Shown: piece after piece, positions 1-64,000 of the stretch | Layout: the number at the start of each line of letters is the position of its first letter | How positions within the stretch are numbered: the stretch's first letter is position 1 | Assembly: GCF_005405925.1 (NCBI RefSeq) | Contig: NZ_BJHV01000001.1 | Coordinates: forward strand, 5,828,001-5,892,000 | Length of the DNA stretch: 64,000 nt | Direction: 5' to 3' | Source: Streptomyces antimycoticus | Lineage (GTDB): Bacteria; Actinomycetota; Actinomycetes; Streptomycetales; Streptomycetaceae | Program-made: the position numbers and the translations under genes | Notes under the pieces: model-generated | The model's input: only the letters and a program-made list of their open reading frames with translations | Told to the model about the DNA's origin: nothing | The model's database searches: none

Positions 1-281
1 GCCAGTTGCTCGGCGACCAGCTCGTCCTCGTCGGCGGGGCACGGCCGCTCGCCGGGGCCGGCGTGCCGGGTGGCCTGGGCGACCAGTTCGGCGGCGAGCT
101 TGTCGAGGTCCTTCTCGGTCAGCGTGCGCTTCTCGCCGCGGAACGAGACGAGGGAGGAAATGCGGACCGGCTGGTTGACCAGCCCGGCGCCCGGCCCCTC
201 CTTGACGAACAGCTTCTTGATGAGCGGTGCGACGACGCTCGACGCCAGGCGCGCGCCGATGACTGCGGGATCCACGTCCAT
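1..281 (-). CDS. Probable NACHT-type NTPase, N-terminal fragment
   Basis: The gene runs off the left edge, so only the first ~93 residues are visible, beginning MDVDPAVIGARLASSVVAPL. The ATG at 281 has a GGGGGA ribosome site directly upstream. The segment is predicted helical, with the stretch VRISSLVSFRGEKRTLTEKD. From memory it resembles the N-terminal helical domain found in front of NACHT NTPase domains in many Streptomyces proteins. Some bacterial NACHT proteins act in phage defence. No Walker motif is visible, because that part lies outside the window. Family assignment is inference from a short segment; a conserved hypothetical protein remains possible. Confidence 0.5.
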   Translation of the reverse strand, partial: MDVDPAVIGARLASSVVAPLIKKLFVKEGPGAGLVNQPVRISSLVSFRGEKRTLTEKDLDKLAAELVAQATRHAGPGERPCPADEDELVAEQL

Positions 282-581
282 TCCCCCGGTAGTTGTGTGT
301 CCCTGACCGGACAGCGTACAGCGGGGTAAGGACGTTGGTCCCGAATCGGACATCCGAAAGTCCCTGCGAAGGTGACTTCTCGCACAGGTCCTTCGGCGTC
401 TACTACGGTAAATAGGGGATCTCGCAGGTCAGAGGTGTGATGGGGGTTTCTGGGAATTTCGCACGGGAAACGCATCACATAACCAATTCGCTACGTAGCC
501 ACTTAGTAGAAGAACGCCTTGGCCTATTCACGAGAACGGGATAACAAGAGGCGTCCAAAGACGCTTCTGGAGGTACTTCCC
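282..581. promoter_or_regulatory. Divergent intergenic region with hairpin before the M23 start
   Basis: This 300-bp spacer separates the divergent NACHT-type and M23 peptidase genes and must hold both promoters. A stem is visible at 549-568 (GAGGCGTC, loop CAAA, GACGCTTC, with G-U pairs), just before the TCTGGAGG ribosome site of the peptidase. It could influence translation. I looked for a ydaO-type (c-di-AMP) riboswitch, known upstream of some Streptomyces wall hydrolases, and could not recognise its conserved core. No clear -35/-10 pair stands out. Confidence 0.35.
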
Positions 582-1286
582 ATGGCCCCGCGCGCCACAA
601 ACCGCCGTTTCTCGCTTACGTCCGTATCCAAGGGGCGCGCCGCTGTGGTCGCCGTCGGCCTGGGCGCCTCGCTCGCGCTGGGCGCCGGAACGGCGTTCGC
701 CGTGGGGGCGGGCGAGGCCCCCGCCGCCCCGTCCGTCAAGCAGGTCGCCGCGAAGGCTCCGGCCAAGAAGGCTCCGGCCAAGAAGGCTCCGGCCAAGAAG
801 GCTCCGGCCAAGAAGGCTCCGGCCAAGAAGGCTCCGGCCAAGAAGGCTCCGGCCAAGAAGGCCCCCACGGACTGGCAGACCCCGGTCGACAAGTTCTCGA
901 TAGGCGCCGCCTTCGGCCTGGCGGGCAACCTGTGGTCGCACAACCACAGCGGTCAGGACTTCGTCGTGCCGACCGGCACCCCGGTGCACGCGGCCCACGA
1001 GGGTGTCGTCGTCAAGGCGGGCCCGAACGGCGGCGGTGACGGCCCCGCGTACGGCAACGCGATCGTGATCAAGCACGACAACGCGACGTACTCGCAGTAC
1101 GCCCACCTGTCCCGCATCGATGTGCGGATCGGCCAGACCGTGACCGAGGGCCAGCAGATCGGCCTGTCGGGCAGCACCGGCAACTCGACCGGCCCGCATC
1201 TGCACTTCGAGATCCGTACGACGCCGAACTACGGCACCGCGGTCGAGCCGCTCAAGTTCCTCCGCGACCACGGCGTCAAGGTCTGA
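582..1286 (+). CDS. Secreted M23-family (LytM) metallopeptidase
   Basis: A 234-residue cell-wall peptidase. The ATG at 582 follows the ribosome site GGAGG at 569-573. The first ~35 residues form a signal peptide: basic start, hydrophobic [19 protein letters not shown], then a cleavage site. A linker follows with seven copies of a KAPAK-type repeat, which probably binds wall polyanions or spans the wall. The C-terminal ~130 residues are the M23 domain, with zinc ligands in HSGQD and HLHFE and the [13 protein letters not shown] signature. The family cleaves peptide cross-links in peptidoglycan. The last codons and the stop are duplicated just downstream (1263-1310). It is followed convergently by a TetR gene. 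Confidence 0.92.
753..857 (+). repeat. 15-bp coding tandem repeat, seven copies
   Basis: Seven essentially identical copies of AAGGCTCCGGCCAAG encode the Lys/Ala/Pro linker of the M23 peptidase. The near-identity at DNA level suggests recent expansion, and copy number probably varies between strains. A final degenerate copy (AAGGCCCCCACG) follows. Confidence 0.95.
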
Positions 1287-1310
1287 CGCGACCACGGCGT
1301 CAAGCTCTGA
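1263..1310 (+). repeat. 24-bp tandem duplication of the M23 gene end, including its stop
   Basis: Positions 1263-1286 (encoding RDHGVKV and the TGA stop) are repeated at 1287-1310 with one mismatch. The second copy is untranslated. It records a recent slip duplication. Confidence 0.95.
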
Positions 1311-1336
1311 CCCCACTCATGCGCTCTGCGCGCGTG

Positions 1337-1915
1337 TCAGCCATGCGTCGATGACGCATGCGCCTGCTTCACCAGATCGAGGGCGACCTCGAGGACGGCC
1401 TTGCGCTTGTCCTCGGCGTCGCCCTCGATCGCCTGCAGCGCGAACATCCGCGCATGCATGCTGAACAGGGCCGTGACGCTCCGGACCTGGTCGACCATCG
1501 GCGCCTCGGGGTCCCGGATCAGGGCGGACATGGCGAGCATCCGGTTCTTGAAGATCTGACCGATGCTCAGCTCGCGCACTGTCGCCTGGTTCTCCTGCAT
1601 GAAGCGCATCAGCGGCTCGCCGAGGTCCAGGGCCGCGCTGTAGCGGCGCAGCAGCTCCTGCTTGGTCTCCAGCGTGCGCGGCTGCTGCTCGCCCCAGGTG
1701 ATCAGCTCGTCGAGCGGCCGGCCCAGGTCCTGGAAGAGGCTGAGGACGATGTCTTCCTTGGTCTTGAAGTGGTAGTAGAGCGCTGCCTTGGTGACCTCAA
1801 GGTGCTCGGCGATCTCGCGCAGTGACGTTTTCTCGTAACCCCGCTCCGCGAAGAGTTCCAGGGCCACGTCCTGGATGCGCTGACGGGTGTCTCCCCGCCG
1901 CGGTGTGCTGCCCAT
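1337..1915 (-). CDS. TetR-family repressor of the adjacent MFS pump
   Basis: A 192-residue TetR regulator. The N-terminal helix-turn-helix covers residues ~12-58: RIQDVALELFAERGYEKTSL, then a recognition helix in VTKAALYYHFKTKEDI. The rest is the helical ligand-binding and dimer domain. It is transcribed divergently from a DHA2-type MFS transporter, and the shared intergenic region holds a long inverted repeat. This arrangement usually means the regulator represses both genes until a toxic ligand binds. The start follows an AGGAGA site. The ligand cannot be told from sequence. Confidence 0.9.
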   Translation of the reverse strand: MGSTPRRGDTRQRIQDVALELFAERGYEKTSLREIAEHLEVTKAALYYHFKTKEDIVLSLFQDLGRPLDELITWGEQQPRTLETKQELLRRYSAALDLGEPLMRFMQENQATVRELSIGQIFKNRMLAMSALIRDPEAPMVDQVRSVTALFSMHARMFALQAIEGDAEDKRKAVLEVALDLVKQAHASSTHG

Positions 1916-1964
1916 GGTGCTCTCCTGTGCTGGTGGTCTGGCTGCCGTCGGCAGGCCGAACGTA

Positions 1965-2036
1965 ACTTACTTGACGCCCGGCTAGTTGGCGCCTTACCGT
2001 CTCCACTGTACTGAACTAGCCGGGCGGCAAGTAAGT
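1965..2036. promoter_or_regulatory. Divergent promoter with 23-bp inverted-repeat operator
   Basis: Arms at 1965-1987 and 2014-2036 are 23 bp each, complementary at 22 positions, with a 26-bp spacer. A forward promoter fits inside: -35 TTGACG at 1971-1976 (in the left arm), 18 bp, -10 TACCGT at 1995-2000. The right arm lies immediately downstream. A TetR dimer on both arms would block the transporter promoter and probably the repressor's own. Assignment to the neighbouring TetR protein is inferred from position. Confidence 0.75.
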
Positions 2037-2076
2037 GGGCGTCAGGGCTCTCATCACCCAGGGGGAGACGGAGAAC

Positions 2077-3723
2077 ATGTTCCGGAAACCATCACAAGAC
2101 GAAGCGTCATCCGCTTCGACATCGGCTCAGGCCGCCCAGGAGGCCCAGATACCCAAGGAGCCCAAGGGCAAGGCCGAGCCGAAGCAGCGCAGCACCAGCG
2201 TGGTGATCTTCGCGCTGATGATCGCGATGCTGCTCGCGATGCTCGACAACATGATCGTGGGCACCGCGATGCCGACCATCGTCGGCGAGCTGGGGGGACT
2301 CGACCACCTCTCCTGGGTGGTGACCGCGTACACCTTGGCCACCGCCGCCTCGACCCCCATCTGGGGCAAGCTCGGCGACATGTACGGCCGTAAGGGCATC
2401 TTCCTCACCTCCATCGCGGTCTTCCTCGGTGGCTCGGCGCTGTCCGGTATGGCACAGAGCATGGGGGAGCTGATCGGCTTCCGGGCCATCCAGGGCCTGG
2501 GCGCGGGCGGCCTGATGGTCGGCGTGATGGCGATCATCGGTGACCTGGTGCCGCCCCGGGAGCGTGGCCGCTACCAGGGCATCATGGCCGGTGTGATGGC
2601 CGTGGCCATGATCGGTGGCCCGCTGGTCGGCGGTACCCTCACCGACCACCTCGGCTGGCGCTGGATCTTCTACATCAACCTTCCGCTCGGCGCCGTCGCC
2701 CTCGCGGCGATCACCGCCGTGCTGCACCTGCCGAAGAAGCGCTCCCAGGGGCGGATCGACTACACCGGTGCGGCCCTGCTGACCGTGGGCATCACCGCGC
2801 TCGTGCTGATCACCACCTGGGGCGGCAACGAGTACGCCTGGGGCTCGGCCCAGATCCTCGGGCTCGGGGCGCTCGGTGTCCTCGCGCTCGTCGCGTTCGT
2901 CTTCGTCGAGCAGCGGGTCGCCGAGCCCGTGCTGCCGCTGCACATCTTCCGTAACGCCAACTTCACGCTGGTCACCGCCATCGGCTTCCTCGTCGGCTTC
3001 GTGATGTTCGGCTCGACCACCTTCCTGCCGCTCTACCAGCAGACCGTCCAGGGCGCCACGGCCACCAACTCCGGGCTGCTGCTGCTCCCGATGCTGCTCG
3101 GCATGCTGGTCGTCTCGCTGGTCGCGGGCCGGGTCACCACCCAGACCGGCAAGTACAAGATCTTCCCGATCATCGGCGGTCTCCTGATCACCGTCGGGAT
3201 GTTCCTGCTGTCCACCATGGACACCGAGACCACCCGCTTCAGCTCCGGTCTCTACATGGCGGTGCTCGGCATGGGCATGGGCTGCCTCATGCAGACGACC
3301 ATGCTCGTGGCACAGAACAGCGTCGAGATGAAGGACATGGGCGTCGGCAGCTCCTCCGCCACCCTCTTCCGCACCCTGGGCGGCTCCTTCGGTGTCGCCA
3401 TCCTCGGCGCCCTGTTCACCAGCCAGGTGCGGGACACCATGGCCGAGCGGGCCGGTGGGAAGGCGGCGGCCGTCACCTCCGGAAGCGCCCAGCTCGACCC
3501 GGCCAGCCTGAAGAAGCTGCCCCCGGGGATCCGGGACGCGTACACCCACGCGGTGGCCAGCGGTGCCCACCAGGTGTTCCTGTGGGGCGCGCTGATCAGC
3601 ATCATCGGCTTCCTCGCGGCCTGGTTCGTCAAGGAGGTCCCGCTGCGCGGGGGGCCCGGCAAGTCCGCCGACGGCGGCGACGAGGCCCCGGCCGACGCGG
3701 CGCCGGTCGCCGAGACCGTCTGA
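2077..3723 (+). CDS. DHA2-type MFS drug efflux transporter
   Basis: A 548-residue polytopic membrane protein, length and pattern typical of 14-helix DHA2 (EmrB/QacA-type) proton antiporters. The ATG at 2077 is preceded by GGGGGAGA. A polar N-terminal ~45 residues precede the first helix (VVIFALMIAMLLAMLDNMIV). The LDNMIVGTAMPTI segment corresponds to motif D1 of the family, and GKLGDMYGRKG is the conserved MFS loop motif A. ERGRYQGIMAG and the GPLVGGTLTDHLGWRWIFYI region correspond to motif C. It is controlled by the divergent TetR gene. Substrate unknown; drug or antibiotic export is the usual family role. Confidence 0.92.
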   Translation: MFRKPSQDEASSASTSAQAAQEAQIPKEPKGKAEPKQRSTSVVIFALMIAMLLAMLDNMIVGTAMPTIVGELGGLDHLSWVVTAYTLATAASTPIWGKLGDMYGRKGIFLTSIAVFLGGSALSGMAQSMGELIGFRAIQGLGAGGLMVGVMAIIGDLVPPRERGRYQGIMAGVMAVAMIGGPLVGGTLTDHLGWRWIFYINLPLGAVALAAITAVLHLPKKRSQGRIDYTGAALLTVGITALVLITTWGGNEYAWGSAQILGLGALGVLALVAFVFVEQRVAEPVLPLHIFRNANFTLVTAIGFLVGFVMFGSTTFLPLYQQTVQGATATNSGLLLLPMLLGMLVVSLVAGRVTTQTGKYKIFPIIGGLLITVGMFLLSTMDTETTRFSSGLYMAVLGMGMGCLMQTTMLVAQNSVEMKDMGVGSSSATLFRTLGGSFGVAILGALFTSQVRDTMAERAGGKAAAVTSGSAQLDPASLKKLPPGIRDAYTHAVASGAHQVFLWGALISIIGFLAAWFVKEVPLRGGPGKSADGGDEAPADAAPVAETV

Positions 3724-3779
3724 CCAACGGCCTCTGAGCGACGGTCTCTGTGTCAGTGGGGCATGACAGCATCGGCCCC

Positions 3780-4232
3780 ATGGTGACCTCGCCGGACGAG
3801 GCGCGGCTGGCGCATCTGCGCCGGCTGCGCCTCGCGAAGGACGTGATGGACCGCGACTGGGCCGAGCCGCTCGACCTGGACGCGGTCGCCGCGCATGCCG
3901 GCTATTCGCGCTATCACTTCATCCGCGCCTTCAAGGGCGCCTACGGCTCCACGCCCGGGCAGTATCTGACCCGGCGCCGCATCGAGCGGGCCGAGGAGCT
4001 GCTCCGCTCGGCCAATCTCTCGGTCACCGAGATCTGCTCGCTCGTCGGCTTCAGCAGCCTCGGCACGTTCTCGACGAGCTTCAAGAAGCAGACCGGGCTC
4101 ACCCCCAGCGCCTACCGGGACCAGTACGTCGGCCGGGCCGCAGGGGTCATACCGGGGTGTTACGCCATGTTGTGGTACGGCGGGCGCGACGCACCTGCCC
4201 ACATCGGTGGCGCCGAGGACAGCAATTCTTGA
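3780..4232 (+). CDS. AraC-family transcriptional regulator
   Basis: A 150-residue regulator consisting mainly of an AraC-type DNA-binding domain at residues ~15-118. Both helix-turn-helix units are visible: LDLDAVAAHAGYSRYHFIRA and LSVTEICSLVGFSSLGTFSTSF. There is no N-terminal effector domain. I chose the ATG at 3780; a GTG at 3750 in the same frame would add 10 residues, and neither has a strong ribosome site. The VOC protein gene lies 81 bp downstream in the same direction. This pairing is common in actinobacteria and suggests shared control. Confidence 0.85.
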   Translation: MVTSPDEARLAHLRRLRLAKDVMDRDWAEPLDLDAVAAHAGYSRYHFIRAFKGAYGSTPGQYLTRRRIERAEELLRSANLSVTEICSLVGFSSLGTFSTSFKKQTGLTPSAYRDQYVGRAAGVIPGCYAMLWYGGRDAPAHIGGAEDSNS

Positions 4233-4313
4233 GAAGCGGGCCGGACCTGCTGCTGCCTACGGTGGCGATGTCGCGACGACGCGCGATCCATCCCGATACC
4301 TCCGGAGGCAGCA

Positions 4314-4781
4314 ATGATCAAGGGGATGTCCATCGTCACCGTCTGGGTCCTCGATCAGGACCGGGCCAAGGCGTTCTACACCGAGAAGCTGGGCCTGGAG
4401 GTCCGCACCGACATGAGCATCGGCGGGGACGGCGAGGGCGGCGGTATGCGCTGGCTGACGGTCGGCGCCAAGGACCAGCCGGATGTGCAGCTCACCCTGA
4501 TGGTGCCCAGCTCGCCGGGGCTCGACCCGGAGTCCGCCGAGGCCCTGAGGACGCTGGTCGCCAAGGGGGTGCTCGGCGCCGGGGTGTTCACCACCGATGA
4601 CATCCACCGGGACTACGAGGCGCTCAAGGCCAAGGGCGTGGAGTTCGTCCAGGAGCCCCAGGAGCGTCCGTACGGCACCGAGGCCCTCTTCCGCGACGAC
4701 TCCGGCAACTGGTTCTCGTTCACCCAGCCCCGCGAGGAGATGGACTTCAGCAAGCCCTGGGAGGGCTGCGTCTCGGACTGA
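4314..4781 (+). CDS. VOC (glyoxalase/dioxygenase-fold) family protein
   Basis: A 155-residue protein with two beta-alpha-beta-beta-beta modules of the vicinal-oxygen-chelate fold. Module one starts VTVWVLDQDRAKAFYTEKLG. Module two ends in GTEALFRDDSGNWFSFTQP, where the E and the segment resemble the metal-binding strand. The CCTCCGGAGG stretch before the ATG gives a strong ribosome site. Members of this superfamily include glyoxalases, dioxygenases and resistance proteins, and the substrate here is unknown. It follows the AraC regulator and meets cseC tail-to-tail with a 4-bp gap. Confidence 0.85.
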   Translation: MIKGMSIVTVWVLDQDRAKAFYTEKLGLEVRTDMSIGGDGEGGGMRWLTVGAKDQPDVQLTLMVPSSPGLDPESAEALRTLVAKGVLGAGVFTTDDIHRDYEALKAKGVEFVQEPQERPYGTEALFRDDSGNWFSFTQPREEMDFSKPWEGCVSD

Positions 4782-4785
4782 GCGC

Positions 4786-6114
4786 TCAGTCCGGCACCTC
4801 GATGATCGGGAAGCTGCCGGTGTTGGTGGGCGCGGACTCCGGCAGCCAGAGCACGGCGACCGCGCCCCGGCACTCGCCGCCCGCGCCATCCAATCCGTCG
4901 GTCCCGTCGAGCACCGGATCGGCGTTGCGGAACGTCAGCCGGGCGCCCAGCACCCGCGCCTGGCCCGCGGCTATCGTCAGCCCCAGGCCGTGCCCGGTGC
5001 CCGCGCGGTCCTTGCTGCCGGTGCGGAACCGGCTCGGCCCGTCCTTCAGCAGCTCCTCCGGGAAGCCGGGTCCGTGGTCGCGCACGCGCAGCACCCGTCC
5101 CTCGACCGTGACCTCGAAGGGCGGCTTGCCGTGCCGGGCGGCGTTGGCGAGCAGATTGCCCATGATCCGCTCCAGCCGCCGGGGGTCGGTGGAGACATGG
5201 GCGTCGCGCGCCACGTTGATCACCGCGTCGGGGGCCACCGCCCGGACCCGGCGGGCGATGAACTCGGCCACGGCTATCTCCTGGAGCTCCGCGCGCTCCG
5301 CGAAGCCGTCCAGCCGCGCGACCTCCAGCACGTCCTCGACCAGGGTGCGCATCGCCTGCGCCCGGTCCCGTACCAGCTCGGTGGGGCGGCCCGGCGGCAG
5401 CAGCTCGGCCGCTGTGAGCAGCCCGGTGACCGGGGTGCGCAGCTCATGCGCGATATCGGCGGTGACCCGGCGCTCCGCCTCCAGCCGCTGCTGCAGCGCC
5501 TCGGCCATGCCGTCGACCGCACGCGCCAGATCGTCGGTCTCATCGCGCACCCGGCCGCCGATCGCCTCGCGCACCCGGACCTCGGAGTCGCCCTCGGCCA
5601 GCTTGCGGGCGGCGGTGGCCGCCTTGCGCAGCCGCCGGGAGAGCTGATCGCCGATGAGCACACCGAGTGCGATACCGCCCATCACCACCGCCACCGAACC
5701 GATGAGCAGCACCCGGTCGAGGTCGTTGAGGACGGCGAAGCGGTCCTGGAACTTGGTGTGGACGGACAGCACCTTGCCGTTCCGCAGCGGCACCGAGGCC
5801 CACACCTCGGGGGTGCCGGTGCCGGAGTCCTCCAGATAGGTGGCGCGCTGACCGCGCCACGCCTCCTTCTTGAGCTGCTCGGGAAGCTGGGGGTCGTCCA
5901 GCTTGGCGCCGAAGCCCAGCACCCGGGACTGCTCGTACCACCGCTGGGCGACCTTCACCCGCTCGTCCATCACGGTGCGGCTGTTGTCGAGCATCGAGAC
6001 CCGGGCCGCGTTGTGGACGACCAGGCTCAGCACGACCGCGACGAGCGTGCTCACCGCCGCGATGGCGAGACTGACCTTCCACCGCAGGCCGCTGCGCAGC
6101 GCGAATCGCCCCAA
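4786..6114 (-). CDS. cseC: Sensor histidine kinase CseC of the SigE system
   Basis: A 442-residue membrane kinase. TM1 lies at ~13-32 and TM2 at ~135-155, bracketing a ~100-residue extracytoplasmic sensor. HAMP, HisKA and HATPase domains follow. The phosphoacceptor His is in ADIAHELRTPVTG; the N box is NLLANAARHG; the ATP lid glycines are in DHGPGF and GTGHGLGLTIA. It is the last gene of sigE-cseA-cseB-cseC and starts 6 bp after cseB. In S. coelicolor CseC senses envelope damage (for example lysozyme or cell-wall antibiotics) and phosphorylates CseB, which activates sigE. The identification rests on operon order and protein match. Confidence 0.93.
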   Translation of the reverse strand: MGRFALRSGLRWKVSLAIAAVSTLVAVVLSLVVHNAARVSMLDNSRTVMDERVKVAQRWYEQSRVLGFGAKLDDPQLPEQLKKEAWRGQRATYLEDSGTGTPEVWASVPLRNGKVLSVHTKFQDRFAVLNDLDRVLLIGSVAVVMGGIALGVLIGDQLSRRLRKAATAARKLAEGDSEVRVREAIGGRVRDETDDLARAVDGMAEALQQRLEAERRVTADIAHELRTPVTGLLTAAELLPPGRPTELVRDRAQAMRTLVEDVLEVARLDGFAERAELQEIAVAEFIARRVRAVAPDAVINVARDAHVSTDPRRLERIMGNLLANAARHGKPPFEVTVEGRVLRVRDHGPGFPEELLKDGPSRFRTGSKDRAGTGHGLGLTIAAGQARVLGARLTFRNADPVLDGTDGLDGAGGECRGAVAVLWLPESAPTNTGSFPIIEVPD

Positions 6115-6120
6115 CGCCGG

Positions 6121-6828
6121 TCAGCCCTTGAGCTTGTAGCCGAAGCCGCGGACCGTCTCGATCCGGTCCTGGCCTATCTTGCCGCGCAGCCGCTGCACAT
6201 GGACGTCCACGACCCGGGTGTCCCCGCCCCAGCCGTACTCCCAGACCCGCTCCAGCAGCCGGTCACGGGAGAGCACGGTGCCGGGCGCGGCCGAGAACTC
6301 CAGCAGCAGCCGCATCTCGGTCGGGGTGAGCGCGACCTGCCGGCCGCCCTTGCGGACCTCCATGCCCTCGGGGTCGACCTCCAGATCGCCGAAGCACAGC
6401 ACCCCGCCGTCGGGCTCCTCGGGGACGGGCTCCGCGCCCCGCCCGCCGGGGCCGCTGGCATGGCCGAAGCGGCGCAGCACGGCCCGGATGCGGGCGACCA
6501 GCACGGCGCCGTCGAAGGGCTTGGTCACATAGTCGTCGGCGCCGGCTTCGAGGCCGAGCACCACATCGATGGAGTCGGCGCGCGCGGAGAGCATGATCAC
6601 GGGCACGGTGGACTCATCGCGGATCCGGCGGCACAGGCTGACCCCGTCCAGGCCCGGAACCATCACATCGAGCAGCGCGATATCGGGGCGGTCGGCGCGG
6701 AAGCGCTCGAGACCGGTCAACCCGTCGGGTGCGGCCGTCACGAGAAAGCCATCGCGCTCCAGAGCGAGCTGCGTGGCTTCACGGATCACATCGTCGTCCT
6801 CGACGAAGAGCACATGGGTCTCGGCCAC
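6121..6828 (-). CDS. cseB: OmpR-family response regulator CseB
   Basis: A 235-residue regulator. The receiver domain (~1-118) has the acidic pocket FVEDDD, the phosphoacceptor Asp in ALLDVMVPGLDG and the conserved Lys in VTKPFDGA. A linker and a winged-helix DNA-binding domain follow (~140-233), with GGDTRVVDVHVQRLRGKIG typical of OmpR/PhoB. It lies 9 bp after cseA and 6 bp before cseC. In S. coelicolor CseB~P drives the sigE promoter. A direct-repeat site of the right geometry is present upstream of sigE at 8353-8371. Confidence 0.94.
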   Translation of the reverse strand: MAETHVLFVEDDDVIREATQLALERDGFLVTAAPDGLTGLERFRADRPDIALLDVMVPGLDGVSLCRRIRDESTVPVIMLSARADSIDVVLGLEAGADDYVTKPFDGAVLVARIRAVLRRFGHASGPGGRGAEPVPEEPDGGVLCFGDLEVDPEGMEVRKGGRQVALTPTEMRLLLEFSAAPGTVLSRDRLLERVWEYGWGGDTRVVDVHVQRLRGKIGQDRIETVRGFGYKLKG

Positions 6829-6837
6829 AGCCTCGGT

Positions 6838-7569
6838 TCAGCCTTCCGTTCCGTCGTCGGCGCTCACGGACGGCGCCGGGGTCGCCTCTTCCGTGGGCAC
6901 ATTCTTGCTGTAGTCGGTGCGCTTGCGGGACAGCACGTCGAACGTCTTGTCCGCCTCGGTCCAGCGGTAGGTGATCACGGCCTCGCTCGAAGGGCAGCAG
7001 ACGGAGTCACCGGAGGTGTAGGCGAGCTTGGTCACCCGCAGCTCGTCCTTGGCGATGTCGGCGTAGACGGGCGGCTGCTCGTCGCTGAACACGTTCTCGT
7101 ACCGGTCGCCCGCCTTGCGGTACACATACGAGCCGATGCCGAAGCCATCGCCGCAGCTCATCACGTTGATCACCAGGTCGGAGGCGCTGGAGCCGGTCAG
7201 CTTGCCGTACGTCACGTCCACCGGGTAGCCCTCGATCTGCTGCTTGCCCTCGGGCGCCTTGCCCTTGGGGCAGGGCTTGAGGCTCGCCTTCAGATCGTCG
7301 CTGACGTTCGGATCCGTCTTGACCAGCTTGATCGCGTCGACCTTCTGCCCGGCCGGTGACGGCCGGCCCGAGGCGCGGCCACTCGCGTACGCGCCGGAGT
7401 CCGCGGCGGCCGAGGCCCACTCGGTGCGCGCCGGTCCCTCCTTGCGGACACCCTCGCTCGCGGCGCCGCATCCGGCCAGCATCCAGCCGCCGGCGGCCGC
7501 GAGGCCCACGACCGCACCGCCGGTGATCATGGCTGTCCTGCTGGGGGAGGCCCTGGTCAGGCCGCGCAC
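6838..7569 (-). CDS. cseA: Lipoprotein CseA, modulator of the SigE response
   Basis: A ~243-residue lipoprotein. I chose the GTG at 7569, overlapping the end of sigE by 13 bp (translational coupling); an internal ATG at 7530 is an alternative. A hydrophobic stretch ends in the lipobox LAGC with the acylated Cys at ~34. The mature part has paired cysteines and no recognisable catalytic motif. In S. coelicolor CseA is an extracytoplasmic negative modulator of the CseC signal. Its place between sigE and cseB supports the name. Confidence 0.88.
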   Translation of the reverse strand: MRGLTRASPSRTAMITGGAVVGLAAAGGWMLAGCGAASEGVRKEGPARTEWASAAADSGAYASGRASGRPSPAGQKVDAIKLVKTDPNVSDDLKASLKPCPKGKAPEGKQQIEGYPVDVTYGKLTGSSASDLVINVMSCGDGFGIGSYVYRKAGDRYENVFSDEQPPVYADIAKDELRVTKLAYTSGDSVCCPSSEAVITYRWTEADKTFDVLSRKRTDYSKNVPTEEATPAPSVSADDGTEG

Positions 7570-8165
7570 CGGCCCTGCCCCCGCTCCTGGCGGCCGCGCC
7601 GGACCCGACCCGTGTGCTGCCGGACGTTCCCGGCCCGCTTGCCTTCCTCGTCCCGACGGCCGAGCGCGCGGGCGTCCAGATCGCGGCTCTCCAGCTCCTG
7701 CCGCAGCCGGGCCAGCGCCCGGTGCAGCGTGCTCTTGACCGTTCCGGTCGACATTCCGAGCGCCTCCGCGGTCTCTTCCGTCGTCATCTGCTCCCAGTGT
7801 CGCAGCACCACGACACTGCGCTGCTTGGGAGCCAGCACCGAGAGGATGTCCATCAGCAGGGCGCGGTCCGCGTGCTGCTCGGTGCTGTCGTCGACACTCG
7901 CCTCGGGAAGCTGCTCGGTGGGCACCTCGTCCAGCTTGCGGGCGCGCCACCACTCGGTACGGGTGTTGATCATCACGCGCCGGAGATAGGCATCGGCGAG
8001 CGATTTGTCGGCTATGCCGTCCCAGCGACCGTAGGTGCGCACCAAGGCGGTCTGGAGCAGATCCTGTGCCTCGACCGGGTCCGGAATCAGCCGACGGGCG
8101 CTGCGCAGCAGCGCGTCCTGCCGATTCCGCACGTACTCCTCAAAGTCCAGAACATTGCTGCCCAT
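7557..8165 (-). CDS. sigE: ECF sigma factor SigE (cell-envelope stress)
   Basis: A 202-residue ECF sigma factor. Region 2 covers ~10-80 (AQDLLQTALVRTYGRWDGI; DAYLRRVMINTRTEWWRARK). Region 4 covers ~110-165 (LAPKQRSVVVLRHWEQMTTE; STGTVKSTLHRALARLR). The ATG at 8165 has GGAGG 8 nt upstream. There is no anti-sigma gene; control is through CseABC downstream. The C-terminal tail after ~residue 170 is longer and more basic than I recall for S. coelicolor SigE. The regulon is envelope maintenance and cell-wall glycan synthesis. Confidence 0.94.
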   Translation of the reverse strand: MGSNVLDFEEYVRNRQDALLRSARRLIPDPVEAQDLLQTALVRTYGRWDGIADKSLADAYLRRVMINTRTEWWRARKLDEVPTEQLPEASVDDSTEQHADRALLMDILSVLAPKQRSVVVLRHWEQMTTEETAEALGMSTGTVKSTLHRALARLRQELESRDLDARALGRRDEEGKRAGNVRQHTGRVRRGRQERGQGRCAA

Positions 8166-8314
8166 GATGCAGCCTCCATCCCGCTGATTCCCCGCCGTTG
8201 ATGTGCCGCCCTGTCGGTCGGCGCGAGAAGGACGCTACGGAGGCGCTGTTGCGGCGCGATGCGCATCCGGGCCTCGGTGAATGCACAGCTACCCATAGGT
8301 TGTGTAACAACGGA

Positions 8315-8371
8315 ACCCGGTTCGACCGAGTGTCAGAACCGGGTCCTGGGCGTGTCACAGGTCTGTCACAG
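8315..8371. promoter_or_regulatory. sigE upstream region: hairpin and CseB-like direct repeat
   Basis: Two structures lie between mutY and sigE. A perfect 9-bp inverted repeat (ACCCGGTTC at 8315-8323, GAACCGGGT at 8336-8344) could terminate mutY or bind protein. TGTCACAG occurs at 8353-8360 and again at 8364-8371, spaced 11 bp, one helical turn, as OmpR-family regulators prefer. CseB is of that family and activates sigE in S. coelicolor, so this is the best operator candidate. I could not place an unambiguous sigE -10 box. Confidence 0.5.
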
Positions 8372-8417
8372 ACAGGGCCGTGACGAGGAATTTTCTCAGG
8401 TCGGCGGCAGTCGCTTC

Positions 8418-9344
8418 TCAGGTCAGCGGCAGGCGGTAGAGGCCGCCCGAGAGCGGTTCCACCAGCCCGTCGGAGACCAGCCCGTCGAGCGCGCGGGCCC
8501 GCTGCACCGGCTCGTCCCACACCTGGTCCAGCGTCGCCTGCGGTACGGGTGTCACCGTCCCCCGCAACACCGCGAGCAGCTTGCCCCGCACCTGACGGTC
8601 CGTACCGGCGTAGGTCTGGCCGCGCCGCGGCGGTCCGTCGTGCTCCGGGGAACCGGCCTGGCGCCAGGCGCAGAGCGCGGCGATCGGGCAGCGGGCGCAG
8701 TCGGGGGCGCGGGCCGTGCAGACCAGCGCGCCCAGCTCCATCGTGGCGGCCGCCCAGCGCGCCGCGGTCGGCTCGTCGTCGGGGAGCAGGGTGCGGGCCA
8801 GCTTGCGCTCGGCGGCGGTGGTGGCGTTCGGCGGGTACTGCGCACCGCCGACCGCGCGCGCGAACACCCGGCGGACATTGGTGTCCAGGACCGGATGGCG
8901 CTGGCCGTACGCGAACGAGGCCACGGCCGCCGCCGTGTACTCACCCACCCCCGGCAGCGCCAGCAACTGAGCGTGGTCGCGCGGTACGTCACCGCCGTGC
9001 CGCTCCCTTATGGCGGCCGCGGCGCCGTGCAGCCGCAGCGCCCGGCGCGGATAGCCGAGCCGGCCCCAGGCGCGGACCGCCTCACCGGGCGGTTCCGCGG
9101 CCAGGTCGGCCGGGCGCGGCCAGCGGGCGAGCCACTGCTCGTACACCGGCAGCACCCGGTTCACCGGGGTCTGCTGGAGCATGAACTCGCTCACCATCAC
9201 GCCCCAGGCACCGGCCTCGGGGCGACGCCAGGGGAGGTCGCGCGCATGCGCGTCGAACCAGTCGATGACGGGCCGGTGCAGGACGGCTCCGTCGGGGTCG
9301 GGGGATGCGGCGGCCGGGGCGGCGGAAGCGGAAATGGCAGTCAT
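8418..9344 (-). CDS. mutY: A/G-specific adenine DNA glycosylase MutY
   Basis: A 308-residue base-excision repair enzyme that removes adenine opposite 8-oxoguanine. Catalytic Glu is in SEFMLQQTPV, the helix-hairpin-helix is LPGVGEYTAAAV, and catalytic Asp is in HPVLDTNVRR. The 4Fe-4S ligands follow the exact C-X6-C-X2-C-X5-C spacing. The C-terminal domain is shorter than the Nudix-like 8-oxoG recognition domain of E. coli MutY (~350 residues), as in many actinobacterial forms. The ATG at 9344 is chosen by homology; an in-frame extension to 9611 is unlikely to be translated. Confidence 0.94.
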   Translation of the reverse strand: MTAISASAAPAAASPDPDGAVLHRPVIDWFDAHARDLPWRRPEAGAWGVMVSEFMLQQTPVNRVLPVYEQWLARWPRPADLAAEPPGEAVRAWGRLGYPRRALRLHGAAAAIRERHGGDVPRDHAQLLALPGVGEYTAAAVASFAYGQRHPVLDTNVRRVFARAVGGAQYPPNATTAAERKLARTLLPDDEPTAARWAAATMELGALVCTARAPDCARCPIAALCAWRQAGSPEHDGPPRRGQTYAGTDRQVRGKLLAVLRGTVTPVPQATLDQVWDEPVQRARALDGLVSDGLVEPLSGGLYRLPLT

Positions 9345-9679
9345 CGTTCTCGATCCTGGCACGACGGGACGGTTTGCGGGTGCGCTGGGCGCGGGCGTTC
9401 GGGTCGAGCCGCGCCAGTCGTTGCCAAATCGTGCAATACGGGCGTCCGTGCGGGAACGGATGGCCGCTTGCCGCGCCCGGGTGCGGTATCCCTGCCCCTC
9501 AGGGTGGCCGCAGGGCGACTCGGGGGCGTCCGGGGGGGTGTCTTGGGGCGACTCGTGGCGGCCTGGTGGCGGACTTATGGCGGTCTCATGTGCGGGATCC
9601 GGTCGGATCATGAGAAAAGAAGGGAACGGGGCGGGGGTTATTGGCCGGTAGAGCTCCCGATCTCTCGTAGAGTTTCCGC
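9345..9679. promoter_or_regulatory. mutY / membrane-protein divergent spacer, possible leaderless promoter
   Basis: A 335-bp spacer between divergent genes. TAGAGT at 9668-9673 lies 6 nt before the GTG at 9680, which has no ribosome site. This is the geometry of a leaderless transcript. A matching -35 is weak. The rest is G-rich sequence with no gene that I can support. Confidence 0.4.
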
Positions 9680-10533
9680 GTGGGATCTCTGCGCAATCCG
9701 ATCGGGCCGCTTCCCTCCTCCATTTACTGGCGGCGGAGGATCGTTGGGCTGGCCCTGCTCGTCGTCATCGTGCTCCTGGTCATCTGGGCCTTCGGCTGGG
9801 GTGGTTCGGGCGGTGGCGGAAGTGACGAGGGCAAGGGATCGGGCGGCGGGGGCCCCGCGAGCACGATCACCCCGGGGCCCTCCTCATCCGGGCCGGTGAA
9901 CAGCGAACGGCCGGGCGGGCGCGACGAGTCGGACAACGGCGGCTCGGGCTCCGGCGACTCCGGCGGCAGCGGTGGCGGTTCGGACGACGGCGGGACCGGC
10001 GCGAGCGGCGGTGGCGCGGGCGGCGGCAGCGGCTCCGGCGGCTCCTCGGGTGGTGGCGCGGGTGGCGGTGGCATCGGCACCGGGACCGGACCGGGTCTGC
10101 CCGCCGGGTCGAGCCTGCCGGACTGCCGCCCCGGTGACGCGGAGTTGACGGTGCGCAGCGTCAAGGACTCCAAGGTCAAGAACACCTGGGCGCCGGGGAG
10201 AAGCCCACCTTCGAGATCGTTGTGAAGAACACCAAGTCGAGCTCCTGCAAGGTCGACTTCGGCCGGTCGGCGGCCTCGCTGACCATCACGGACGCCAAGA
10301 ACGCCCACATCTGGGCCTCCGGCGACTGCCCGGAGGGCAGCGCCAGCGCGCTGGTCGAGGTGGAGGGCTCCGGCGAGACCAAGCGCACCGTGGAGTGGGA
10401 CCGCAAGCGCAGCGCCGAGCACTGCGCCACCCCGTCGGGCAGCGCGTCGGCCAAGCCCGGCACCTATCTGGTCGAGGTGAAGGTGGACGGCCTCGGCACG
10501 GCCAAGGTGTCGTTCGTCCTCGAGAAGGACTGA
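9680..10533 (+). CDS. Single-span membrane protein with Gly/Ser linker (sequence frameshift)
   Basis: Two reading frames form one gene. Part one has a short cytoplasmic start, one TM (~20-42, IVGLALLVVIVLLVIWAFGW), a ~110-residue Gly/Ser-rich linker and the start of a folded domain (LPDCRPGDAELTVRSVKDSK). Part two continues from ~10196 with VVKNTKSSSCKVDFGRSAAS and ends FVLEKD. One G is missing from the run at 10195-10198 (GGGG where five restore the frame), probably a sequencing error. The outer domain has several Cys that could form disulfides and an Ig-like beta pattern. Function unknown; conserved next to mutY in streptomycetes as far as I recall. Confidence 0.75.
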
Positions 10534-10562
10534 CCAGCGCAAGGGCCGGCCAGCGGCTTTCG

Positions 10563-10589
10563 GGGGCGCCGTTACGCGGACGGCGCCCC
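10563..10589 (+). terminator. Hairpin terminator
   Basis: Perfect 10-bp stem GGGGCGCCGT / ACGGCGCCCC with a 7-nt loop, 30 bp after the stop codon. There is no T-tract, as is common in Streptomyces. Confidence 0.75.
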
Positions 10590-10597
10590 GCCCACAT

Positions 10598-10701
10598 CCA
10601 GCCCTCCGGCGTTTGAGGGGCGGGGTCCGGGGCCGGGGGCCCGGCGGGGGCCCGGGGCCGGCCCCGGTTTCGGGAAGGGGCGGGGCGGGGCGGGGCGGGG
10701 A
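10598..10701. repeat. Streptomyces intergenic repeat and G4-prone tract
   Basis: Positions 10598-10650 match the dispersed Streptomyces element CAGCCCTCCGGCGTTTGAGG, also found three times at 27342-27486. At 10674-10701 five GGGG runs separated by single C form a strong G-quadruplex candidate on the plus strand, just left of the IS-bounded island. Confidence 0.7.
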
Positions 10702-10742
10702 GCAGCCCGCCGCAGGCGCCAAGGCCCAAACGACAGACCCTA

Positions 10743-10761
10743 GTGCCGCATCAGGCAACGT
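10743..10761 (+). repeat. Left terminal inverted repeat of the IS630-bounded element
   Basis: GTGCCGCATCAGGCAACGT, the exact reverse complement of 14300-14318. It contains the stop codon of the left transposase remnant (10751-10753). The target TA lies at 10741-10742. Confidence 0.9.
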
Positions 10762-11225
10762 CCGCCCTGTTCACGACCTCGTGGAGGCGTTCGCCGGCGC
10801 AGTGCTTGTTTCGCCAGATGATGTAGCGACGGATCATGCTGCCCTGCTCAAGTTGTCGAGCGCGAGCACGAGCACGAGCGCGATGCGGATCTCGGGCGGG
10901 TAGAGGCTGTGCAGGTAACGGCAGAACTCCAGAACCTGGTCCGCTTCTCCTTCGGCTTGATGTTGCCGTAGAGCTGGTCTTTGGCCAGGTCGTAGGCGGC
11001 GAACAGATGGCGGACGCCGTGCGGGCGGGTGTAAGTGGCCCGGCGGCGGGGCCTCGGTTCCCGGGCGGGGTCCTTATGGCTGCCGCCGCGTTCGGTCCAT
11101 TGCCGGCCGGGGGTGGGGCTGGAGGTTGAGCGGGCCGAAGTCGTCCTGGCATAGGACGACTTCGGGCTCGCCTTCCTCGGGTATGACCTCACCGTCGGCG
11201 ATCGCGTAGAGGTGTTCGACCTGGG
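10751..11225 (-). pseudogene. IS630-family transposase remnant (left copy)
   Basis: Pieces of one transposase lie in shifted frames: VEHLYAIADGEVIPEEGEPE, DDFGPLNLQPHP, REPRPRRRATYTRPHGVRHL, then a junction to EQGSMIRRYIIWRNKHC and the end VNRADVA. Compared with the right copy, about 170 bp are missing between the DN motif (10851-10856 region) and EQGS. That removes the part with the SWLNRIEAQF signature and the last catalytic acid. The N-terminal DNA-binding part is also absent. The inner boundary is uncertain (about 11225-11340). Confidence 0.8.
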
Positions 11226-11340
11226 CCTTCGATCCGCCGACGCCACGCAGGTGCGTCGAGGAGACCACCCGCCCGCCCGCCGCTCGGGAGAGGGCGACTC
11301 TCGCCTCGGGCGTGGAGGCGCCGCCGGTGACGGCCCAGAG

Positions 11341-11373
11341 TTGACAGATATATTTCGTAGCCCGATATATAGT
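11341..11373 (+). promoter_or_regulatory. padR-type promoter and AT-rich operator, leaderless
   Basis: Consensus -35 TTGACA at 11341-11346, 17 bp, -10 GATATA at 11364-11369, then the GTG at 11380. The predicted start of transcription falls on or next to the start codon, so the message is probably leaderless. Two ATATAT blocks (around 11347-11352 and 11365-11370) flank TTCGTAGCCCG. This symmetry is of the kind bound by PadR dimers, suggesting autorepression. Confidence 0.65.
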
Positions 11374-11379
11374 CGACGC

Positions 11380-11721
11380 GTGACAAGACAGAACCCGTCC
11401 TTGACGGAACCGCAGTACTTCATCCTTGCCGCGCTCATGGACGGGCCGTTGCACGGTTACGGCATCATCAAGGCGGCCGAGCAGGCCACCGACGGGCGGC
11501 TCCGGATCGCTGTCGGCACCCTCTACGGCGCGCTGGAGCGGATGGAGCGGGCCGGACTGGTGGCCGCCGACCATGAGGAGATCGTGGACGGGCGGGCGCG
11601 GCGCTACTACAAGCTCACCGAGGACGGCACCGCGATGCTCAGCCGGGAGGCCCTGCGGATGCAGCAGGCGGCGGCCGTCGTCATCGGCCGTTCACGGGAT
11701 GCCGGAGCGGCCCCGGCATGA
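11380..11721 (+). CDS. PadR-family transcriptional regulator
   Basis: A 113-residue winged-helix regulator. It shows the PadR signature ALMDGPLHGYGIIKAAEQAT, recognition helix VGTLYGALERMERAGLV, wing DGRARRYYKLTEDG, and a C-terminal dimer helix. The start is GTG with no ribosome site, consistent with leaderless translation. Its stop overlaps the next gene's ATG (ATGA at 11718-11721), so the two are coupled. PadR genes coupled to a small membrane protein gene are a common module in which the regulator responds to a ligand or envelope signal. It is cargo of the IS-bounded island. Confidence 0.9.
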   Translation: MTRQNPSLTEPQYFILAALMDGPLHGYGIIKAAEQATDGRLRIAVGTLYGALERMERAGLVAADHEEIVDGRARRYYKLTEDGTAMLSREALRMQQAAAVVIGRSRDAGAAPA

Positions 11722-12674
11722 ACCGTCTGCTGCTTGCGGCCTATCCCGAGCCCTACCGTTCCCGGCATGGAGAGGAGTTGCTGGCTTGCCTGGCCGAGGC
11801 GTATCCCGGCCGCTCCTGGCCCCCGCCGCGGGAAGTTGCCGCTTTGGCGTGTGCCGGGGTGCAGGCCCGCGCCCGTGCCGTCGTCGACGACACGGTCCGG
11901 CCGTGGTGGCTGGACGGCATCCACCTGGCCGCCCTGGCCCTCGCCGCGCTGGCGCTGGTTCCGTACTTGCAGGATGTGTGGCACTGGGCACTGCACATCG
12001 ACCCCGGCCAGCACGCCATCGCCTTCCACTTCTCCGGCTGGTACCCGTGGGCCGGAGGTCCCACGCGGATACGGCTGCTGCCCTACGGACTGCTCCCGCT
12101 GGGCTGCCTGATCGCTCTGCTGCGTGGCAGACCGTGGATCGCGCTGCCGGCCGCGGCAGCCATGATCTGGGCCGGCGCCACGTCCCACGGCCGCACCCTC
12201 TTCGGCGACGAGGGCAAGGCGGGCCTGGGCTACTACGGTCTTGGCACCCCGATAACCGCCCATGACCTGGTCCTGTCGGGGACACTGTGCACCGCGTGCG
12301 CTGTGCTGACGGCCTGCCGTCCCAGCCGTCTGCGGCGCCGCTCGTACCGCTGGCTGGTGCCCGTCGTGCTCGCCATGTACGTGGCCGGGGGCCTGCACAT
12401 CATCTCCGTCAGTCCAACCTTCCAACGCGGCCTGTTCGCCCTCGAAGTCGCCGCGCTGATCGCCGCGTGGGTGGCGACGGCCTCCACCGGGGATTACCGG
12501 TGGCTGATCCCCGTCGCGGCGGTCGCGTTCATCCGCACGCAGGCGATCGTGATCCAGCCGCAGGGGTTCATGCAGTCCCTGCCGAACCTGGTCGTCCTCG
12601 TCCTCCTGATCGCCCCCCTCCCGGTCCTGGCGATCACCGCCCAGCGCCGACAGGGGCAGGCACTCGCCCAATAG
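11718..12674 (+). CDS. Polytopic membrane protein coupled to PadR regulator
   Basis: A 318-residue protein. A short soluble N-terminus (NRLLLAAYPEPYRSRHGEEL) is followed by ~8 hydrophobic segments, for example GIHLAALALAALALVPYL, LPYGLLPLGCLIALL, LVPVVLAMYVAGGLHII and LPNLVVLVLLIAPLPVLAI. The YP.PYR.R.GEEL start is shared by many actinobacterial membrane proteins encoded after PadR regulators. No transport signature is visible. Translation is coupled to the regulator by a 4-bp overlap, so it is probably the regulated target or partner. Function unknown. Confidence 0.8.
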   Translation: MNRLLLAAYPEPYRSRHGEELLACLAEAYPGRSWPPPREVAALACAGVQARARAVVDDTVRPWWLDGIHLAALALAALALVPYLQDVWHWALHIDPGQHAIAFHFSGWYPWAGGPTRIRLLPYGLLPLGCLIALLRGRPWIALPAAAAMIWAGATSHGRTLFGDEGKAGLGYYGLGTPITAHDLVLSGTLCTACAVLTACRPSRLRRRSYRWLVPVVLAMYVAGGLHIISVSPTFQRGLFALEVAALIAAWVATASTGDYRWLIPVAAVAFIRTQAIVIQPQGFMQSLPNLVVLVLLIAPLPVLAITAQRRQGQALAQ

Positions 12675-12874
12675 GAGCGGACCCCCGGTGGGCCGACCGA
12701 GCCCGGCGGCCCACGTCGTGCCGCAAGACGTGCGTGACCGTACTCCCCCCAACGGAAGAAACAGAGCGATGACACAGCACGATTCTCCGTCCCTGCCCGC
12801 GCACCGTCCGGGGGCCTCAAGGCAGGCCCCGAGGCCCCGACGACCCCAGCCCGTCGCGTACGACACGGCCGTGG

Positions 12875-13687
12875 ATGCCGGCTCTGCTGTACGCCCTGGG
12901 GTTCCTGACGGTCTACCTGCTCGCCATCTGCACCCCGTGGGGGCAACGAGCCGAGAACGCACTGTTTGATCTCGGTAAACAAGGCAGCGAAGAAGCATGG
13001 ATCTACCCCCTGTCAGGATCGGAATACGGCTCGACGCCCCTACCCCCGATGGAATTGAGCGCCAAGCCCACCCTGATGGCGGGCCTGGCCGTCATCGTGG
13101 TCCTCACCCTGGTGCGGCGGTGCTGGCGGCAGGGGTGCGCGGCGCTCGGGATCGTCATTCTCACGACCGGAAGCAAGGAGGTGTTCAAATCGGCCATGCC
13201 CCGCCCTGATCTGGTGGGCGCGCGCGAGAATCTCCTTGATCAGGGTTTTCCCAGCGGGCACACGGCCATCCCCGCCGCGCTGACCCTCGCCGCCGTCCTC
13301 GTGGTTTCCCCCCGCATCCGCCCCTACGTCGCCACGGCCGGTGTGCTGTGGCTCGCCTGCATCGCCGCCGCCAGCGCGACCATGGGCGGCCACCGGCCCA
13401 GCGAAGTGCTGGGAGCCACACTGTTGGCCTGTGCCTGTTACGGCCTCGCAACCTGGCTGCTGCCGCCAGCCGCCGTGCCAGGCGCCACGCGGAGCCCCCG
13501 TGCGCTGCCCGTCATCACCCTGACGCTGGCACTGGCCGTCGCCCTCGTTTCCGGCGCACGGAACGACACCCTCACAAGGTCACTGGTCTCCGCGGCGACG
13601 GCCTTCATATGTGCGGCCCTGGTCTGGTACGCCGCAGTCGGGCGGCCCGCACACACCGCACGCCGGACACGCCCCGCACTGGGCTGA
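12875..13687 (+). CDS. PAP2-family membrane phosphatase
   Basis: A 270-residue (from this ATG) membrane protein with about six TM segments. The PAP2 motifs are present: KSAMPRP (motif 1), FPSGHTA (motif 2) and GGHRPSEVLGA (motif 3, nucleophilic His). The family dephosphorylates lipid phosphates such as phosphatidic acid or undecaprenyl pyrophosphate. The ATG at 12875 has no ribosome site. A better start (ATG 12769 after GGAAGA) lies in another frame and encodes ~35 polar residues, so the true gene may start there with a sequence error between. It is the last cargo gene of the island. Confidence 0.8.
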   Translation: MPALLYALGFLTVYLLAICTPWGQRAENALFDLGKQGSEEAWIYPLSGSEYGSTPLPPMELSAKPTLMAGLAVIVVLTLVRRCWRQGCAALGIVILTTGSKEVFKSAMPRPDLVGARENLLDQGFPSGHTAIPAALTLAAVLVVSPRIRPYVATAGVLWLACIAAASATMGGHRPSEVLGATLLACACYGLATWLLPPAAVPGATRSPRALPVITLTLALAVALVSGARNDTLTRSLVSAATAFICAALVWYAAVGRPAHTARRTRPALG

Positions 13688-13805
13688 CCACCCGGCAGGC
13701 TCCGGGCGGGAACCGGCGCATCCTTGCAAAGCGGCGGTCCGACGCCACCGTCCAGTCGTGGAAGCCGTCAACGCCCGAGCGGGGATGCCAGTCTCGTTTC
13801 AATGC

Positions 13806-14310
13806 AGAACGCGGCGGCCGCCATAAGGACCCCGCCCGGGAACCGAGGCCCCGCCGACGGGCGACCTACACCCGCCCGCACGGGGTCCGGCATCTGTTAG
13901 CCGCCTACGACCTGGCCAAAGACCAGCTCTACGGGCACATCAAGAAGACCAAGAACAGGTCGAAGTTCCTGGAGTTCTGCCGCTACCTGCGCTCGCTGCA
14001 CCCGGCGAACGTGCGCATCGCCTTTGTCTGCGACAACTACTCACCGCACCTGACGACGAAGCGGTGCCAGCGGGTCGGGACGTGGGCCGCGGCGAACAAT
14101 GTGGAAATCGCCTACACCCCGGCCAACAGCTCATGGCTCAACCGGATCGAGGCGCAGTTCACCGCCCTGCGCTATTTCGCCCTCGACGGCACCGACCATG
14201 CCAGCCACAAAGAACAGGGAAGCGTGATCCGCCGCTACATCATCTGGCGCAACAAGCACGCCGCCGACGACCGCCTCCGCAAGGTCGTGAACAGGGCGAA
14301 CGTTGCCTGA
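13806..14310 (+). pseudogene. IS630-family transposase remnant (right copy)
   Basis: The C-terminal two thirds of an IS630-type transposase: REPRPRRRATYTRPHGVRHL, DLAKDQLYGHIKKTK, FVCDNYSPHL (DDE aspartate), YTPANSSWLNRIEAQFTALR (SWLNRIE signature with the last acid), ending VVNRANVA. The N-terminal helix-turn-helix part and the first catalytic Asp region are missing. Homology to the left copy begins near 13806 (GAACGCGGCGG). Its stop at 14308-14310 lies within the terminal inverted repeat. No usable start codon follows a ribosome site, so I call it non-functional. Confidence 0.85.
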
Positions 14311-14318
14311 TGCGGCAC
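14300..14318 (-). repeat. Right terminal inverted repeat of the IS630-bounded element
   Basis: ACGTTGCCTGATGCGGCAC, the perfect complement of the left end. It is followed by TA (14319-14320), which is also the TA of the disA stop codon TAG on the minus strand. Confidence 0.9.
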
Positions 14319-15424
14319 TAGACGTACCGCTCCAGGATGGACGACTCGGCCAGCCGTGACAGGCCCTCGCGGACCGAGCGCGCCCGGGCCTCGCCCACGC
14401 CGTCGACCATCTGCAGATCGTCCACGCTCGCCGCCAACAGCTTCTGCAGGCCCCCGAAATGCTCCACCAGCCGCTCGATGATGGCGCCCGGAAGCCGCGG
14501 CACCTTGGCCAGCAGCCGGAAACCGCGCGGCGAGACCGCCGAGTCGAGGGTCTCGGGCGAGCCGGTGTACCCCAGCGCCCGGGCCACGATGGGCAGTTCG
14601 AGCAGCTCGGTGTGGGTCAGCCGGTCCAGCTCGGCGAGCGCGTCGGCCACCGTACGGGTGCGCTTGGCGGTCGGCTCGGGGACGTAGTCACGCACCACCA
14701 GCTCACGCTCGGGCTCCACGCCCGCGATCAGCTCGTCCAGCTGGAGGGAGAGCAGCCGGCCGTCCGTGCCCAGCTCGACCACGTACTCCGCGATCTCGGT
14801 GGCGATGCGGCGGACCATCTCCAGCCGCTGTGCGACCGCGCTCACATCCCGGACGGTGACCAGGTCCTCGATCTCCAGGGCCGAGAGCGTGCCCGCGACC
14901 TCGTCGAGGCGGAGCTTGTACCGCTCCAGGGTGGCCAGCGCCTGGTTGGCACGGGAGAGGATCGCCGCCGAGTCCTCCAGGACCCGCCGCTGGCCGTCCA
15001 CATACAGCGCGATCAGCCGCATCGACTGGCTGACGGAGACCACCGGGAACCCGGTCTGGATGGAGACGCGCTGCGCGGTGCGGTGCCGGGTGCCGGTCTC
15101 CTCGGTGGCGATCGCCGCGTCCGGAACCAGCTGCACCCCCGCCCGCACGATCTTGGTGATGTCCTTGTCGAGGACCAGCGCGCCGTCCAGCTTGCACAGC
15201 TCGCGCAGCCGGGTCGCGGTGAACTCGACGTCGATCACGAAGCCGCCGGTGCACAGCGACTCGACGGTCTTGTCGGTGCCGAGCACGATCAGCCCGCCGG
15301 TGTTTCCCCGGAGGACGCGCTCGAGGCCGTCGCGCAACGCCGTGCCGGGCGCGACCGCGCTCAGGGAGGCACGCATCAGACCGTCGGCCTTGCCGGGTGC
15401 CGTTGCCCGGTCGCCTGCTGCCAC
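14318..15424 (-). CDS. disA: DNA integrity scanning protein / diadenylate cyclase DisA
   Basis: A 368-residue enzyme making cyclic di-AMP from two ATP. The N-terminal DAC domain carries DGA (residues 80-82) and RHR (113-115), the two catalytic motifs. A helical linker follows, then a C-terminal HhH DNA-binding domain ([15 protein letters not shown]) that senses branched DNA. I chose the GTG at 15424 because GGAGG sits 8 nt upstream. The TAG stop uses the TA target of the IS-bounded element plus the first base of its inverted repeat. radA lies upstream on the same strand, as in other actinobacteria. Confidence 0.96.
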
Positions 15425-15688
15425 TGCACTCCTCCGTCGCAAGGTCTGTCGGTGCCGCCAGTCGCCCTGCCATGCCGGTGTGCGAGGCCACGTATGGGCG
15501 AGACCAGGGCAAAGTCTACCGGCGGCCACCGGCCTCCCGTGGGGTCTCCCGGCGTACGCCCGTAGGTGTGAAACGGAGTGCTGCTCCCCCTGTGCCGCGC
15601 ACCACCCGGTTCACGGCCCCCTTGCGTACGCCCTCACCAGCACACACCGCGCCCACGGCCCGTCACCTTTGCCGCGGTCCTCCGCGTC

Positions 15689-17113
15689 TCAGCCGCGGTC
15701 CTCCGCGTCCGCCCGCGCCTTTTCGCCCCGCTCCCGGCGCCGCGGCAGCACCCGCAGCGCGTCCCCGATGTCCGCCACCTCCAGCACCCGCATTCCGTCC
15801 GGGATCCGGCCCGGGTCGGTCGGCACCAGGGCGTGGGTGAAGCCGAGCCGGGCCGCCTCCGCCAGCCGCCGCTGCACTCCGGTGACCCGCCGGACCTCGC
15901 CCGCGAGACCCACCTCGCCGATCGCCACCAGGTTCTTGGGCAGCGGGGTGTCACTGGCGGCGCTGGCCAGCGCGAGCGCCACGGCGAGGTCGGCGGCCGG
16001 CTCGGACAGCTTCACCCCGCCCACCGTGGCGCTGTAGATATCCCGCTTGCCCAGCGCGCTGATCCGGCCGCGCTGCTCCAGAACGGCCAGCATCATCGAG
16101 ACCCGGGAGGTCTCCAGACCGGAGGTGGTGCGGCGCGGGGAGGGGATCTGGGAGTCGACGGTGAGCGCCTGCACCTCGGCCACCAGCGGCCGGCGGCCCT
16201 CCAGGGTGACCGTCAGACACGTGCCGGGCACCGGCTCGTCGCGGCGGGTGAGGAACAGCCCGGAGGGGTCGGCGAGCCCGGTGATGCCCTCGTCGTGCAG
16301 CTCGAAGCAGCCGACCTCGTCCGTCGCCCCGTAGCGGTTCTTCACCCCGCGGACCAGCCGCAGCCGGGCGTGCCGGTCGCCCTCGAACTGCAGGACGACA
16401 TCGACCAGATGCTCCAGCAGCCGGGGACCCGCGATGGCGCCGTCCTTGGTGACGTGGCCCACCAGCAGCGTGGACATACCGCGCTCCTTGGACGCGCGGA
16501 TGAGCGCCCCGGCCACTTCGCGCACCTGCGCCATCCCGCCCGGCGCGCCGTCGATCTCGGGCGAGGCGACGGTCTGCACCGAGTCCAGGACGAGCAGCGA
16601 GGGCTTGACCGAGTCGAGATGGCCGAGGACCGCGGAGAGGTCGGTCTCGGCGGCGAGATAGAGATGCTCGCTCAGCGCGCCGATGCGGTCGGCGCGCAGC
16701 CGCACCTGACTCGCCGACTCCTCACCGGTGATGTAGAGCGTGCGGTGCTCCTCGGAGGCGGCCTTGGCCGCCACGTCCAACAGCAGCGTGGACTTGCCGA
16801 CCCCGGGCTCCCCGGCGAGCAGCACGACCGCGCCCGGGACCAGCCCGCCGCCGAGCACCCGGTCCAGCTCGTCCACGCCCGTGCCCCGCGCGGTGGCCTG
16901 ACGGCCGTCGACCTGGCCGATGGGCAGGGCGGCCGAGGTGACCCGGCCGGGCGCGGTGGTGCGCACCGCGGGCGTGCCGTACTCCTCGACCGTGCCCCAC
17001 GCCTGGCACTCGGGGCAGCGGCCGAGCCACTTGGCGGTGGTCCAGCCGCACTCCGTACAGCGGTAGGAGGGGCGGTCCTTGGCGGATGAACGGGAGGAGC
17101 TACGGGCAGCCAT
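15689..17113 (-). CDS. radA: DNA repair protein RadA
   Basis: A 474-residue recombination protein. N-terminal zinc finger CTECG...CPECQ (residues ~19-36), RecA-like ATPase with Walker A GEPGVGKST (~103-111), the RadA-specific KNRYG motif, and a C-terminal Lon-type domain (GVKLSEPAADLAVALALASA). RadA is a helicase that extends heteroduplex during recombination and branch processing. It lies upstream of disA, whose activity RadA is reported to restrain in other bacteria. The ATG at 17113 has no ribosome site but a TAGCGT box 6 nt upstream, suggesting a leaderless message. Confidence 0.96.
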   Translation of the reverse strand: MAARSSSRSSAKDRPSYRCTECGWTTAKWLGRCPECQAWGTVEEYGTPAVRTTAPGRVTSAALPIGQVDGRQATARGTGVDELDRVLGGGLVPGAVVLLAGEPGVGKSTLLLDVAAKAASEEHRTLYITGEESASQVRLRADRIGALSEHLYLAAETDLSAVLGHLDSVKPSLLVLDSVQTVASPEIDGAPGGMAQVREVAGALIRASKERGMSTLLVGHVTKDGAIAGPRLLEHLVDVVLQFEGDRHARLRLVRGVKNRYGATDEVGCFELHDEGITGLADPSGLFLTRRDEPVPGTCLTVTLEGRRPLVAEVQALTVDSQIPSPRRTTSGLETSRVSMMLAVLEQRGRISALGKRDIYSATVGGVKLSEPAADLAVALALASAASDTPLPKNLVAIGEVGLAGEVRRVTGVQRRLAEAARLGFTHALVPTDPGRIPDGMRVLEVADIGDALRVLPRRRERGEKARADAEDRG

Positions 17114-17439
17114 GCCGTAACGCTAGCGTCGGCCACCGACAGAGCCGAACGGCGGCGGTGAAGGGCCCTTCACGGGCCCCCTTATCGGCCCCTTCCCCGG
17201 CCCCGCGCCGGCCCTTCCCCCGGCCCCGCGCCGGCCCTTCCCCGGCCCCCGCGCCGGCCCTTCCCCGGCCCCCGCACCGGCCCCTCGTCAGCGTTGCCGG
17301 AGGGCGCCGGGCGCATAGCAGGTTACGGCCACCGGAGGGGGACACCTGTCCCCTTATGAGGGAGATGGTCACCCGTAAGGGTTAAAACAGTGCAAGTGGC
17401 GCGAGGAAGTCTGCATCATCCGCCTACCGTCGCCGGGTG
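17114..17439. other. radA / sigma-BACON divergent spacer with 23-bp tandem repeats
   Basis: A 326-bp gap. At 17186-17287 there are ~4.4 tandem copies of a 23-bp unit (start CGGCCCTTCCCCGGCCCCGC), almost pure G+C. Further right, TACCGT at 17424-17429 lies 7 nt before a GTG and 10 nt before the ATG of the next gene, another possible leaderless start. There is no coding sequence I can support. Confidence 0.6.
17120..17149 (-). promoter_or_regulatory. Candidate leaderless promoter of radA
   Basis: On the minus strand, TTCGGC (17149-17144), an 18-bp spacer, TAGCGT (17125-17120), then 6 nt to the ATG. The same -35/spacer combination precedes the sugar isomerase gene at 21577-21606. Confidence 0.5.
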
Positions 17440-19151
17440 ATGAGCAGCAGGTCCGAGCACTCGACACAGACCACCGGCGCACAGCGGGTGCGGCGCCGTG
17501 CGCCCCGCTCCACGACCACCCGCCCCCAGCGCCCGCCCGAACGCTATGAGCCGTATCTCGACGGCCTGTTCACCTACTGCCTGTCGGCGCTGTGCGAGCA
17601 CGACGCGGCCGCCGTCGCGGTGGGCGATGTGCTGGCGGTGGCCGAGCGCCGCCCCGGCCGGGGGCGGGGCCGGGTCACCGCGGAGGGCGAGCTGTCCCGC
17701 CCCTGGCTCTACGCGGTCGCCCGCTGGGCCTGTCTGCGCAAGCTGGCCGAGCGCCGCGGCCGTACGGGGACGGACACCCCGGGCGACGACGCCGGGGCCG
17801 AGCTGCCCGAGCCCATCGCCGCCCAGCGCCGTCGCGAACTGGCCGCGCTGGCCTGGCCGGAGGCCGCCGGGACCACCGCCGAGCAGCGCGAGGCGCTCGA
17901 GCTCGCGGTGCGCCATCGGCTGGGCCCCTCCGAGGTGGCGGCCGTGCTCGGCAAGGACCAGGAGGAGACCCGCGCCCTGCTCTCCAGCGCCGCCTGCGAG
18001 GTGGAGCGCACGCGTGCCGCCCTCGCCGTCGTCGAGCTGGGCCACTGCCCGGTCGTCGCGCGGCTCGCGGGCGACACCCAAGTGCTGCTCTCCGCGGCCC
18101 TTCGCCGCGAGCTGGTGCGCCATGTGGACGACTGCCGCGAGTGCCGCCGGATGGCCGAGCGCGCCACGGCCGACGGACCCTGGCCCGGTACGGCGGCCGC
18201 GCCCGCCGCGCTGCCAGTGGTGGAGGCCCCCCGCGCCGCCGTGCACGCCGCGCTGCTGAGCGCGCTCAGCGGACGCCCCGCCCGCGCGGGCGCCGGGCCG
18301 CGGTTCGACCGGCGCGGCTTCCCGCTGGAGCCCCAGGACCGGGCCGCCCGCCGCAGCCGGATGCGCAGCCGGGCGCTGACGACGACGGTGGTGGCGACGG
18401 TCGTCGCGGCCCCGGTGCTGGCGCTGTGGGCCGCCTACCGGGGCGCCCCGCTCGCCGGTGACGAGCGCGATACGGACTCGGTGGCCGTCGCCGAGGCGGA
18501 CGGCACGGACCAGGCCCCGGCCGGTCAGGACCGGCCCGCCCGTCGCTCGTACGAGCGCGGCGGCAGCGCGCAGGACCGTTCCGGCACCCAGATCGGCTCC
18601 GGACCGCGGAGCGCCAAGGGGGCCGCGGGGCGTCGGATGTGTCGGTCGAGGTCATCGGCGTGGACGGCGCGGTGGAGCGGCCGGGGCACAAGGGCGGCGA
18701 AGCGTCCCGCCCGGATGGCTCTCCGGCCGGCGGCGGCCGCCCCGGCGACGGCTCAGGACCGTCCCGACCGGCCCCCGGCCCGGGGCGGCTCACGGTCACG
18801 GCACACCCCGAGGGCGAGGTGACGGTCATCACCCTCACCGCCTCCGGCGGCTCACCGGTGCACTGGTCGGCCTCCGCCGGGGCGTCCTGGCTCCAGCTGA
18901 ACCACACGGGCGGGGTGCTGCGGCCCGGCGACTCCACGACCATCACGGTCTCGGTGGACCACGGCCGGGAGCCGGCCGGTCACTGGAGCGCACGGGTCTC
19001 GGTGGACCCGGCGGGCGCGGTGGTGCTGATCGAGGGCCGCGGCGCCTCCCCCGAGCCCACCCCCACCCCCACCGGCCCCTCCGGCAACCCGACCCCAACC
19101 CCGACCGACCCGTCCCCCACCCCCTCCGGCCCGGCCGCCGCGAGGCGCTGA
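17440..19151 (+). CDS. Sigma-like / zinc anti-sigma / TM / BACON fusion protein (sequence frameshift)
   Basis: About 570 residues once a missing G at 18627-18630 is restored. Residues ~35-105 resemble a degenerate sigma region 2 (LSRPWLYAVARWACLRKLAE). Residues ~130-195 resemble region 4 (EQREALELAVRHRLGPSEVA). Residues 228-235 give H-X3-C-X2-C (HVDDCREC), the zinc anti-sigma motif. One TM follows (~312-332). After a long charged linker comes an extracytoplasmic BACON-like beta domain (HWSASAGASWLQLNHTGGVL) and a Pro/Thr tail. This would be a sigma and anti-sigma pair with a sensor in one chain. Whether the sigma part can bind RNA polymerase is unknown. Confidence 0.75.
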
Positions 19152-19314
19152 CACAAAACCCGGCCACATCAACCGACGACGGCCCCGGAGGCGTCGACCG
19201 GCGGGCCGGCCAGGTCGACTGACGGCCGCGGACGTGCCGAGCGGCGGACCGGTCACCTGGACCGGCGGCTCCGGACACGGCAACTGGTGGGCCGGATCGG
19301 CCGGATCGCCCGCG

Positions 19315-20169
19315 TCAGCCCGCCGGATCCGCCGGATGCGGAGCCACCAGCGGCAGCGACGACGCCAGGCGCTGCTCGCACAGCTCGGCCAGCCGGTCGT
19401 ATCCGGCCTTGCCCATCAGCTCCGTGAGCTCCGGCCGGTACGACCGGAACACCGGCTCCCCGGCCCCGTGCGCCGACGTGGCCGACGTGCACCACCAGTG
19501 CAGATCGTGGCCGCCCGGCCCCCAGCCGCGCCGGTCGTACTCGGCGATGGTGACCCGCAGCACCCGGGTGTCGTCCGGCCGGTCGATCCAGTCGTAGGAC
19601 CGGCGCACCGGCAGCTGCCAGCACACGTCCGGCTTGGTCTCCAGCGGCTCGCGCCCCTCCCGCAGCGCCAGGATGTGCAGGGCGCAGCCCGCGCCGCCCG
19701 CGAAGCCCGGCCGGTTCTGGAAGATGCACGAGCCCTTGTGGCGCCGGGTCTGCCGCTCGCCGTCGTCGTCCTCCTGCACCCACCCCGAGGCGTGCCCCAC
19801 ATCGTGGAACTGCCAGATCTCGGGGGTCAGCCGAGCCATATGGCGGCCGACCCGCTCCTCGTCCTCCTCGTCGGAGAAGTGCGCGCCCAGCGTGCAGCAG
19901 CCATCGCTGGCCCGCCCCGCCTGGATGCCCTGGCAGCCCTGGCCGAAGATGCAGGTCCACCGGGAGGTCAGCCAAGTCAGATCGCATCGGAAGAACTGCT
20001 CGTCGTCGGCCGGATCGGGGAATTCGACCCATGCGCGGGCGAAGTCCAGACCGACCTCGTCCTCGGCGGCCCCGGCATCCTCGGCCCCGGACGGCATCGG
20101 CGCCTCGGCCGCCCACTCCAGGTCGGTCTTCCGGCCTTTGTCCTGCTTCGCCTTTTTCGTCTTTGCCAC
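19315..20169 (-). CDS. Conserved cysteine-rich protein (metal-cluster type)
   Basis: A 284-residue soluble protein with no signal peptide or TM. It has a Cys set at 62, 73, 79, 91, 92, 148, 162, 183, 227 and 264, plus many His and Trp. The [20 protein letters not shown] segment and later KGSC and AGC motifs suggest Fe-S or zinc binding, similar in style to YkgJ/DUF3109 proteins, which is a tentative comparison. The GTG at 20169 is followed by a basic start ([13 protein letters not shown]). It lies between the sigma-BACON gene (convergent) and the Ppx-type gene (divergent). Function unknown. Confidence 0.75.
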
Positions 20170-20350
20170 GGTGCAAGGGTAGGCCCCTCGGCCAAAAGCC
20201 GGAGGTGGGGACCGCGCACGGCCCGGCGGCGCGGCGCGGGCCCGGGATCGGCCGCCGATCGGCGACCGATCTGCCGCCCGGGCGCGCGATCGCATGCGAT
20301 CGGTGGGGGACCTGTGCATGACACTGAGGGGGAGCAGTAGCGTTCACGCC

Positions 20351-21279
20351 ATGAGACTCGGTGTCCTCGACGTGGGTTCGAATACGGTTCATCTGCTTGT
20401 GATGGACGCCCACCCCGGCGCGCGCCCGCTGCCCGCGCACTCGCACAAGGCCGAGCTGCGGCTGGCCGAACTCCTCGACGGCGCCGGGGCCATAGGCCCC
20501 GAAGGCGTCGACCGCCTGATCGCGGTGGTCAAGGAGGCGCTGGAGGCGGCCGAGGACAAGGGCGTCGAGGACGTCCTGCCGTTCGCGACCTCCGCCGTCC
20601 GCGAGGCGTCCAACGCCGATGAGGTCCTGGCCCGGGTCACCGAGGCGACTGGCGTGCGGCTCCAAGTGCTCAGCGGCGCGGACGAGGCGCGGCTCACCTT
20701 TCTGGCCGCCCGCCGCTGGTTCGGCTGGTCCGCGGGGAAGCTGCTGGTCCTGGACATCGGCGGCGGTTCGCTGGAGATCGCGTACGGCATGGACGAGGAG
20801 CCCGACGCGGCGGTCTCGCTGCCGTTGGGGCCGGCCGGCTGACCGGTTCGTGGCTGCTCGGCGACCCGCCCGACCCGGCGGAGGTACGGGCCCTGCGGCG
20901 CCATGTGCGGGCCGAGATCGCCCGAAACGTCGGCGATTTCAGCCGTCATGGGGCGCCGGACCATGTGGTGGCCACCTCCAAGACGTTCAAGCAGCTGGCC
21001 AGGATCACCGGCGCCGCGCGCTCCGCCGAGGGGCCGTACGTGGAGCGCCGCCTCACCCGCCGGGCGCTGGCGGAATGGGTGCCGAAACTGGCTGCCATGA
21101 CCACCGAGGAACGGGCCGATCTGCCCGGCGTCTCCGAGGGCCGGGCCGGACAGCTTCCGGCCGGGGCGCTGGTGGCGGAGGCCGCGCTGGATCTGTTCAG
21201 CGTGGAGCAGCTGGAGATCTGCCCGTGGGCGCTGCGCGAGGGCGTCATCCTGCGCCGCCTGGACCACCTGCCAACGTGA
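20351..21279 (+). CDS. Ppx/GppA-type exopolyphosphatase family protein (sequence frameshift)
   Basis: Two frames form a ~309-residue protein of the ASKHA fold. The N-terminal phosphate loop is [15 protein letters not shown], followed by [15 protein letters not shown] and the second phosphate loop [15 protein letters not shown]. The second part resumes with [20 protein letters not shown] and runs to the end. One G is missing from the run at 20827-20830 (TTGGGG before CCGG), which truncates the first frame at PAG. The family hydrolyses polyphosphate or pppGpp, while short actinobacterial forms act on linear polyP. The ATG at 20351 has no good ribosome site. Confidence 0.88.
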
Positions 21280-21322
21280 CCACGCAGCGTCACCGGGGCG
21301 GGGAGTGACGGTGGCCCCGGTC

Positions 21323-21560
21323 GGAAAGCCCCGGCGGCCGGGCCGGAAAGCAGGCGGCTGGGCTGGAAAGCCCCGGCGGCTGGGCTGGAAAGCGACGGCG
21401 GCGGGGTCGGAAAGCAGGCGGCCGGGCCGGGAAGCCCCGATGGGCGGGCCGGGAAGCCCCGGTGACCGGGCCGGAAAGCGGCGGCGGCCGGGCCGGAAAG
21501 TCCTGGTGGCCGGGCCGGGGAGCGGAGACGGCCGGGCCGGAAAGCGGCGGTGGTTCAGCC
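21323..21560 (+). repeat. Degenerate 20-22-bp tandem repeat, eleven copies
   Basis: Eleven units of roughly GGAAAGCCCCGGCGGCCGGG plus CC fill the gap between the Ppx-type gene and the sugar isomerase. Unit lengths are 22 or 20 bp, with substitutions between copies. The plus-strand frame stays open through the array into the isomerase gene. I judge that to be an effect of base composition, because the conserved protein starts after it. Confidence 0.9.
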
Positions 21561-21576
21561 GCAAGCGCCGCCGCGG

Positions 21577-21606
21577 TTCGGCTGCGGAGAGCAGCCGCCG
21601 TACGCT
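21577..21606 (+). promoter_or_regulatory. Candidate leaderless promoter of the sugar isomerase gene
   Basis: TTCGGC at 21577-21582, 18 bp, TACGCT at 21601-21606, then 7 nt to the GTG at 21614, which lacks a ribosome site. Same layout as the radA promoter candidate. Confidence 0.5.
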
Positions 21607-21613
21607 GTCCCTC

Positions 21614-22459
21614 GTGACAGAGCCAGTGGTGCGCATCCCGGATGCGAAGGTCGCGCTGTCCACAGCCTCGGTCTATCCGGAGTCGACGGCGACGGCCTTC
21701 GAGATCGCGGCACGCCTGGGCTACGACGGCGTCGAGGTCATGGTGTGGACCGATCCGGTCAGCCAGGACATCGAGGCGCTGCGTCGGCTCTCGGACTACC
21801 ACCAGGTGCCGATCCTCGCTGTACATGCTCCCTGTCTGCTGATCACCCAGCGGGTCTGGTCGACCGACCCCTGGGTCAAGCTGCAGCGGGCGAGAGCGGC
21901 GGCCGAGAAGCTCGACGCGTCCACCGTCGTGGTCCACCCGCCGTTTCGATGGCAGCGGTCCTACGCCCGCGAGTTCGTCAGCGGAGTCTGGCGGATGGCC
22001 GATGAGACCGATGTGCGGTTCGCGGTCGAGAACATGTACCCGTGGCGCTATCGCGATCGAGAGATGCTCGCGTACGCCCCGGACTGGGACGTCACCCAGC
22101 ACGACTACCGCCACTTCACGATCGATCTGTCGCACACCGCCACCGCCCGTACGGACGCGATGGAGATGGTGGACCGCATGGGCGACCGGCTGGCCCATCT
22201 CCACCTCGCCGACGGCCAGGGCTCCAACAAGGACGAGCATCTGGTGCCGGGGCGCGGCACCCAGCCCTGTGCCGAACTGCTGGAACGGCTCGCGGCCACC
22301 GGCTTCGACGGCAATGTGGTCGTCGAGGTCAACACCCGGCGGGCCATGTCCACCGCCGAGCGCGAGGCCGACTTGGCGGAGGCCCTGGCCTTCACCCGGC
22401 TGCATCTCGCCTCGCCGACCTCGGCCAATCCGCCCAGCAGGGTGGTGCCCGGGTCGTGA
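21614..22459 (+). CDS. Sugar phosphate isomerase/epimerase (xylose isomerase-like TIM barrel)
   Basis: A 281-residue protein of the AP-endonuclease-2 / xylose-isomerase TIM-barrel superfamily. Visible are the first strand ([20 protein letters not shown]), [10 protein letters not shown], the metal-site regions [23 protein letters not shown] (Asp and His) and HLHLADGQG, and VVVEVNTRR near the end. The GTG at 21614 is chosen because similarity to the family starts there. Its stop overlaps the GTG of the TetR gene by 4 bp (GTGA), so the two form an operon. The substrate is unknown. Confidence 0.85.
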
Positions 22460-23084
22460 CCCCCGCCTCATCCGGGCCCGCCACGGGCCCGCGCAAGCGT
22501 GGCCGCCCGGCCCGTACGAGCGCCTCCGACGGCCCCGGCGCCCGCGACCGGATCCTGGCCGCGGCGCGCAACGAGTTCGCCGAGCGCGGCTACGACAAGA
22601 CCTCGATCCGCGGCATCGCCAAGGCCGCGGAGGTGGACCCGGCGCTGGTCCACCACTACTTCGGCACCAAGGAGCAGGTCTTCGAGGCGGCCATCGAGCT
22701 GATCTTCGCGCCCGCCATGGCCGCCCCGGACGCGGTGCACGGCAGCCGGGAGGGCGCGGGCGAGCGGATGGCCCGCTTCATGTTCGGCATCTGGGAGAAC
22801 CCGGTCAGCCGGCTGCCGCTGCTCGCCGTGATGCGCTCGGCGCTGACCAACGAGACCGCCGCCGTGGTGCTGCGCGGCATGATCGAGCGCCGGGTGCTGC
22901 TGCGGATGGCGGGTGAGCTGGACGTCCCGAACCCGAGTTCCGGGCCCAGCTCGCGGCCGGGCACCTGATCGGGATCGCGATGCTGCGCTATGTGATCCGG
23001 ATGGAGCCGATGGCCTCGGCGGAGGTCGATGACATCGTGGCCATGGTGGGGCCCACCCTGCAGCGCTATCTGACCGAGAGCTGA
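22456..23084 (+). CDS. TetR-family regulator (sequence frameshift)
   Basis: A ~209-residue regulator. After a basic Pro/Arg-rich start, the helix-turn-helix is [20 protein letters not shown] with [17 protein letters not shown]. The ligand domain runs through [18 protein letters not shown] and resumes after a frame break as [20 protein letters not shown], ending QRYLTES. One C is missing at 22932-22934 (AACCCGAG where four C restore the frame), so the gene is probably intact in the organism. It is coupled by a 4-bp overlap to the isomerase gene. It could control that operon or ilvD; targets are unknown. Confidence 0.85.
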
Positions 23085-23163
23085 TCGCGGACGGGCCGGC
23101 CCTGACCGCCCGGCGCTGACCGAGAGCTGACCGGGTCCTTCCACACAGTGACCCCACCGTCTC

Positions 23164-23190
23164 TGGATCCGGACGGACCATCCGGATCCA
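23164..23190. promoter_or_regulatory. Perfect 10-bp palindrome upstream of ilvD
   Basis: TGGATCCGGA at 23164-23173 and TCCGGATCCA at 23181-23190 with a 7-bp spacer, 89 bp before the ilvD start and 80 bp after the TetR stop. It could be an operator for ilvD or a terminator of the TetR operon. The absence of a T-tract and the short symmetric form slightly favour an operator. Confidence 0.5.
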
Positions 23191-23278
23191 TGGACACAGG
23201 CGTAGGCTCAGAAGACTCCGATCCGCATTGCCGGGCGTCCCATTCGCCGGACGGCCGTATCACGAGGGAGCCGAGCAC

Positions 23279-25128
23279 GTGCCCGAGCTGAGGTCTCGCA
23301 CCGTCACCCATGGCCGCAACATGGCGGGCGCCCGCGCCCTTATGCAGGCGTCCGGCGTAGCGCGCGAGGACTTCGGCAAGCCGATCATCGCCGTGGCCAA
23401 CAGCTTCACCGAGTTCGTGCCCGGTCACACCCACCTCCAGCCGGTCGGCCGGATCGTTAGTGAGGCGATCCACGCGGCGGGTGGCATTCCGCGCGAGTTC
23501 AACACGATCGCGGTGGACGACGGCATCGCCATGGGCCACGGCGGGATGCTCTACAGCCTCCCCTCCCGCGACCTGATCGCCGACTCCGTGGAGTACATGG
23601 TCGAGGCGCACTGCGCCGACGCGCTGATCTGCATCTCCAACTGCGACAAGATCACGCCCGGGATGCTGATGGCCGCGATGCGGCTCAACATCCCGACCGT
23701 CTTCGTCTCCGGCGGCCCCATGGAGGCGGGCCGGGCCACGCTCGTCGACGGCACCGTCCGCAAGCTGGACCTGATCAACGCGATCTCGGACGCGGTCAAC
23801 GAGAACGTCTCGGACGAGGACATCCTCCGTATCGAGAACAACGCCTGCCCGACCTGCGGCTCCTGTTCCGGCATGTTCACCGCCAACTCGATGAACTGCC
23901 TGACCGAGGCGATCGGCCTCTCCCTGCCGGGCAACGGCTCGGTGCTGGCCACCCACACCGCCCGCCGGGCGCTCTACGAGACCGCCGGCCGTACGGTCGT
24001 GGACATCACCAAGCGCCACTACGAGCAGGACGACGAGACCGTTCTGCCGCGCTCCATCGGCACCCGCGCCGCCTTCGACAACGCCATGGCGCTCGACATC
24101 GCCATGGGCGGCTCGACCAACACGATCCTGCATCTGCTGGCCGCCGCCCAGGAGGCCGGTCTCGACTACGACCTCAACGACATCAACGAGGTCTCGCGCC
24201 GAGTGCCCTGCCTGGCCAAGGTCGCGCCGAACGTGGCCCCGGCGGCACGTACTACATGGAGGACGTGCACCGCGCGGGTGGCATCCCGGCGATCCTCGGC
24301 GAGCTGTTCCGCGCCGGGCTGCTGAACGAGGACGTCCACTCCGTGCACAGCTCCTCGCTCGCCGACTGGCTCAAGACCTGGGACGTGCGCGGCGGTTCAC
24401 CGTCCGCCGAGGCCGTCGAGCTGTGGCACGCGGCCCCCGGCTGCAAGCGCTCCGCCACCGCCTTCTCGCAGTCCGAGCGCTGGGACACGCTGGACACGGA
24501 CGCCGCCGGCGGCTGCATCCGCGACCTGGAGCACGCCTACTCCAAGGACGGCGGGCTCGCCGTCCTCAAGGGCAATCTGGCCGTCGACGGCTGTGTGGTG
24601 AAGACCGCGGGCGTGGACGAGTCGATCTGGACCTTCGAGGGCCCCGCCGTGGTCTGCGAATCCCAGGAGGAGGCCGTCGAGCGGATCCTGGGCAAGCAGG
24701 TCAAGGAGGGCGACGTGGTCGTCATCCGCTACGAGGGCCCCAAGGGCGGCCCCGGTATGCAGGAGATGCTCTACCCCACCTCCTTCCTCAAGGGCCGGGG
24801 CCTGGGCAAGGCCTGCGCGCTGGTCACCGACGGCCGCTTCTCCGGCGGCACCTCGGGCCTGTCCATCGGCCACGCCTCGCCCGAGGCGGCGTCCGGCGGC
24901 ACCATCGCCCTGGTCCAGGACGGCGACCGGATCCGCATCGACATCCCCGGCCGCACCATCGAACTCCTGGTGAGCGAGGAGGAGTTGGCGGCCCGGCGCG
25001 AGGCGCTCGGCGGCGTCTACGCCCCGAAGAACCGCGAGCGCAAGGTGTCCACCGCCCTGCGCGCCTACGCGGCGATGGCCACCAGCGCCGACAAGGGCGC
25101 GGTCCGCGACGTCAGCCGTCTCGGCTGA
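23279..25128 (+). CDS. ilvD: Dihydroxy-acid dehydratase IlvD (sequence frameshift)
   Basis: An enzyme of about 616 residues for valine/isoleucine synthesis. It dehydrates dihydroxy-isovalerate and dihydroxy-methylvalerate. The GTG at 23279 has GAGGGAG 8 nt upstream. The Fe-S and active-site signatures are [11 protein letters not shown] and [20 protein letters not shown], with the late [15 protein letters not shown] motif. The frame breaks where one C is missing at 24237-24240 (GGCCCCGG, expected GGCCCCCGG); the second frame resumes as [20 protein letters not shown]. Both halves are full length, so this is an error, not decay. Its 3' end overlaps the convergent kinase gene by 17 bp. Confidence 0.95.
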
Positions 25129-27298
25129 CGCGGCTGATGTCGGTCCCGGCCGCCGCCACGGTGTCGTATCCATAGACCGTGGTGAGGGCGTCACCGCTGA
25201 GCGTCAGTTCGGCGGGGACGCCACCGGGGTCCGTACGCGCCTTGCCCCGCCACAGCACCCGGCCGTCCTCGCGGTCCAGCGCGACCACCCGGCCCGCGGC
25301 GGTGGCCAGATACAGGGCGTTCCGGCGTCCGGACACGACCGGTGAGCCCAGCCACTCCACCTCCGTCGCCTCGCTCCACAGCCGCTTTCCGGCCGTGGTG
25401 ACGGCGGTGACCTCGCCGTTCTGCCGGACGAAGTAGAGCGTGTCGCCCACCAGAGTGGGCCTGGTCTGCTGGGCGGAGAGCCCCTCGGGCAGCTTCACCC
25501 GGCGCGCCGGTCCGCCGTCCGGGGAGAGGAAGAGCAGATCGGTGTAGTCGAAGCTGTCGTGGTCGCCCTGCTCCAGATAGAGAAGGTCCCCCGAGCGCTC
25601 GGCCAGGGATACGCCCGCATTCGGCGTGCCGATCCGCCGGGGCGCCCCCGTGGTGGGGGACAGGGCGTAGAGCCGGCTCGGAGTGTCCGGGGCGGCGCGA
25701 TCCTCCATCGGTCTGCAGTCGGCGAGGGGGCGTCCGGCCACCACATCGGGGGAGCAGGTCAGCCCGCGGCCGACCCGGCGCGACCAGAGCATGTCGCCGG
25801 TGCGCGCGTCCACGGCCTGGAAGGTCTCCTCGTCCCAGCTCTGGGTGAGCACGGCGGGTTGACGTCCTCGCCGGAACACCGCGCCCTGGTCGGCGCCGCC
25901 GATGTCGGTCTTCCAGACCCGCTCACCGTCGCTGGTGCGGTAGCCCTCCAGCCGGGCCGTTCCGTCCGAGCGTCCGACGGTGCCCAGGACGAGGCCGTCG
26001 ACCACACCGATCAGCGCGTCCGGCTTGGTCGGCCGGTGCCAGGTCACGCGCCCCCGGGCGTCCAGCCGGGTGAGCGCGATACCGGAACCGCCGCAGTACA
26101 GCTCGGTGCCCGAGGCGAGACAGCGCCGGCCGCTCAGCCCGTTGACCGTCTGCGGAGTGCCTTCGACGCGGGTCACGACGTCGTCGTCACCGGGCTCGGT
26201 GAGCGTGCGCTGCCAGGGGCGCCATCCGGACGGGAGCGAGGCGTCCCGCGATGAGCCGGTGGCGGGGCGGGCGTCCGGCCGGTCGCCGGATCCGGACCCG
26301 GCCTTGAGGACGACGACCCCTCCTGCGACCGCGGCGACCAGGCCCGCGGCCACTCCGGCGGCCACCAAGGCGCGGCGGCGCGGGAGACGGGGGCGGCGGG
26401 GCGCGCGGCCGACCTCCGTGGGCACGGCGACGGCGCCCTCGGAATCGACGGCACCTGTGCCGTGATCGTCCGTAACGTCCTCGTTGGCGTCCTCGTCGGG
26501 CAGCGTCCGCAGCCGCTCCAGCAGCTCGTCAAGCCCGGGACGTGCGGACGGCTCCTTGCTGAGGCAGTCCGCGACCGCGTCGCGCAACGGCCCGGTCACC
26601 GCGTCCAGTTCCGGCGGCTCGTGCACCACGTGATACGCGGTCATATACGGGCTGTCCGCGTCGAACGGGCTCTGTCCGGTCGCCGCGAACACCACCACCG
26701 TCGCCAGCGAGAACACATCGGACTCCGGTCCGACCTCCCGCGGATCGCGCAGCTGCTCCGGCGACATGAACGGGGGCGTGCCCATGACCCGGCCCGTCAT
26801 GGTCAGGGTCTGGTGGTCCGCCGCCCGGGAGATGCCGAAGTCGATGACGCGGGGGCCCTCTTCGGACAGCACGATGTTGGCCGGTTTCAGATCCCGGTGC
26901 ACCACACCCGCCCGATGGATGTCCCGCAACGCCTCCACCAGCCCGATCGCCAGCCGCCGCAGCTCGGCGCCGCGCAGCGGACCGTTCGCCGCGACCCGCT
27001 CGGCGAGGGTGCGGCCGGGGACGTACGAGGTCGCCATCCACGGCAGTACGGCGTGGGGGTCGGCGTCCACGACGGCCGCGGTGAACGCGCCGCTGACCCG
27101 CCGGGCGGCCGCGATCTCCTGCCGGAACCGCACCCGGAACTCGTCGTCATCGGCGAACTGCTGATGCACCACCTTCAGCGCCAGTTGCCGCCCCGACTGG
27201 GAATGGGCCAGATAGACGGTGCCCATCCCGCCGCGGCCGAGCCGCCGTTCGAGCGCGTAGCCTCCGATGGACTCCGGGTCCCCGGCGCGCAGTGCCAT
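25112..27298 (-). CDS. Membrane Ser/Thr protein kinase with beta-propeller sensor (copy 1)
   Basis: A 728-residue Hanks-type kinase. The kinase domain (~14-270) has GRGGMGTVY, Lys42 in [24 protein letters not shown] and [10 protein letters not shown]. An acidic linker leads to one TM (~[20 protein letters not shown]). The extracytoplasmic ~350 residues contain repeated PQQ-like blades, for example [15 protein letters not shown] and [17 protein letters not shown], implying a beta-propeller that senses a ligand. The ATG at 27298 has GGGGAAG upstream. A paralogue lies immediately upstream on the same strand. It ends inside the convergent ilvD gene. Confidence 0.92.
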
Positions 27299-27341
27299 TT
27301 CTGTTCTTCCCCCAACGAGCCACGATCCGGCGGTCAACGCA

Positions 27342-27486
27342 ATCCAGCCCCTCCGGCGCTCGAGGAGCGGGTCAATTCAGCCCCTCCGGCGTTTGAGGAG
27401 CGGGGCCCAGGGTGGAGCCCCCTGGCAACGTATCCAGCCCCTCCGGCGTTTGAGGAGCCGGGTCCGGGGGCGGAGCCCTTGGTACG
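27342..27486. repeat. Three tandem copies of the Streptomyces CAGCCCCTCCGGCG element
   Basis: Copies begin near 27343, 27376 and 27432. Each starts with CAGCCCCTCCGGCG, continues with TTTGAGGAG or CTCGAGGAG, and is followed by a G-rich tail that can fold. A fourth copy sits at 10598. These elements are frequent between Streptomyces genes. Here they fill the spacer between two kinase paralogues. Confidence 0.8.
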
Positions 27487-27583
27487 GGAAGGGGCGGGTA
27501 GGGGAAAGCACCGATATGCGGCCCCGCCGCGTGGCCCGCCGGACCCCGGTAGCCCCGGATCGCGCCGGCGCCCCTGCCGTGGC

Positions 27584-29985
27584 TCACCAGCCAGCCGGAT
27601 CCCGCCCGTCCACCGCGAACACCGTGCCGTCCGAGGCAGTCGCGAACACCTTGCCACCCGCCACCACCGGTGCAGGCATCAGATCCAGAAAGCCACGCCC
27701 CGCCGCGCCCCGCGCGAACGGCGCGTCTCGCCGATCACCTCGCCCCGCTCGGCGTCCACGGCCAGCAACCGTCCGTCGGCCGCCGAGAAGTACAGCCGTC
27801 CGTCCGCCACCACCAGCGGCGATGCGTTGGCCACCGAGGTCTCCAGACGCCAGAGCCGCGCCTGCGCCGAGCCCTCGCGCCCGGTGTCGACGGCCACCAA
27901 CCCGCCGTCCGCGCCCAGCACATACACCCGGTCGCCGCTGCTGACGGCACTGGTCGCGGACACCGGCGCGGACAGCGCGACCCGCCGCGCCGTACGCCGC
28001 CTTGGGTCGTAGCGGACGACGGCGGTGGTACGGGTCTGGGTGTCCGTCTCGGTCAGCAGCAGCACTCCGCCGGGGCCGCTCCCGGCCGGGGTCAGGTTGC
28101 CGCTGAGCGAGGCGCGCCAGCGCGTGTCACCACGCACCGTGTCCACCGCCGTGACCAGCGTGTGCGCGCCATCGTCCGCGGTGGTCACGGCGTACGCCGT
28201 GCGGCCGTCGCCGTACGAGGAGAAGGCGGGCCGGGCGTGGCCGGGCAGCCGATGGCTCCAACGCTTTTTGTTCGTCGCGCCGTTCACCGCCGTGACCGTG
28301 CCGTCCGGCGCGGCCAGCAGCACGGTGTCGCCCGAGGCGTAGACCCCGCCGTCGTAATGGGACACCTCGCGGCTCCAGCGGACGTCGTGGGTCGTGGGGT
28401 CGAGCGCCCGCAGCCGCTTACCGTCCGGGGAGACCGTCCGCACCAGACCGCCGGAGAACACGGGAGGGGAGATCGCCTCGCCGTCGCCCGGGCTCCCCGC
28501 CGCGGACGGCCGGGACCAGACCACCCGGCCGTCGTCCGGATCGACCCGGGCGGCCTCGATACCGCGCCGAGCGCAGTACAGCGCGCCCGCTCCGTACGAG
28601 CAGAACGCGGGCCGCACCCCGAGCCCGCGGCCTTTCCGACGTCCAGCCCCGTGGTCCAGGGGCGCCACGCCTCCGCGGTCGCCGCGCTGTTCCGCGGCTG
28701 CCGCCCGCCGGACGCGTCCGCGTCGCCGAACGGGCGCAGCGCGACGAGCGCGCCCGCGCCCAGCAGCACGAGGGCCGCGAGCCCGGACAGGGCCCACCGC
28801 CGAATCCCCCGGCGCCGCACCACCGGCCGGTCGGCCCTGGACTCGCCCGCCACGGGTCTGTCCGCCACCGGCCCGTCGGCCACCGGCCCATACGCCACGG
28901 ACCCGTCCGCCACGGACCCGTCCGCCACGGACCCGTCCGCCACGAGCCCGCCCGGCACCGACTCGGGCTCGTCCGCCACCGGTTCCGGCTCGGCCTTCGT
29001 GTCCTTCATGAGCCGGCGCGCGGGCTCGGAGCCCGCCTTCACATGCGTATCCGTGACGCCGCCGACCTGCTCCCCGCGACCGCCCGGCAGGGAGTGCGGC
29101 TCCGGCGTCCGCTGCTGCGGCACCAGCGGGACGGGCCCGCGTGGCGCCGGCGGATGGGGGCCGCGGACGGCGCGCAGGACCGTCATCAGGGCGTCGGGCG
29201 TGGGGCGGTCCTCGGGGTTCTTGGCCAGACACCGCTGGATCAGCGGCAGCAGCTCATCCGGCACCCCCGCCAGATCCGCCTCGTCGTGCACCACCTGGTA
29301 CGCCACGATGTACGGGCTCTCGGACTCGAACGGCCCCCGCCCGGTGGACGCGTGCACCAGCAGCGAGCCCAGCGCGAACACATCCGCCGCCGGGCCCACC
29401 GCACGCGGCCGCTGGAACTGCTCCGGCGCCATGAACGGCGGAGTGCCGATCAACTGCCCCGTCTCGGTGCGCAGTTCGCTGTCGGACGGCCGCGAGATGC
29501 CGAAGTCGATGACCTTCGGGCCGTCCGCCGCGAGCAGCACATTGCTCGGCTTGAGATCGCGGTGCACCACGCCCACCCGATGGATGTCCCGCAGCGCCTC
29601 CGCGAGCCCGCGGCCAGCCGCACCGTCTCGTCCGGCGGCAACGGGCCGCTCCGCTTGACGTGTTCGGCGATGGTCGGGCCGGGGATGTAGAGGGTGGCCA
29701 TCCAGGGCCTCGGCCCTCCGGGTCGGCGTCCACCACGGGCGCCGTGAACGCGCCGCTGACTCGCCGGGCGGCCGCCACCTCCTGCCGGAACCGCGCCCGG
29801 AACTCGGGGTCTTCGGCGTACTCGGCATGGACGACCTTCACCGCGAGGCGCCGTCCCGAGGGCGAGCGGGCCAGATGGACCACGCCCATGCCACCCGCTC
29901 CGAGGCGTGCCTCGAGCCGGTACTGCCCGGCGTATTCCGGATCCTCCGCTTCCGCGCCCGTCCCGGCTCTGTGCACCGGCGGCAT
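27584..29985 (-). CDS. Membrane Ser/Thr protein kinase with beta-propeller sensor (copy 2, four frame breaks)
   Basis: About 800 residues once four missing bases are restored (near 29712-29716, 29604-29608, 28621-28625 and 27698-27701). The kinase part shows [40 protein letters not shown] and GTPPFMAPEQ. A linker with repeated short VADG-type units precedes one TM (~WALSGLAALVLLGAGALVAL) and a PQQ-like propeller (YCARRGIEAARVDPDDGRVV and later blades), ending ATASDGTVFAVDGRDPAGW. It is a close paralogue of copy 1. All breaks are single-base losses in GC runs, so I treat it as one gene. The start is the ATG at 29985. Confidence 0.82.
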
Positions 29986-30064
29986 GCCCCACCCCCGTGA
30001 ATTCGGCCGCATTCGCGACTCGGCGAGCCTAGTCGATGACACGTGCGAGCCTTGTTAGCCTCCG

Positions 30065-30090
30065 CATGTCGTGTCACTTCACACGACATG
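30065..30090. promoter_or_regulatory. Perfect 10-bp inverted repeat before the SH3 gene
   Basis: CATGTCGTGT at 30065-30074 and ACACGACATG at 30081-30090 with a 6-bp spacer. It lies in the divergent space between kinase copy 2 and the SH3 protein gene, 41 bp before the start codon, where a repressor dimer could act. Nearby sequence is AT-richer than its surroundings. Confidence 0.65.
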
Positions 30091-30131
30091 TGCACAACTT
30101 CGGAAAGAAGTTCAACGGGGGAGGGGCCGTC

Positions 30132-30467
30132 ATGGCCATTGAAGAGACCGCGGAAACCGTCGCCACCACCGACGCCGCACACGCCACCGAAGCCGCCGAC
30201 GTCGAGACCACCGCCGGAGCGATCACCTATCCGACCGCGCCCGGCTACCAGGTGAACGTCCGCAGCGGGCCCGGCACCAACCACAGAGTCGTCAAGGTGC
30301 TGCCGTACAACACCCGGGTCCCCATCCGCTGCCAGCGGCACGGCGAGAAGGTGTCCGGACCGTATGGCACCACGGACATCTGGGACAGCATCGCCCCGGG
30401 CCAGTACGTGTCCGACGCGTATGTACGGACCGGCAGCGACGGCTTCGTCACCGTGCCCTGCGGCTGA
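30132..30467 (+). CDS. Small SH3-domain protein
   Basis: A 111-residue protein. The N-terminal ~35 residues are acidic and Ala/Thr-rich with no hydrophobic signal. The C-terminal part is a bacterial SH3 domain: VNVRSGPGTNHRVVKVLPYN, RVPIRCQRHGEKV, then SDAYVRTGSDGFVTVPCG. The ATG at 30132 follows GGGGGAGG. Bacterial SH3 domains usually bind peptidoglycan outside the cell, so the missing signal peptide is odd; it may be exported another way or act inside. It is divergent from a Ser/Thr kinase, and its N-terminal Thr cluster could be a phosphorylation target (speculative). Confidence 0.8.
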   Translation: MAIEETAETVATTDAAHATEAADVETTAGAITYPTAPGYQVNVRSGPGTNHRVVKVLPYNTRVPIRCQRHGEKVSGPYGTTDIWDSIAPGQYVSDAYVRTGSDGFVTVPCG

Positions 30468-30482
30468 CCCACGGCCGGAGCG

Positions 30483-30526
30483 CAACTGACCCCCGGAGCC
30501 GCGAGGGCGGCGCCGGGGGCCAGTTG
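30483..30526. terminator. Bidirectional hairpin terminator
   Basis: 14-bp arms (30483-30496, 30513-30526) with one mismatch, between the convergent SH3 and SulP genes. Confidence 0.75.
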
Positions 30527-30557
30527 ACGGAAGGGGGCGTGTCCCCCGGGCGGGCCG

Positions 30558-32090
30558 TTACGCCGGGACCTGCTCCTCCACGGCGGCGTCCCGCTTGACC
30601 ACCGCGTTGTGCCGCTCGGTCCAGGTGGCCAGCGCCATCTCACAGGCGTGGTCCACATGGCGCAGCCCGGTCAGGTCGAGCTCGACCTCCCGCTCACGGG
30701 GCAGCCCCTCCAGCTCGTCCAGCAGCTTGGGCAGCCGCAGGAAGGTCGCGTGACCGCGCACCCGGACGTGCAGGGGCTTGTCGCCGGCACCGTCGCCGTC
30801 CTCGCGCCCGCTGACCTCGACATGCACATGCGAGGTCTCCCAGGCCGTCTTGGCCACGGCCATCAGCAGACCGATGATCACGCCCTCGAACATATTGGTG
30901 ATCACGATCGCGCCGGCGGTGACGACCAGGATGATCGCCTCACCGCGGTGGGTCCGCCACAGCGGCACCAGGTCCTTGGTCGGGATCAGCTTCCAGCCGG
31001 AGTACACCAGCACACCGGCGAGCGTCGCGACCGGGATGATGCCCAGGGCCGACGGGAAGAGCACCGCGAAGATGAGCAGCCACACACCGTGCAGCACCCG
31101 TGACGCCTTCGTCTTGGCGCCGGCGTGCACATTGGCCGCGCTCCGCACGATCACCGCGGTCATCGGCAGGGCGCCGAGGACACCGCACACCGCGTTGCCC
31201 GCGCCCTGCGCCATGAGCTCCTTGTCGTAGTTGGTGCGCGGACCGTCGTGCAGCCGGTCCACGGCCGCGGCGCTGAACAGGCTCTCGGCCGAGGCGATCA
31301 GCGTGAAGGCGAGCACGGTGCCGATGACGCCCACCTCGGCGAGCGCCTGGAACTCACCGCCGCCGGGCGGCTGGATGGCGTCCAGCAGACCCTTGACCTC
31401 GACCCGCGCGATCGGCAGGTCGAAGATCACGGTCGAGGCCGTGGCGAGCGCGACGGCCGCCAGCGGCGCGGGCAGCACCTTGGCGCCCTTGCGGAAACGC
31501 GGCCACAGCACCAGGACGGCGATGGTGCCGACGCCCACGGCGACCGCCTTCAGAGCGTCGCCGGAACCGGCCACGTCCCCGATGAGCTCCGGAATGCCGA
31601 AGATCTTGTCGAGCCCGCTGGTCGGCGCCTTGGCATCGGCGAGCGCGTAGAGCTGCCCGGCGATCAGCACGAGGCCGATGCCCGCGAGCATGCCCTGCAC
31701 CACGGCGACGGAGATCGCCCGGAACCAGCGGCCGAGGCCGAGCGCGCCCATGGTCAGCTGCAGCAGTCCGGAGATCAGGACGAGAACGCCGAGTGCGGCG
31801 ACGCCGTATTGCTCCACGGCCTCGTACACCAACACGGTCAGACCGGCGGCCGGGCCGGAGACCTGCAGGCTGCTGCCCGGCAGGAAACCGGTGACCAGCC
31901 CGCCGACGATGCCGGTGATCAGGCCGAGCTCGGCCGGAACACCCGAGGCCACCGCCACCCCCACGCACAGGGGCACGGCGACGAGGAAGACGACGAGAGA
32001 AGCGGTGAAGTCGGCGCGGAATGTTCCGGCGCCGGATGAGCCTGAGGTGCCTCCGGCACCACGGAAACGGTCAAGGAGAGAGTTTCGCAT
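30558..32090 (-). CDS. SulP-family anion transporter with STAS domain
   Basis: A 510-residue transporter (SLC26/SulP) for sulfate, bicarbonate or similar anions. About 12 hydrophobic segments follow the start RADFTASLVVFLVAVPLCVG, with the SulP signature region FLPGSSLQVSGPAAGLTVLV and AGAGNAVCGVLGALPMTAVI. The C-terminal ~120 residues form a STAS domain (LHVRVRGHATFLRLPKLLDE, EVELDLTGLRHVDHAC). The ATG at 32090 has GGAGG 10 nt upstream. No carbonic-anhydrase gene is adjacent, so the anion remains open. Confidence 0.92.
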   Translation of the reverse strand: MRNSLLDRFRGAGGTSGSSGAGTFRADFTASLVVFLVAVPLCVGVAVASGVPAELGLITGIVGGLVTGFLPGSSLQVSGPAAGLTVLVYEAVEQYGVAALGVLVLISGLLQLTMGALGLGRWFRAISVAVVQGMLAGIGLVLIAGQLYALADAKAPTSGLDKIFGIPELIGDVAGSGDALKAVAVGVGTIAVLVLWPRFRKGAKVLPAPLAAVALATASTVIFDLPIARVEVKGLLDAIQPPGGGEFQALAEVGVIGTVLAFTLIASAESLFSAAAVDRLHDGPRTNYDKELMAQGAGNAVCGVLGALPMTAVIVRSAANVHAGAKTKASRVLHGVWLLIFAVLFPSALGIIPVATLAGVLVYSGWKLIPTKDLVPLWRTHRGEAIILVVTAGAIVITNMFEGVIIGLLMAVAKTAWETSHVHVEVSGREDGDGAGDKPLHVRVRGHATFLRLPKLLDELEGLPREREVELDLTGLRHVDHACEMALATWTERHNAVVKRDAAVEEQVPA

Positions 32091-32266
32091 GAGGGTTGCC
32101 TCCAGTGCGCCCCGTCACCGGCTCATGGGCAGGCGGGGGCACGGCATAGCGCTACGTCAGTGGGATCGATGGAATCGGTCGCTGGCGGTTGAGATCGCTT
32201 GCGCGAGAAGCGTGAAAAGCGCGGAGATGGTGCGAGACGAACCGCCGGGCTACGGCGGTGTAGCTC

Positions 32267-32653
32267 TCAGCAGCGGAAGATCTGGAGAATGACGGGCAGC
32301 TCGCCCGATCTCGACACCGGAACGGCTTGCCGTTCGGTGACCGATGTGGAGATGGCGGTACGCGGCACCGGAACACCGGTGTCGCAACCGCACACACATC
32401 CGTATTTGCCGCTCGGTGTGGGAGCGGTCAGCGGGGCTCGTCCGCGAAGCCCCTTGCAGTCTTCTGTTCCGTTGTCGCCGTGCGCGGAGACCCATGATTC
32501 CGTGGCCTGCCGCAGATCGGCCGAAGCGGTGACGCTGCTCGTTTCGGGATGGATGACCTGCGCGGACGCGCAATCAGCCGCGATGAAGAGGGCAAGCAAC
32601 ACGGCTACCGCCGTTACCAGTGCGTGAGCGGTATGCCGAATGCTCCTCACCAT
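32267..32653 (-). CDS. Small secreted cysteine-containing protein, unknown
   Basis: A 128-residue predicted secreted protein. The signal peptide is MVRSIRHTAHALVTAVAVLL followed by ALFIAADCASA and a cleavage site. The mature ~95 residues include KYGCVCGCDTGVPVPRTAIS and a C-terminal Cys, so disulfides or metal binding are likely. The ATG at 32653 has a strong GGGAGGGGG site. I do not recognise the family. It sits upstream of and in line with the SulP gene, separated by 176 bp. Confidence 0.65.
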   Translation of the reverse strand: MVRSIRHTAHALVTAVAVLLALFIAADCASAQVIHPETSSVTASADLRQATESWVSAHGDNGTEDCKGLRGRAPLTAPTPSGKYGCVCGCDTGVPVPRTAISTSVTERQAVPVSRSGELPVILQIFRC

Positions 32654-32960
32654 CGCCCCCTCCCGTACGTATAGACACCGACCCCCATTGTGTCCATGAG
32701 ACTGTGACCATTTGCAAGTCGATATGTAACCAACTTGTGAACTCGGAGTCATCGAACAGGACTGCTCGGTTCCGGGCGCCCCCATAGGCGCGGGCGCAAA
32801 GCGGCCTCCCGGGCACGCCGGATGGCGCGAAAATTTTAATTCATCGAACGACGAATAAGTAATTCATAAGAGCCGTAGGGAATAGGCCACCCGTGGGAAG
32901 ATGGCGGAGAACACACATGCAGCACAGCACGACCCGCTCAGGTATGAGGAGAGCCGCACT
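32654..32960. other. Divergent spacer between secreted protein and proC
   Basis: 307 bp. An AT-rich patch at ~32828-32873 contains AATTCAT twice in direct orientation and probably includes promoter elements for proC. There is no convincing coding sequence; short frames here lack ribosome sites. Confidence 0.4.
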
Positions 32961-33769
32961 ATGACGGAGAAGGTCGCCGTGCTCGGCACGGGAAAGATTG
33001 GCGAGGCCCTTCTCAGCGGAATGATCCGAGGTGGCTGGTCGCCGTCCGACCTCCTGGTGACGGCCCGCCGCCCCGAGCGAGCCGAGGAGCTCCGCTCACG
33101 CCACGGCGTCGAGGCCGTCTCCAACGCCGAGGCCGCCAAATCCGCCGACACCCTCATCCTCACCGTCAAACCGCAGGACATGGGCGCCCTGCTCGATGAG
33201 CTCGCCCCGCACGTCCCCGCCGACCGGCTGGTGATCTCCGGCGCCGCCGGCATCCCACCTCCTTCTTCGAGGCGCGCTTGGCCGCCGGCACCCCGGTCGT
33301 CCGTGTGATGACCAACACCCCCGCACTGGTCGACGAGGCCATGTCCGTCATCTCGGCGGGTAGCCACGCCACCGAGGAGCACCTCGCCCACACCGAGGCG
33401 ATCTTCGGCGGCGTCGGCAAGACGCTGCGCGTTCCCGAGTCCCAGCAGGACGCCGCGACCGCCCTCTCCGGCTCCGGCCCGGCCTACTTCTACTTCCTCG
33501 TGGAGGCCATGACCGACGCGGGCATCCTGCTGGGCCTGCCCCGCGACAAGGCCCATGACCTGATCGTCCAGGCGGCCATCGGCGCCGCGGTAATGCTGCG
33601 CGACAGCGATCAGCACCCGGTCAAGCTCCGGGAGGCCGTGACCTCCCCGGCGGGCACCACGATCAACGCCATCCGTGAGCTCGAGAGCCACGGTGTGCGC
33701 GCCGCGCTGATCGCCGCGCTGGAGGCGGCCCGCGACCGCAGCCGCGAACTCGCCTCCGGCAACGGCTGA
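32961..33769 (+). CDS. proC: Pyrroline-5-carboxylate reductase ProC (sequence frameshift)
   Basis: A ~269-residue enzyme for the last step of proline synthesis. Rossmann motif VLGTGKIGEALLSGMI; later VRVMTNTPALVDEAMSVIS; and the C-terminal signature GSGPAYFYFLVEAMTDAGI with VTSPAGTTINAI. The ATG at 32961 follows GAGGAGA. One C is missing at 33254-33256 (ATCCCACC, expected ATCCCCACC). The frame resumes with TSFFEARLAAGTPVVRVM. Both parts are otherwise intact, so the gene is very probably functional. Confidence 0.95.
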
Positions 33770-33827
33770 CGCCGACCGGCCGGGCGCCCGCCGCTCTGAT
33801 CAGGCGACCGGCGCCCTGCCGCTTCGG

Positions 33828-34847
33828 TCAGGCAGGCGGCAGCAGCCCGACCGCCGCATACGCCTCGTCCACCCGGGGCCGGGCCAGCCCGCGCGCCCGC
33901 TCGGCCCCGGCCCGCAGCACCCCGTCCATATAAGTGGGGTCGGCGCACAGCTCCGCGTGCCGGGCCTGAAGCGGCCGCAGCACCTCCAGCACCGCCTCCG
34001 CCGTGGCACCCTTCAGCGCCCCGTACGAGCTGAACTCCTCGGCCAGCACCTCCGGCTTTCCATCGGTGCACGACGCGAGCACATCCAGCAGGTTGGCCAC
34101 CCCCGGCTGCTCCGTCCGGTCGTACCGCACCTCGGTTCCGCTGTCGGTGACGGCCCGCATGATCTTCTTCCGCACCGCATCCGGCTCATCGAGCAGATAG
34201 ACGATGCCCGCCGTCTCCGCATGCGACTTCCCCATCTTCGAGGTGGGGTCCTGCAGATCCATCACCCGCGCCGAGACCCGCGGCTGAGTGGCCCGGGGAA
34301 CGGTGAAGACCGGTCCGTACCGCTGGTTGAACCGCTGCGCCAGATCCCGGGCGAGCTCGACATGTTGCGTCTGGTCCTCGCCGACGGGCACGTCATGCGT
34401 GCCATAGGCGAGGATGTCGGCCGCCATCAGCGCCGGATAGGTGAGCAGCGACAGCCGTACGCTCCGCCCTCTCGCCTGCTCCCGCACGGCCTTCTCCTTG
34501 TACTGGATCATCCGCCGCATCTCGCCGTCGGTGGCCGTGCACTCCATGAGATAGGACAGCCGCGCGTGCTCATCCACCTGGCTCTGGACGAACAGCGTGC
34601 ACTGCTCGGGATCGAGCCCCGAGGCCAGCAGCAGTGTCGCGGCCTGGCGGGTGAGCCGCCGCACCCGCGCCGGGTCGTGTTCGACCGTGAGCGCGTGCAG
34701 ATCGACGACGCAGAACAGCGCGTCGGCACGGTGCTGGTCCTCCTGAACCCACCGGCGTACGGCCCCGAGGTAGTTGCCGAGGGTCAGATGCCCACTCGGT
34801 TTGATCCCACTGAAGATCCGGCGCCGTGCCGTCTTCGTCTCCGTCAT
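33828..34847 (-). CDS. trpS: Tryptophanyl-tRNA synthetase, attenuator-controlled
   Basis: A 339-residue class I synthetase. The HIGH-type motif is PSGHLTLGNY and the KMSKS-type motif is SKMGKS; VPVGEDQTQHVELARDLAQR is typical of TrpRS. The ATG at 34847 is preceded by GCAGAGAG. Upstream on the same strand is a 13-residue leader peptide with two adjacent Trp codons and alternative hairpins, the arrangement described for the auxiliary, indolmycin-resistant TrpRS1 of S. coelicolor. So this is probably the inducible second TrpRS, with a housekeeping copy elsewhere. Convergent with proC. Confidence 0.93.
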   Translation of the reverse strand: MTETKTARRRIFSGIKPSGHLTLGNYLGAVRRWVQEDQHRADALFCVVDLHALTVEHDPARVRRLTRQAATLLLASGLDPEQCTLFVQSQVDEHARLSYLMECTATDGEMRRMIQYKEKAVREQARGRSVRLSLLTYPALMAADILAYGTHDVPVGEDQTQHVELARDLAQRFNQRYGPVFTVPRATQPRVSARVMDLQDPTSKMGKSHAETAGIVYLLDEPDAVRKKIMRAVTDSGTEVRYDRTEQPGVANLLDVLASCTDGKPEVLAEEFSSYGALKGATAEAVLEVLRPLQARHAELCADPTYMDGVLRAGAERARGLARPRVDEAYAAVGLLPPA

Positions 34848-34919
34848 CTCTCTGCCATCTCCGGCCGTGTCGGGACCGCCGACCCGGCCGGCCGGGCTTC
34901 GCGGGGAGGAGATACGCGA

Positions 34920-34942
34920 ACGGCCGCCGGAGCGGCGGCCGT
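34920..34942 (-). terminator. Attenuator hairpin (arms 3:4) of trpS
   Basis: Perfect 10-bp stem ACGGCCGCCG / CGGCGGCCGT with the 3-nt loop between, 33 bp downstream of the leader stop on the minus strand. An alternative partner for its first arm, GGCGGCC at 34967-34973, would form an antiterminator. There is no T-tract, usual for Streptomyces. Confidence 0.75.
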
Positions 34943-34974
34943 GGTTGCGCATGTGTCGATAGAGGCGGCCGCCG

Positions 34975-35016
34975 TCAGGCGGCCCACCACCGTGGGTGTA
35001 CACATGCGCTCGTCAT
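34975..35016 (-). CDS. Trp-rich leader peptide of trpS
   Basis: A 13-residue frame MTSACVHPRWWAA with tandem Trp codons (34984-34989) just before the stop. The Trp codons overlap the edge of arm 1 (34978-34984), which pairs with 34967-34973. Ribosome stalling at the Trp codons when charged tRNA-Trp is scarce would free arm 2 to pair with arm 3 and prevent the 3:4 terminator. The mechanism is known for S. coelicolor trpRS1; here it is read from sequence. Confidence 0.85.
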   Translation of the reverse strand: MTSACVHPRWWAA

Positions 35017-35057
35017 GCCCTAGACGGTACGCCCTGACGGGGCGTCCGGCCATGAGT

Positions 35058-35086
35058 TTGATGGTCCTCGGGGCGTCGTGTACTGT
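35058..35086 (+). promoter_or_regulatory. rRNA operon promoter
   Basis: TTGATG at 35058-35063, 17 bp, TACTGT at 35081-35086. It lies about 495 bp before the 16S 5' end. Streptomyces rrn operons carry several promoters; TAAAGT at 35243-35248 may be a -10 of another. All other sequence from 35090 to 35580 is the untranslated leader with no gene. Confidence 0.7.
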
Positions 35087-35389
35087 TCACCGAGTTGCCA
35101 CGGAGCCCCCGCGGGGAAACGCGGCAGCCACTCGAGCCGCACCGGCGGCAAACCACTTCTGCACGGCCCCTCATCGGGATGGATTTCGGCATGCCGGAAT
35201 TCGGATCGGGAAGCTCGATTATGAGCATCCGGGGGAATCCGCTAAAGTAGTGATCACGCCGGAAGGCGCGAAAGACCCCGCTCCAGCAGGGGGCCGGAAA
35301 CGGAATTCGGACCGGAAACGGAACGGAAAACGGATCTGGTAAGGTTGGAAACACCGAAGGGAAGCGCCCGGAGAAACCGGTGAAACGGT

Positions 35390-35580
35390 TTCGAAGGAAG
35401 CGTCCGTTCCTTGAGAACTCAACAGCGTGCCAAAAGTCAACGCCAGATATGTTGATACCCCGTCCATCTCGGACGAGGTTCCTTTGGAAAAATACACAGC
35501 GAGGACGCTGTGAGCGGACTGGATTATTCCTCCGGTCTGCTCCGCTCTCGTGATGTGTCACCGGGATATCCCGGAAGCAT
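35390..35580 (+). promoter_or_regulatory. rRNA leader with antitermination/processing elements
   Basis: This stretch includes CTTGAGAACTCAACAGCGTG and the following conserved leader typical of Streptomyces rrn operons. A perfect 14-bp palindrome CCGGGATATCCCGG at 35561-35574 lies 6 bp before the 16S gene. These elements take part in antitermination and in the stem cut by RNase III. Confidence 0.65.
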
Positions 35581-40515
<4,935 letters not shown>

Positions 40516-40607
40516 GATGCTCGCGTCCACTGTGTTGGTTCTGAAGCAATGAACCGTATTGAGCCCCCCTTGTTGTTTGGGGTGTGGTTCCGGTTCAGTT
40601 TCATAGT

Positions 40608-40727
40608 GTTTCGGTGGTCATAGCGTTAGGGAAACGCCCGGTTACATTTCGAACCCGGAAGCTAAGCCTTTCAGCGCCGATGGTACTGCAGGGGGGACCC
40701 TGTGGGAGAGTAGGACACCGCCGAACA
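40608..40727 (+). rRNA. 5S ribosomal RNA
   Basis: About 120 nt, starting GTTTCGGTGGTCATAGCGTT and including CCGAACCC-like loop sequence TTTCGAACCCGGAAGCTAAG and GTGGGAGAGTAGGACACCGC. It follows 23S by ~92 bp. Confidence 0.96.
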
Positions 40728-40735
40728 AATTTTAA

Positions 40736-40777
40736 GAAAAGCCCGGTTGGGAGCTTCGGCTCGCAACCGGGCTTTTC
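40736..40777 (+). terminator. rRNA operon terminator
   Basis: A long stem GAAAAGCCCGGTTG / CAACCGGGCTTTTC with an inner GAGC-TTCG-GCTC hairpin and a T-rich end. It is an intrinsic terminator of unusually classic form for this genome. Confidence 0.95.
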
Positions 40778-40802
40778 TCATTTCAGTTTGTAGGCTGGCC
40801 GC

Positions 40803-41459
40803 ATGCGCTATGACCTGGTGATCTTCGACAACGATGGAGTGCTCGTCGACAGCGAGCCCATCTCCAATCGGCATCTCGCCGCCTACCTCACCGAGTTGGG
40901 GCACCCCACCAGCTACGAGGACTCCATACGCGACTACATGGGCTCCGCCATGCATCGCATCCACGAGCTGGTCCTCGAGCGCTCGGGCCGGCGGCTGCCG
41001 CCGGACTTCGACACCACCTTCCACGGCCGGGTCTTCGACGCCTTCCGCCAGGAGCTGCAGCCGGTGGCCGGGGTGTCCGAGCTGCTGGAGAAGCTGCGGG
41101 CCGACGGCGTTCCGTACTGCGTCGCCTCCTCCGGAAGCCATGAGCGCATCCGCGTGGCCCTCCGTACCACCGGGCTGTACGACCTCTTCGGTGAGGACCA
41201 CATCTTCAGCTCCGAGGATGTGGGCCGGGGCAAGCCCGCCCCGGATCTGTTTCTGCACGCGGCCGAGCGGATGGGGGTGGCGCCCGAGCGCTGTGCCGTC
41301 GTCGAGGACAGCCCGCTCGGGGTCCAGGCCGCCGTGGCCGCCGGGATGGATGTGTACGGCTACACGGCCATGACACCCGCCGCCAAGCTCGCCGCGGCCC
41401 GGGACCGTTTCGTCCACATGGCCGAACTGCGAGGGTTGCTCACCTCTACCCACAAGTAG
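40803..41459 (+). CDS. HAD-family phosphatase (beta-phosphoglucomutase/phosphoglycolate type)
   Basis: A 218-residue HAD hydrolase of subfamily IA. Motif I LVIFDNDGVLVDSEP has the nucleophile and acid Asp. Motif II is CVASSGSHERI, the Lys of motif III is in GRGKPAPDLFLHAA, and motif IV is VVEDSPLGVQAAVAAGMD. A helical cap lies between motifs I and II. The substrate is unknown; relatives act on sugar phosphates. TAGGCT at 40791-40796, 6 nt before the ATG, and the lack of a ribosome site suggest a leaderless message. It follows the rRNA terminator. Confidence 0.88.
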   Translation: MRYDLVIFDNDGVLVDSEPISNRHLAAYLTELGHPTSYEDSIRDYMGSAMHRIHELVLERSGRRLPPDFDTTFHGRVFDAFRQELQPVAGVSELLEKLRADGVPYCVASSGSHERIRVALRTTGLYDLFGEDHIFSSEDVGRGKPAPDLFLHAAERMGVAPERCAVVEDSPLGVQAAVAAGMDVYGYTAMTPAAKLAAARDRFVHMAELRGLLTSTHK

Positions 41460-41483
41460 CCCGGGGCCGTACGCTCCACGGCC

Positions 41484-42698
41484 ATGACGGATTCGCGTCC
41501 GAGCCGCCGGCTTCGGCAGGGCCGGGCCTCATTGGCCATCAGTTTCTTCGTCCAGGGCGCGATCTTCGCTCTGCTGGTGACGCGCATACCCGCGCTGCAG
41601 GATCGGTACGGGATATCCGATGGGCTGCTGCCCCTCTTCCTGGCCGCCGTGCCGATCCTCGCCGGTGTGGGCAGCGTCGGCACCGAGCATCTCGTCAAGC
41701 GGATGCGCCCGGGGCTGGTCCTCCGCGTGGTCCAGCCCATCGTCTCCGTCGCCCTGCTGGCCGCCGGATCGGGTACGACGGTGTGGCAGCTCGCGGCGGC
41801 CCTCGCGGTGTTCGGGCTGACCGTCGGGGCGCTCGACGCGTCGATGAACATGCTCGGGGTGAGCCTGCAGCGCGCGTACGGCCGCAGCATCATGCTCGGC
41901 TTCCACGGCGCGTACAGCCTGGGCGGGATCGCCGGGGCCTCCCTCGCCTGGGTGGGCGCGCACTGGGACCTGCCGCTGCCCACGCTCTACGCACCGCTGG
42001 TGGCCACCCTGGTGCCCGTCGCACTGATCGCCAGCCGCTGGTACGTGGACCGCCAAGGCGATGACCAAGCCGATGACCAAGCCGACGACCACGGCGCCGC
42101 CGTGAGCATGCGGGCGCTGCTGCCGCTCTGTCTCGTCATGGCCTTCGCCTATATCGGGGACTCCACCGTCTCCAACTGGAGCGCCAAGTATCTGGAGGAC
42201 GTGCTGCACAGCTCCGAGCAGCTGGCCACGGTCCCGTACAACGTCTATATGGTCACCACGCTCCTCGGCCGCTCCTTCGGCGACTTCGGGGTGCGGCGCT
42301 TCGGCGCGGTCGCCGTGGTCCGGGCCGGGGCGCTGCTCGCCGGCGCCGGCTTCGCGGTGGTCGCGGCGGCGCCCGGCCCATGGGTGGGGATGGGCGGGTT
42401 CACACTGCTGGGGCTGGGGTTGTGCGTGCTGGTGCCGCAGACCTTCGCGGCCGCGGGGCGGCTCTTCCCCGGGGCGTCCGATGCCGCGGTCGCGCGCCTC
42501 AATATCTTCAACTACGTGGGCTTTCTTATCGGCTCACCGCTCGTCGGCGCGCTGGGCGGTGCGTGGAACTATCGGGCGGCGATGCTGGTGCCGATGGCGC
42601 TCGTGCTGGTGACGATCCGGTACGCGAGGTCGTTCACCCCTGTACCAGCCGGATACGGTGACGGGCATGAGCGGCCGCGCACAGTTGATGTGGGATGA
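41484..42698 (+). CDS. MFS transporter
   Basis: A 404-residue protein with ~12 hydrophobic segments in two halves split by an acidic loop with repeated DQADDQADD. Segments include SLAISFFVQGAIFALLVTRI, LLPLFLAAVPILAGVGSVGT and LNIFNYVGFLIGSPLVGALG. It resembles the small FucP/YbjJ-like group of MFS proteins. Substrate unknown. It lies 24 bp after the HAD gene and its 3' end overlaps acuC by 32 bp, so the three genes probably form one unit. Confidence 0.85.
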   Translation: MTDSRPSRRLRQGRASLAISFFVQGAIFALLVTRIPALQDRYGISDGLLPLFLAAVPILAGVGSVGTEHLVKRMRPGLVLRVVQPIVSVALLAAGSGTTVWQLAAALAVFGLTVGALDASMNMLGVSLQRAYGRSIMLGFHGAYSLGGIAGASLAWVGAHWDLPLPTLYAPLVATLVPVALIASRWYVDRQGDDQADDQADDHGAAVSMRALLPLCLVMAFAYIGDSTVSNWSAKYLEDVLHSSEQLATVPYNVYMVTTLLGRSFGDFGVRRFGAVAVVRAGALLAGAGFAVVAAAPGPWVGMGGFTLLGLGLCVLVPQTFAAAGRLFPGASDAAVARLNIFNYVGFLIGSPLVGALGGAWNYRAAMLVPMALVLVTIRYARSFTPVPAGYGDGHERPRTVDVG

Positions 42699-43839
42699 GG
42701 AAGTAACCGGATACGACTTCGGCGCCAGGCACCCGATGGACCCGGTGCGGCTGGCACTGACCATGCGGTTGGTGCAGGCGTACGGGCTGGATCGGGCGGT
42801 CCAAGTGGTGGCCGCCAAGCCGGCCGGGGAGTCGACGCTGCGCCTGGTCCACGGGCAGGAGTACATCGAGGCGGTACGGCGCGCCTCGGCCGCCCCGGAG
42901 TCGGCGGACGGTTCGTACGGCCTGGGGACGATCGACGATCCGGCCTTCGCGGGGATGCACGAGGCGTCCGCGCTGATCGCCGGGCAGTCGGTCGGCGCGG
43001 CCGAGGACGTCTGGCGTGGAGAGGCGCTGCACGCGGTGAACTTCGCGGGCGGGCTGCACCATGCGATGCCCCGGGGCGCCTCCGGGTTCTGCATTTACAA
43101 CGACGCGGCGCTGGCGGTCGCGCGGCTCCTGGAGCTGGGCGCGGAGCGGGTCGCGTATGTGGATGTGGATGTCCATCACGGGGACGGGGTCCAGGCGGCG
43201 TTCTGGGACGATCCGCGGGTGCTGACGATCTCGCTGCACGAGCACCCCCGGACCCTGTTCCCGCAGACCGGCTGGCCGGAGGAGGCGGGCGGGGAGGGCG
43301 CCGAGGGCTCGGCGGTCAATGTGGCGCTGCCGGCCGGGACCTCGGACGAGGGATGGCTGCGGGCCTTTCACGCGGTGGTGCCGGAGCTGCTGGCGGCGTT
43401 CCGTCCGCAGGTGCTGGTGACCCAGCATGGCGCGGACACCCATGTCGAGGACCCGCTGGCCCACTTGGCGGTGACGGTCGACGCACAGCGGGCGGTCGCC
43501 GAGAGCTGTCACCGGCTGGCGCATGAGCACGCGGACGGGCGCTGGGTCGCGCTCGGGGGCGGTGGCTATGCGGTGGTGGACGTGGTGCCGCGGTCCTGGA
43601 CGCATCTGGTCGCGATCGCGGCGGGACGGCCGGTCGAGGCCACCACGCCGGTGCCGGAGGAGTGGCGGCAGGAGGTGTACCGGCGGACCCGGATGGACGC
43701 GCCGCGGCGGATGACGGACGGGCGGGAGCCGAGCTGGCGGGAGTTCGCCGAGTCCGGGTACGACCCGGCGGACCGGCTGGACCAGGCGATCCTGGCGACG
43801 CGCCGGGCGGTCTTCCCGCACCACGGGCTGCTTCCGTGA
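42667..43839 (+). CDS. acuC: Acetoin utilisation-type deacetylase AcuC
   Basis: A 390-residue class I histone-deacetylase-like enzyme. Catalytic His pair is in GGLHHAMPRGASGFCIYND. Zinc ligands are in YVDVDVHHGDGVQ (Asp, His) and THVEDPLAHL (Asp), and the late GGGGY holds the transition-state Tyr. In Bacillus AcuC deacetylates acetyl-CoA synthetase; here it is probably a protein lysine deacetylase. I chose the ATG at 42667; a GTG at 42658 is in frame. It overlaps the MFS gene. Confidence 0.93.
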   Translation: MSGRAQLMWDEEVTGYDFGARHPMDPVRLALTMRLVQAYGLDRAVQVVAAKPAGESTLRLVHGQEYIEAVRRASAAPESADGSYGLGTIDDPAFAGMHEASALIAGQSVGAAEDVWRGEALHAVNFAGGLHHAMPRGASGFCIYNDAALAVARLLELGAERVAYVDVDVHHGDGVQAAFWDDPRVLTISLHEHPRTLFPQTGWPEEAGGEGAEGSAVNVALPAGTSDEGWLRAFHAVVPELLAAFRPQVLVTQHGADTHVEDPLAHLAVTVDAQRAVAESCHRLAHEHADGRWVALGGGGYAVVDVVPRSWTHLVAIAAGRPVEATTPVPEEWRQEVYRRTRMDAPRRMTDGREPSWREFAESGYDPADRLDQAILATRRAVFPHHGLLP

Positions 43840-43975
43840 ATCGCCCCGCGAAAAGCCTCTCCGCGCTGATCGGGAACGCCCGGACGGGGGTCTGACCAAA
43901 CGGGCGTTACGCCAACCGTGGGGTCTGGCGGCATAACCGGGCGGCCGGCGGGGTGCGTCCGTCAGCATCGGTGAC

Positions 43976-44791
43976 GTGTTGAGTACTGCCGCACTGCGCG
44001 CGCATCTGCTGGCGGCGCGGCTCGCCGGACCCGTGGCGACGAGCCGGGAGGAGAGCCTGCGCCGCTATCGGCTCTTCGTCGCCCGGGACCCCCGGGTGCT
44101 GCTCGGCCTGGAGCCCGAATACGACTGGTCCTTTACGGAATTGCTCAGCCTGATGGGCGCCAAATGTGGGGTTTCGGTCGACCCGGCCAATGTTTCGGGG
44201 CCGGATGTGATCGATCCAGAGCTGACGATCGCCGCGCTGCATGCGTTCGCGGACCGGCTGCGCGCCGCCGCCCAGGACCGGCTCCCCGTGCTCCTCGGCA
44301 CCGGCCACCCCCACCGTCTCCTCGGTTTCTACGCCGCGTTGGCGTCGGCACTCTCGGCGGCGGGCTGCCGTGTCCTCACTCCCGCGCACGGTAGATGTAT
44401 CGACATAACGACGCGGTTCGGCGTACGTACCCACCGGCTCGCCTACGTACGAGGTATTGCGATGGTGCAGGCGCCCGGCGCCCGCCCGACCCTGAGTGAG
44501 CCGGGCGCCCACAGCCATTCGCCGCTCCCGGTTCGGGTCGCGCTGGGCTCTGCCGCGGAGTCCGGCGGCCCGCTGCCGGGACTGGTCATCGGGGACCACG
44601 GATGGGTCTGCGGTGCAGGTCAGCTCGGCTTTGAGGCCATCGGGCTGGGGGATACGGACGACCCCGCGCTGTTCGTCGGGGAGGCCGAGGGGCGGGTGTC
44701 CGTCGCCGTTCCACTTGATGACGCTGTGCGGTCTGGTTACTACCGGCCGCTTACTCGCTATGTACTCAATCGAGCGTGTCTGTCACAGTAG
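43976..44791 (+). CDS. Conserved actinobacterial phosphatase-like protein
   Basis: A 271-residue soluble protein starting GTG. Clear segments are LGTGHPHRLLGFYAALASAL (a phosphate-loop-like turn), VLTPAHGRCIDITTRFGVRT, VIGDHGWVCGAGQLGFEAIG and DDPALFVGEAEGRVSVAVPL. Related Streptomyces genes at this position are usually labelled phosphatase, but I see no textbook catalytic motif. The GDHG and GEAEGRV ends could bind a metal-phosphate. It precedes bdtA. Confidence 0.6.
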   Translation: MLSTAALRAHLLAARLAGPVATSREESLRRYRLFVARDPRVLLGLEPEYDWSFTELLSLMGAKCGVSVDPANVSGPDVIDPELTIAALHAFADRLRAAAQDRLPVLLGTGHPHRLLGFYAALASALSAAGCRVLTPAHGRCIDITTRFGVRTHRLAYVRGIAMVQAPGARPTLSEPGAHSHSPLPVRVALGSAAESGGPLPGLVIGDHGWVCGAGQLGFEAIGLGDTDDPALFVGEAEGRVSVAVPLDDAVRSGYYRPLTRYVLNRACLSQ

Positions 44792-44886
44792 GCGTCCGAT
44801 CGCTACTCCTCTTCCCCACTTGCATCACCCGCCCCTAACCTGGGGTGGAGCGCGCATGCGACAAGGAGTCACCGGAGGGGAAGCCG

Positions 44887-45132
44887 GTGCCCGACATGTG
44901 CGGAAGGTTCAGGTGTTGTGTCATGGCTGCTGGCGAACGGCCTCTGAACGAGGTTCAGTTTCTGACCGTGGCGGAAGTCGCCTCGGTGATGCGAGTGTCC
45001 AAGATGACCGTGTACCGCTTGGTGCACAGCGGTCATCTGCCGGCGATCCGGGTGGGCAGGTCTTTCCGGGTCCCAGAGCAAGCGGTTCATGAATACCTCC
45101 GCGAATCGTATGTGGGGGTGGAGTCCGCCTAG
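44887..45132 (+). CDS. bdtA: Small excisionase-type DNA-binding protein BdtA
   Basis: An 81-residue protein from the GTG at 44887, which has GGAGGGG 6 nt upstream. Homologues are usually annotated from the ATG at 44923 (MAAGERPLNEV). The core is a winged helix-turn-helix: FLTVAEVASVMRVSKMTVYR, LVHSGHLPAIRVGRSFRVPE. In S. coelicolor the homologue is named bdtA because the developmental repressor BldD binds its promoter. I could not find a good BldD box immediately upstream here. The neighbouring bS22 gene is conserved with it. Confidence 0.82.
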   Translation: MPDMCGRFRCCVMAAGERPLNEVQFLTVAEVASVMRVSKMTVYRLVHSGHLPAIRVGRSFRVPEQAVHEYLRESYVGVESA

Positions 45133-45260
45133 GCGCTTTCCGGGCCCGGGGAGGACCCTCGGATTACGTGGTTCGCTCGGCGGCGGGTAGGCTGGCCCGA
45201 TGTAGGTCGTGTGGGCTCGGACGCCCCGCACCGAGTGAATCGAAGTGAGCGAGGGTAGTC

Positions 45261-45359
45261 GTGGGCTCTGTTATCAAGAAGCGGCGCAAGCGGATGGCGA
45301 AGAAGAAGCACCGCAAGCTGCTCAAGCGCACGCGCGTCCAGCGTCGCAACAAGAAGTAA
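45261..45359 (+). CDS. Small ribosomal protein bS22 (AURKAIP1/COX24 domain)
   Basis: A 32-residue extremely basic protein beginning [19 protein letters not shown] and ending RRNKK. The GTG at 45261 follows GAGGG. It matches the actinobacterial 30S subunit protein bS22, which binds near the decoding region. A 16-bp perfect hairpin follows at 45381. Confidence 0.92.
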
Positions 45360-45380
45360 GCAAGCGACGCTGTGTTCGTC

Positions 45381-45415
45381 CCGCAGCCCTTCCACCGCCG
45401 GTGGAAGGGCTGCGG
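45381..45415 (+). terminator. Terminator after bS22 gene
   Basis: Perfect 16-bp stem CCGCAGCCCTTCCACC / GGTGGAAGGGCTGCGG with a GCC loop, 21 bp after the stop. Confidence 0.92.
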
Positions 45416-45569
45416 TGCGTGTGTGGCACGGGTCCGCGCCACGGCGGCCCCTGCGGCCCCGGCTTAAAACGCGCATCGCGCGGCGAGTGGTCATCACAGC
45501 GCAACATCGAGCGGTTACGGTGTTCGGCACAGCCCAGCTCGGACGAGGGTGGGAAGGAAGGCGCTGATC

Positions 45570-46613
45570 TTGGGAAAGGTCGTGCTCGTCACCGGGGTCG
45601 CTCGCCGGCTGGGAGGCCGTTTCGTCCGGCGCATACAGCGCGAACCCGATGTGGAGCGGGTGATCGGCGTGGACGCCGTGCCGCCCGAACACCACCTCGG
45701 CGGTGCCGACTTCGTCCGGGCCGATATCCGTCATCCCACGATCGGGAAACTGCTCGCCGAATACGGCGTCCACACGGTCGTCCACATGGATATCAACGGG
45801 ACTCCGCTGGGGGCGCGCGGCAATCGCGCCTCGATCAAGGAGACCAATGTCATCGGCACCATGCAGCTCCTCGGCGCCTGCCAGAAGGCCCCGTCGGTGC
45901 AGCGGCTGGTGGTGAAGTCCAGCACCAATGTGTACGGCTCCGCGCCCCGCGACCCCGCCGTCTTCAGCGAGACCACCCCGCCCAAATCCCTGCCGAGCGG
46001 CGGCTTCGCCAAGGACACCGTCGAGGTCGAGGGATATGTCCGCGGTTTCGCCCGGCGCCGCCCCGATGTCGCGGTGTGCGTGCTGCGCTTCGCCAACATC
46101 CTGGGGCCCTGCGCGGACTCACCGCTCGCCGAGTACTTCGCGCTGCCCGTGCTGCCCACCGTCATCGGCTATGACCCGCGGCTGCAGTTCGTCCATGAGA
46201 AGGACGCCATCGAGGTGCTGCGGATCGGGGCCTCCGAGCCGCGCCGGTCCACGCTCAACAGCGGCACGTTCAATATCGCCGGAGACGGGGTGCTGCTGCT
46301 CTCCCAGGCCGCCCGGCGACTCGGCCGCCCGACCCTGCCGCTGCTGCTGCCCACCCTGCGATGGGCCCGCACCGCGCTGCGGTCCCTCGGCATCACCGAC
46401 TTCTCGCCCGAGCAGATCCGGCTGCTCACCCACGGCCGGGTCGTGGCCACCAACCAGATGCGCGAGACCCTGGGATTCGAACCCGAGCACACCACCGCCG
46501 GTGCCCTCGCGGACTATGCGCACAGCCGTGGTCCCGGGCTGCTCCCGCCCGAGACCCTCGCCCGTACCATTGATCGGCTCGCCGCGCTGCTGCCCGCCGG
46601 CGCCCAGACGTGA
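45570..46613 (+). CDS. NAD-dependent epimerase/dehydratase (SDR fold)
   Basis: A 347-residue extended SDR protein. The nucleotide loop VLVTGVARRLGGRFVRRI departs from the usual GXXGXXG. Other regions are DFVRADIRHPTI, TNVIGTMQLLGACQ, and LVVKSSTNVYGSAP where the catalytic Ser lies; the Tyr/Lys pair is replaced by FAKDTVEVEGYV. I chose TTG at 45570 because GGGAAGGAAGG lies ~10 nt upstream and the family starts GKVVLVTG; GTG 45549 is the alternative. It is followed 14 bp later by the acyltransferase gene, suggesting a lipid or envelope role. Confidence 0.82.
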   Translation: MGKVVLVTGVARRLGGRFVRRIQREPDVERVIGVDAVPPEHHLGGADFVRADIRHPTIGKLLAEYGVHTVVHMDINGTPLGARGNRASIKETNVIGTMQLLGACQKAPSVQRLVVKSSTNVYGSAPRDPAVFSETTPPKSLPSGGFAKDTVEVEGYVRGFARRRPDVAVCVLRFANILGPCADSPLAEYFALPVLPTVIGYDPRLQFVHEKDAIEVLRIGASEPRRSTLNSGTFNIAGDGVLLLSQAARRLGRPTLPLLLPTLRWARTALRSLGITDFSPEQIRLLTHGRVVATNQMRETLGFEPEHTTAGALADYAHSRGPGLLPPETLARTIDRLAALLPAGAQT

Positions 46614-46627
46614 GGAGCGCAACCACC

Positions 46628-47674
46628 ATGGCGGACGCCAAGGTCATTCCGTTCGGTGAGGAGCCCCGGTCTTCTCGGAGGAAGGTCCCTCGGCTGGGGC
46701 GCGGCGGTCGCTCCCAGGGCTCGCTCAAGCCCGTACCGCAGCAGCGCGACGAGGCGCTCGAACAGCGCCCCCAGACGGCGGCCGCGGCCGTGCCGCCCCT
46801 GCCGCCCGGCCCGCCCAAGCAGGCCCCGGGCAGCGGCGACTGGGAGCGCAAGCTGGCCCATGGGCTGAGTTTTCTGCGCCGCCGGATCACCGGGGACTAC
46901 GAGGTCGACGACTTCGGCTACGACCACGATCTGACCGAGCAGGTCCTGATGTCCCTGCTCCGCCCGCTGTACGAGAAGTACTTCCGGGTCGAGGTGAAGG
47001 GGATCGAGAACATCCCCGACAGCGGCGGTGCGCTCGTCGTCGCCAACCACTCCGGGGTGCTGCCGCTGGACGGGCTGATGCTCCAGGTCGCGGTGCACGA
47101 CAACCACCCGGCCAAGCGCCATCTGCGGCTGCTCGCGGCCGACCTCGTCTTCGTGCTGCCGGTCGTCAACGAGCTGGCGCGCAAGGCGGGTCACACCCTC
47201 GCCTGCTCCGAGGACGCCCAGCTGCTGCTGGAGCGCGGCGAGGTGGTCGGGGTGATGCCGGAGGGCTTCAAGGGGATCGGCAAGCCGTTCTCGGAGCGGT
47301 ACAAGCTGCAGCGCTTCGGGCGGGGCGGCTTCGTCTCGACCGCGCTGCGCGCGGGGGCGCCGATCGTGCCGTGCTCGATCGTGGGCGCGGAGGAGATCTA
47401 CCCGATGGTGGGGAACGCGAAGACCCTGGCCCGGCTGCTCGGCCTGCCGTACTTCCCGGTCACGCCGACCTTCCCGCTGCTGGGGCCGCTGGGCGCGGTG
47501 CCGCTGCCGACGAAGTGGACGATCCAGTTCGGCGAGCCCATCCCCACCGACGGGCATCCGCCGGAGGCGGCGGACGACCCGATGCTGATGTTCAACCTGA
47601 CGGACCAGGTACGAGAGACGATCCAGCACACGCTCTACAAGTTGCTGGTGCAGCGGCGGTCGGTGTTCTTCTGA
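46628..47674 (+). CDS. Lysophospholipid (1-acyl-glycerol-3-phosphate) acyltransferase family protein
   Basis: A 348-residue protein. The first ~75 residues are a basic, Pro-rich disordered region. The PlsC-type domain follows with VVANHSGVLPLDGLMLQV (block I, His acyl-transfer residue), MPEGFKGIGKPFSERYKLQR (block III) and PIVPCSIVGAEEIYPM. The wider His-Asp spacing fits the MGAT/hemolysin-like subgroup, not classic PlsC. The ATG at 46628 follows GAGGAG. It is in an operon with the SDR gene. Confidence 0.85.
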   Translation: MADAKVIPFGEEPRSSRRKVPRLGRGGRSQGSLKPVPQQRDEALEQRPQTAAAAVPPLPPGPPKQAPGSGDWERKLAHGLSFLRRRITGDYEVDDFGYDHDLTEQVLMSLLRPLYEKYFRVEVKGIENIPDSGGALVVANHSGVLPLDGLMLQVAVHDNHPAKRHLRLLAADLVFVLPVVNELARKAGHTLACSEDAQLLLERGEVVGVMPEGFKGIGKPFSERYKLQRFGRGGFVSTALRAGAPIVPCSIVGAEEIYPMVGNAKTLARLLGLPYFPVTPTFPLLGPLGAVPLPTKWTIQFGEPIPTDGHPPEAADDPMLMFNLTDQVRETIQHTLYKLLVQRRSVFF

Positions 47675-47697
47675 GCCCGGTCTTCTGACGGGAGGCC

Positions 47698-47738
47698 CCG
47701 GGGGTGGGTGGTGTGCGCCGCACACCACCCACCCCCGG
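47698..47738. terminator. Bidirectional terminator
   Basis: Perfect 20-bp inverted repeat (CCGGGGGTGGGTGGTGTGCG and its complement) around a single base, between the convergent acyltransferase and rsbN genes. The real hairpin must open a few central pairs. Confidence 0.85.
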
Positions 47739-47744
47739 CCTATT

Positions 47745-48983
47745 TCACCTTGTGTCGTCGCCGTCGATGCTCAGACCCGGCAGCAGGTCCGGCAGCAGCG
47801 GGGGGATGGTGATGTCCGGCTGGGACGACGTCTTGCCGCCCGGGTCGCCCTTGCCCGTGGACGGGCTGGGGGCCGCGCCGCCGAGCGGCGGGTCCAGCAG
47901 GTCCCCGGCGCCGCCCACCAGCCCGCCGCTCTGGTCGTGGGTGCTTGACGAGGACGACGGGTGCGGGTGGGTGGTGGTCTCGCCGGTGCGGCTGCCGCTC
48001 GGGGTGGCCGAGGTGGACGCCGGACGGTCGCCCGGGGCCACCCCATCGACGCGCTGGGGCGCGTGGCCGGTCTGGCCGGTCTGGCCCTGCTGCTCCTTCT
48101 TCGTGGGCAGCAACGCCCGCAGCGGGCCGACCTCTTGGTCTATGGCGTCGAAGACCGAGCTCACCTCGTCGCCGACATCCATGAGCTGGACCGGGAGCTG
48201 CTCGCGCAGGCGGCCCCAGCCGCCGCGATGGGCCTGGGAGAAGGACGACAGCTGTTGGATCGGGCCGAGCGAGCCATCGCGCTCGTAGACCTGGTGCAGC
48301 AGCCGGTGGCCCTCGGAGGCGTCATGGCGCATCCCGGCCAGGGCCCGGCGGATCTCGCCCAGCGAGTCATGGTCCAGATCGCCGGTGCGGGTACGCTCCA
48401 TCAGCCGGCGCGCCTCGCTCATCCGCGTCGACGCCTGGTCCAGATAGATCCGGCCCCGGTCGGCGTCGCCGTCCGCCATCTCCAGCTTGAGGTCCTCCAT
48501 GCCGCGCTTGAACCCGTAGAGGGTGTCGCCCGGCAGTGCGTCCGAGCTGGCCGCGGCGACGCCGCCGAAGGCACCCGCCGCGACGCCGACGGTGAGCCCC
48601 CCGGCCGCAAGCCCCTTGGACCAGCGGGAACGGGGGCGCAGTCTTGCGACCGGGGGTTTGGCGCGGTGGGCGCCGCCGGTGCGGCGGCGCTGCTCGGGCA
48701 CGCGTGGCGCGCCCTCGGCGAAGGCCGCCTCCATGGCGGCGAGCAACTGTGCCCGTTGGGTTACGCGGACCTCCGGGTCCAATGTCGGTGCCGGCAGCTC
48801 GCCCAGCCCGCTCGCCAGGGCCAGCAGCCGTCTCCGCTCGGCGCTCTCCGCCGATGGGGAACCTGGCTGTTGCTGCGGCGTCTTGTCCTGGGCGGCCTGG
48901 TGGTTGCTCTCCAGGGCCTCCAGGGCCTCCAAGGCCTTGGCGAAGGCGTTCGCCCGCCGGTGTGCCGATACGTATCCGATCAC
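47745..48983 (-). CDS. rsbN: Anti-sigma factor RsbN (of SigBldN)
   Basis: A 412-residue single-span membrane protein. The cytoplasmic N-terminus (SAHRRANAFAKALEALEALE, helical anti-sigma region) is followed by one TM at ~155-175 (GLAAGGLTVGVAAGAFGGVA). The extracytoplasmic DUF5667-type helical domain (SSDALPGDTLYGFKRGMEDL, YLDQASTRMSEARRLM) precedes a long Ser/Thr/Pro tail. The GTG at 48983 has GAGGAGG 8 nt upstream. In Streptomyces RsbN holds SigBldN at the membrane until aerial growth. It is encoded directly after bldN and has its own SigBldN-like promoter. Confidence 0.9.
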   Translation of the reverse strand: MIGYVSAHRRANAFAKALEALEALESNHQAAQDKTPQQQPGSPSAESAERRRLLALASGLGELPAPTLDPEVRVTQRAQLLAAMEAAFAEGAPRVPEQRRRTGGAHRAKPPVARLRPRSRWSKGLAAGGLTVGVAAGAFGGVAAASSDALPGDTLYGFKRGMEDLKLEMADGDADRGRIYLDQASTRMSEARRLMERTRTGDLDHDSLGEIRRALAGMRHDASEGHRLLHQVYERDGSLGPIQQLSSFSQAHRGGWGRLREQLPVQLMDVGDEVSSVFDAIDQEVGPLRALLPTKKEQQGQTGQTGHAPQRVDGVAPGDRPASTSATPSGSRTGETTTHPHPSSSSSTHDQSGGLVGGAGDLLDPPLGGAAPSPSTGKGDPGGKTSSQPDITIPPLLPDLLPGLSIDGDDTR

Positions 48984-49113
48984 AGGCGGCACCTCCTCTC
49001 GTCGTGACGGTCGACTCCCCAGGACACCCGAGGGTTCCGTGCCATGCGCGCGTCCACCCGATCGAGTGAGCGGACTACGGGCAGGGTACGACCACGAGGC
49101 GCCTGCATCCCCC

Positions 49114-49142
49114 ACAACGAGCGGCGCAGCACCCGGGTTACG
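49114..49142 (-). promoter_or_regulatory. Candidate SigBldN promoter of rsbN
   Basis: On the minus strand CGTAAC (49142-49137), 17 bp, CGTTGT (49119-49114). The published SigBldN consensus, from memory, is CGTAAC - about 16 bp - CGTTGA. It lies ~130 bp upstream of rsbN, as expected for a sigma factor that turns on its own anti-sigma gene. Confidence 0.6.
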
Positions 49143-49187
49143 CCCTGCCCAAAGGCGGACGGTCCGTGGCCGGACGGCTACGGGTGG

Positions 49188-49997
49188 TCAGCGGGCGTCG
49201 TCCGGAAGAAGCCGGGCCAGGGTGCGCACGGCCCGGTACTGAAGGGTTTTGATCGCGCCCTCGTTCTTCCCCATGACCCGGGCGGTCTCGGCGACCGAGA
49301 GGCCCTGGAGGAAGCGGAGCGTCACGCACTCCTGCTGCTGCGGGTTGAGTTTTCGCACCGCCTGCAGCAGGGCCGCGTTGGACAGCGATTCGAGGACGGA
49401 GTCCTCGGGGCTGCGCTCGACCTCGTTGGCGTCGAGCATCTCGCCGGTGGTGACCTCCAGCCGGAAGCGGCTGGACTTGAAGTGGTCGGCGACGAGGTTG
49501 CGCGCGATGGTCACCAGCCAGGCGCCGAAGTCGCGGCCCTGCCAGGTGAAGGTGCCGATGCGGCGCAGGGCACGCAGGAACGTCTCGCTGGTGAGGTCCT
49601 CGGCCGTGGCCTTGCCGCCCACGCGGTAATAGATATAGCGGTAGACCGTGTCGGCGTACTGGTCGTAGAGCCTGCCGAACGCCTCGGCCTCTCCGGACTG
49701 GGCGCGCTCGACGAGGTCCATCATGCGACGGCTGTCGCTGTCGGCGCCGGGGCGCCGGGCGGTGGGGGTGGTGGAGCCGCGGGAGCGTCTGCTGACCGCG
49801 GCGCCGCCGTCCGCCAGTGCGTAGCACGGACCGGCCTGGCCGGGGCGATTGACCGTGCCGACGGCTGGGCTGACGGGCAGGGGGGTGGCGAGGGCGGGGA
49901 CGGCATACGCGGTGGGGACGAAGCCGCGCAGACAGTCAAGGACCGTTGCGCGCAGCGTAGCCAGGCCCGAGGCGTCAACCCCGACGTGTGGGTACAC
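49188..49997 (-). CDS. bldN: Developmental ECF sigma factor SigBldN
   Basis: A 269-residue ECF sigma factor. It has an unusual N-terminal pro-region of ~90 residues (YPHVGVDASGLATLRATVLD...), removed to give the active form in S. coelicolor. Region 2 is in EAFGRLYDQYADTVYRYIYY and FGAWLVTIARNLVADHFKSS. Region 4 is LNPQQQECVTLRFLQGLSVA with KNEGAIKTLQYRAVRTLARL. The GTG at 49997 has GGGAG upstream. It is needed for aerial mycelium and controls bldM and surface proteins (chaplins/rodlins) in model species. rsbN lies 205 bp downstream. Confidence 0.96.
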   Translation of the reverse strand: MYPHVGVDASGLATLRATVLDCLRGFVPTAYAVPALATPLPVSPAVGTVNRPGQAGPCYALADGGAAVSRRSRGSTTPTARRPGADSDSRRMMDLVERAQSGEAEAFGRLYDQYADTVYRYIYYRVGGKATAEDLTSETFLRALRRIGTFTWQGRDFGAWLVTIARNLVADHFKSSRFRLEVTTGEMLDANEVERSPEDSVLESLSNAALLQAVRKLNPQQQECVTLRFLQGLSVAETARVMGKNEGAIKTLQYRAVRTLARLLPDDAR

Positions 49998-50526
49998 GAG
50001 ACTCCCAGAGGCAGAGCTTCCATCACGAGCAGTACGGGACCGTCACCCGCCGTAGGGACGTGTGGGTACCGGTTTGCGTCTAAGGAGAATAACGCTTCGT
50101 ACAGGCGGCACTACACCCAGTTGTTCAAATCATCGTTTCCGTTCGCTCTGTTATGTATTGACGACTCATCAAGTATCGAACGTGCACCGCTAATTGATCG
50201 GAATCATTCGTGGATTGTGCGATTGCGTAGCGTGTTGTGACAAAGCGGCGGTAAGGGGACTGGCGGGAGCGCTGTGGGGTAAGACGCGCGGAATGACCGA
50301 AACTGGGCGGGCGCGTTCGGTTGGTGACGCTGCGTATCGATGGGCGCATGGTCACGGAGCGCGATCGGCAGTCAGCCTTGACCGTCCTCGGTCACGGTCG
50401 TGCGCGAGCGGTCAGCGGGGCCCGGGGGGAGCGCGCCGGAAAGGGTTCAGCGGGAGGTCAGAGGGGTGGAGGCGGCCGTCGGCCGCTTGAGGTCAGCGGC
50501 GCCGGTGGCCCAGTCGTGCCCGCGGT
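49998..50526 (-). promoter_or_regulatory. Long bldN upstream region with BldD-like box
   Basis: 529 bp without a gene, between a HAD gene end and bldN. TGACGCTGCGTAT at 50325-50337 fits the BldD consensus TNACNCNGNGTNA at all but the last base. BldD, with c-di-GMP, represses bldN in S. coelicolor. An AT-rich patch at ~50110-50240 probably contains the promoter and untranslated leader. I could not fix a -10. Confidence 0.55.
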
Positions 50527-51450
50527 TCAGCGGCGCCGGCGGTGCAGGGCCACGGCGGCCGCCGTGCCGCCCGCCACCGCGCCCACCCCGGCCGCCGCCG
50601 GAATGCCGATCTTGGCCGCCTTACGGCCGGTGCGGTAGTCGCGCAGCCGCCAGCTGTGCTCACGGGCGTGCTTGCGCAGCCGGGTGTCCGGGTTCACCGC
50701 GTACGGATGGCCCACGATCGACAGCATCGGGATGTCGTTCGCGGAGTCGCTGTAGGCCGCGCAGCGGGAGAGATCCAGCCCCTCGGCCGTCGCCAGCGCC
50801 CGTACGGCCTCGGCCTTGGCCGGGCCGTGCAGCGGCTCGCCGACCAGTCGGCCGGTGTAGACGCCGCCCACCGACTCGGCCACCGTGCCCAGTGCCCCGG
50901 TCAGGCCGAGCCGCCGGGCGATGATCGTCGCGGTCTCGACCGGCGCGGCGGTCACCAGCCAGACCCGCTGTCCGGCGTCCAGATGGGCCTGGGCGAGGGC
51001 GCGGGTGCCGGGCCAGATACGGTCGGCCATGTACTCGTCGTAGATCTCCTCGCCGATCGACATCAGCTCGGAGACCCGGTGGCCCTTGACGATGGACAGG
51101 GCGCTGCTGCGCACGTCCTCCATATGCGCCGGGTCCTCGACGCCGGCCACCCGGAACCAGGTCTGCTGCCACGCGAAGCGGGCGAGTTCGCGCTTGCGGA
51201 AGAAGTGCCGCTTGTAGAGGCCGCGGCCGAAGTGGAAGATCGCGGCGCCCTGCATGACCGTGTTGTCCAGGTCGAAGAAGGCGGCGGCCCGCTCGTCGCC
51301 GACGACGGGGAACTCCGGCTCGGCGGGGGGCTGCGGTGCGGGGGTCTCGGCCGACGACTTGCGCGCCGCCTCGGCCGATGCCTCTCCGGCGAGGACACTC
51401 CGCTCGGTGGCGGGTCGTCGACGTCGGGTGAACCATCCCAGTGCGGCCAT
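50527..51450 (-). CDS. HAD-IB family phosphatase (SerB-like)
   Basis: A 307-residue protein. A basic start and Ala-rich stretch lead to HAD motif I AAFFDLDNTVMQGAAIFHFG. A long helical cap follows, then motif II WLVTAAPVETATIIARRLGL and motif IV AAYSDSANDIPMLSIVGHPY. The C-terminus is hydrophobic (IGIPAAAGVGAVAGGTAAAV) and ends HRRRR, probably a membrane anchor. Subfamily IB includes phosphoserine phosphatases and acyltransferase-linked phosphatases. The nearby acyltransferase family gene is at 46.6 kb. The ATG at 51450 is chosen by similarity. Confidence 0.85.
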   Translation of the reverse strand: MAALGWFTRRRRPATERSVLAGEASAEAARKSSAETPAPQPPAEPEFPVVGDERAAAFFDLDNTVMQGAAIFHFGRGLYKRHFFRKRELARFAWQQTWFRVAGVEDPAHMEDVRSSALSIVKGHRVSELMSIGEEIYDEYMADRIWPGTRALAQAHLDAGQRVWLVTAAPVETATIIARRLGLTGALGTVAESVGGVYTGRLVGEPLHGPAKAEAVRALATAEGLDLSRCAAYSDSANDIPMLSIVGHPYAVNPDTRLRKHAREHSWRLRDYRTGRKAAKIGIPAAAGVGAVAGGTAAAVALHRRRR

Positions 51451-51568
51451 GGAGCGAGCATAGCCAGCGCTCCGGCGCATCCCGTTACGCCCGGGTGTCG
51501 GGCCGATTCAGGTTACGCGAAAGGGAGGCCGCGGAGGGGCTGAAATCAGCCGCCTCGCGGGGGCGGAG

Positions 51569-51856
51569 TCAGCCGCCGAGCGCGGTGCGCAGCCGCTGGG
51601 GATTCACCCGCCAGAAGTCATGCTGTTCGCCGTCGATGAGTACCACCGGGATCTGCTCCCAGTAGGCGCGGTACAGCTCCTCGTCCTGGGTGATGTCCTT
51701 CTTCTCCCAGGGGGTGCCCAGCGCGCCGCAGACCTCTTCGATCACAGCCTCGGCGTCCTCGCACAGATGGCAGTCGGGCTTGCCGATCAGCGTGACCGTG
51801 CGCTCGGAGGGCTTCTTCCGCGGGGTGCGGCGCAGCAACGGACTCATGCCCTTCAT
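51569..51856 (-). CDS. Glutaredoxin-like thioredoxin-fold protein
   Basis: A 95-residue protein with the redox motif CHLC in TLIGKPDCHLCEDAEAVIEE, the cis-Pro segment QIPVVLIDGEQ and the ending DFWRVNPQRLRTAL. Streptomyces lack glutathione, so mycothiol or thioredoxin reductase would serve as reductant. It is encoded beside the redox regulator rex. ATG 51856 has AAAGGG 8 nt upstream; ATG 51847 is an alternative. Confidence 0.88.
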   Translation of the reverse strand: MKGMSPLLRRTPRKKPSERTVTLIGKPDCHLCEDAEAVIEEVCGALGTPWEKKDITQDEELYRAYWEQIPVVLIDGEQHDFWRVNPQRLRTALGG

Positions 51857-51899
51857 TCTGCCTGCCCTTTTTAGAGGCTCGGTGCGCCTCCGGGGCGCT

Positions 51900-52050
51900 C
51901 CAGTCTCCCCCAGCTACCGCTGGGAGGTGCCCCCCGTCGACGGTCGACCGTGCCCGGCCCCTCGTTCCTCGCTGCCTGCGCGCGCTCTCCCTCTCGACAG
52001 CGACGCGCCCCTTCGGCTCGCCCCCAGCTACCGCTGGCAGGTGCTCCCGG
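51900..52050. repeat. Two copies of a Streptomyces CCCCCAGCTACCGCTGG element
   Basis: CCCCCAGCTACCGCTGGGAG at ~51907 and CCCCCAGCTACCGCTGGCAG at ~52021, each followed by GTGC. The core CCAGC-TACC-GCTGG is a small hairpin. The element is a common intergenic repeat in this genus. The 547-bp gap from 51857 to 52403 otherwise holds the rex promoter and no gene. Confidence 0.8.
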
Positions 52051-52309
52051 CCGGAAGAACCCAGTGCCCTGACCCGCGATGGTGCCCCTTCCATGAGTTC
52101 GGAAGTGGGCTCTCGGTCGATTACGATCGTGGGCGTTTTGTTGCTGTCCGGGGGTAAAAGGTGAGGGAGTGAGGGCCTGTGCTCCGGTCGGCGGCCCGGC
52201 GGTACGAGTGTGCCTGCCGGGAACGGTGTGACGCAGGTGGTGGTTCCGCGGCTGGCGCGAAAAGGCGCGTGACACCGGTCACTTTGCTCGGACAAAGCGG
52301 ACATCATCT

Positions 52310-52338
52310 TTGTGCACGCGTTCACAAAGACATAGCCT
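52310..52338 (+). promoter_or_regulatory. rex-hemACDB promoter with Rex operator
   Basis: The Rex operator TGTGCACGCGTTCACA at 52311-52326 matches TGTGAACNNNTTCACA closely. It overlaps -35 TTGTGC (52310-52315) and the 17-bp spacer before -10 TAGCCT (52333-52338). Rex bound here when NADH/NAD+ is low would block transcription, as in S. coelicolor. Confidence 0.85.
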
Positions 52339-52403
52339 GCTGTCGATGGGGCGGTCATGAAACACCCGGCCGCCCACAGCCTCGCTCTACCCGCAGGAGC
52401 ACC

Positions 52404-53204
52404 GTGGCAACTGGCCGAACGCACCGACCGGCGACCCGCAGCCGAGGGATCCCCGAGGCCACCGTCGCCCGGCTACCGCTGTATCTGCGTGCGCTGACCG
52501 CTCTCTCGGAGCGCTCGGTGCCCACAGTGTCCTCGGAGGAGCTGGCCACCGCGGCCGGCGTCAATTCGGCCAAGCTGCGCAAGGACTTCTCCTATCTCGG
52601 TTCGTACGGCACCCGCGGTGTCGGCTACGACGTCGAGTACCTCGTCTACCAGATCTCGCGGGAGCTCGGGCTCACCCAGGACTGGCCGGTTGTGATCGTC
52701 GGTATCGGTAATCTCGGCGCCGCGCTCGCCAACTACGGCGGCTTCGCCTCCCGTGGCTTCCGGGTCGCCGCGCTGATCGACGCCGACCCCACCATGGCCG
52801 GGAAGCCGGTCGCGGGCATCCCGGTGCAGCACACCGACGAGCTCGAGAAGATCATCACGGACAACGGCGTCTCGATCGGCGTCATCGCCACCCCGGCGGG
52901 CGCGGCCCAGCAGGTCTGCGACCGGCTCGTCGCCGCCGGGATCACCTCGATCCTCAACTTCGCGCCCACCGTGCTGACCGTTCCGGACGGGGTGGATGTG
53001 CGCAAGGTCGATCTCTCCATCGAGCTGCAGATCCTCGCCTTCCACGAGCAGCGCAAGGCGGGCGAGGAGGTCGCCGCGCCCGAGGAGGCGGCGGGAGCCG
53101 TTCCACCGCCGCCCGTGGCGCATCGCGCGCCCTCCGGCGGCCCCGCAGCCGACAGCGGCCGGCAAGGACCTGACGGGGACGTGCCCGCCGTGATGCCGGC
53201 ATGA
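52404..53204 (+). CDS. rex: Redox-sensing repressor Rex
   Basis: A 266-residue regulator. The N-terminal winged helix (~20-80: LYLRALTALSERSVPTVSSE; VNSAKLRKDFSYLGSYGTRG) is followed by a Rossmann domain that binds NAD(H) (VVIVGIGNLGAALANYGGFA; GVIATPAGAAQQVCDRLV). The C-terminal swapped helix IELQILAFHEQRK and a Pro-rich tail follow. The GTG at 52404 has AGGAG upstream. The stop overlaps hemA (ATGA). Rex releases DNA when NADH rises, tying respiration to haem synthesis. Confidence 0.96.
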   Translation: MATGRTHRPATRSRGIPEATVARLPLYLRALTALSERSVPTVSSEELATAAGVNSAKLRKDFSYLGSYGTRGVGYDVEYLVYQISRELGLTQDWPVVIVGIGNLGAALANYGGFASRGFRVAALIDADPTMAGKPVAGIPVQHTDELEKIITDNGVSIGVIATPAGAAQQVCDRLVAAGITSILNFAPTVLTVPDGVDVRKVDLSIELQILAFHEQRKAGEEVAAPEEAAGAVPPPPVAHRAPSGGPAADSGRQGPDGDVPAVMPA

Positions 53205-54670
53205 GTCTCCTCGTCGTCGGACTGAGCCACCGCAGCGCGCCCGTGAGCGTGCTGGAGCGCGCCGCCCTGGTGGGGGACGAGCAGGCGAAGCTGGTTCAGG
53301 ACACCCTCGCCGCCGAGCCCGCCACGGAGGCCGCGGTGCTGGCCACCTGCAACCGCATCGAGCTCTACGCCGACGTGGACAAGTTCCACGCCGGGGTCGC
53401 CGAGCTGTCCACGCTGCTCGCCCAGCACACCGGCGTCGGACTGGACGAGCTCACCCCGTATCTCTACGTCCACTACGAGGACCGGGCCGTCCACCACCTC
53501 TTCTCGGTGGCCTGCGGGCTGGACTCGATGGTCGTCGGCGAGGGCCAGATCCTCGGCCAGATCAAGGACGCGCTCGCGCTGGGGCAGGAGCTGCACACCG
53601 CCGGGCGGCTGCTGAACGATCTCTTCCAGCAGGCGCTGCGGGTCGGCAAGCGGGCCCACAGCGAGACCGGTATCGACCGGGCGGGCCAGTCGCTGGTCAC
53701 CTTCGGCCTGGAGCAGCTCGCCCAGGGCGCGCCGGTCGCGGAGTGGGCCCGGGGCAAGCGGGCCCTGGTGATCGGCGCCGGCTCGATGTCCTCGCTGGCC
53801 GCGGCGACGCTCGCGCGCGCCGGTGTGGCAGAACTGGTGATCGCCAACAGGACGTTGGAGCGGGCGCTGCGCCTCGCCGAGTCCCTGGTCCAGCAGCACG
53901 CGGCCACCCCGGCCGCGATCCCCGCCGAGGGTGATGAAACGTTGCGCGAGCCGCTGGTGGCCCGCGCCGTGCCGCGGGACCGGGTGTCCGCCGAGCTGCC
54001 GCACGCCGACATCGTCGTCTCCTGTACGGGCGCGACCGGGCTGGTCCTGACCGCCGCGGAGCTGCGCACCGCGCTCGCCCAGCGCGCGGCCTGCCCGCCC
54101 GGGGCCCACCGCGCGGGGGCGGACGTCTCGCTGCTCGATCTGGCGATGCCGCGCGACATCGACGCGGCGGCGCACCGGATCGAGGGGCTGCACCTGGTCG
54201 ACATCGAGTCCCTCGCCGAGGCGGCCACCGAGCCGTCCGGGGCGCCGGGCTCGTCCGCCGGGGCGATGGCCGCCGATGTGGACAAGGTGCGGACCATCGT
54301 CTCCGCCGAGGTGGCCGCCTTCGGGGCGGCCCAGCGCGCCGCGCACATCACCCCGACGGTGGTCGCGCTGCGTACCATGGCTGCGGACGTCGTCGCGAGT
54401 GAGATCGCCCGGCTCGACGGGCGCCTTCCGGATCTGGACGACAAGCAGCGGTCCGAGATCACACAGACCGTGCGCAGGGTCGTCGACAAGCTGCTGCACG
54501 CGCCGACCGTGCGGGTCAAGCAGCTCGCGAGCACTCCGGGTGGCGCCGGTTACGCGGACGCGCTGCGCGAGCTCTTCGACCTCGATCCGCAGGCGGTCGC
54601 CGCCGTCAGCCGTGCCGACGGCTCGGCCCGCGCGGCCGAACAGAACGACCCGAAGGGAGGCCGGCCATGA
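53201..54670 (+). CDS. hemA: Glutamyl-tRNA reductase HemA
   Basis: A 489-residue enzyme that starts tetrapyrrole synthesis (C5 pathway), reducing Glu-tRNA to glutamate-1-semialdehyde. The catalytic Cys is in LATCNRIELYADV. GLSHRSAPVSVLERAAL and SMVVGEGQILGQIKDAL are signatures; the NADPH domain has ALVIGAGSMSSLAAATLA. It overlaps both rex and hemC by 4 bp, so the operon is translationally coupled. It is longer than many HemA owing to a variable insert around PAEGDETLREPL. Confidence 0.96.
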   Translation: MSLLVVGLSHRSAPVSVLERAALVGDEQAKLVQDTLAAEPATEAAVLATCNRIELYADVDKFHAGVAELSTLLAQHTGVGLDELTPYLYVHYEDRAVHHLFSVACGLDSMVVGEGQILGQIKDALALGQELHTAGRLLNDLFQQALRVGKRAHSETGIDRAGQSLVTFGLEQLAQGAPVAEWARGKRALVIGAGSMSSLAAATLARAGVAELVIANRTLERALRLAESLVQQHAATPAAIPAEGDETLREPLVARAVPRDRVSAELPHADIVVSCTGATGLVLTAAELRTALAQRAACPPGAHRAGADVSLLDLAMPRDIDAAAHRIEGLHLVDIESLAEAATEPSGAPGSSAGAMAADVDKVRTIVSAEVAAFGAAQRAAHITPTVVALRTMAADVVASEIARLDGRLPDLDDKQRSEITQTVRRVVDKLLHAPTVRVKQLASTPGGAGYADALRELFDLDPQAVAAVSRADGSARAAEQNDPKGGRP

Positions 54671-55656
54671 ACGCCACTTCCTCACCCGCCGCCTCCGGCG
54701 GCGCCGCGCCGCTGCGTCTGGGCACCCGCCGCAGCGCGCTCGCCATGGCCCAGTCCGGCCTGGTCGCGGACCTGGTGCGGGAGGTCACCGGGCGCCCCGT
54801 CGAACTGGTCGAGATCACCACGTACGGCGACACCTCGCGGGAGCACCTCGCGCAGATCGGTGGCACCGGCGTCTTCGTCTCGGCGCTGCGCGAGGCGCTG
54901 CTGAGCGGTGAGATCGACCTGGCCGTGCACTCGCTGAAGGACCTTCCCACCGCGGAGCCGGAGGGGCTGCGGCTGGCCGCGATACCGCGCCGCGAGGACC
55001 CGCGCGACGCGCTGATCGCCCGGGACGGGCTCACCTTCGCCGAGCTTCCCCCGGGCTCCCGGATAGGCACCGGATCCCCGCGCCGCGCGGCCCAGCTCAA
55101 CGCGTGGGCCCGCTCCTTCGGCCTCGACATCGAGACCGTGCCGATACGCGGCAACGTCGACACCCGCATCGGCTACGTCCGGTCGGGACGGCTGGACGCC
55201 GTGGTGCTCGCCGCCGCCGGCCTGATCCGTCTGGGGCGGATCGGCGAGGCGACCGAGCTGCTCGATGTCGGCCATGTTTTGCCCGCCCCCGGCCAGGGGG
55301 CCCTGGCAGTGGAGTGTGCCGCGTCCAACGTGGCGCTCACTGCCCGGCTCGCCGAGATCGACGACCCGTATACGCGGGTCGCCGTGACCGCCGAGCGATC
55401 CCTGCTCGCCGCCCTGGAGGCCGGCTGCAGCGCACCCGTGGGGGCGCTGGCCGACCTGCTGGCCGACGGTCAGGTTGTCACCGAAATGCGCCTGCGCGGC
55501 GTCGTCGGCTCCCTCGACGGCACGACGCTGGTGCAGCTGTCCACCACCGGTCCCGTACCCGCGTCGCCCAGTGAGGCCGGGGACCTCGGTCGCGAACTCG
55601 CCGCCGAGATGCTCGCCAAGGGTGCGGCCGGTCTTATGGGGGAGCGAGCACTTTGA
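54667..55656 (+). CDS. hemC: Hydroxymethylbilane synthase HemC
   Basis: A 329-residue porphobilinogen deaminase. Visible are LGTRRSALAMAQSGLVADLV, GTGVFVSALREALLSGEIDL with the following HSLKDLP loop, the arginine-rich GTGSPRRAAQL and IRGNVDTRIG, and the cofactor Cys in EAGCSAPVGA that holds dipyrromethane. The ATG overlaps the hemA stop. hemD starts within its stop codon. Confidence 0.96.
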   Translation: MNATSSPAASGGAAPLRLGTRRSALAMAQSGLVADLVREVTGRPVELVEITTYGDTSREHLAQIGGTGVFVSALREALLSGEIDLAVHSLKDLPTAEPEGLRLAAIPRREDPRDALIARDGLTFAELPPGSRIGTGSPRRAAQLNAWARSFGLDIETVPIRGNVDTRIGYVRSGRLDAVVLAAAGLIRLGRIGEATELLDVGHVLPAPGQGALAVECAASNVALTARLAEIDDPYTRVAVTAERSLLAALEAGCSAPVGALADLLADGQVVTEMRLRGVVGSLDGTTLVQLSTTGPVPASPSEAGDLGRELAAEMLAKGAAGLMGERAL

Positions 55657-57317
55657 ACCCCACCGTCCCGAATCACCCCGGCTGCGGACACGTCACCTTC
55701 CTCGGTGCGGGCCCCGGAGATCCGGGCCTGCTGACCTTGCGCGCCGTGGAGGCTCTGGCCACCGCGGACGTACTGATCGCCGACCCGCAAGTGCTCGACG
55801 TGGTGCGGGGGCACGTCAGGCCGGGCGTGGCCGCGGACGCTCAGGGCGCGCCGCGACAGGCGGACGCTGATGGGTCGTCAGCCACCGCCACCGTCCCGGT
55901 ACTCCGGGACACCGCCAATCTTGTCATGACGGCCGCGCGCGGCGGCAAGCGGGTCGTCCGCGCGGTCGCGGGCGACCCCGGCCTCGACGGATACGCCGCC
56001 GACGAGATGCTCGCCTGCGCCGCCGAGGGCATCCTCTTCGAGGTGGTGCCGGGTGTGGCCGCCGCGGTGGGCGTGCCCGCCTATGCGGGGGTGCCGCTGC
56101 GGGACGCCCACAGCGCGGATGTGCGCTTCGTGGACGCCCTGGCCGCCGATGAGCGCTGCTGGAGCGAGGTCGGCTCGTCCGACGCGACCGCCGTGGTCTC
56201 CGCGACGCTGGAGACGGTGGCCGCCGCCGCGGGTGAGCTGGTGGCCGCGGGCCGCAAGCCGGACACCCCGCTCACCGTCACCGTCGGCGGCACCACCACG
56301 CGCCAGCGGACCTGGACCGCGACGCTGGGGACCATCGCTCAGGTGCTGAAGGCGGCGAAGGTGCTGCCGTCGCCGCAGGGCGCACAGCCGGTGATAGCCG
56401 TGGTCGGCGAGCAGAGCGCGGCCGGCCGGCGTGATCAGCTCTCCTGGTTCGAGTCCAAGCCGCTGTTCGGCTGGAAGGTCCTGGTGCCGCGCACCAAGGA
56501 GCAGGCCGCCTCGCTCTCGGATCAGCTGCGCAGCTACGGCGCGGTGCCCAGCGAGGTGCCGACGATCGCCGTGGAGCCGCCGCGCACCCCGCAGCAGATG
56601 GAGCGCGCGGTCAAGGGCCTGGTCACCGGGCGCTATGAGTGGATCGCCTTCACCTCGGTCAACGCGGTCAAGGCGGTGCGGGAGAAGTTCGAGGAGTACG
56701 GGCTCGACGCCCGCGCGTTCGCCGGGATCAAGGTCGCGGCGGTGGGCGAGCAGACCGCGAAGTCGCTGATCGACTTCGGGGTGAAGCCGGATCTGGTGCC
56801 CAGCGGCGAGCAGTCCGCGGCCGGGCTGCTGGAGGACTGGCCGCCGTATGACCCGGTCTTCGACCCGATCGACCGCGTCTTCCTGCCGCGGGCCGACATC
56901 GCCACCGAGACCCTGGTCGCCGGGCTGATCGAGCTGGGCTGGGAGGTCGACGACGTGACCGCGTACCGCACCGTGCGCGCCTCGCCGCCGCCGGCCGAGA
57001 CCCGTGAGGCCATCAAGGGCGGCGGGTTCGACGCGGTGCTCTTCACCTCCTCGTCCACCGTGCGGAACCTCGTCGGCATCGCGGGCAAGCCGCACAATGT
57101 CACTGTCATCGCCTGTATCGGCCCGGCCACCGCGAAGACCGCGGAGGAGCACGGGCTGCGGGTGGACGTGCTGTCGCCCGAGCCCTCGGTGCTCAAGCTC
57201 GCCGAGGCGCTCGCGGACTTCGGGGCGGCGCGGCGGCAGGCCGCGATCGAGGCCGGGGAGCCGGTCACCCGCCCGAGCGAGCGACGGCCGGGATCACGGA
57301 GGAGGGCACGCTCTTGA
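55653..57317 (+). CDS. hemD: Uroporphyrinogen-III synthase fused to degenerate SUMT-like domain, HemD
   Basis: A 554-residue two-domain protein. The N-terminal ~260 residues follow the SAM-dependent uroporphyrinogen methyltransferase fold ([40 protein letters not shown]). The usual GDPFVFGRG motif is replaced by [12 protein letters not shown], so methylation is doubtful. The C-terminal ~280 residues are the synthase ([60 protein letters not shown]). The TTG at 55653 overlaps the hemC stop and has GGGGAG upstream. Confidence 0.93.
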
Positions 57318-58318
57318 GCACCACGTACGGCAGCTTCCCCGGTGCGCGGCCGCGCCGGCTGCGGGTGAACCCGACCATGCGCCGCATGGTCGCGGAGACC
57401 CGGCTGCATCCGGCCGAGCTGATCCTGCCCGCGTTCGTCCGCGAGGACGTGACCGAGCCGGTGCCGCTGCAGACGATGCCGGGCGTGCTGCAGCACACCC
57501 GGGACTCCCTGCGGAAGGCGGCGGCCGACGCGGTCGCCGCGGGCATCGGCGGGATCATGCTCTTCGGGGTGCCGGAGGAGTCCAAGAAGGACGCCGTCGG
57601 CACGCCCGGCACCGACCCGGACGGGATCCTCCAGGTGGCCATCCGCGATGTGCGCGCCGAGGTCGGCGATGACCTGGTGATCATGTCCGATCTCTGCCTG
57701 GACGAGCACACCGATCACGGCCACTGCGGGGTCCTGGACGCCGAGGGCCGGATCGACAACGACGCCACGCTGGAGCGGTACGCGGAGATGGCCCGCGCCC
57801 AGGCCGACGCGGGCGTCCACACGGTGGGCCCCAGCGGCATGATGGACGGGCAGGTCGGGGTGGTCCGCGAGGCGCTGGACGGCGCCGGGCACCAGGACGT
57901 TTCGATCCTCGCCTACACCGCGAAGTACGCCTCCGCCTTCTACGGTCCGTTCCGCGAGGCGGTGGGCTCCTCGCTGAAGGGCGACCGCAAGACGTATCAG
58001 CAGGACCCGGCCAACGCCCGGGAGGCGATGCGCGAGCTGGAGCTGGACCTGGCCGAGGGCGCGGACATGGTCATGGTGAAGCCGGCCCTGCCGTATCTGG
58101 ACATCCTGCGGCAGATCGCCGACGCCGTGGATGTGCCGGTGGCCGCGTACCAGATCTCCGGTGAGTACGCGATGGTCGAGGCGGCGGCGGCCAACGGCTG
58201 GATCGACCGCGACCGCGCGATCATGGAGACGCTGACGTCGGTACGGCGCGCGGGCGCGGGGATGATCCTCACGTACTGGGCGGTCGAGGTCGCCCAGCGG
58301 CTGAACCGCGGGGAGTGA
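57314..58318 (+). CDS. hemB: Delta-aminolevulinic acid dehydratase HemB
   Basis: A 334-residue porphobilinogen synthase. The two active-site lysines are in [14 protein letters not shown] and [14 protein letters not shown]. The metal loop reads [16 protein letters not shown]: relative to the zinc enzyme's Cys-X-Cys, the middle Cys is Asp, giving a hybrid Cys/Asp/Cys site. The TTG at 57314 overlaps the hemD stop and has GGAGGGC upstream. It is the last gene of the rex-hem operon, followed by a hairpin. Confidence 0.95.
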
Positions 58319-58344
58319 GCCTCCACCGCGGGGAATGACCACGA

Positions 58345-58369
58345 GGCCGGGGGCGCGGAGCCCCCGGCC
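58345..58369. terminator. Terminator of the rex-hem operon
   Basis: Perfect 10-bp stem GGCCGGGGGC / GCCCCCGGCC, loop GCGGA, 26 bp after hemB and before the convergent kinase gene. Confidence 0.88.
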
Positions 58370-58398
58370 CGCCTCTCTTCATGTCACTCATACGGCGA

Positions 58399-59019
58399 TC
58401 ACCGGCCCCTGACCACGAAGTCGGCGGCCGCCCGCCCGGGGGCGACCAGCCGGGCGTTGGCCTCGTCGGAGGTGAGGACGAAGCGCTCGGCCACCTCGCG
58501 CGGCTTGCCGAACCGCTCATGGCGGTCGATCAGCCGGCGCACCCGCTCCTCGGTGTCCAGGTCGACCCACCAGGTCTCGTCCAGCAGCTCGCGGACCGGG
58601 AGCCAGGGGGCGTCGTCCAGCAGCAGATAGTTCCCCTCGGTGATCACCAGCGGGATCTCCGGCGGCACCGGGATGGTGCCCGCGACGGGCTGTTCCAGCT
58701 CACGGTCGAACCCCGGCGCGTAGACGACCTCCTCGGCGCGCGGCGCCCGCAGCCGCCGCAGCAGCGCGGTGTAGCCGTACGGGTCGAAGGTCTCCGGTGC
58801 GCCCTTGCGGCCGATCAGGCCGAGCCGGCGCAGCTCGGCGTCGGCGAGGTGGAAGCCGTCCATCGGCACCAGGACGGCCCGGTCGGCGCCGAGGGCGTTG
58901 ACCAGGTACTCGGCGAGGGTGGTCTTGCCGGCCCCGGGCGGCCCGGCGATGCCGAGCAGGCGGCGGCCGCCCGCGTCGGCCAGGCGCTGGACGCGGTCGA
59001 GGAGTTGCTGGGAGGTCAT
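58399..59019 (-). CDS. P-loop nucleoside/nucleotide kinase-like protein
   Basis: A 206-residue protein of the uridine kinase/PanK-like P-loop family. Walker A is GIAGPPGAGKTTLAEYLV; MDGFHLADAELRRLGLIGRK and the substrate loop TFDPYGYTALLRRLR follow, then VITEGNYLLLDDAPW and an Arg-rich lid (TEERVRRLIDRHERFGKPRE). Related proteins phosphorylate fructose, nucleosides or pantothenate; the substrate here is unknown. I chose the ATG at 59019. It is convergent with hemB. Confidence 0.86.
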   Translation of the reverse strand: MTSQQLLDRVQRLADAGGRRLLGIAGPPGAGKTTLAEYLVNALGADRAVLVPMDGFHLADAELRRLGLIGRKGAPETFDPYGYTALLRRLRAPRAEEVVYAPGFDRELEQPVAGTIPVPPEIPLVITEGNYLLLDDAPWLPVRELLDETWWVDLDTEERVRRLIDRHERFGKPREVAERFVLTSDEANARLVAPGRAAADFVVRGR

Positions 59020-59237
59020 GGCGGGCGCTTTCGGTGGCTTTCGGGAATCGGCACGATCCACTATCCGGCCTGCGGCCCGGCCCCGCGGCTGCCGGTAGAC
59101 GGGGCGGCAGGCGGGCAGCCGGGGGAATTTCCAGAAATCTCGGCAGAGGGGCACATCCCTTGACCCCTTTCACGCGTCAGATGAGAGAGCGGCCCTGCGA
59201 TGTGGCCGCACGCATGGGGCATTTGGAGATATTCACG

Positions 59238-60131
59238 TTGAAAACCGGCATGAAGGGTCTACGTCGCGTATCCGCGGTCGCGATCACCGCTGGAGCCGTG
59301 CTGACGGCGGGGGCGTTCACCGCCTCCGCGCAGGCCGCGACGACCGCTACTCCCACGATCGCCGCCAAGGGCGGGTTCGTGATGAACAACGGCACGGGAA
59401 AGAGCCTTTTCACCAAGGCCGCGGACACCCGTCGGTCCACCGGCTCCACCACCAAGATCATGACTGCCCGGGTGGTGCTCGCACAGCCGAATCTCAACCT
59501 GGACGCCAAGGTCACGGTCCAGAAGGCGTACAGCGACTACATCGTCGACAACAACTGGGCCTCCTCGGCCAAGCTGATCGTCGGCGACAAGGTCACCGTC
59601 CGCCAGCTGCTGTACGGGCTGATGCTGCCGTCCGGCTGTGACGCGGCGTACGCGCTGGCGGACAAGTTCGGCACCGGTTCCACCCGGGCCGCGCGGGTGA
59701 AGTCGTTCATCGGCAAGATGAACACCACGGCCAAGTCCCTCGGGCTGACGAACACCCACTTCGACTCGTTCGACGGCATCGGGCACGGCGCCAACTACTC
59801 GACGCCGCGCGATCTGACCAAGCTGGCCAGCAGCGCGATGAAGTACTCCACGTTCCGTACGGTCGTGAAGACGAAGTCGACCAAGCAGAAGGTGACCACG
59901 AAGAGCGGCGGCTACCGCTACATGTCGTGGACCAACACCAACAATCTGCTGGGCAGCTATTCGGGCACCATCGGCGTCAAGACCGGCTCGGGTCCGGAGG
60001 CCAAGTACTGCCTGGTCTTCGCCGCCACCCGGAACGGGAAGACGATGATCGGCACCGTCCTCGCCTCCTCCTCGGTGGACAACCGCACGGCGGACGCGAA
60101 GAAGATCATGGACTACGGCTTCAAGCAGTAG
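59238..60131 (+). CDS. D-alanyl-D-alanine carboxypeptidase (secreted)
   Basis: A 297-residue S11-type penicillin-binding protein. The signal peptide ends GAFTASAQA. The active-site motifs are STTK (Ser nucleophile and Lys), SGC in MLPSGCDAAYALAD and KTGSG. It trims the terminal D-Ala of peptidoglycan stem peptides. TTG at 59238 is chosen because GGAGA lies 9 nt upstream; ATG 59250 is the next candidate. A strong bidirectional terminator follows. Confidence 0.9.
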   Translation: MKTGMKGLRRVSAVAITAGAVLTAGAFTASAQAATTATPTIAAKGGFVMNNGTGKSLFTKAADTRRSTGSTTKIMTARVVLAQPNLNLDAKVTVQKAYSDYIVDNNWASSAKLIVGDKVTVRQLLYGLMLPSGCDAAYALADKFGTGSTRAARVKSFIGKMNTTAKSLGLTNTHFDSFDGIGHGANYSTPRDLTKLASSAMKYSTFRTVVKTKSTKQKVTTKSGGYRYMSWTNTNNLLGSYSGTIGVKTGSGPEAKYCLVFAATRNGKTMIGTVLASSSVDNRTADAKKIMDYGFKQ

Positions 60132-60148
60132 GCGGGGTCCGAGGCGAA

Positions 60149-60192
60149 CAAGGGCCTGCCCCACGACCGTCCGGCCGTGGGGCAGGCCCTTG
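60149..60192. terminator. Bidirectional terminator
   Basis: Perfect 17-bp stem CAAGGGCCTGCCCCACG / CGTGGGGCAGGCCCTTG with a 10-nt loop, between convergent genes. Confidence 0.95.
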
Positions 60193-60202
60193 GCCGTCTC
60201 CC

Positions 60203-60787
60203 TCAGCGCACCGCGCTCCAGGAGTGCGCCACATCCACCACGACCCGCCCGTCCGTCTGGAAGACGCGGAACGGCAGCCGTGCGCGCACGCCCAGGCCGA
60301 CCTGGGTCTCGCCCTCGAAGCTGGCGCCGAAGCGGGTGTCCCGGAAGGTCTGGTACCCGGCGACGTTCACCCCCGGCAGCGGCTTGCGCGCCCGCCCCGG
60401 ATACGACTCCCCGCCGGTCCCCGGGTCGTAGCTCGGCGCGGCCACATGGATGTCCAGGATCGCCCCGCCGCCGACCGGGATCTCCTCGCCCGAGCCGTCC
60501 TGGTACAGGGTGTCCACGTAGGCCACGCGGTAGCCGACGCGATCGGCGGCCGTGGCGCCCTTCACGTCGAACACCATGCGGTCGTAGCAGGCGTGCCGGC
60601 CGGTCCTGATGCTCCCCAGCGGTGTGTGGCCCGCGGGCTGGGCCGTCTTCTCGCCGCTGCCCCAGCCGGTCTCACAGGCCGCCGCCCCGGCCGCGGCCGG
60701 AGTGACGGCCCCCGCCGCTCCCGCCGTCGCCGCCAGCGCGCCGCCCGCGAGCACCATCGCCGCGAGTGCGGTCCCCCACCGTCGCAT
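60203..60787 (-). CDS. Secreted AMIN-like domain protein
   Basis: A 194-residue secreted protein. The signal peptide is MRRWGTALAAMVLAGGALAA followed by an Ala-rich cleavage region. The mature part has one Cys pair (ACETGWGS; GRHACYDRMVFD) and an all-beta pattern (VGYRVAYVDTLYQDGSGEEI; GAILDIHVAAPSYD; GLGVRARLPFRVFQTDGRVV) like the AMIN-like domain of actinobacterial wall proteins. ATG 60787 is chosen because GGGGGC lies 7 nt upstream; a TTG at 60793 is too close. The wall ligand is unknown. Confidence 0.8.
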   Translation of the reverse strand: MRRWGTALAAMVLAGGALAATAGAAGAVTPAAAGAAACETGWGSGEKTAQPAGHTPLGSIRTGRHACYDRMVFDVKGATAADRVGYRVAYVDTLYQDGSGEEIPVGGGAILDIHVAAPSYDPGTGGESYPGRARKPLPGVNVAGYQTFRDTRFGASFEGETQVGLGVRARLPFRVFQTDGRVVVDVAHSWSAVR

Positions 60788-60993
60788 GGTCAAGCCCCCA
60801 ATGGTCTGTTGATGACAGGTGATTCACGGGGTTGGACGGGCCGGGATGGCGAGAGGTTGTCCGGGTCCGGGAAATGTGTCGTGAATGCTACGTGCGCGAC
60901 GGTACGCCTGACGTTCCGTCGGGGGTTATCCCCGGACGGGTCGGCCGGTTGCCCGGATGGGAGGCAGAAGCCGGTTCGACAAGGCTTGTGCAC

Positions 60994-62489
60994 ATGAGAC
61001 CGACGACCGGCAGAACCGCCGCACTGGCCCTCGCCACCGCCGCCACCGCATCCCTCCTCGGCAGCGCGTCCGCGGACGCGACGCCGGGACCGCTGGCCGA
61101 TCCGACCGCCGCCGCGCTCAGCTGGGGGGCCTGCGAGGGCACCGGGCTCGACCCCCGGCAGGAATGCGCCACGCTCACGGTGCCGCTGGACCACCGCGAC
61201 CCCGGCGGCAAGCGGATCTCCCTCGCCGTATCCCGTATCCCCAGCGAGCGGCCACAGGCCCGCCGGGGCACCCTGCTGCTGATCCCGGGCGGCCCCGGAT
61301 CCACGGGGCTGGAGCGGCCCAGCACGCTCGGCAAGCGGCTGCCGCGGTCGGTGCGGGACGCCTATGACATCGTCAGCTTCGACCCGCGCGGCATGGGGCG
61401 GTCCACGCACACCGGATGCGGTCTGGACACCGGCGATCTGTCGCTGCTCGCCTCCCGCCCCTGGCCCGCCCCCGGCGGGGACATCACGCAGAACGTCACC
61501 ACCGGCCGCCGCATCGCCGACACCTGCGCCCGCAACGGCGGTCAGCTGCTGCGCACCATCAGCACCGTCAACGAGGCCCGGGACATCGACAGCATCCGCC
61601 GGGCGCTCGGCGAGCGGAAGCTGTCCGCATGGGGCGTCTCCTACGGGACGTATGTGGGCTCCGTCTACGCGCAGATGTTCCCCGAGCACACCGACCGCTG
61701 GGTGCTGGACAGCAATGACGACCCGGACCCGGAGCGGGTGGAGCGCCGCTGGCTGGCGAACTACGCCGTCGGCGTCGAGGACACCTTCCCGGACTTCGCC
61801 GCCTGGGCCTCCGCCCCGAACAGCCCCGTCCGGCTCGCCGGGACCCCCGACGGGGTGCGCAGCCGGGTGCTGGACCTCGCCGCCCGGCTGGACGCGGAGC
61901 CGCTGCCGTGGCCCGGCGCCAACCCGCCCGAGCTGAACGGCAACGCACTGCGCCAGAGCATGCTGAACGCCCTCTACTCCCGGGACGACTTCGAGGACCT
62001 GGCCAGGCTGATCGTGGACGCGGACGCCGGTAAGGCGCCCGGCGCGGCACCGGCCGACCCGCCCCAGGACGCCGCGGCCGTGTCCCTCGCGACCATCTGC
62101 AACGACGTGGAGTGGCCCACGTCCGTGCCGGACTACGCGCGGGATGTGGCCGCCAGCCGTAAGAGCCACCCGCTCACCGCGGGCATGCCGGTGAACGTCA
62201 CGCCCTGCTCGTTCTGGCATGACACGCCGCGCGACAAGCCGGTGCGGATCACCGATCAGGGGCCGTCGAACGTGCTGCTGGTGCAGAACAAGCGCGATGT
62301 GGCCACCCCGTACAGCGGGGCGCTGAACCTGCGGCGTGCCTACGGCGACCGGGCCCGGATGGTCAGCGTGGACGCGATGGGGCATGGCGCGGCCTATGTG
62401 GTGAACAACGGCAGCGCCTGCGCGGACCGGAAGGTCACGGACTTCCTGCTGAAGGGGAGCGGCCGAAGCACGATGTGCTCTGCCGGTGA
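60994..62489 (+). CDS. Secreted tripeptidyl aminopeptidase-like alpha/beta hydrolase (sequence frameshift near the end)
   Basis: A ~498-residue secreted S33-family hydrolase. The signal peptide is MRPTTGRTAALALATAATAS and onward. The oxyanion region is LLLIPGGPGSTGLERPS, nucleophile Ser in WGVSYGTYVGSVYAQMF, Asp in VQNKRDVATPYSGA, His in AMGHGAAYVVN. The frame as given runs on antisense into argS. Adding one C at 62463-62464 gives the ending PKHDVLCR and a stop at 62489, with a final Cys as in relatives, so I place the end there. It releases peptides or trims N-termini outside the cell. Confidence 0.82.
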
Positions 62490-62534
62490 GGAGCGCGGGG
62501 GTGAGGAGCGCGATACGCACCTGATGAACGTGCG

Positions 62535-62566
62535 GCGCCCCGCTCCCTGTCGCAGGGGCGGGGCGC
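62535..62566. terminator. Bidirectional terminator
   Basis: Stem GCGCCCCGC / GCGGGGCGC with an additional inner CCCTG/CAGGG pairing, between the hydrolase and argS. Confidence 0.85.
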
Positions 62567-62582
62567 TTCACGGTCAGCCGGC

Positions 62583-64000
62583 TCAGAGGCGCTCGGGGGT
62601 GCGGATGCCCAGCAGGGTCATGCCCTGCCGCAGCGTCCGCGCCGTGATGTCGCACAGGAAGAGGCGGTTCTCCACCTGGGACGGGCCGCCCTCGGCCTTC
62701 AGAACCGGGCACTGGTCGTAGAAGGTCGTGTAGAGCGAGGCCAGCTGGTAGAGATACCCGGCCAGCTTGTGCGGCTCGAACCCGGCGGCCACCTCGCGCA
62801 GCGTCTCCCCGAACTGGTCGAGGTGCAGGCCCAGCGCCCGCTCGGCCGGGGCCAGCGGAAGCTCCGGGTGGGCCAGCGCCCGCTGTCCCTCATCGGCGCG
62901 GCGCAGGATCGACTGGATCCGGGCGTACGCGTACTGGAGGTAGACCGAGGTGTCCCCGTTGAGCGAGACCATCTGGTCGAGGTCGAACTTGTAGTCCCGC
63001 GAGGCGGAGGTGGACAGATCCGCGTACTTCACCGCGCCGACGCCGACCTGGGCGCCGCGCTCGAGGATCTCCTCCTCGGTGAGGCCGAGCTTCTCGCTCT
63101 TCTCCCGGACCACGGCCGCGGCCCGCTCGGTGGCCTCGTCCAGCAGGTCCTCCAGCCGCACCGTCTCGCCCGCGCGGGTCTTGAACGGCTTGCCGTCCTT
63201 GCCCAGGACGGTGCCGAAGGCGAGCTGGACGGCGTGCACCTGGTCATTGAGCCAGCCGATCCGGCGGGCGGTCTCGAAGACCATCCTGAAGTGCAGCGAC
63301 TGGCGGGCGTCCACCACATACAGCAGGGTGTCGGCCTTCAGATGCTGCACCCGGTCGCGGATCGCGGAGAGGTCGGTGGCCGCATAGCCGAAGCCGCCGT
63401 CGGACTTCTGGACGATCAGCGGCACCGGATTGCCCTCGGGGCCCTTGATGTCGTCGAAGAAGACGCACAGCGCACCCTCGGAGCGAACGGCGACGCCGGA
63501 CTCCTCCAGCAGCCGGCAGGTCTCGGCCAGCATGTCGTTGTAACCCGACTCGCCGACCACATCGGGGTCGTGGATCTCGATGTCCAGCTTGTCGAAGACC
63601 GAGTAGAAGTAGATCTTCGACTCGTCCACGAACTTCCGCCACAGGGCGATGGTCTCCTCGTCGCCCGCCTGGAGATCCACCACCCGCCGCCGGGACCGCT
63701 CCTTGAACTCCGGGTCGGCGTCGAAGAGCGCCCGCGCGGCCTTGTACAGCCGGTTCAGATTGGACATGGCCTCCTCGCCGGAGGAGGCGTCCTTGTGGTC
63801 CAGCTCATGCGGGTGCTCGATCAGATACTGGATGAGCATGCCGAACTGGGTGCCCCAGTCGCCGATGTGGTGGCGGCGGACCACCTTCTCGCCCGCGAAC
63901 TCCAGAATCCGCACCACCGCGTCGCCGATCACCGCCGAGCGCAGATGGCCGACGTGCATCTCCTTGGCCACATTGGGCTGGGCGTAGTCGATCACGGTGG
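62583..64000 (-). CDS. argS: Arginyl-tRNA synthetase, 5' end outside the window
   Basis: The C-terminal ~472 residues of a class I synthetase. The HIGH-type motif is [40 protein letters not shown] is typical of ArgRS, with the KMSKS-equivalent [19 protein letters not shown] and the anticodon-binding helical domain ([35 protein letters not shown]). It charges tRNA-Arg. The reading frame is open to the right edge, so the N-terminal additional domain lies beyond. Confidence 0.96.

Follow-up and report, generated by a model that had tools for sequence, protein, structure and literature searches.

A gene of Streptomyces antimycoticus, located on the forward strand between positions 17440 and 19151 of the DNA analysed (64,000 nt, hereafter the window), was found to combine sigma-like regions 2 and 4, a zinc anti-sigma-like domain, a single membrane-spanning helix and, on the outside, a BACON-type domain. 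Comparison with homologues indicated that in Streptomyces the polymerase and promoter contact residues have been replaced, mostly by fixed substitutes, and that the zinc domain has stayed nearly frozen, which appears to be new. The Streptomyces branch is best regarded as a putative membrane pseudo-sigma/anti-sigma regulator, a reading that was favoured over a working sigma switch and that we hold with about even confidence.

The first-pass annotation had treated 17440-19151 as one protein. In the sequence as read this does not hold: the span comprises 1712 nt, which is not divisible by three, and is shared by two frames on the + strand. The first frame (17440..18822, 460 aa) encodes the membrane part together with the sigma-like and zinc parts; it agrees with intact homologues over roughly 393 codons from its start and is out of frame thereafter. 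The second, with its stop at 19151 (18639..19151, 170 aa counted from its first GTG), carries the BACON part (18783..19016). Third-position GC revealed a switch of the coding frame at about 18.6 kb, and the break relative to intact relatives was located at 18610..18630. In near relatives all four parts lie in one chain, and one extra base was present at the break site in all nine that were aligned (L001-L007, L013, L017). When 18 loci were translated from the start of the match, 16 reached a stop codon, 15 of them after 564-689 codons and one (L012) only after 762 codons, beyond the usual end; the two others (L002, L014) run off their contig.

At five places in the window, near 10.2, 18.62, 20.83, 22.93 and 24.24 kb, a long frame that relatives have intact is interrupted; in each case one base is missing at or next to a run of G or C. 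These are the five places examined out of 12 with one-base gaps against relatives; some of the other seven are insertions. The four further split frames (9671-10530, 20330-21276, 22237-23081 and 23279-24459), which point to assembly consensus errors, share a stretch of about 14 kb with the break in the gene; among the split frames, one was identified by Pfam as a Ppx-GppA gene and one is presumably ilvD. Because four other long frames nearby are also split by one-base loss, the break near 18.6 kb is probably a consensus error rather than a real mutation. It is improbable that the frameshift is real in the strain, with a product limited to the sigma/zinc part and its membrane anchor and lacking BACON. 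Such a product would agree with the two frames of the sequence as given and with the listed homologue P0036 (474 aa), which likewise ends in the linker, but it sits badly with the split neighbouring frames, the Ppx-GppA gene among them, and with the finding of the gene in 34 of the 36 other Streptomyces genomes searched (in two only in part). Programmed frameshifting was set aside, as the relatives are intact and the same kind of one-base loss affects other frames nearby. In the available text of the SCO4117 paper, the authors describe for S. clavuligerus a stop that separates the sigma part from the sugar-binding part, and suspect a sequence error (PMC5826349).

The presence of sigma regions 2 and 4 in the N-terminal part, as proposed from the sequence at first pass, was confirmed by profile and predicted fold alike. 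The region 2-like part comprises residues 34-110 (17539..17769) and the region 4-like part residues 124-200 (17809..18039). The sigma profile was matched with a probability of 97.4, against at most 2.5 in 30 column-shuffled controls and 0.6 in a reversed control; the sigma homology is far above chance. Both regions were also recovered in structural comparison of the predicted fold, a result which leans on that of the profile because helical models may reach such Z values without kinship; the structural rows matched include PhyR and lone region-4 domains. Its sigma regions 2 and 4 share descent with those of the ECF sigma factors, and on that ground the protein belongs with them. By domain cut-offs it does not: neither Sigma70_r2 nor Sigma70_r4_2 was matched by the window protein even at E 5, and NCBIfam sigma70-ECF reached 17.2 bits, below its cut-off of 42.9. 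At E 0.5, Sigma70_r2 was found in four (best E 0.009) and Sigma70_r4_2 in 23 (best E 0.002) of 37 members, which were drawn from the best 120 of 2846 matches and hence favour close kin.

Sites in regions 2.2 and 4.2 make contact with the polymerase and the DNA, and in this protein these residues are not conserved. The Asp of region 2.2 (D59) occurs in none of the 35 Streptomyces rows (one has E), whereas it is present in 39 of 39 one-chain ECFs. G62 (for H/Q), A185 (for R) and E187 (for Q) are found in all 35 Streptomyces rows and in none of the 39 one-chain ECFs, and R185 is accordingly absent from Streptomyces (0/35). W96 stands in all 35 rows for an N that is kept in 36 of 39 one-chain ECFs. 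The same picture was obtained with the 114 Streptomyces homologues among the best 120 of 2846 matches, again a sample favouring close kin: each of them holds G62, W96, A185 and E187 and lacks D59 (E in three). The net charge of residues 171-194 passes from +2.3 in the one-chain ECFs to -0.6 in Streptomyces, so that the recognition-helix region has lost its positive charge. All 35 Streptomyces rows retain the acidic site 63 as well as W89 and Y91. Among 12 ordinary ECFs encoded by the same genome, ten have D and two have E at the Asp site, and eight have R at the position of the region 4 Arg. The term degenerate, used for these regions in the first-pass annotation, is justified by the lost Asp and the lost positive charge of the helix. 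The first-pass interpretation was supported in part; its view of a transcription switch, in the sense of a promoter-binding sigma, is weakened because the region 2.2 Asp and the positive charge of region 4 are lost.

The remaining parts of the protein were found where they had been proposed. The zinc anti-sigma-like domain (residues 201-245; 18040..18174) contains the H-X3-C-X2-C motif at residues 228-235, which is the signature of class I zinc anti-sigma domains (PMC7406223) and extends here across two helices (219-231 and 233-244 in the predicted model). C203, H228, C232 and C235 do not vary in any of the 75 aligned rows, and the ligands are shared with the one-chain ECFs (39/39 rows). The zf-HC2 profile (PF13490) gave 9.8 bits on the window protein, below the cut-off of 22.2, and was found at E 0.5 in 21 of the 37 members from the best 120 of 2846 matches. 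A single hydrophobic segment at about residues 312-332 (18373..18435), directly preceded by arginines, forms the membrane helix, for which the predicted model has a helix at 298-333. The outside part consists of a Pro/Ser/Thr linker, the BACON-type domain and a Pro/Thr tail. BACON_2 (PF19190) was matched with 30.8 bits against a cut-off of 25 as the sole match at E 0.001 in the genome, and in 37 of 37 members at E 0.5 (best 120 of 2846). Carbohydrate binding by BACON is a prediction at the family level, and one BACON assayed bound none of the substrates tried, as cited from others in the available text of PMC9853417. Sensing of wall glycan by the predicted outside domain would be one possible function.

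Selective constraint was estimated roughly as dN/dS (NG86) from short stretches in 36 pairs of nine genomes. The zinc domain gave 0.012, the lowest value and thus the most constrained part, followed by sigma region 2 (0.24), sigma region 4 (0.32) and BACON (0.35). Constraint was weak in the outer linker (0.56) and the tail (0.59); the N-terminal tail gave 0.72 and the inner linker of 13 residues 2.1, values to which no meaning is attached. Taken with the residue counts, these values show that the protein is under constraint, strongest in the zinc domain, with the sigma contacts replaced.

Homologues were found in 51 of the 61 genomes searched, the own genome included. They are present in 35 of 37 Streptomyces genomes (in G017 and G028 only in part), in 1/1 and 14/14 genomes of two other families of the order, and in one of nine elsewhere in the class. 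In the window, the gene is preceded by a divergent neighbour (15689..17113, - strand) which matches ATPase/AAA_25/ChlI/Lon_C of Pfam and which we take to be radA, and by disA of the c-di-AMP synthase family (14318..15529, - strand; DAC, DisA-linker). A third conserved neighbour (19315-20319, - strand) has a homologue in 32 of 36 loci with long flanks and gave no Pfam match at E 0.001. A radA homologue lies near 35 of these 36 loci. Only L063 departs from this; it is an additional copy, and its genome also carries copies next to radA (L064).

In 13 of 14 genomes of one other family of the order the matches come as an adjacent pair, and such paralogues were seen at the radA locus in L053, L056-L062 and L064-L067. 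In the three adjacent pairs scanned (L053, L061, L064), one copy has BACON_2 above the cut-off and its partner has none. The BACON_2 copy has a long spacer; the other shows a weak Sigma70_r2 match and a Ser/Thr-rich tail, and in L053 its region-4 helix is acidic and its zinc motif altered as well. A full ECF was found in the same neighbourhood in one genome (G058): the copy L055 reached 42.4 bits for Sigma70_r2 and 29.8 for r4_2, both above the Pfam cut-offs. It is a neighbour of disA and radA with a single intervening gene and shares the strand of radA, in which the window gene differs. L055 corresponds to P0121, labelled at NCBI as a Sporichthyaceae MAG protein, whose search returned 1300 proteins at E 0.001. 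Among the 120 one-chain relatives listed of these 1300, two were annotated with BACON_2 and six with PASTA (P0152, P0159, P0161, P0162, P0165, P0170), the latter outside instead of BACON; a peptidoglycan-sensing sigma receptor is possible for the PASTA-bearing ones.

In a tree of 48 rows with midpoint root and ordinary ECFs on long branches, the Streptomyces clade (support 100/100) falls within the one-chain ECFs and close to the order's BACON copies, to which it is joined by a fork with a support of only 95/69. The Streptomyces stem measures 1.41 changes per column and the tips 0.08-0.26. Phylogeny and layout suggest that the protein is the Streptomyces branch of an actinobacterial one-chain ECF sigma family.

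Some of this organisation is already known. For ECF52, represented by SCO4117 of S. coelicolor, both the one-chain layout and a mechanism of proteolytic release have been proposed (PMC5826349, PMC8999054). In the available text of these papers, ECF52 shares with the gene a single chain of ECF sigma, zinc finger, membrane helix, Pro-rich stretch and outside carbohydrate-type module, a layout which intact relatives of the gene have in one chain and which is broken by the frame in the window. As far as described there, SCO4117 differs in three respects: its module is smart00776 (NPCBM in the S. venezuelae listing) and not BACON, its ECF domain is recognised, and its deletion has a phenotype. The module of the present gene is BACON_2. 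As to a possible ECF52 copy in the own genome, two NPCBM matches were obtained, neither of which coincides with a sigma-2 match. In the part of PMC11256431 available, one table on S. venezuelae holds RS19240 ('r2, r4, NPCBM') and RS15920 ('r4, BACON') as separate genes; RS15920 stands there among the sigma factor genes and is marked 'up' in three ECF deletion mutants. Judged by its domains in that table entry, it is probably of the same gene family. The literature searched on BACON with sigma terms, and on SCO3349, possibly the locus of the S. coelicolor gene, yielded no study of the protein beyond the S. venezuelae table entry. One-chain ECFs with zinc domain and membrane helix (P0121, P0206, P0231, P0159) have the same order of parts, some with BACON_2 or PASTA; unlike the gene, they keep Sigma70_r2, in most also region 4 (domains as listed), and a basic region-4 helix. 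The sigma-like domain of PhyR is an anti-anti-sigma factor. The likeness to it is one of fold, as the gene is without receiver domain, membrane-anchored and fused to its own zinc domain. The SigW/RsiW zinc anti-sigma complex consists of two proteins, in contrast to the one chain here.

Members of this family are composed of sigma regions 2 and 4, zinc anti-sigma domain, membrane helix, Pro/Ser/Thr linker and an outside Ig-like domain, here BACON. In Streptomyces, ordinary promoter binding has most likely been lost, giving a pseudo-sigma that may be held against its own zinc domain in the cytoplasm at the membrane. A ligand meeting the outside domain would then trigger rearrangement or cleavage of this pair, after which one part or the other could bind a cytoplasmic partner, i.e. 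another sigma, an anti-sigma or the polymerase. A more specific version, offered tentatively and rather unlikely in its full form, is that an ECF sigma of the disA-radA locus turned on the Streptomyces stem into a pseudo-sigma gating its own anti-sigma. The zinc domain would be the working part, with the pseudo-sigma as its built-in gate or substrate, and would act in trans on another sigma once the outside domain is occupied. In this version a sigma factor would have come to regulate its own anti-sigma.

In the less probable alternative, the protein would still function as an ECF sigma, one with unusual specificity, which its fused zinc domain holds inactive until cleavage or rearrangement frees it, as proposed for ECF52. 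The layout common with SCO4117 (PMC5826349), the fold retained in the predicted model, the purifying selection on both sigma regions and the full ECF near radA in G058 are all consistent with it; what tells against it is that the region 2.2 and region 4 residues are replaced, most by fixed substitutes, and that at E 0.5 Sigma70_r2 was found in only 4/37 members and Sigma70_r4_2 in 23/37. That the protein is mainly a structural or adhesive surface protein, its sigma-like part having no regulatory role, is very unlikely: the strongest constraint falls on the cytoplasmic zinc domain and not on the outer linker and tail, even though the BACON-type domain and Pro/Thr tail lie outside and PASTA occurs in one-chain relatives.

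If the pseudo-sigma reading is true, Streptomyces possesses a membrane receptor derived from a sigma factor, whose gene sits near disA and radA and was found in 35/37 genomes of the genus searched (in two only in part). Lists of sigma factors that count the gene would then overcount, as one S. venezuelae paper may, judging from its table. With a full-ECF relative in the same neighbourhood, the transition from sigma to pseudo-sigma is open to direct test.

Upstream of the gene, no Rfam match was obtained in 17080-19400. An ECF-type promoter (GGAA-N19-CGTC) is present in the window and 11 close relatives; it was not claimed because it is found in none of the other 40 of the 52 upstream stretches. 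A conserved element of 39 bases (17348..17386, + strand) lies between radA and the gene, 54-92 bases before the start codon. With up to three mismatches allowed, it was recovered from 45 of the 51 loci in Streptomyces. The remaining six comprise L029, L038 and L040 with 4-6 mismatches, L019 with 14, and L021 and L045, whose data do not include the stretch. A further locus of the genus (L068), outside the 51, has nine mismatches, and the element is absent from all 15 loci in other families (L053-L067; 12 or more mismatches). A regulon was rejected, as no second copy within three mismatches occurs in the own genome. The element may serve this gene or radA.
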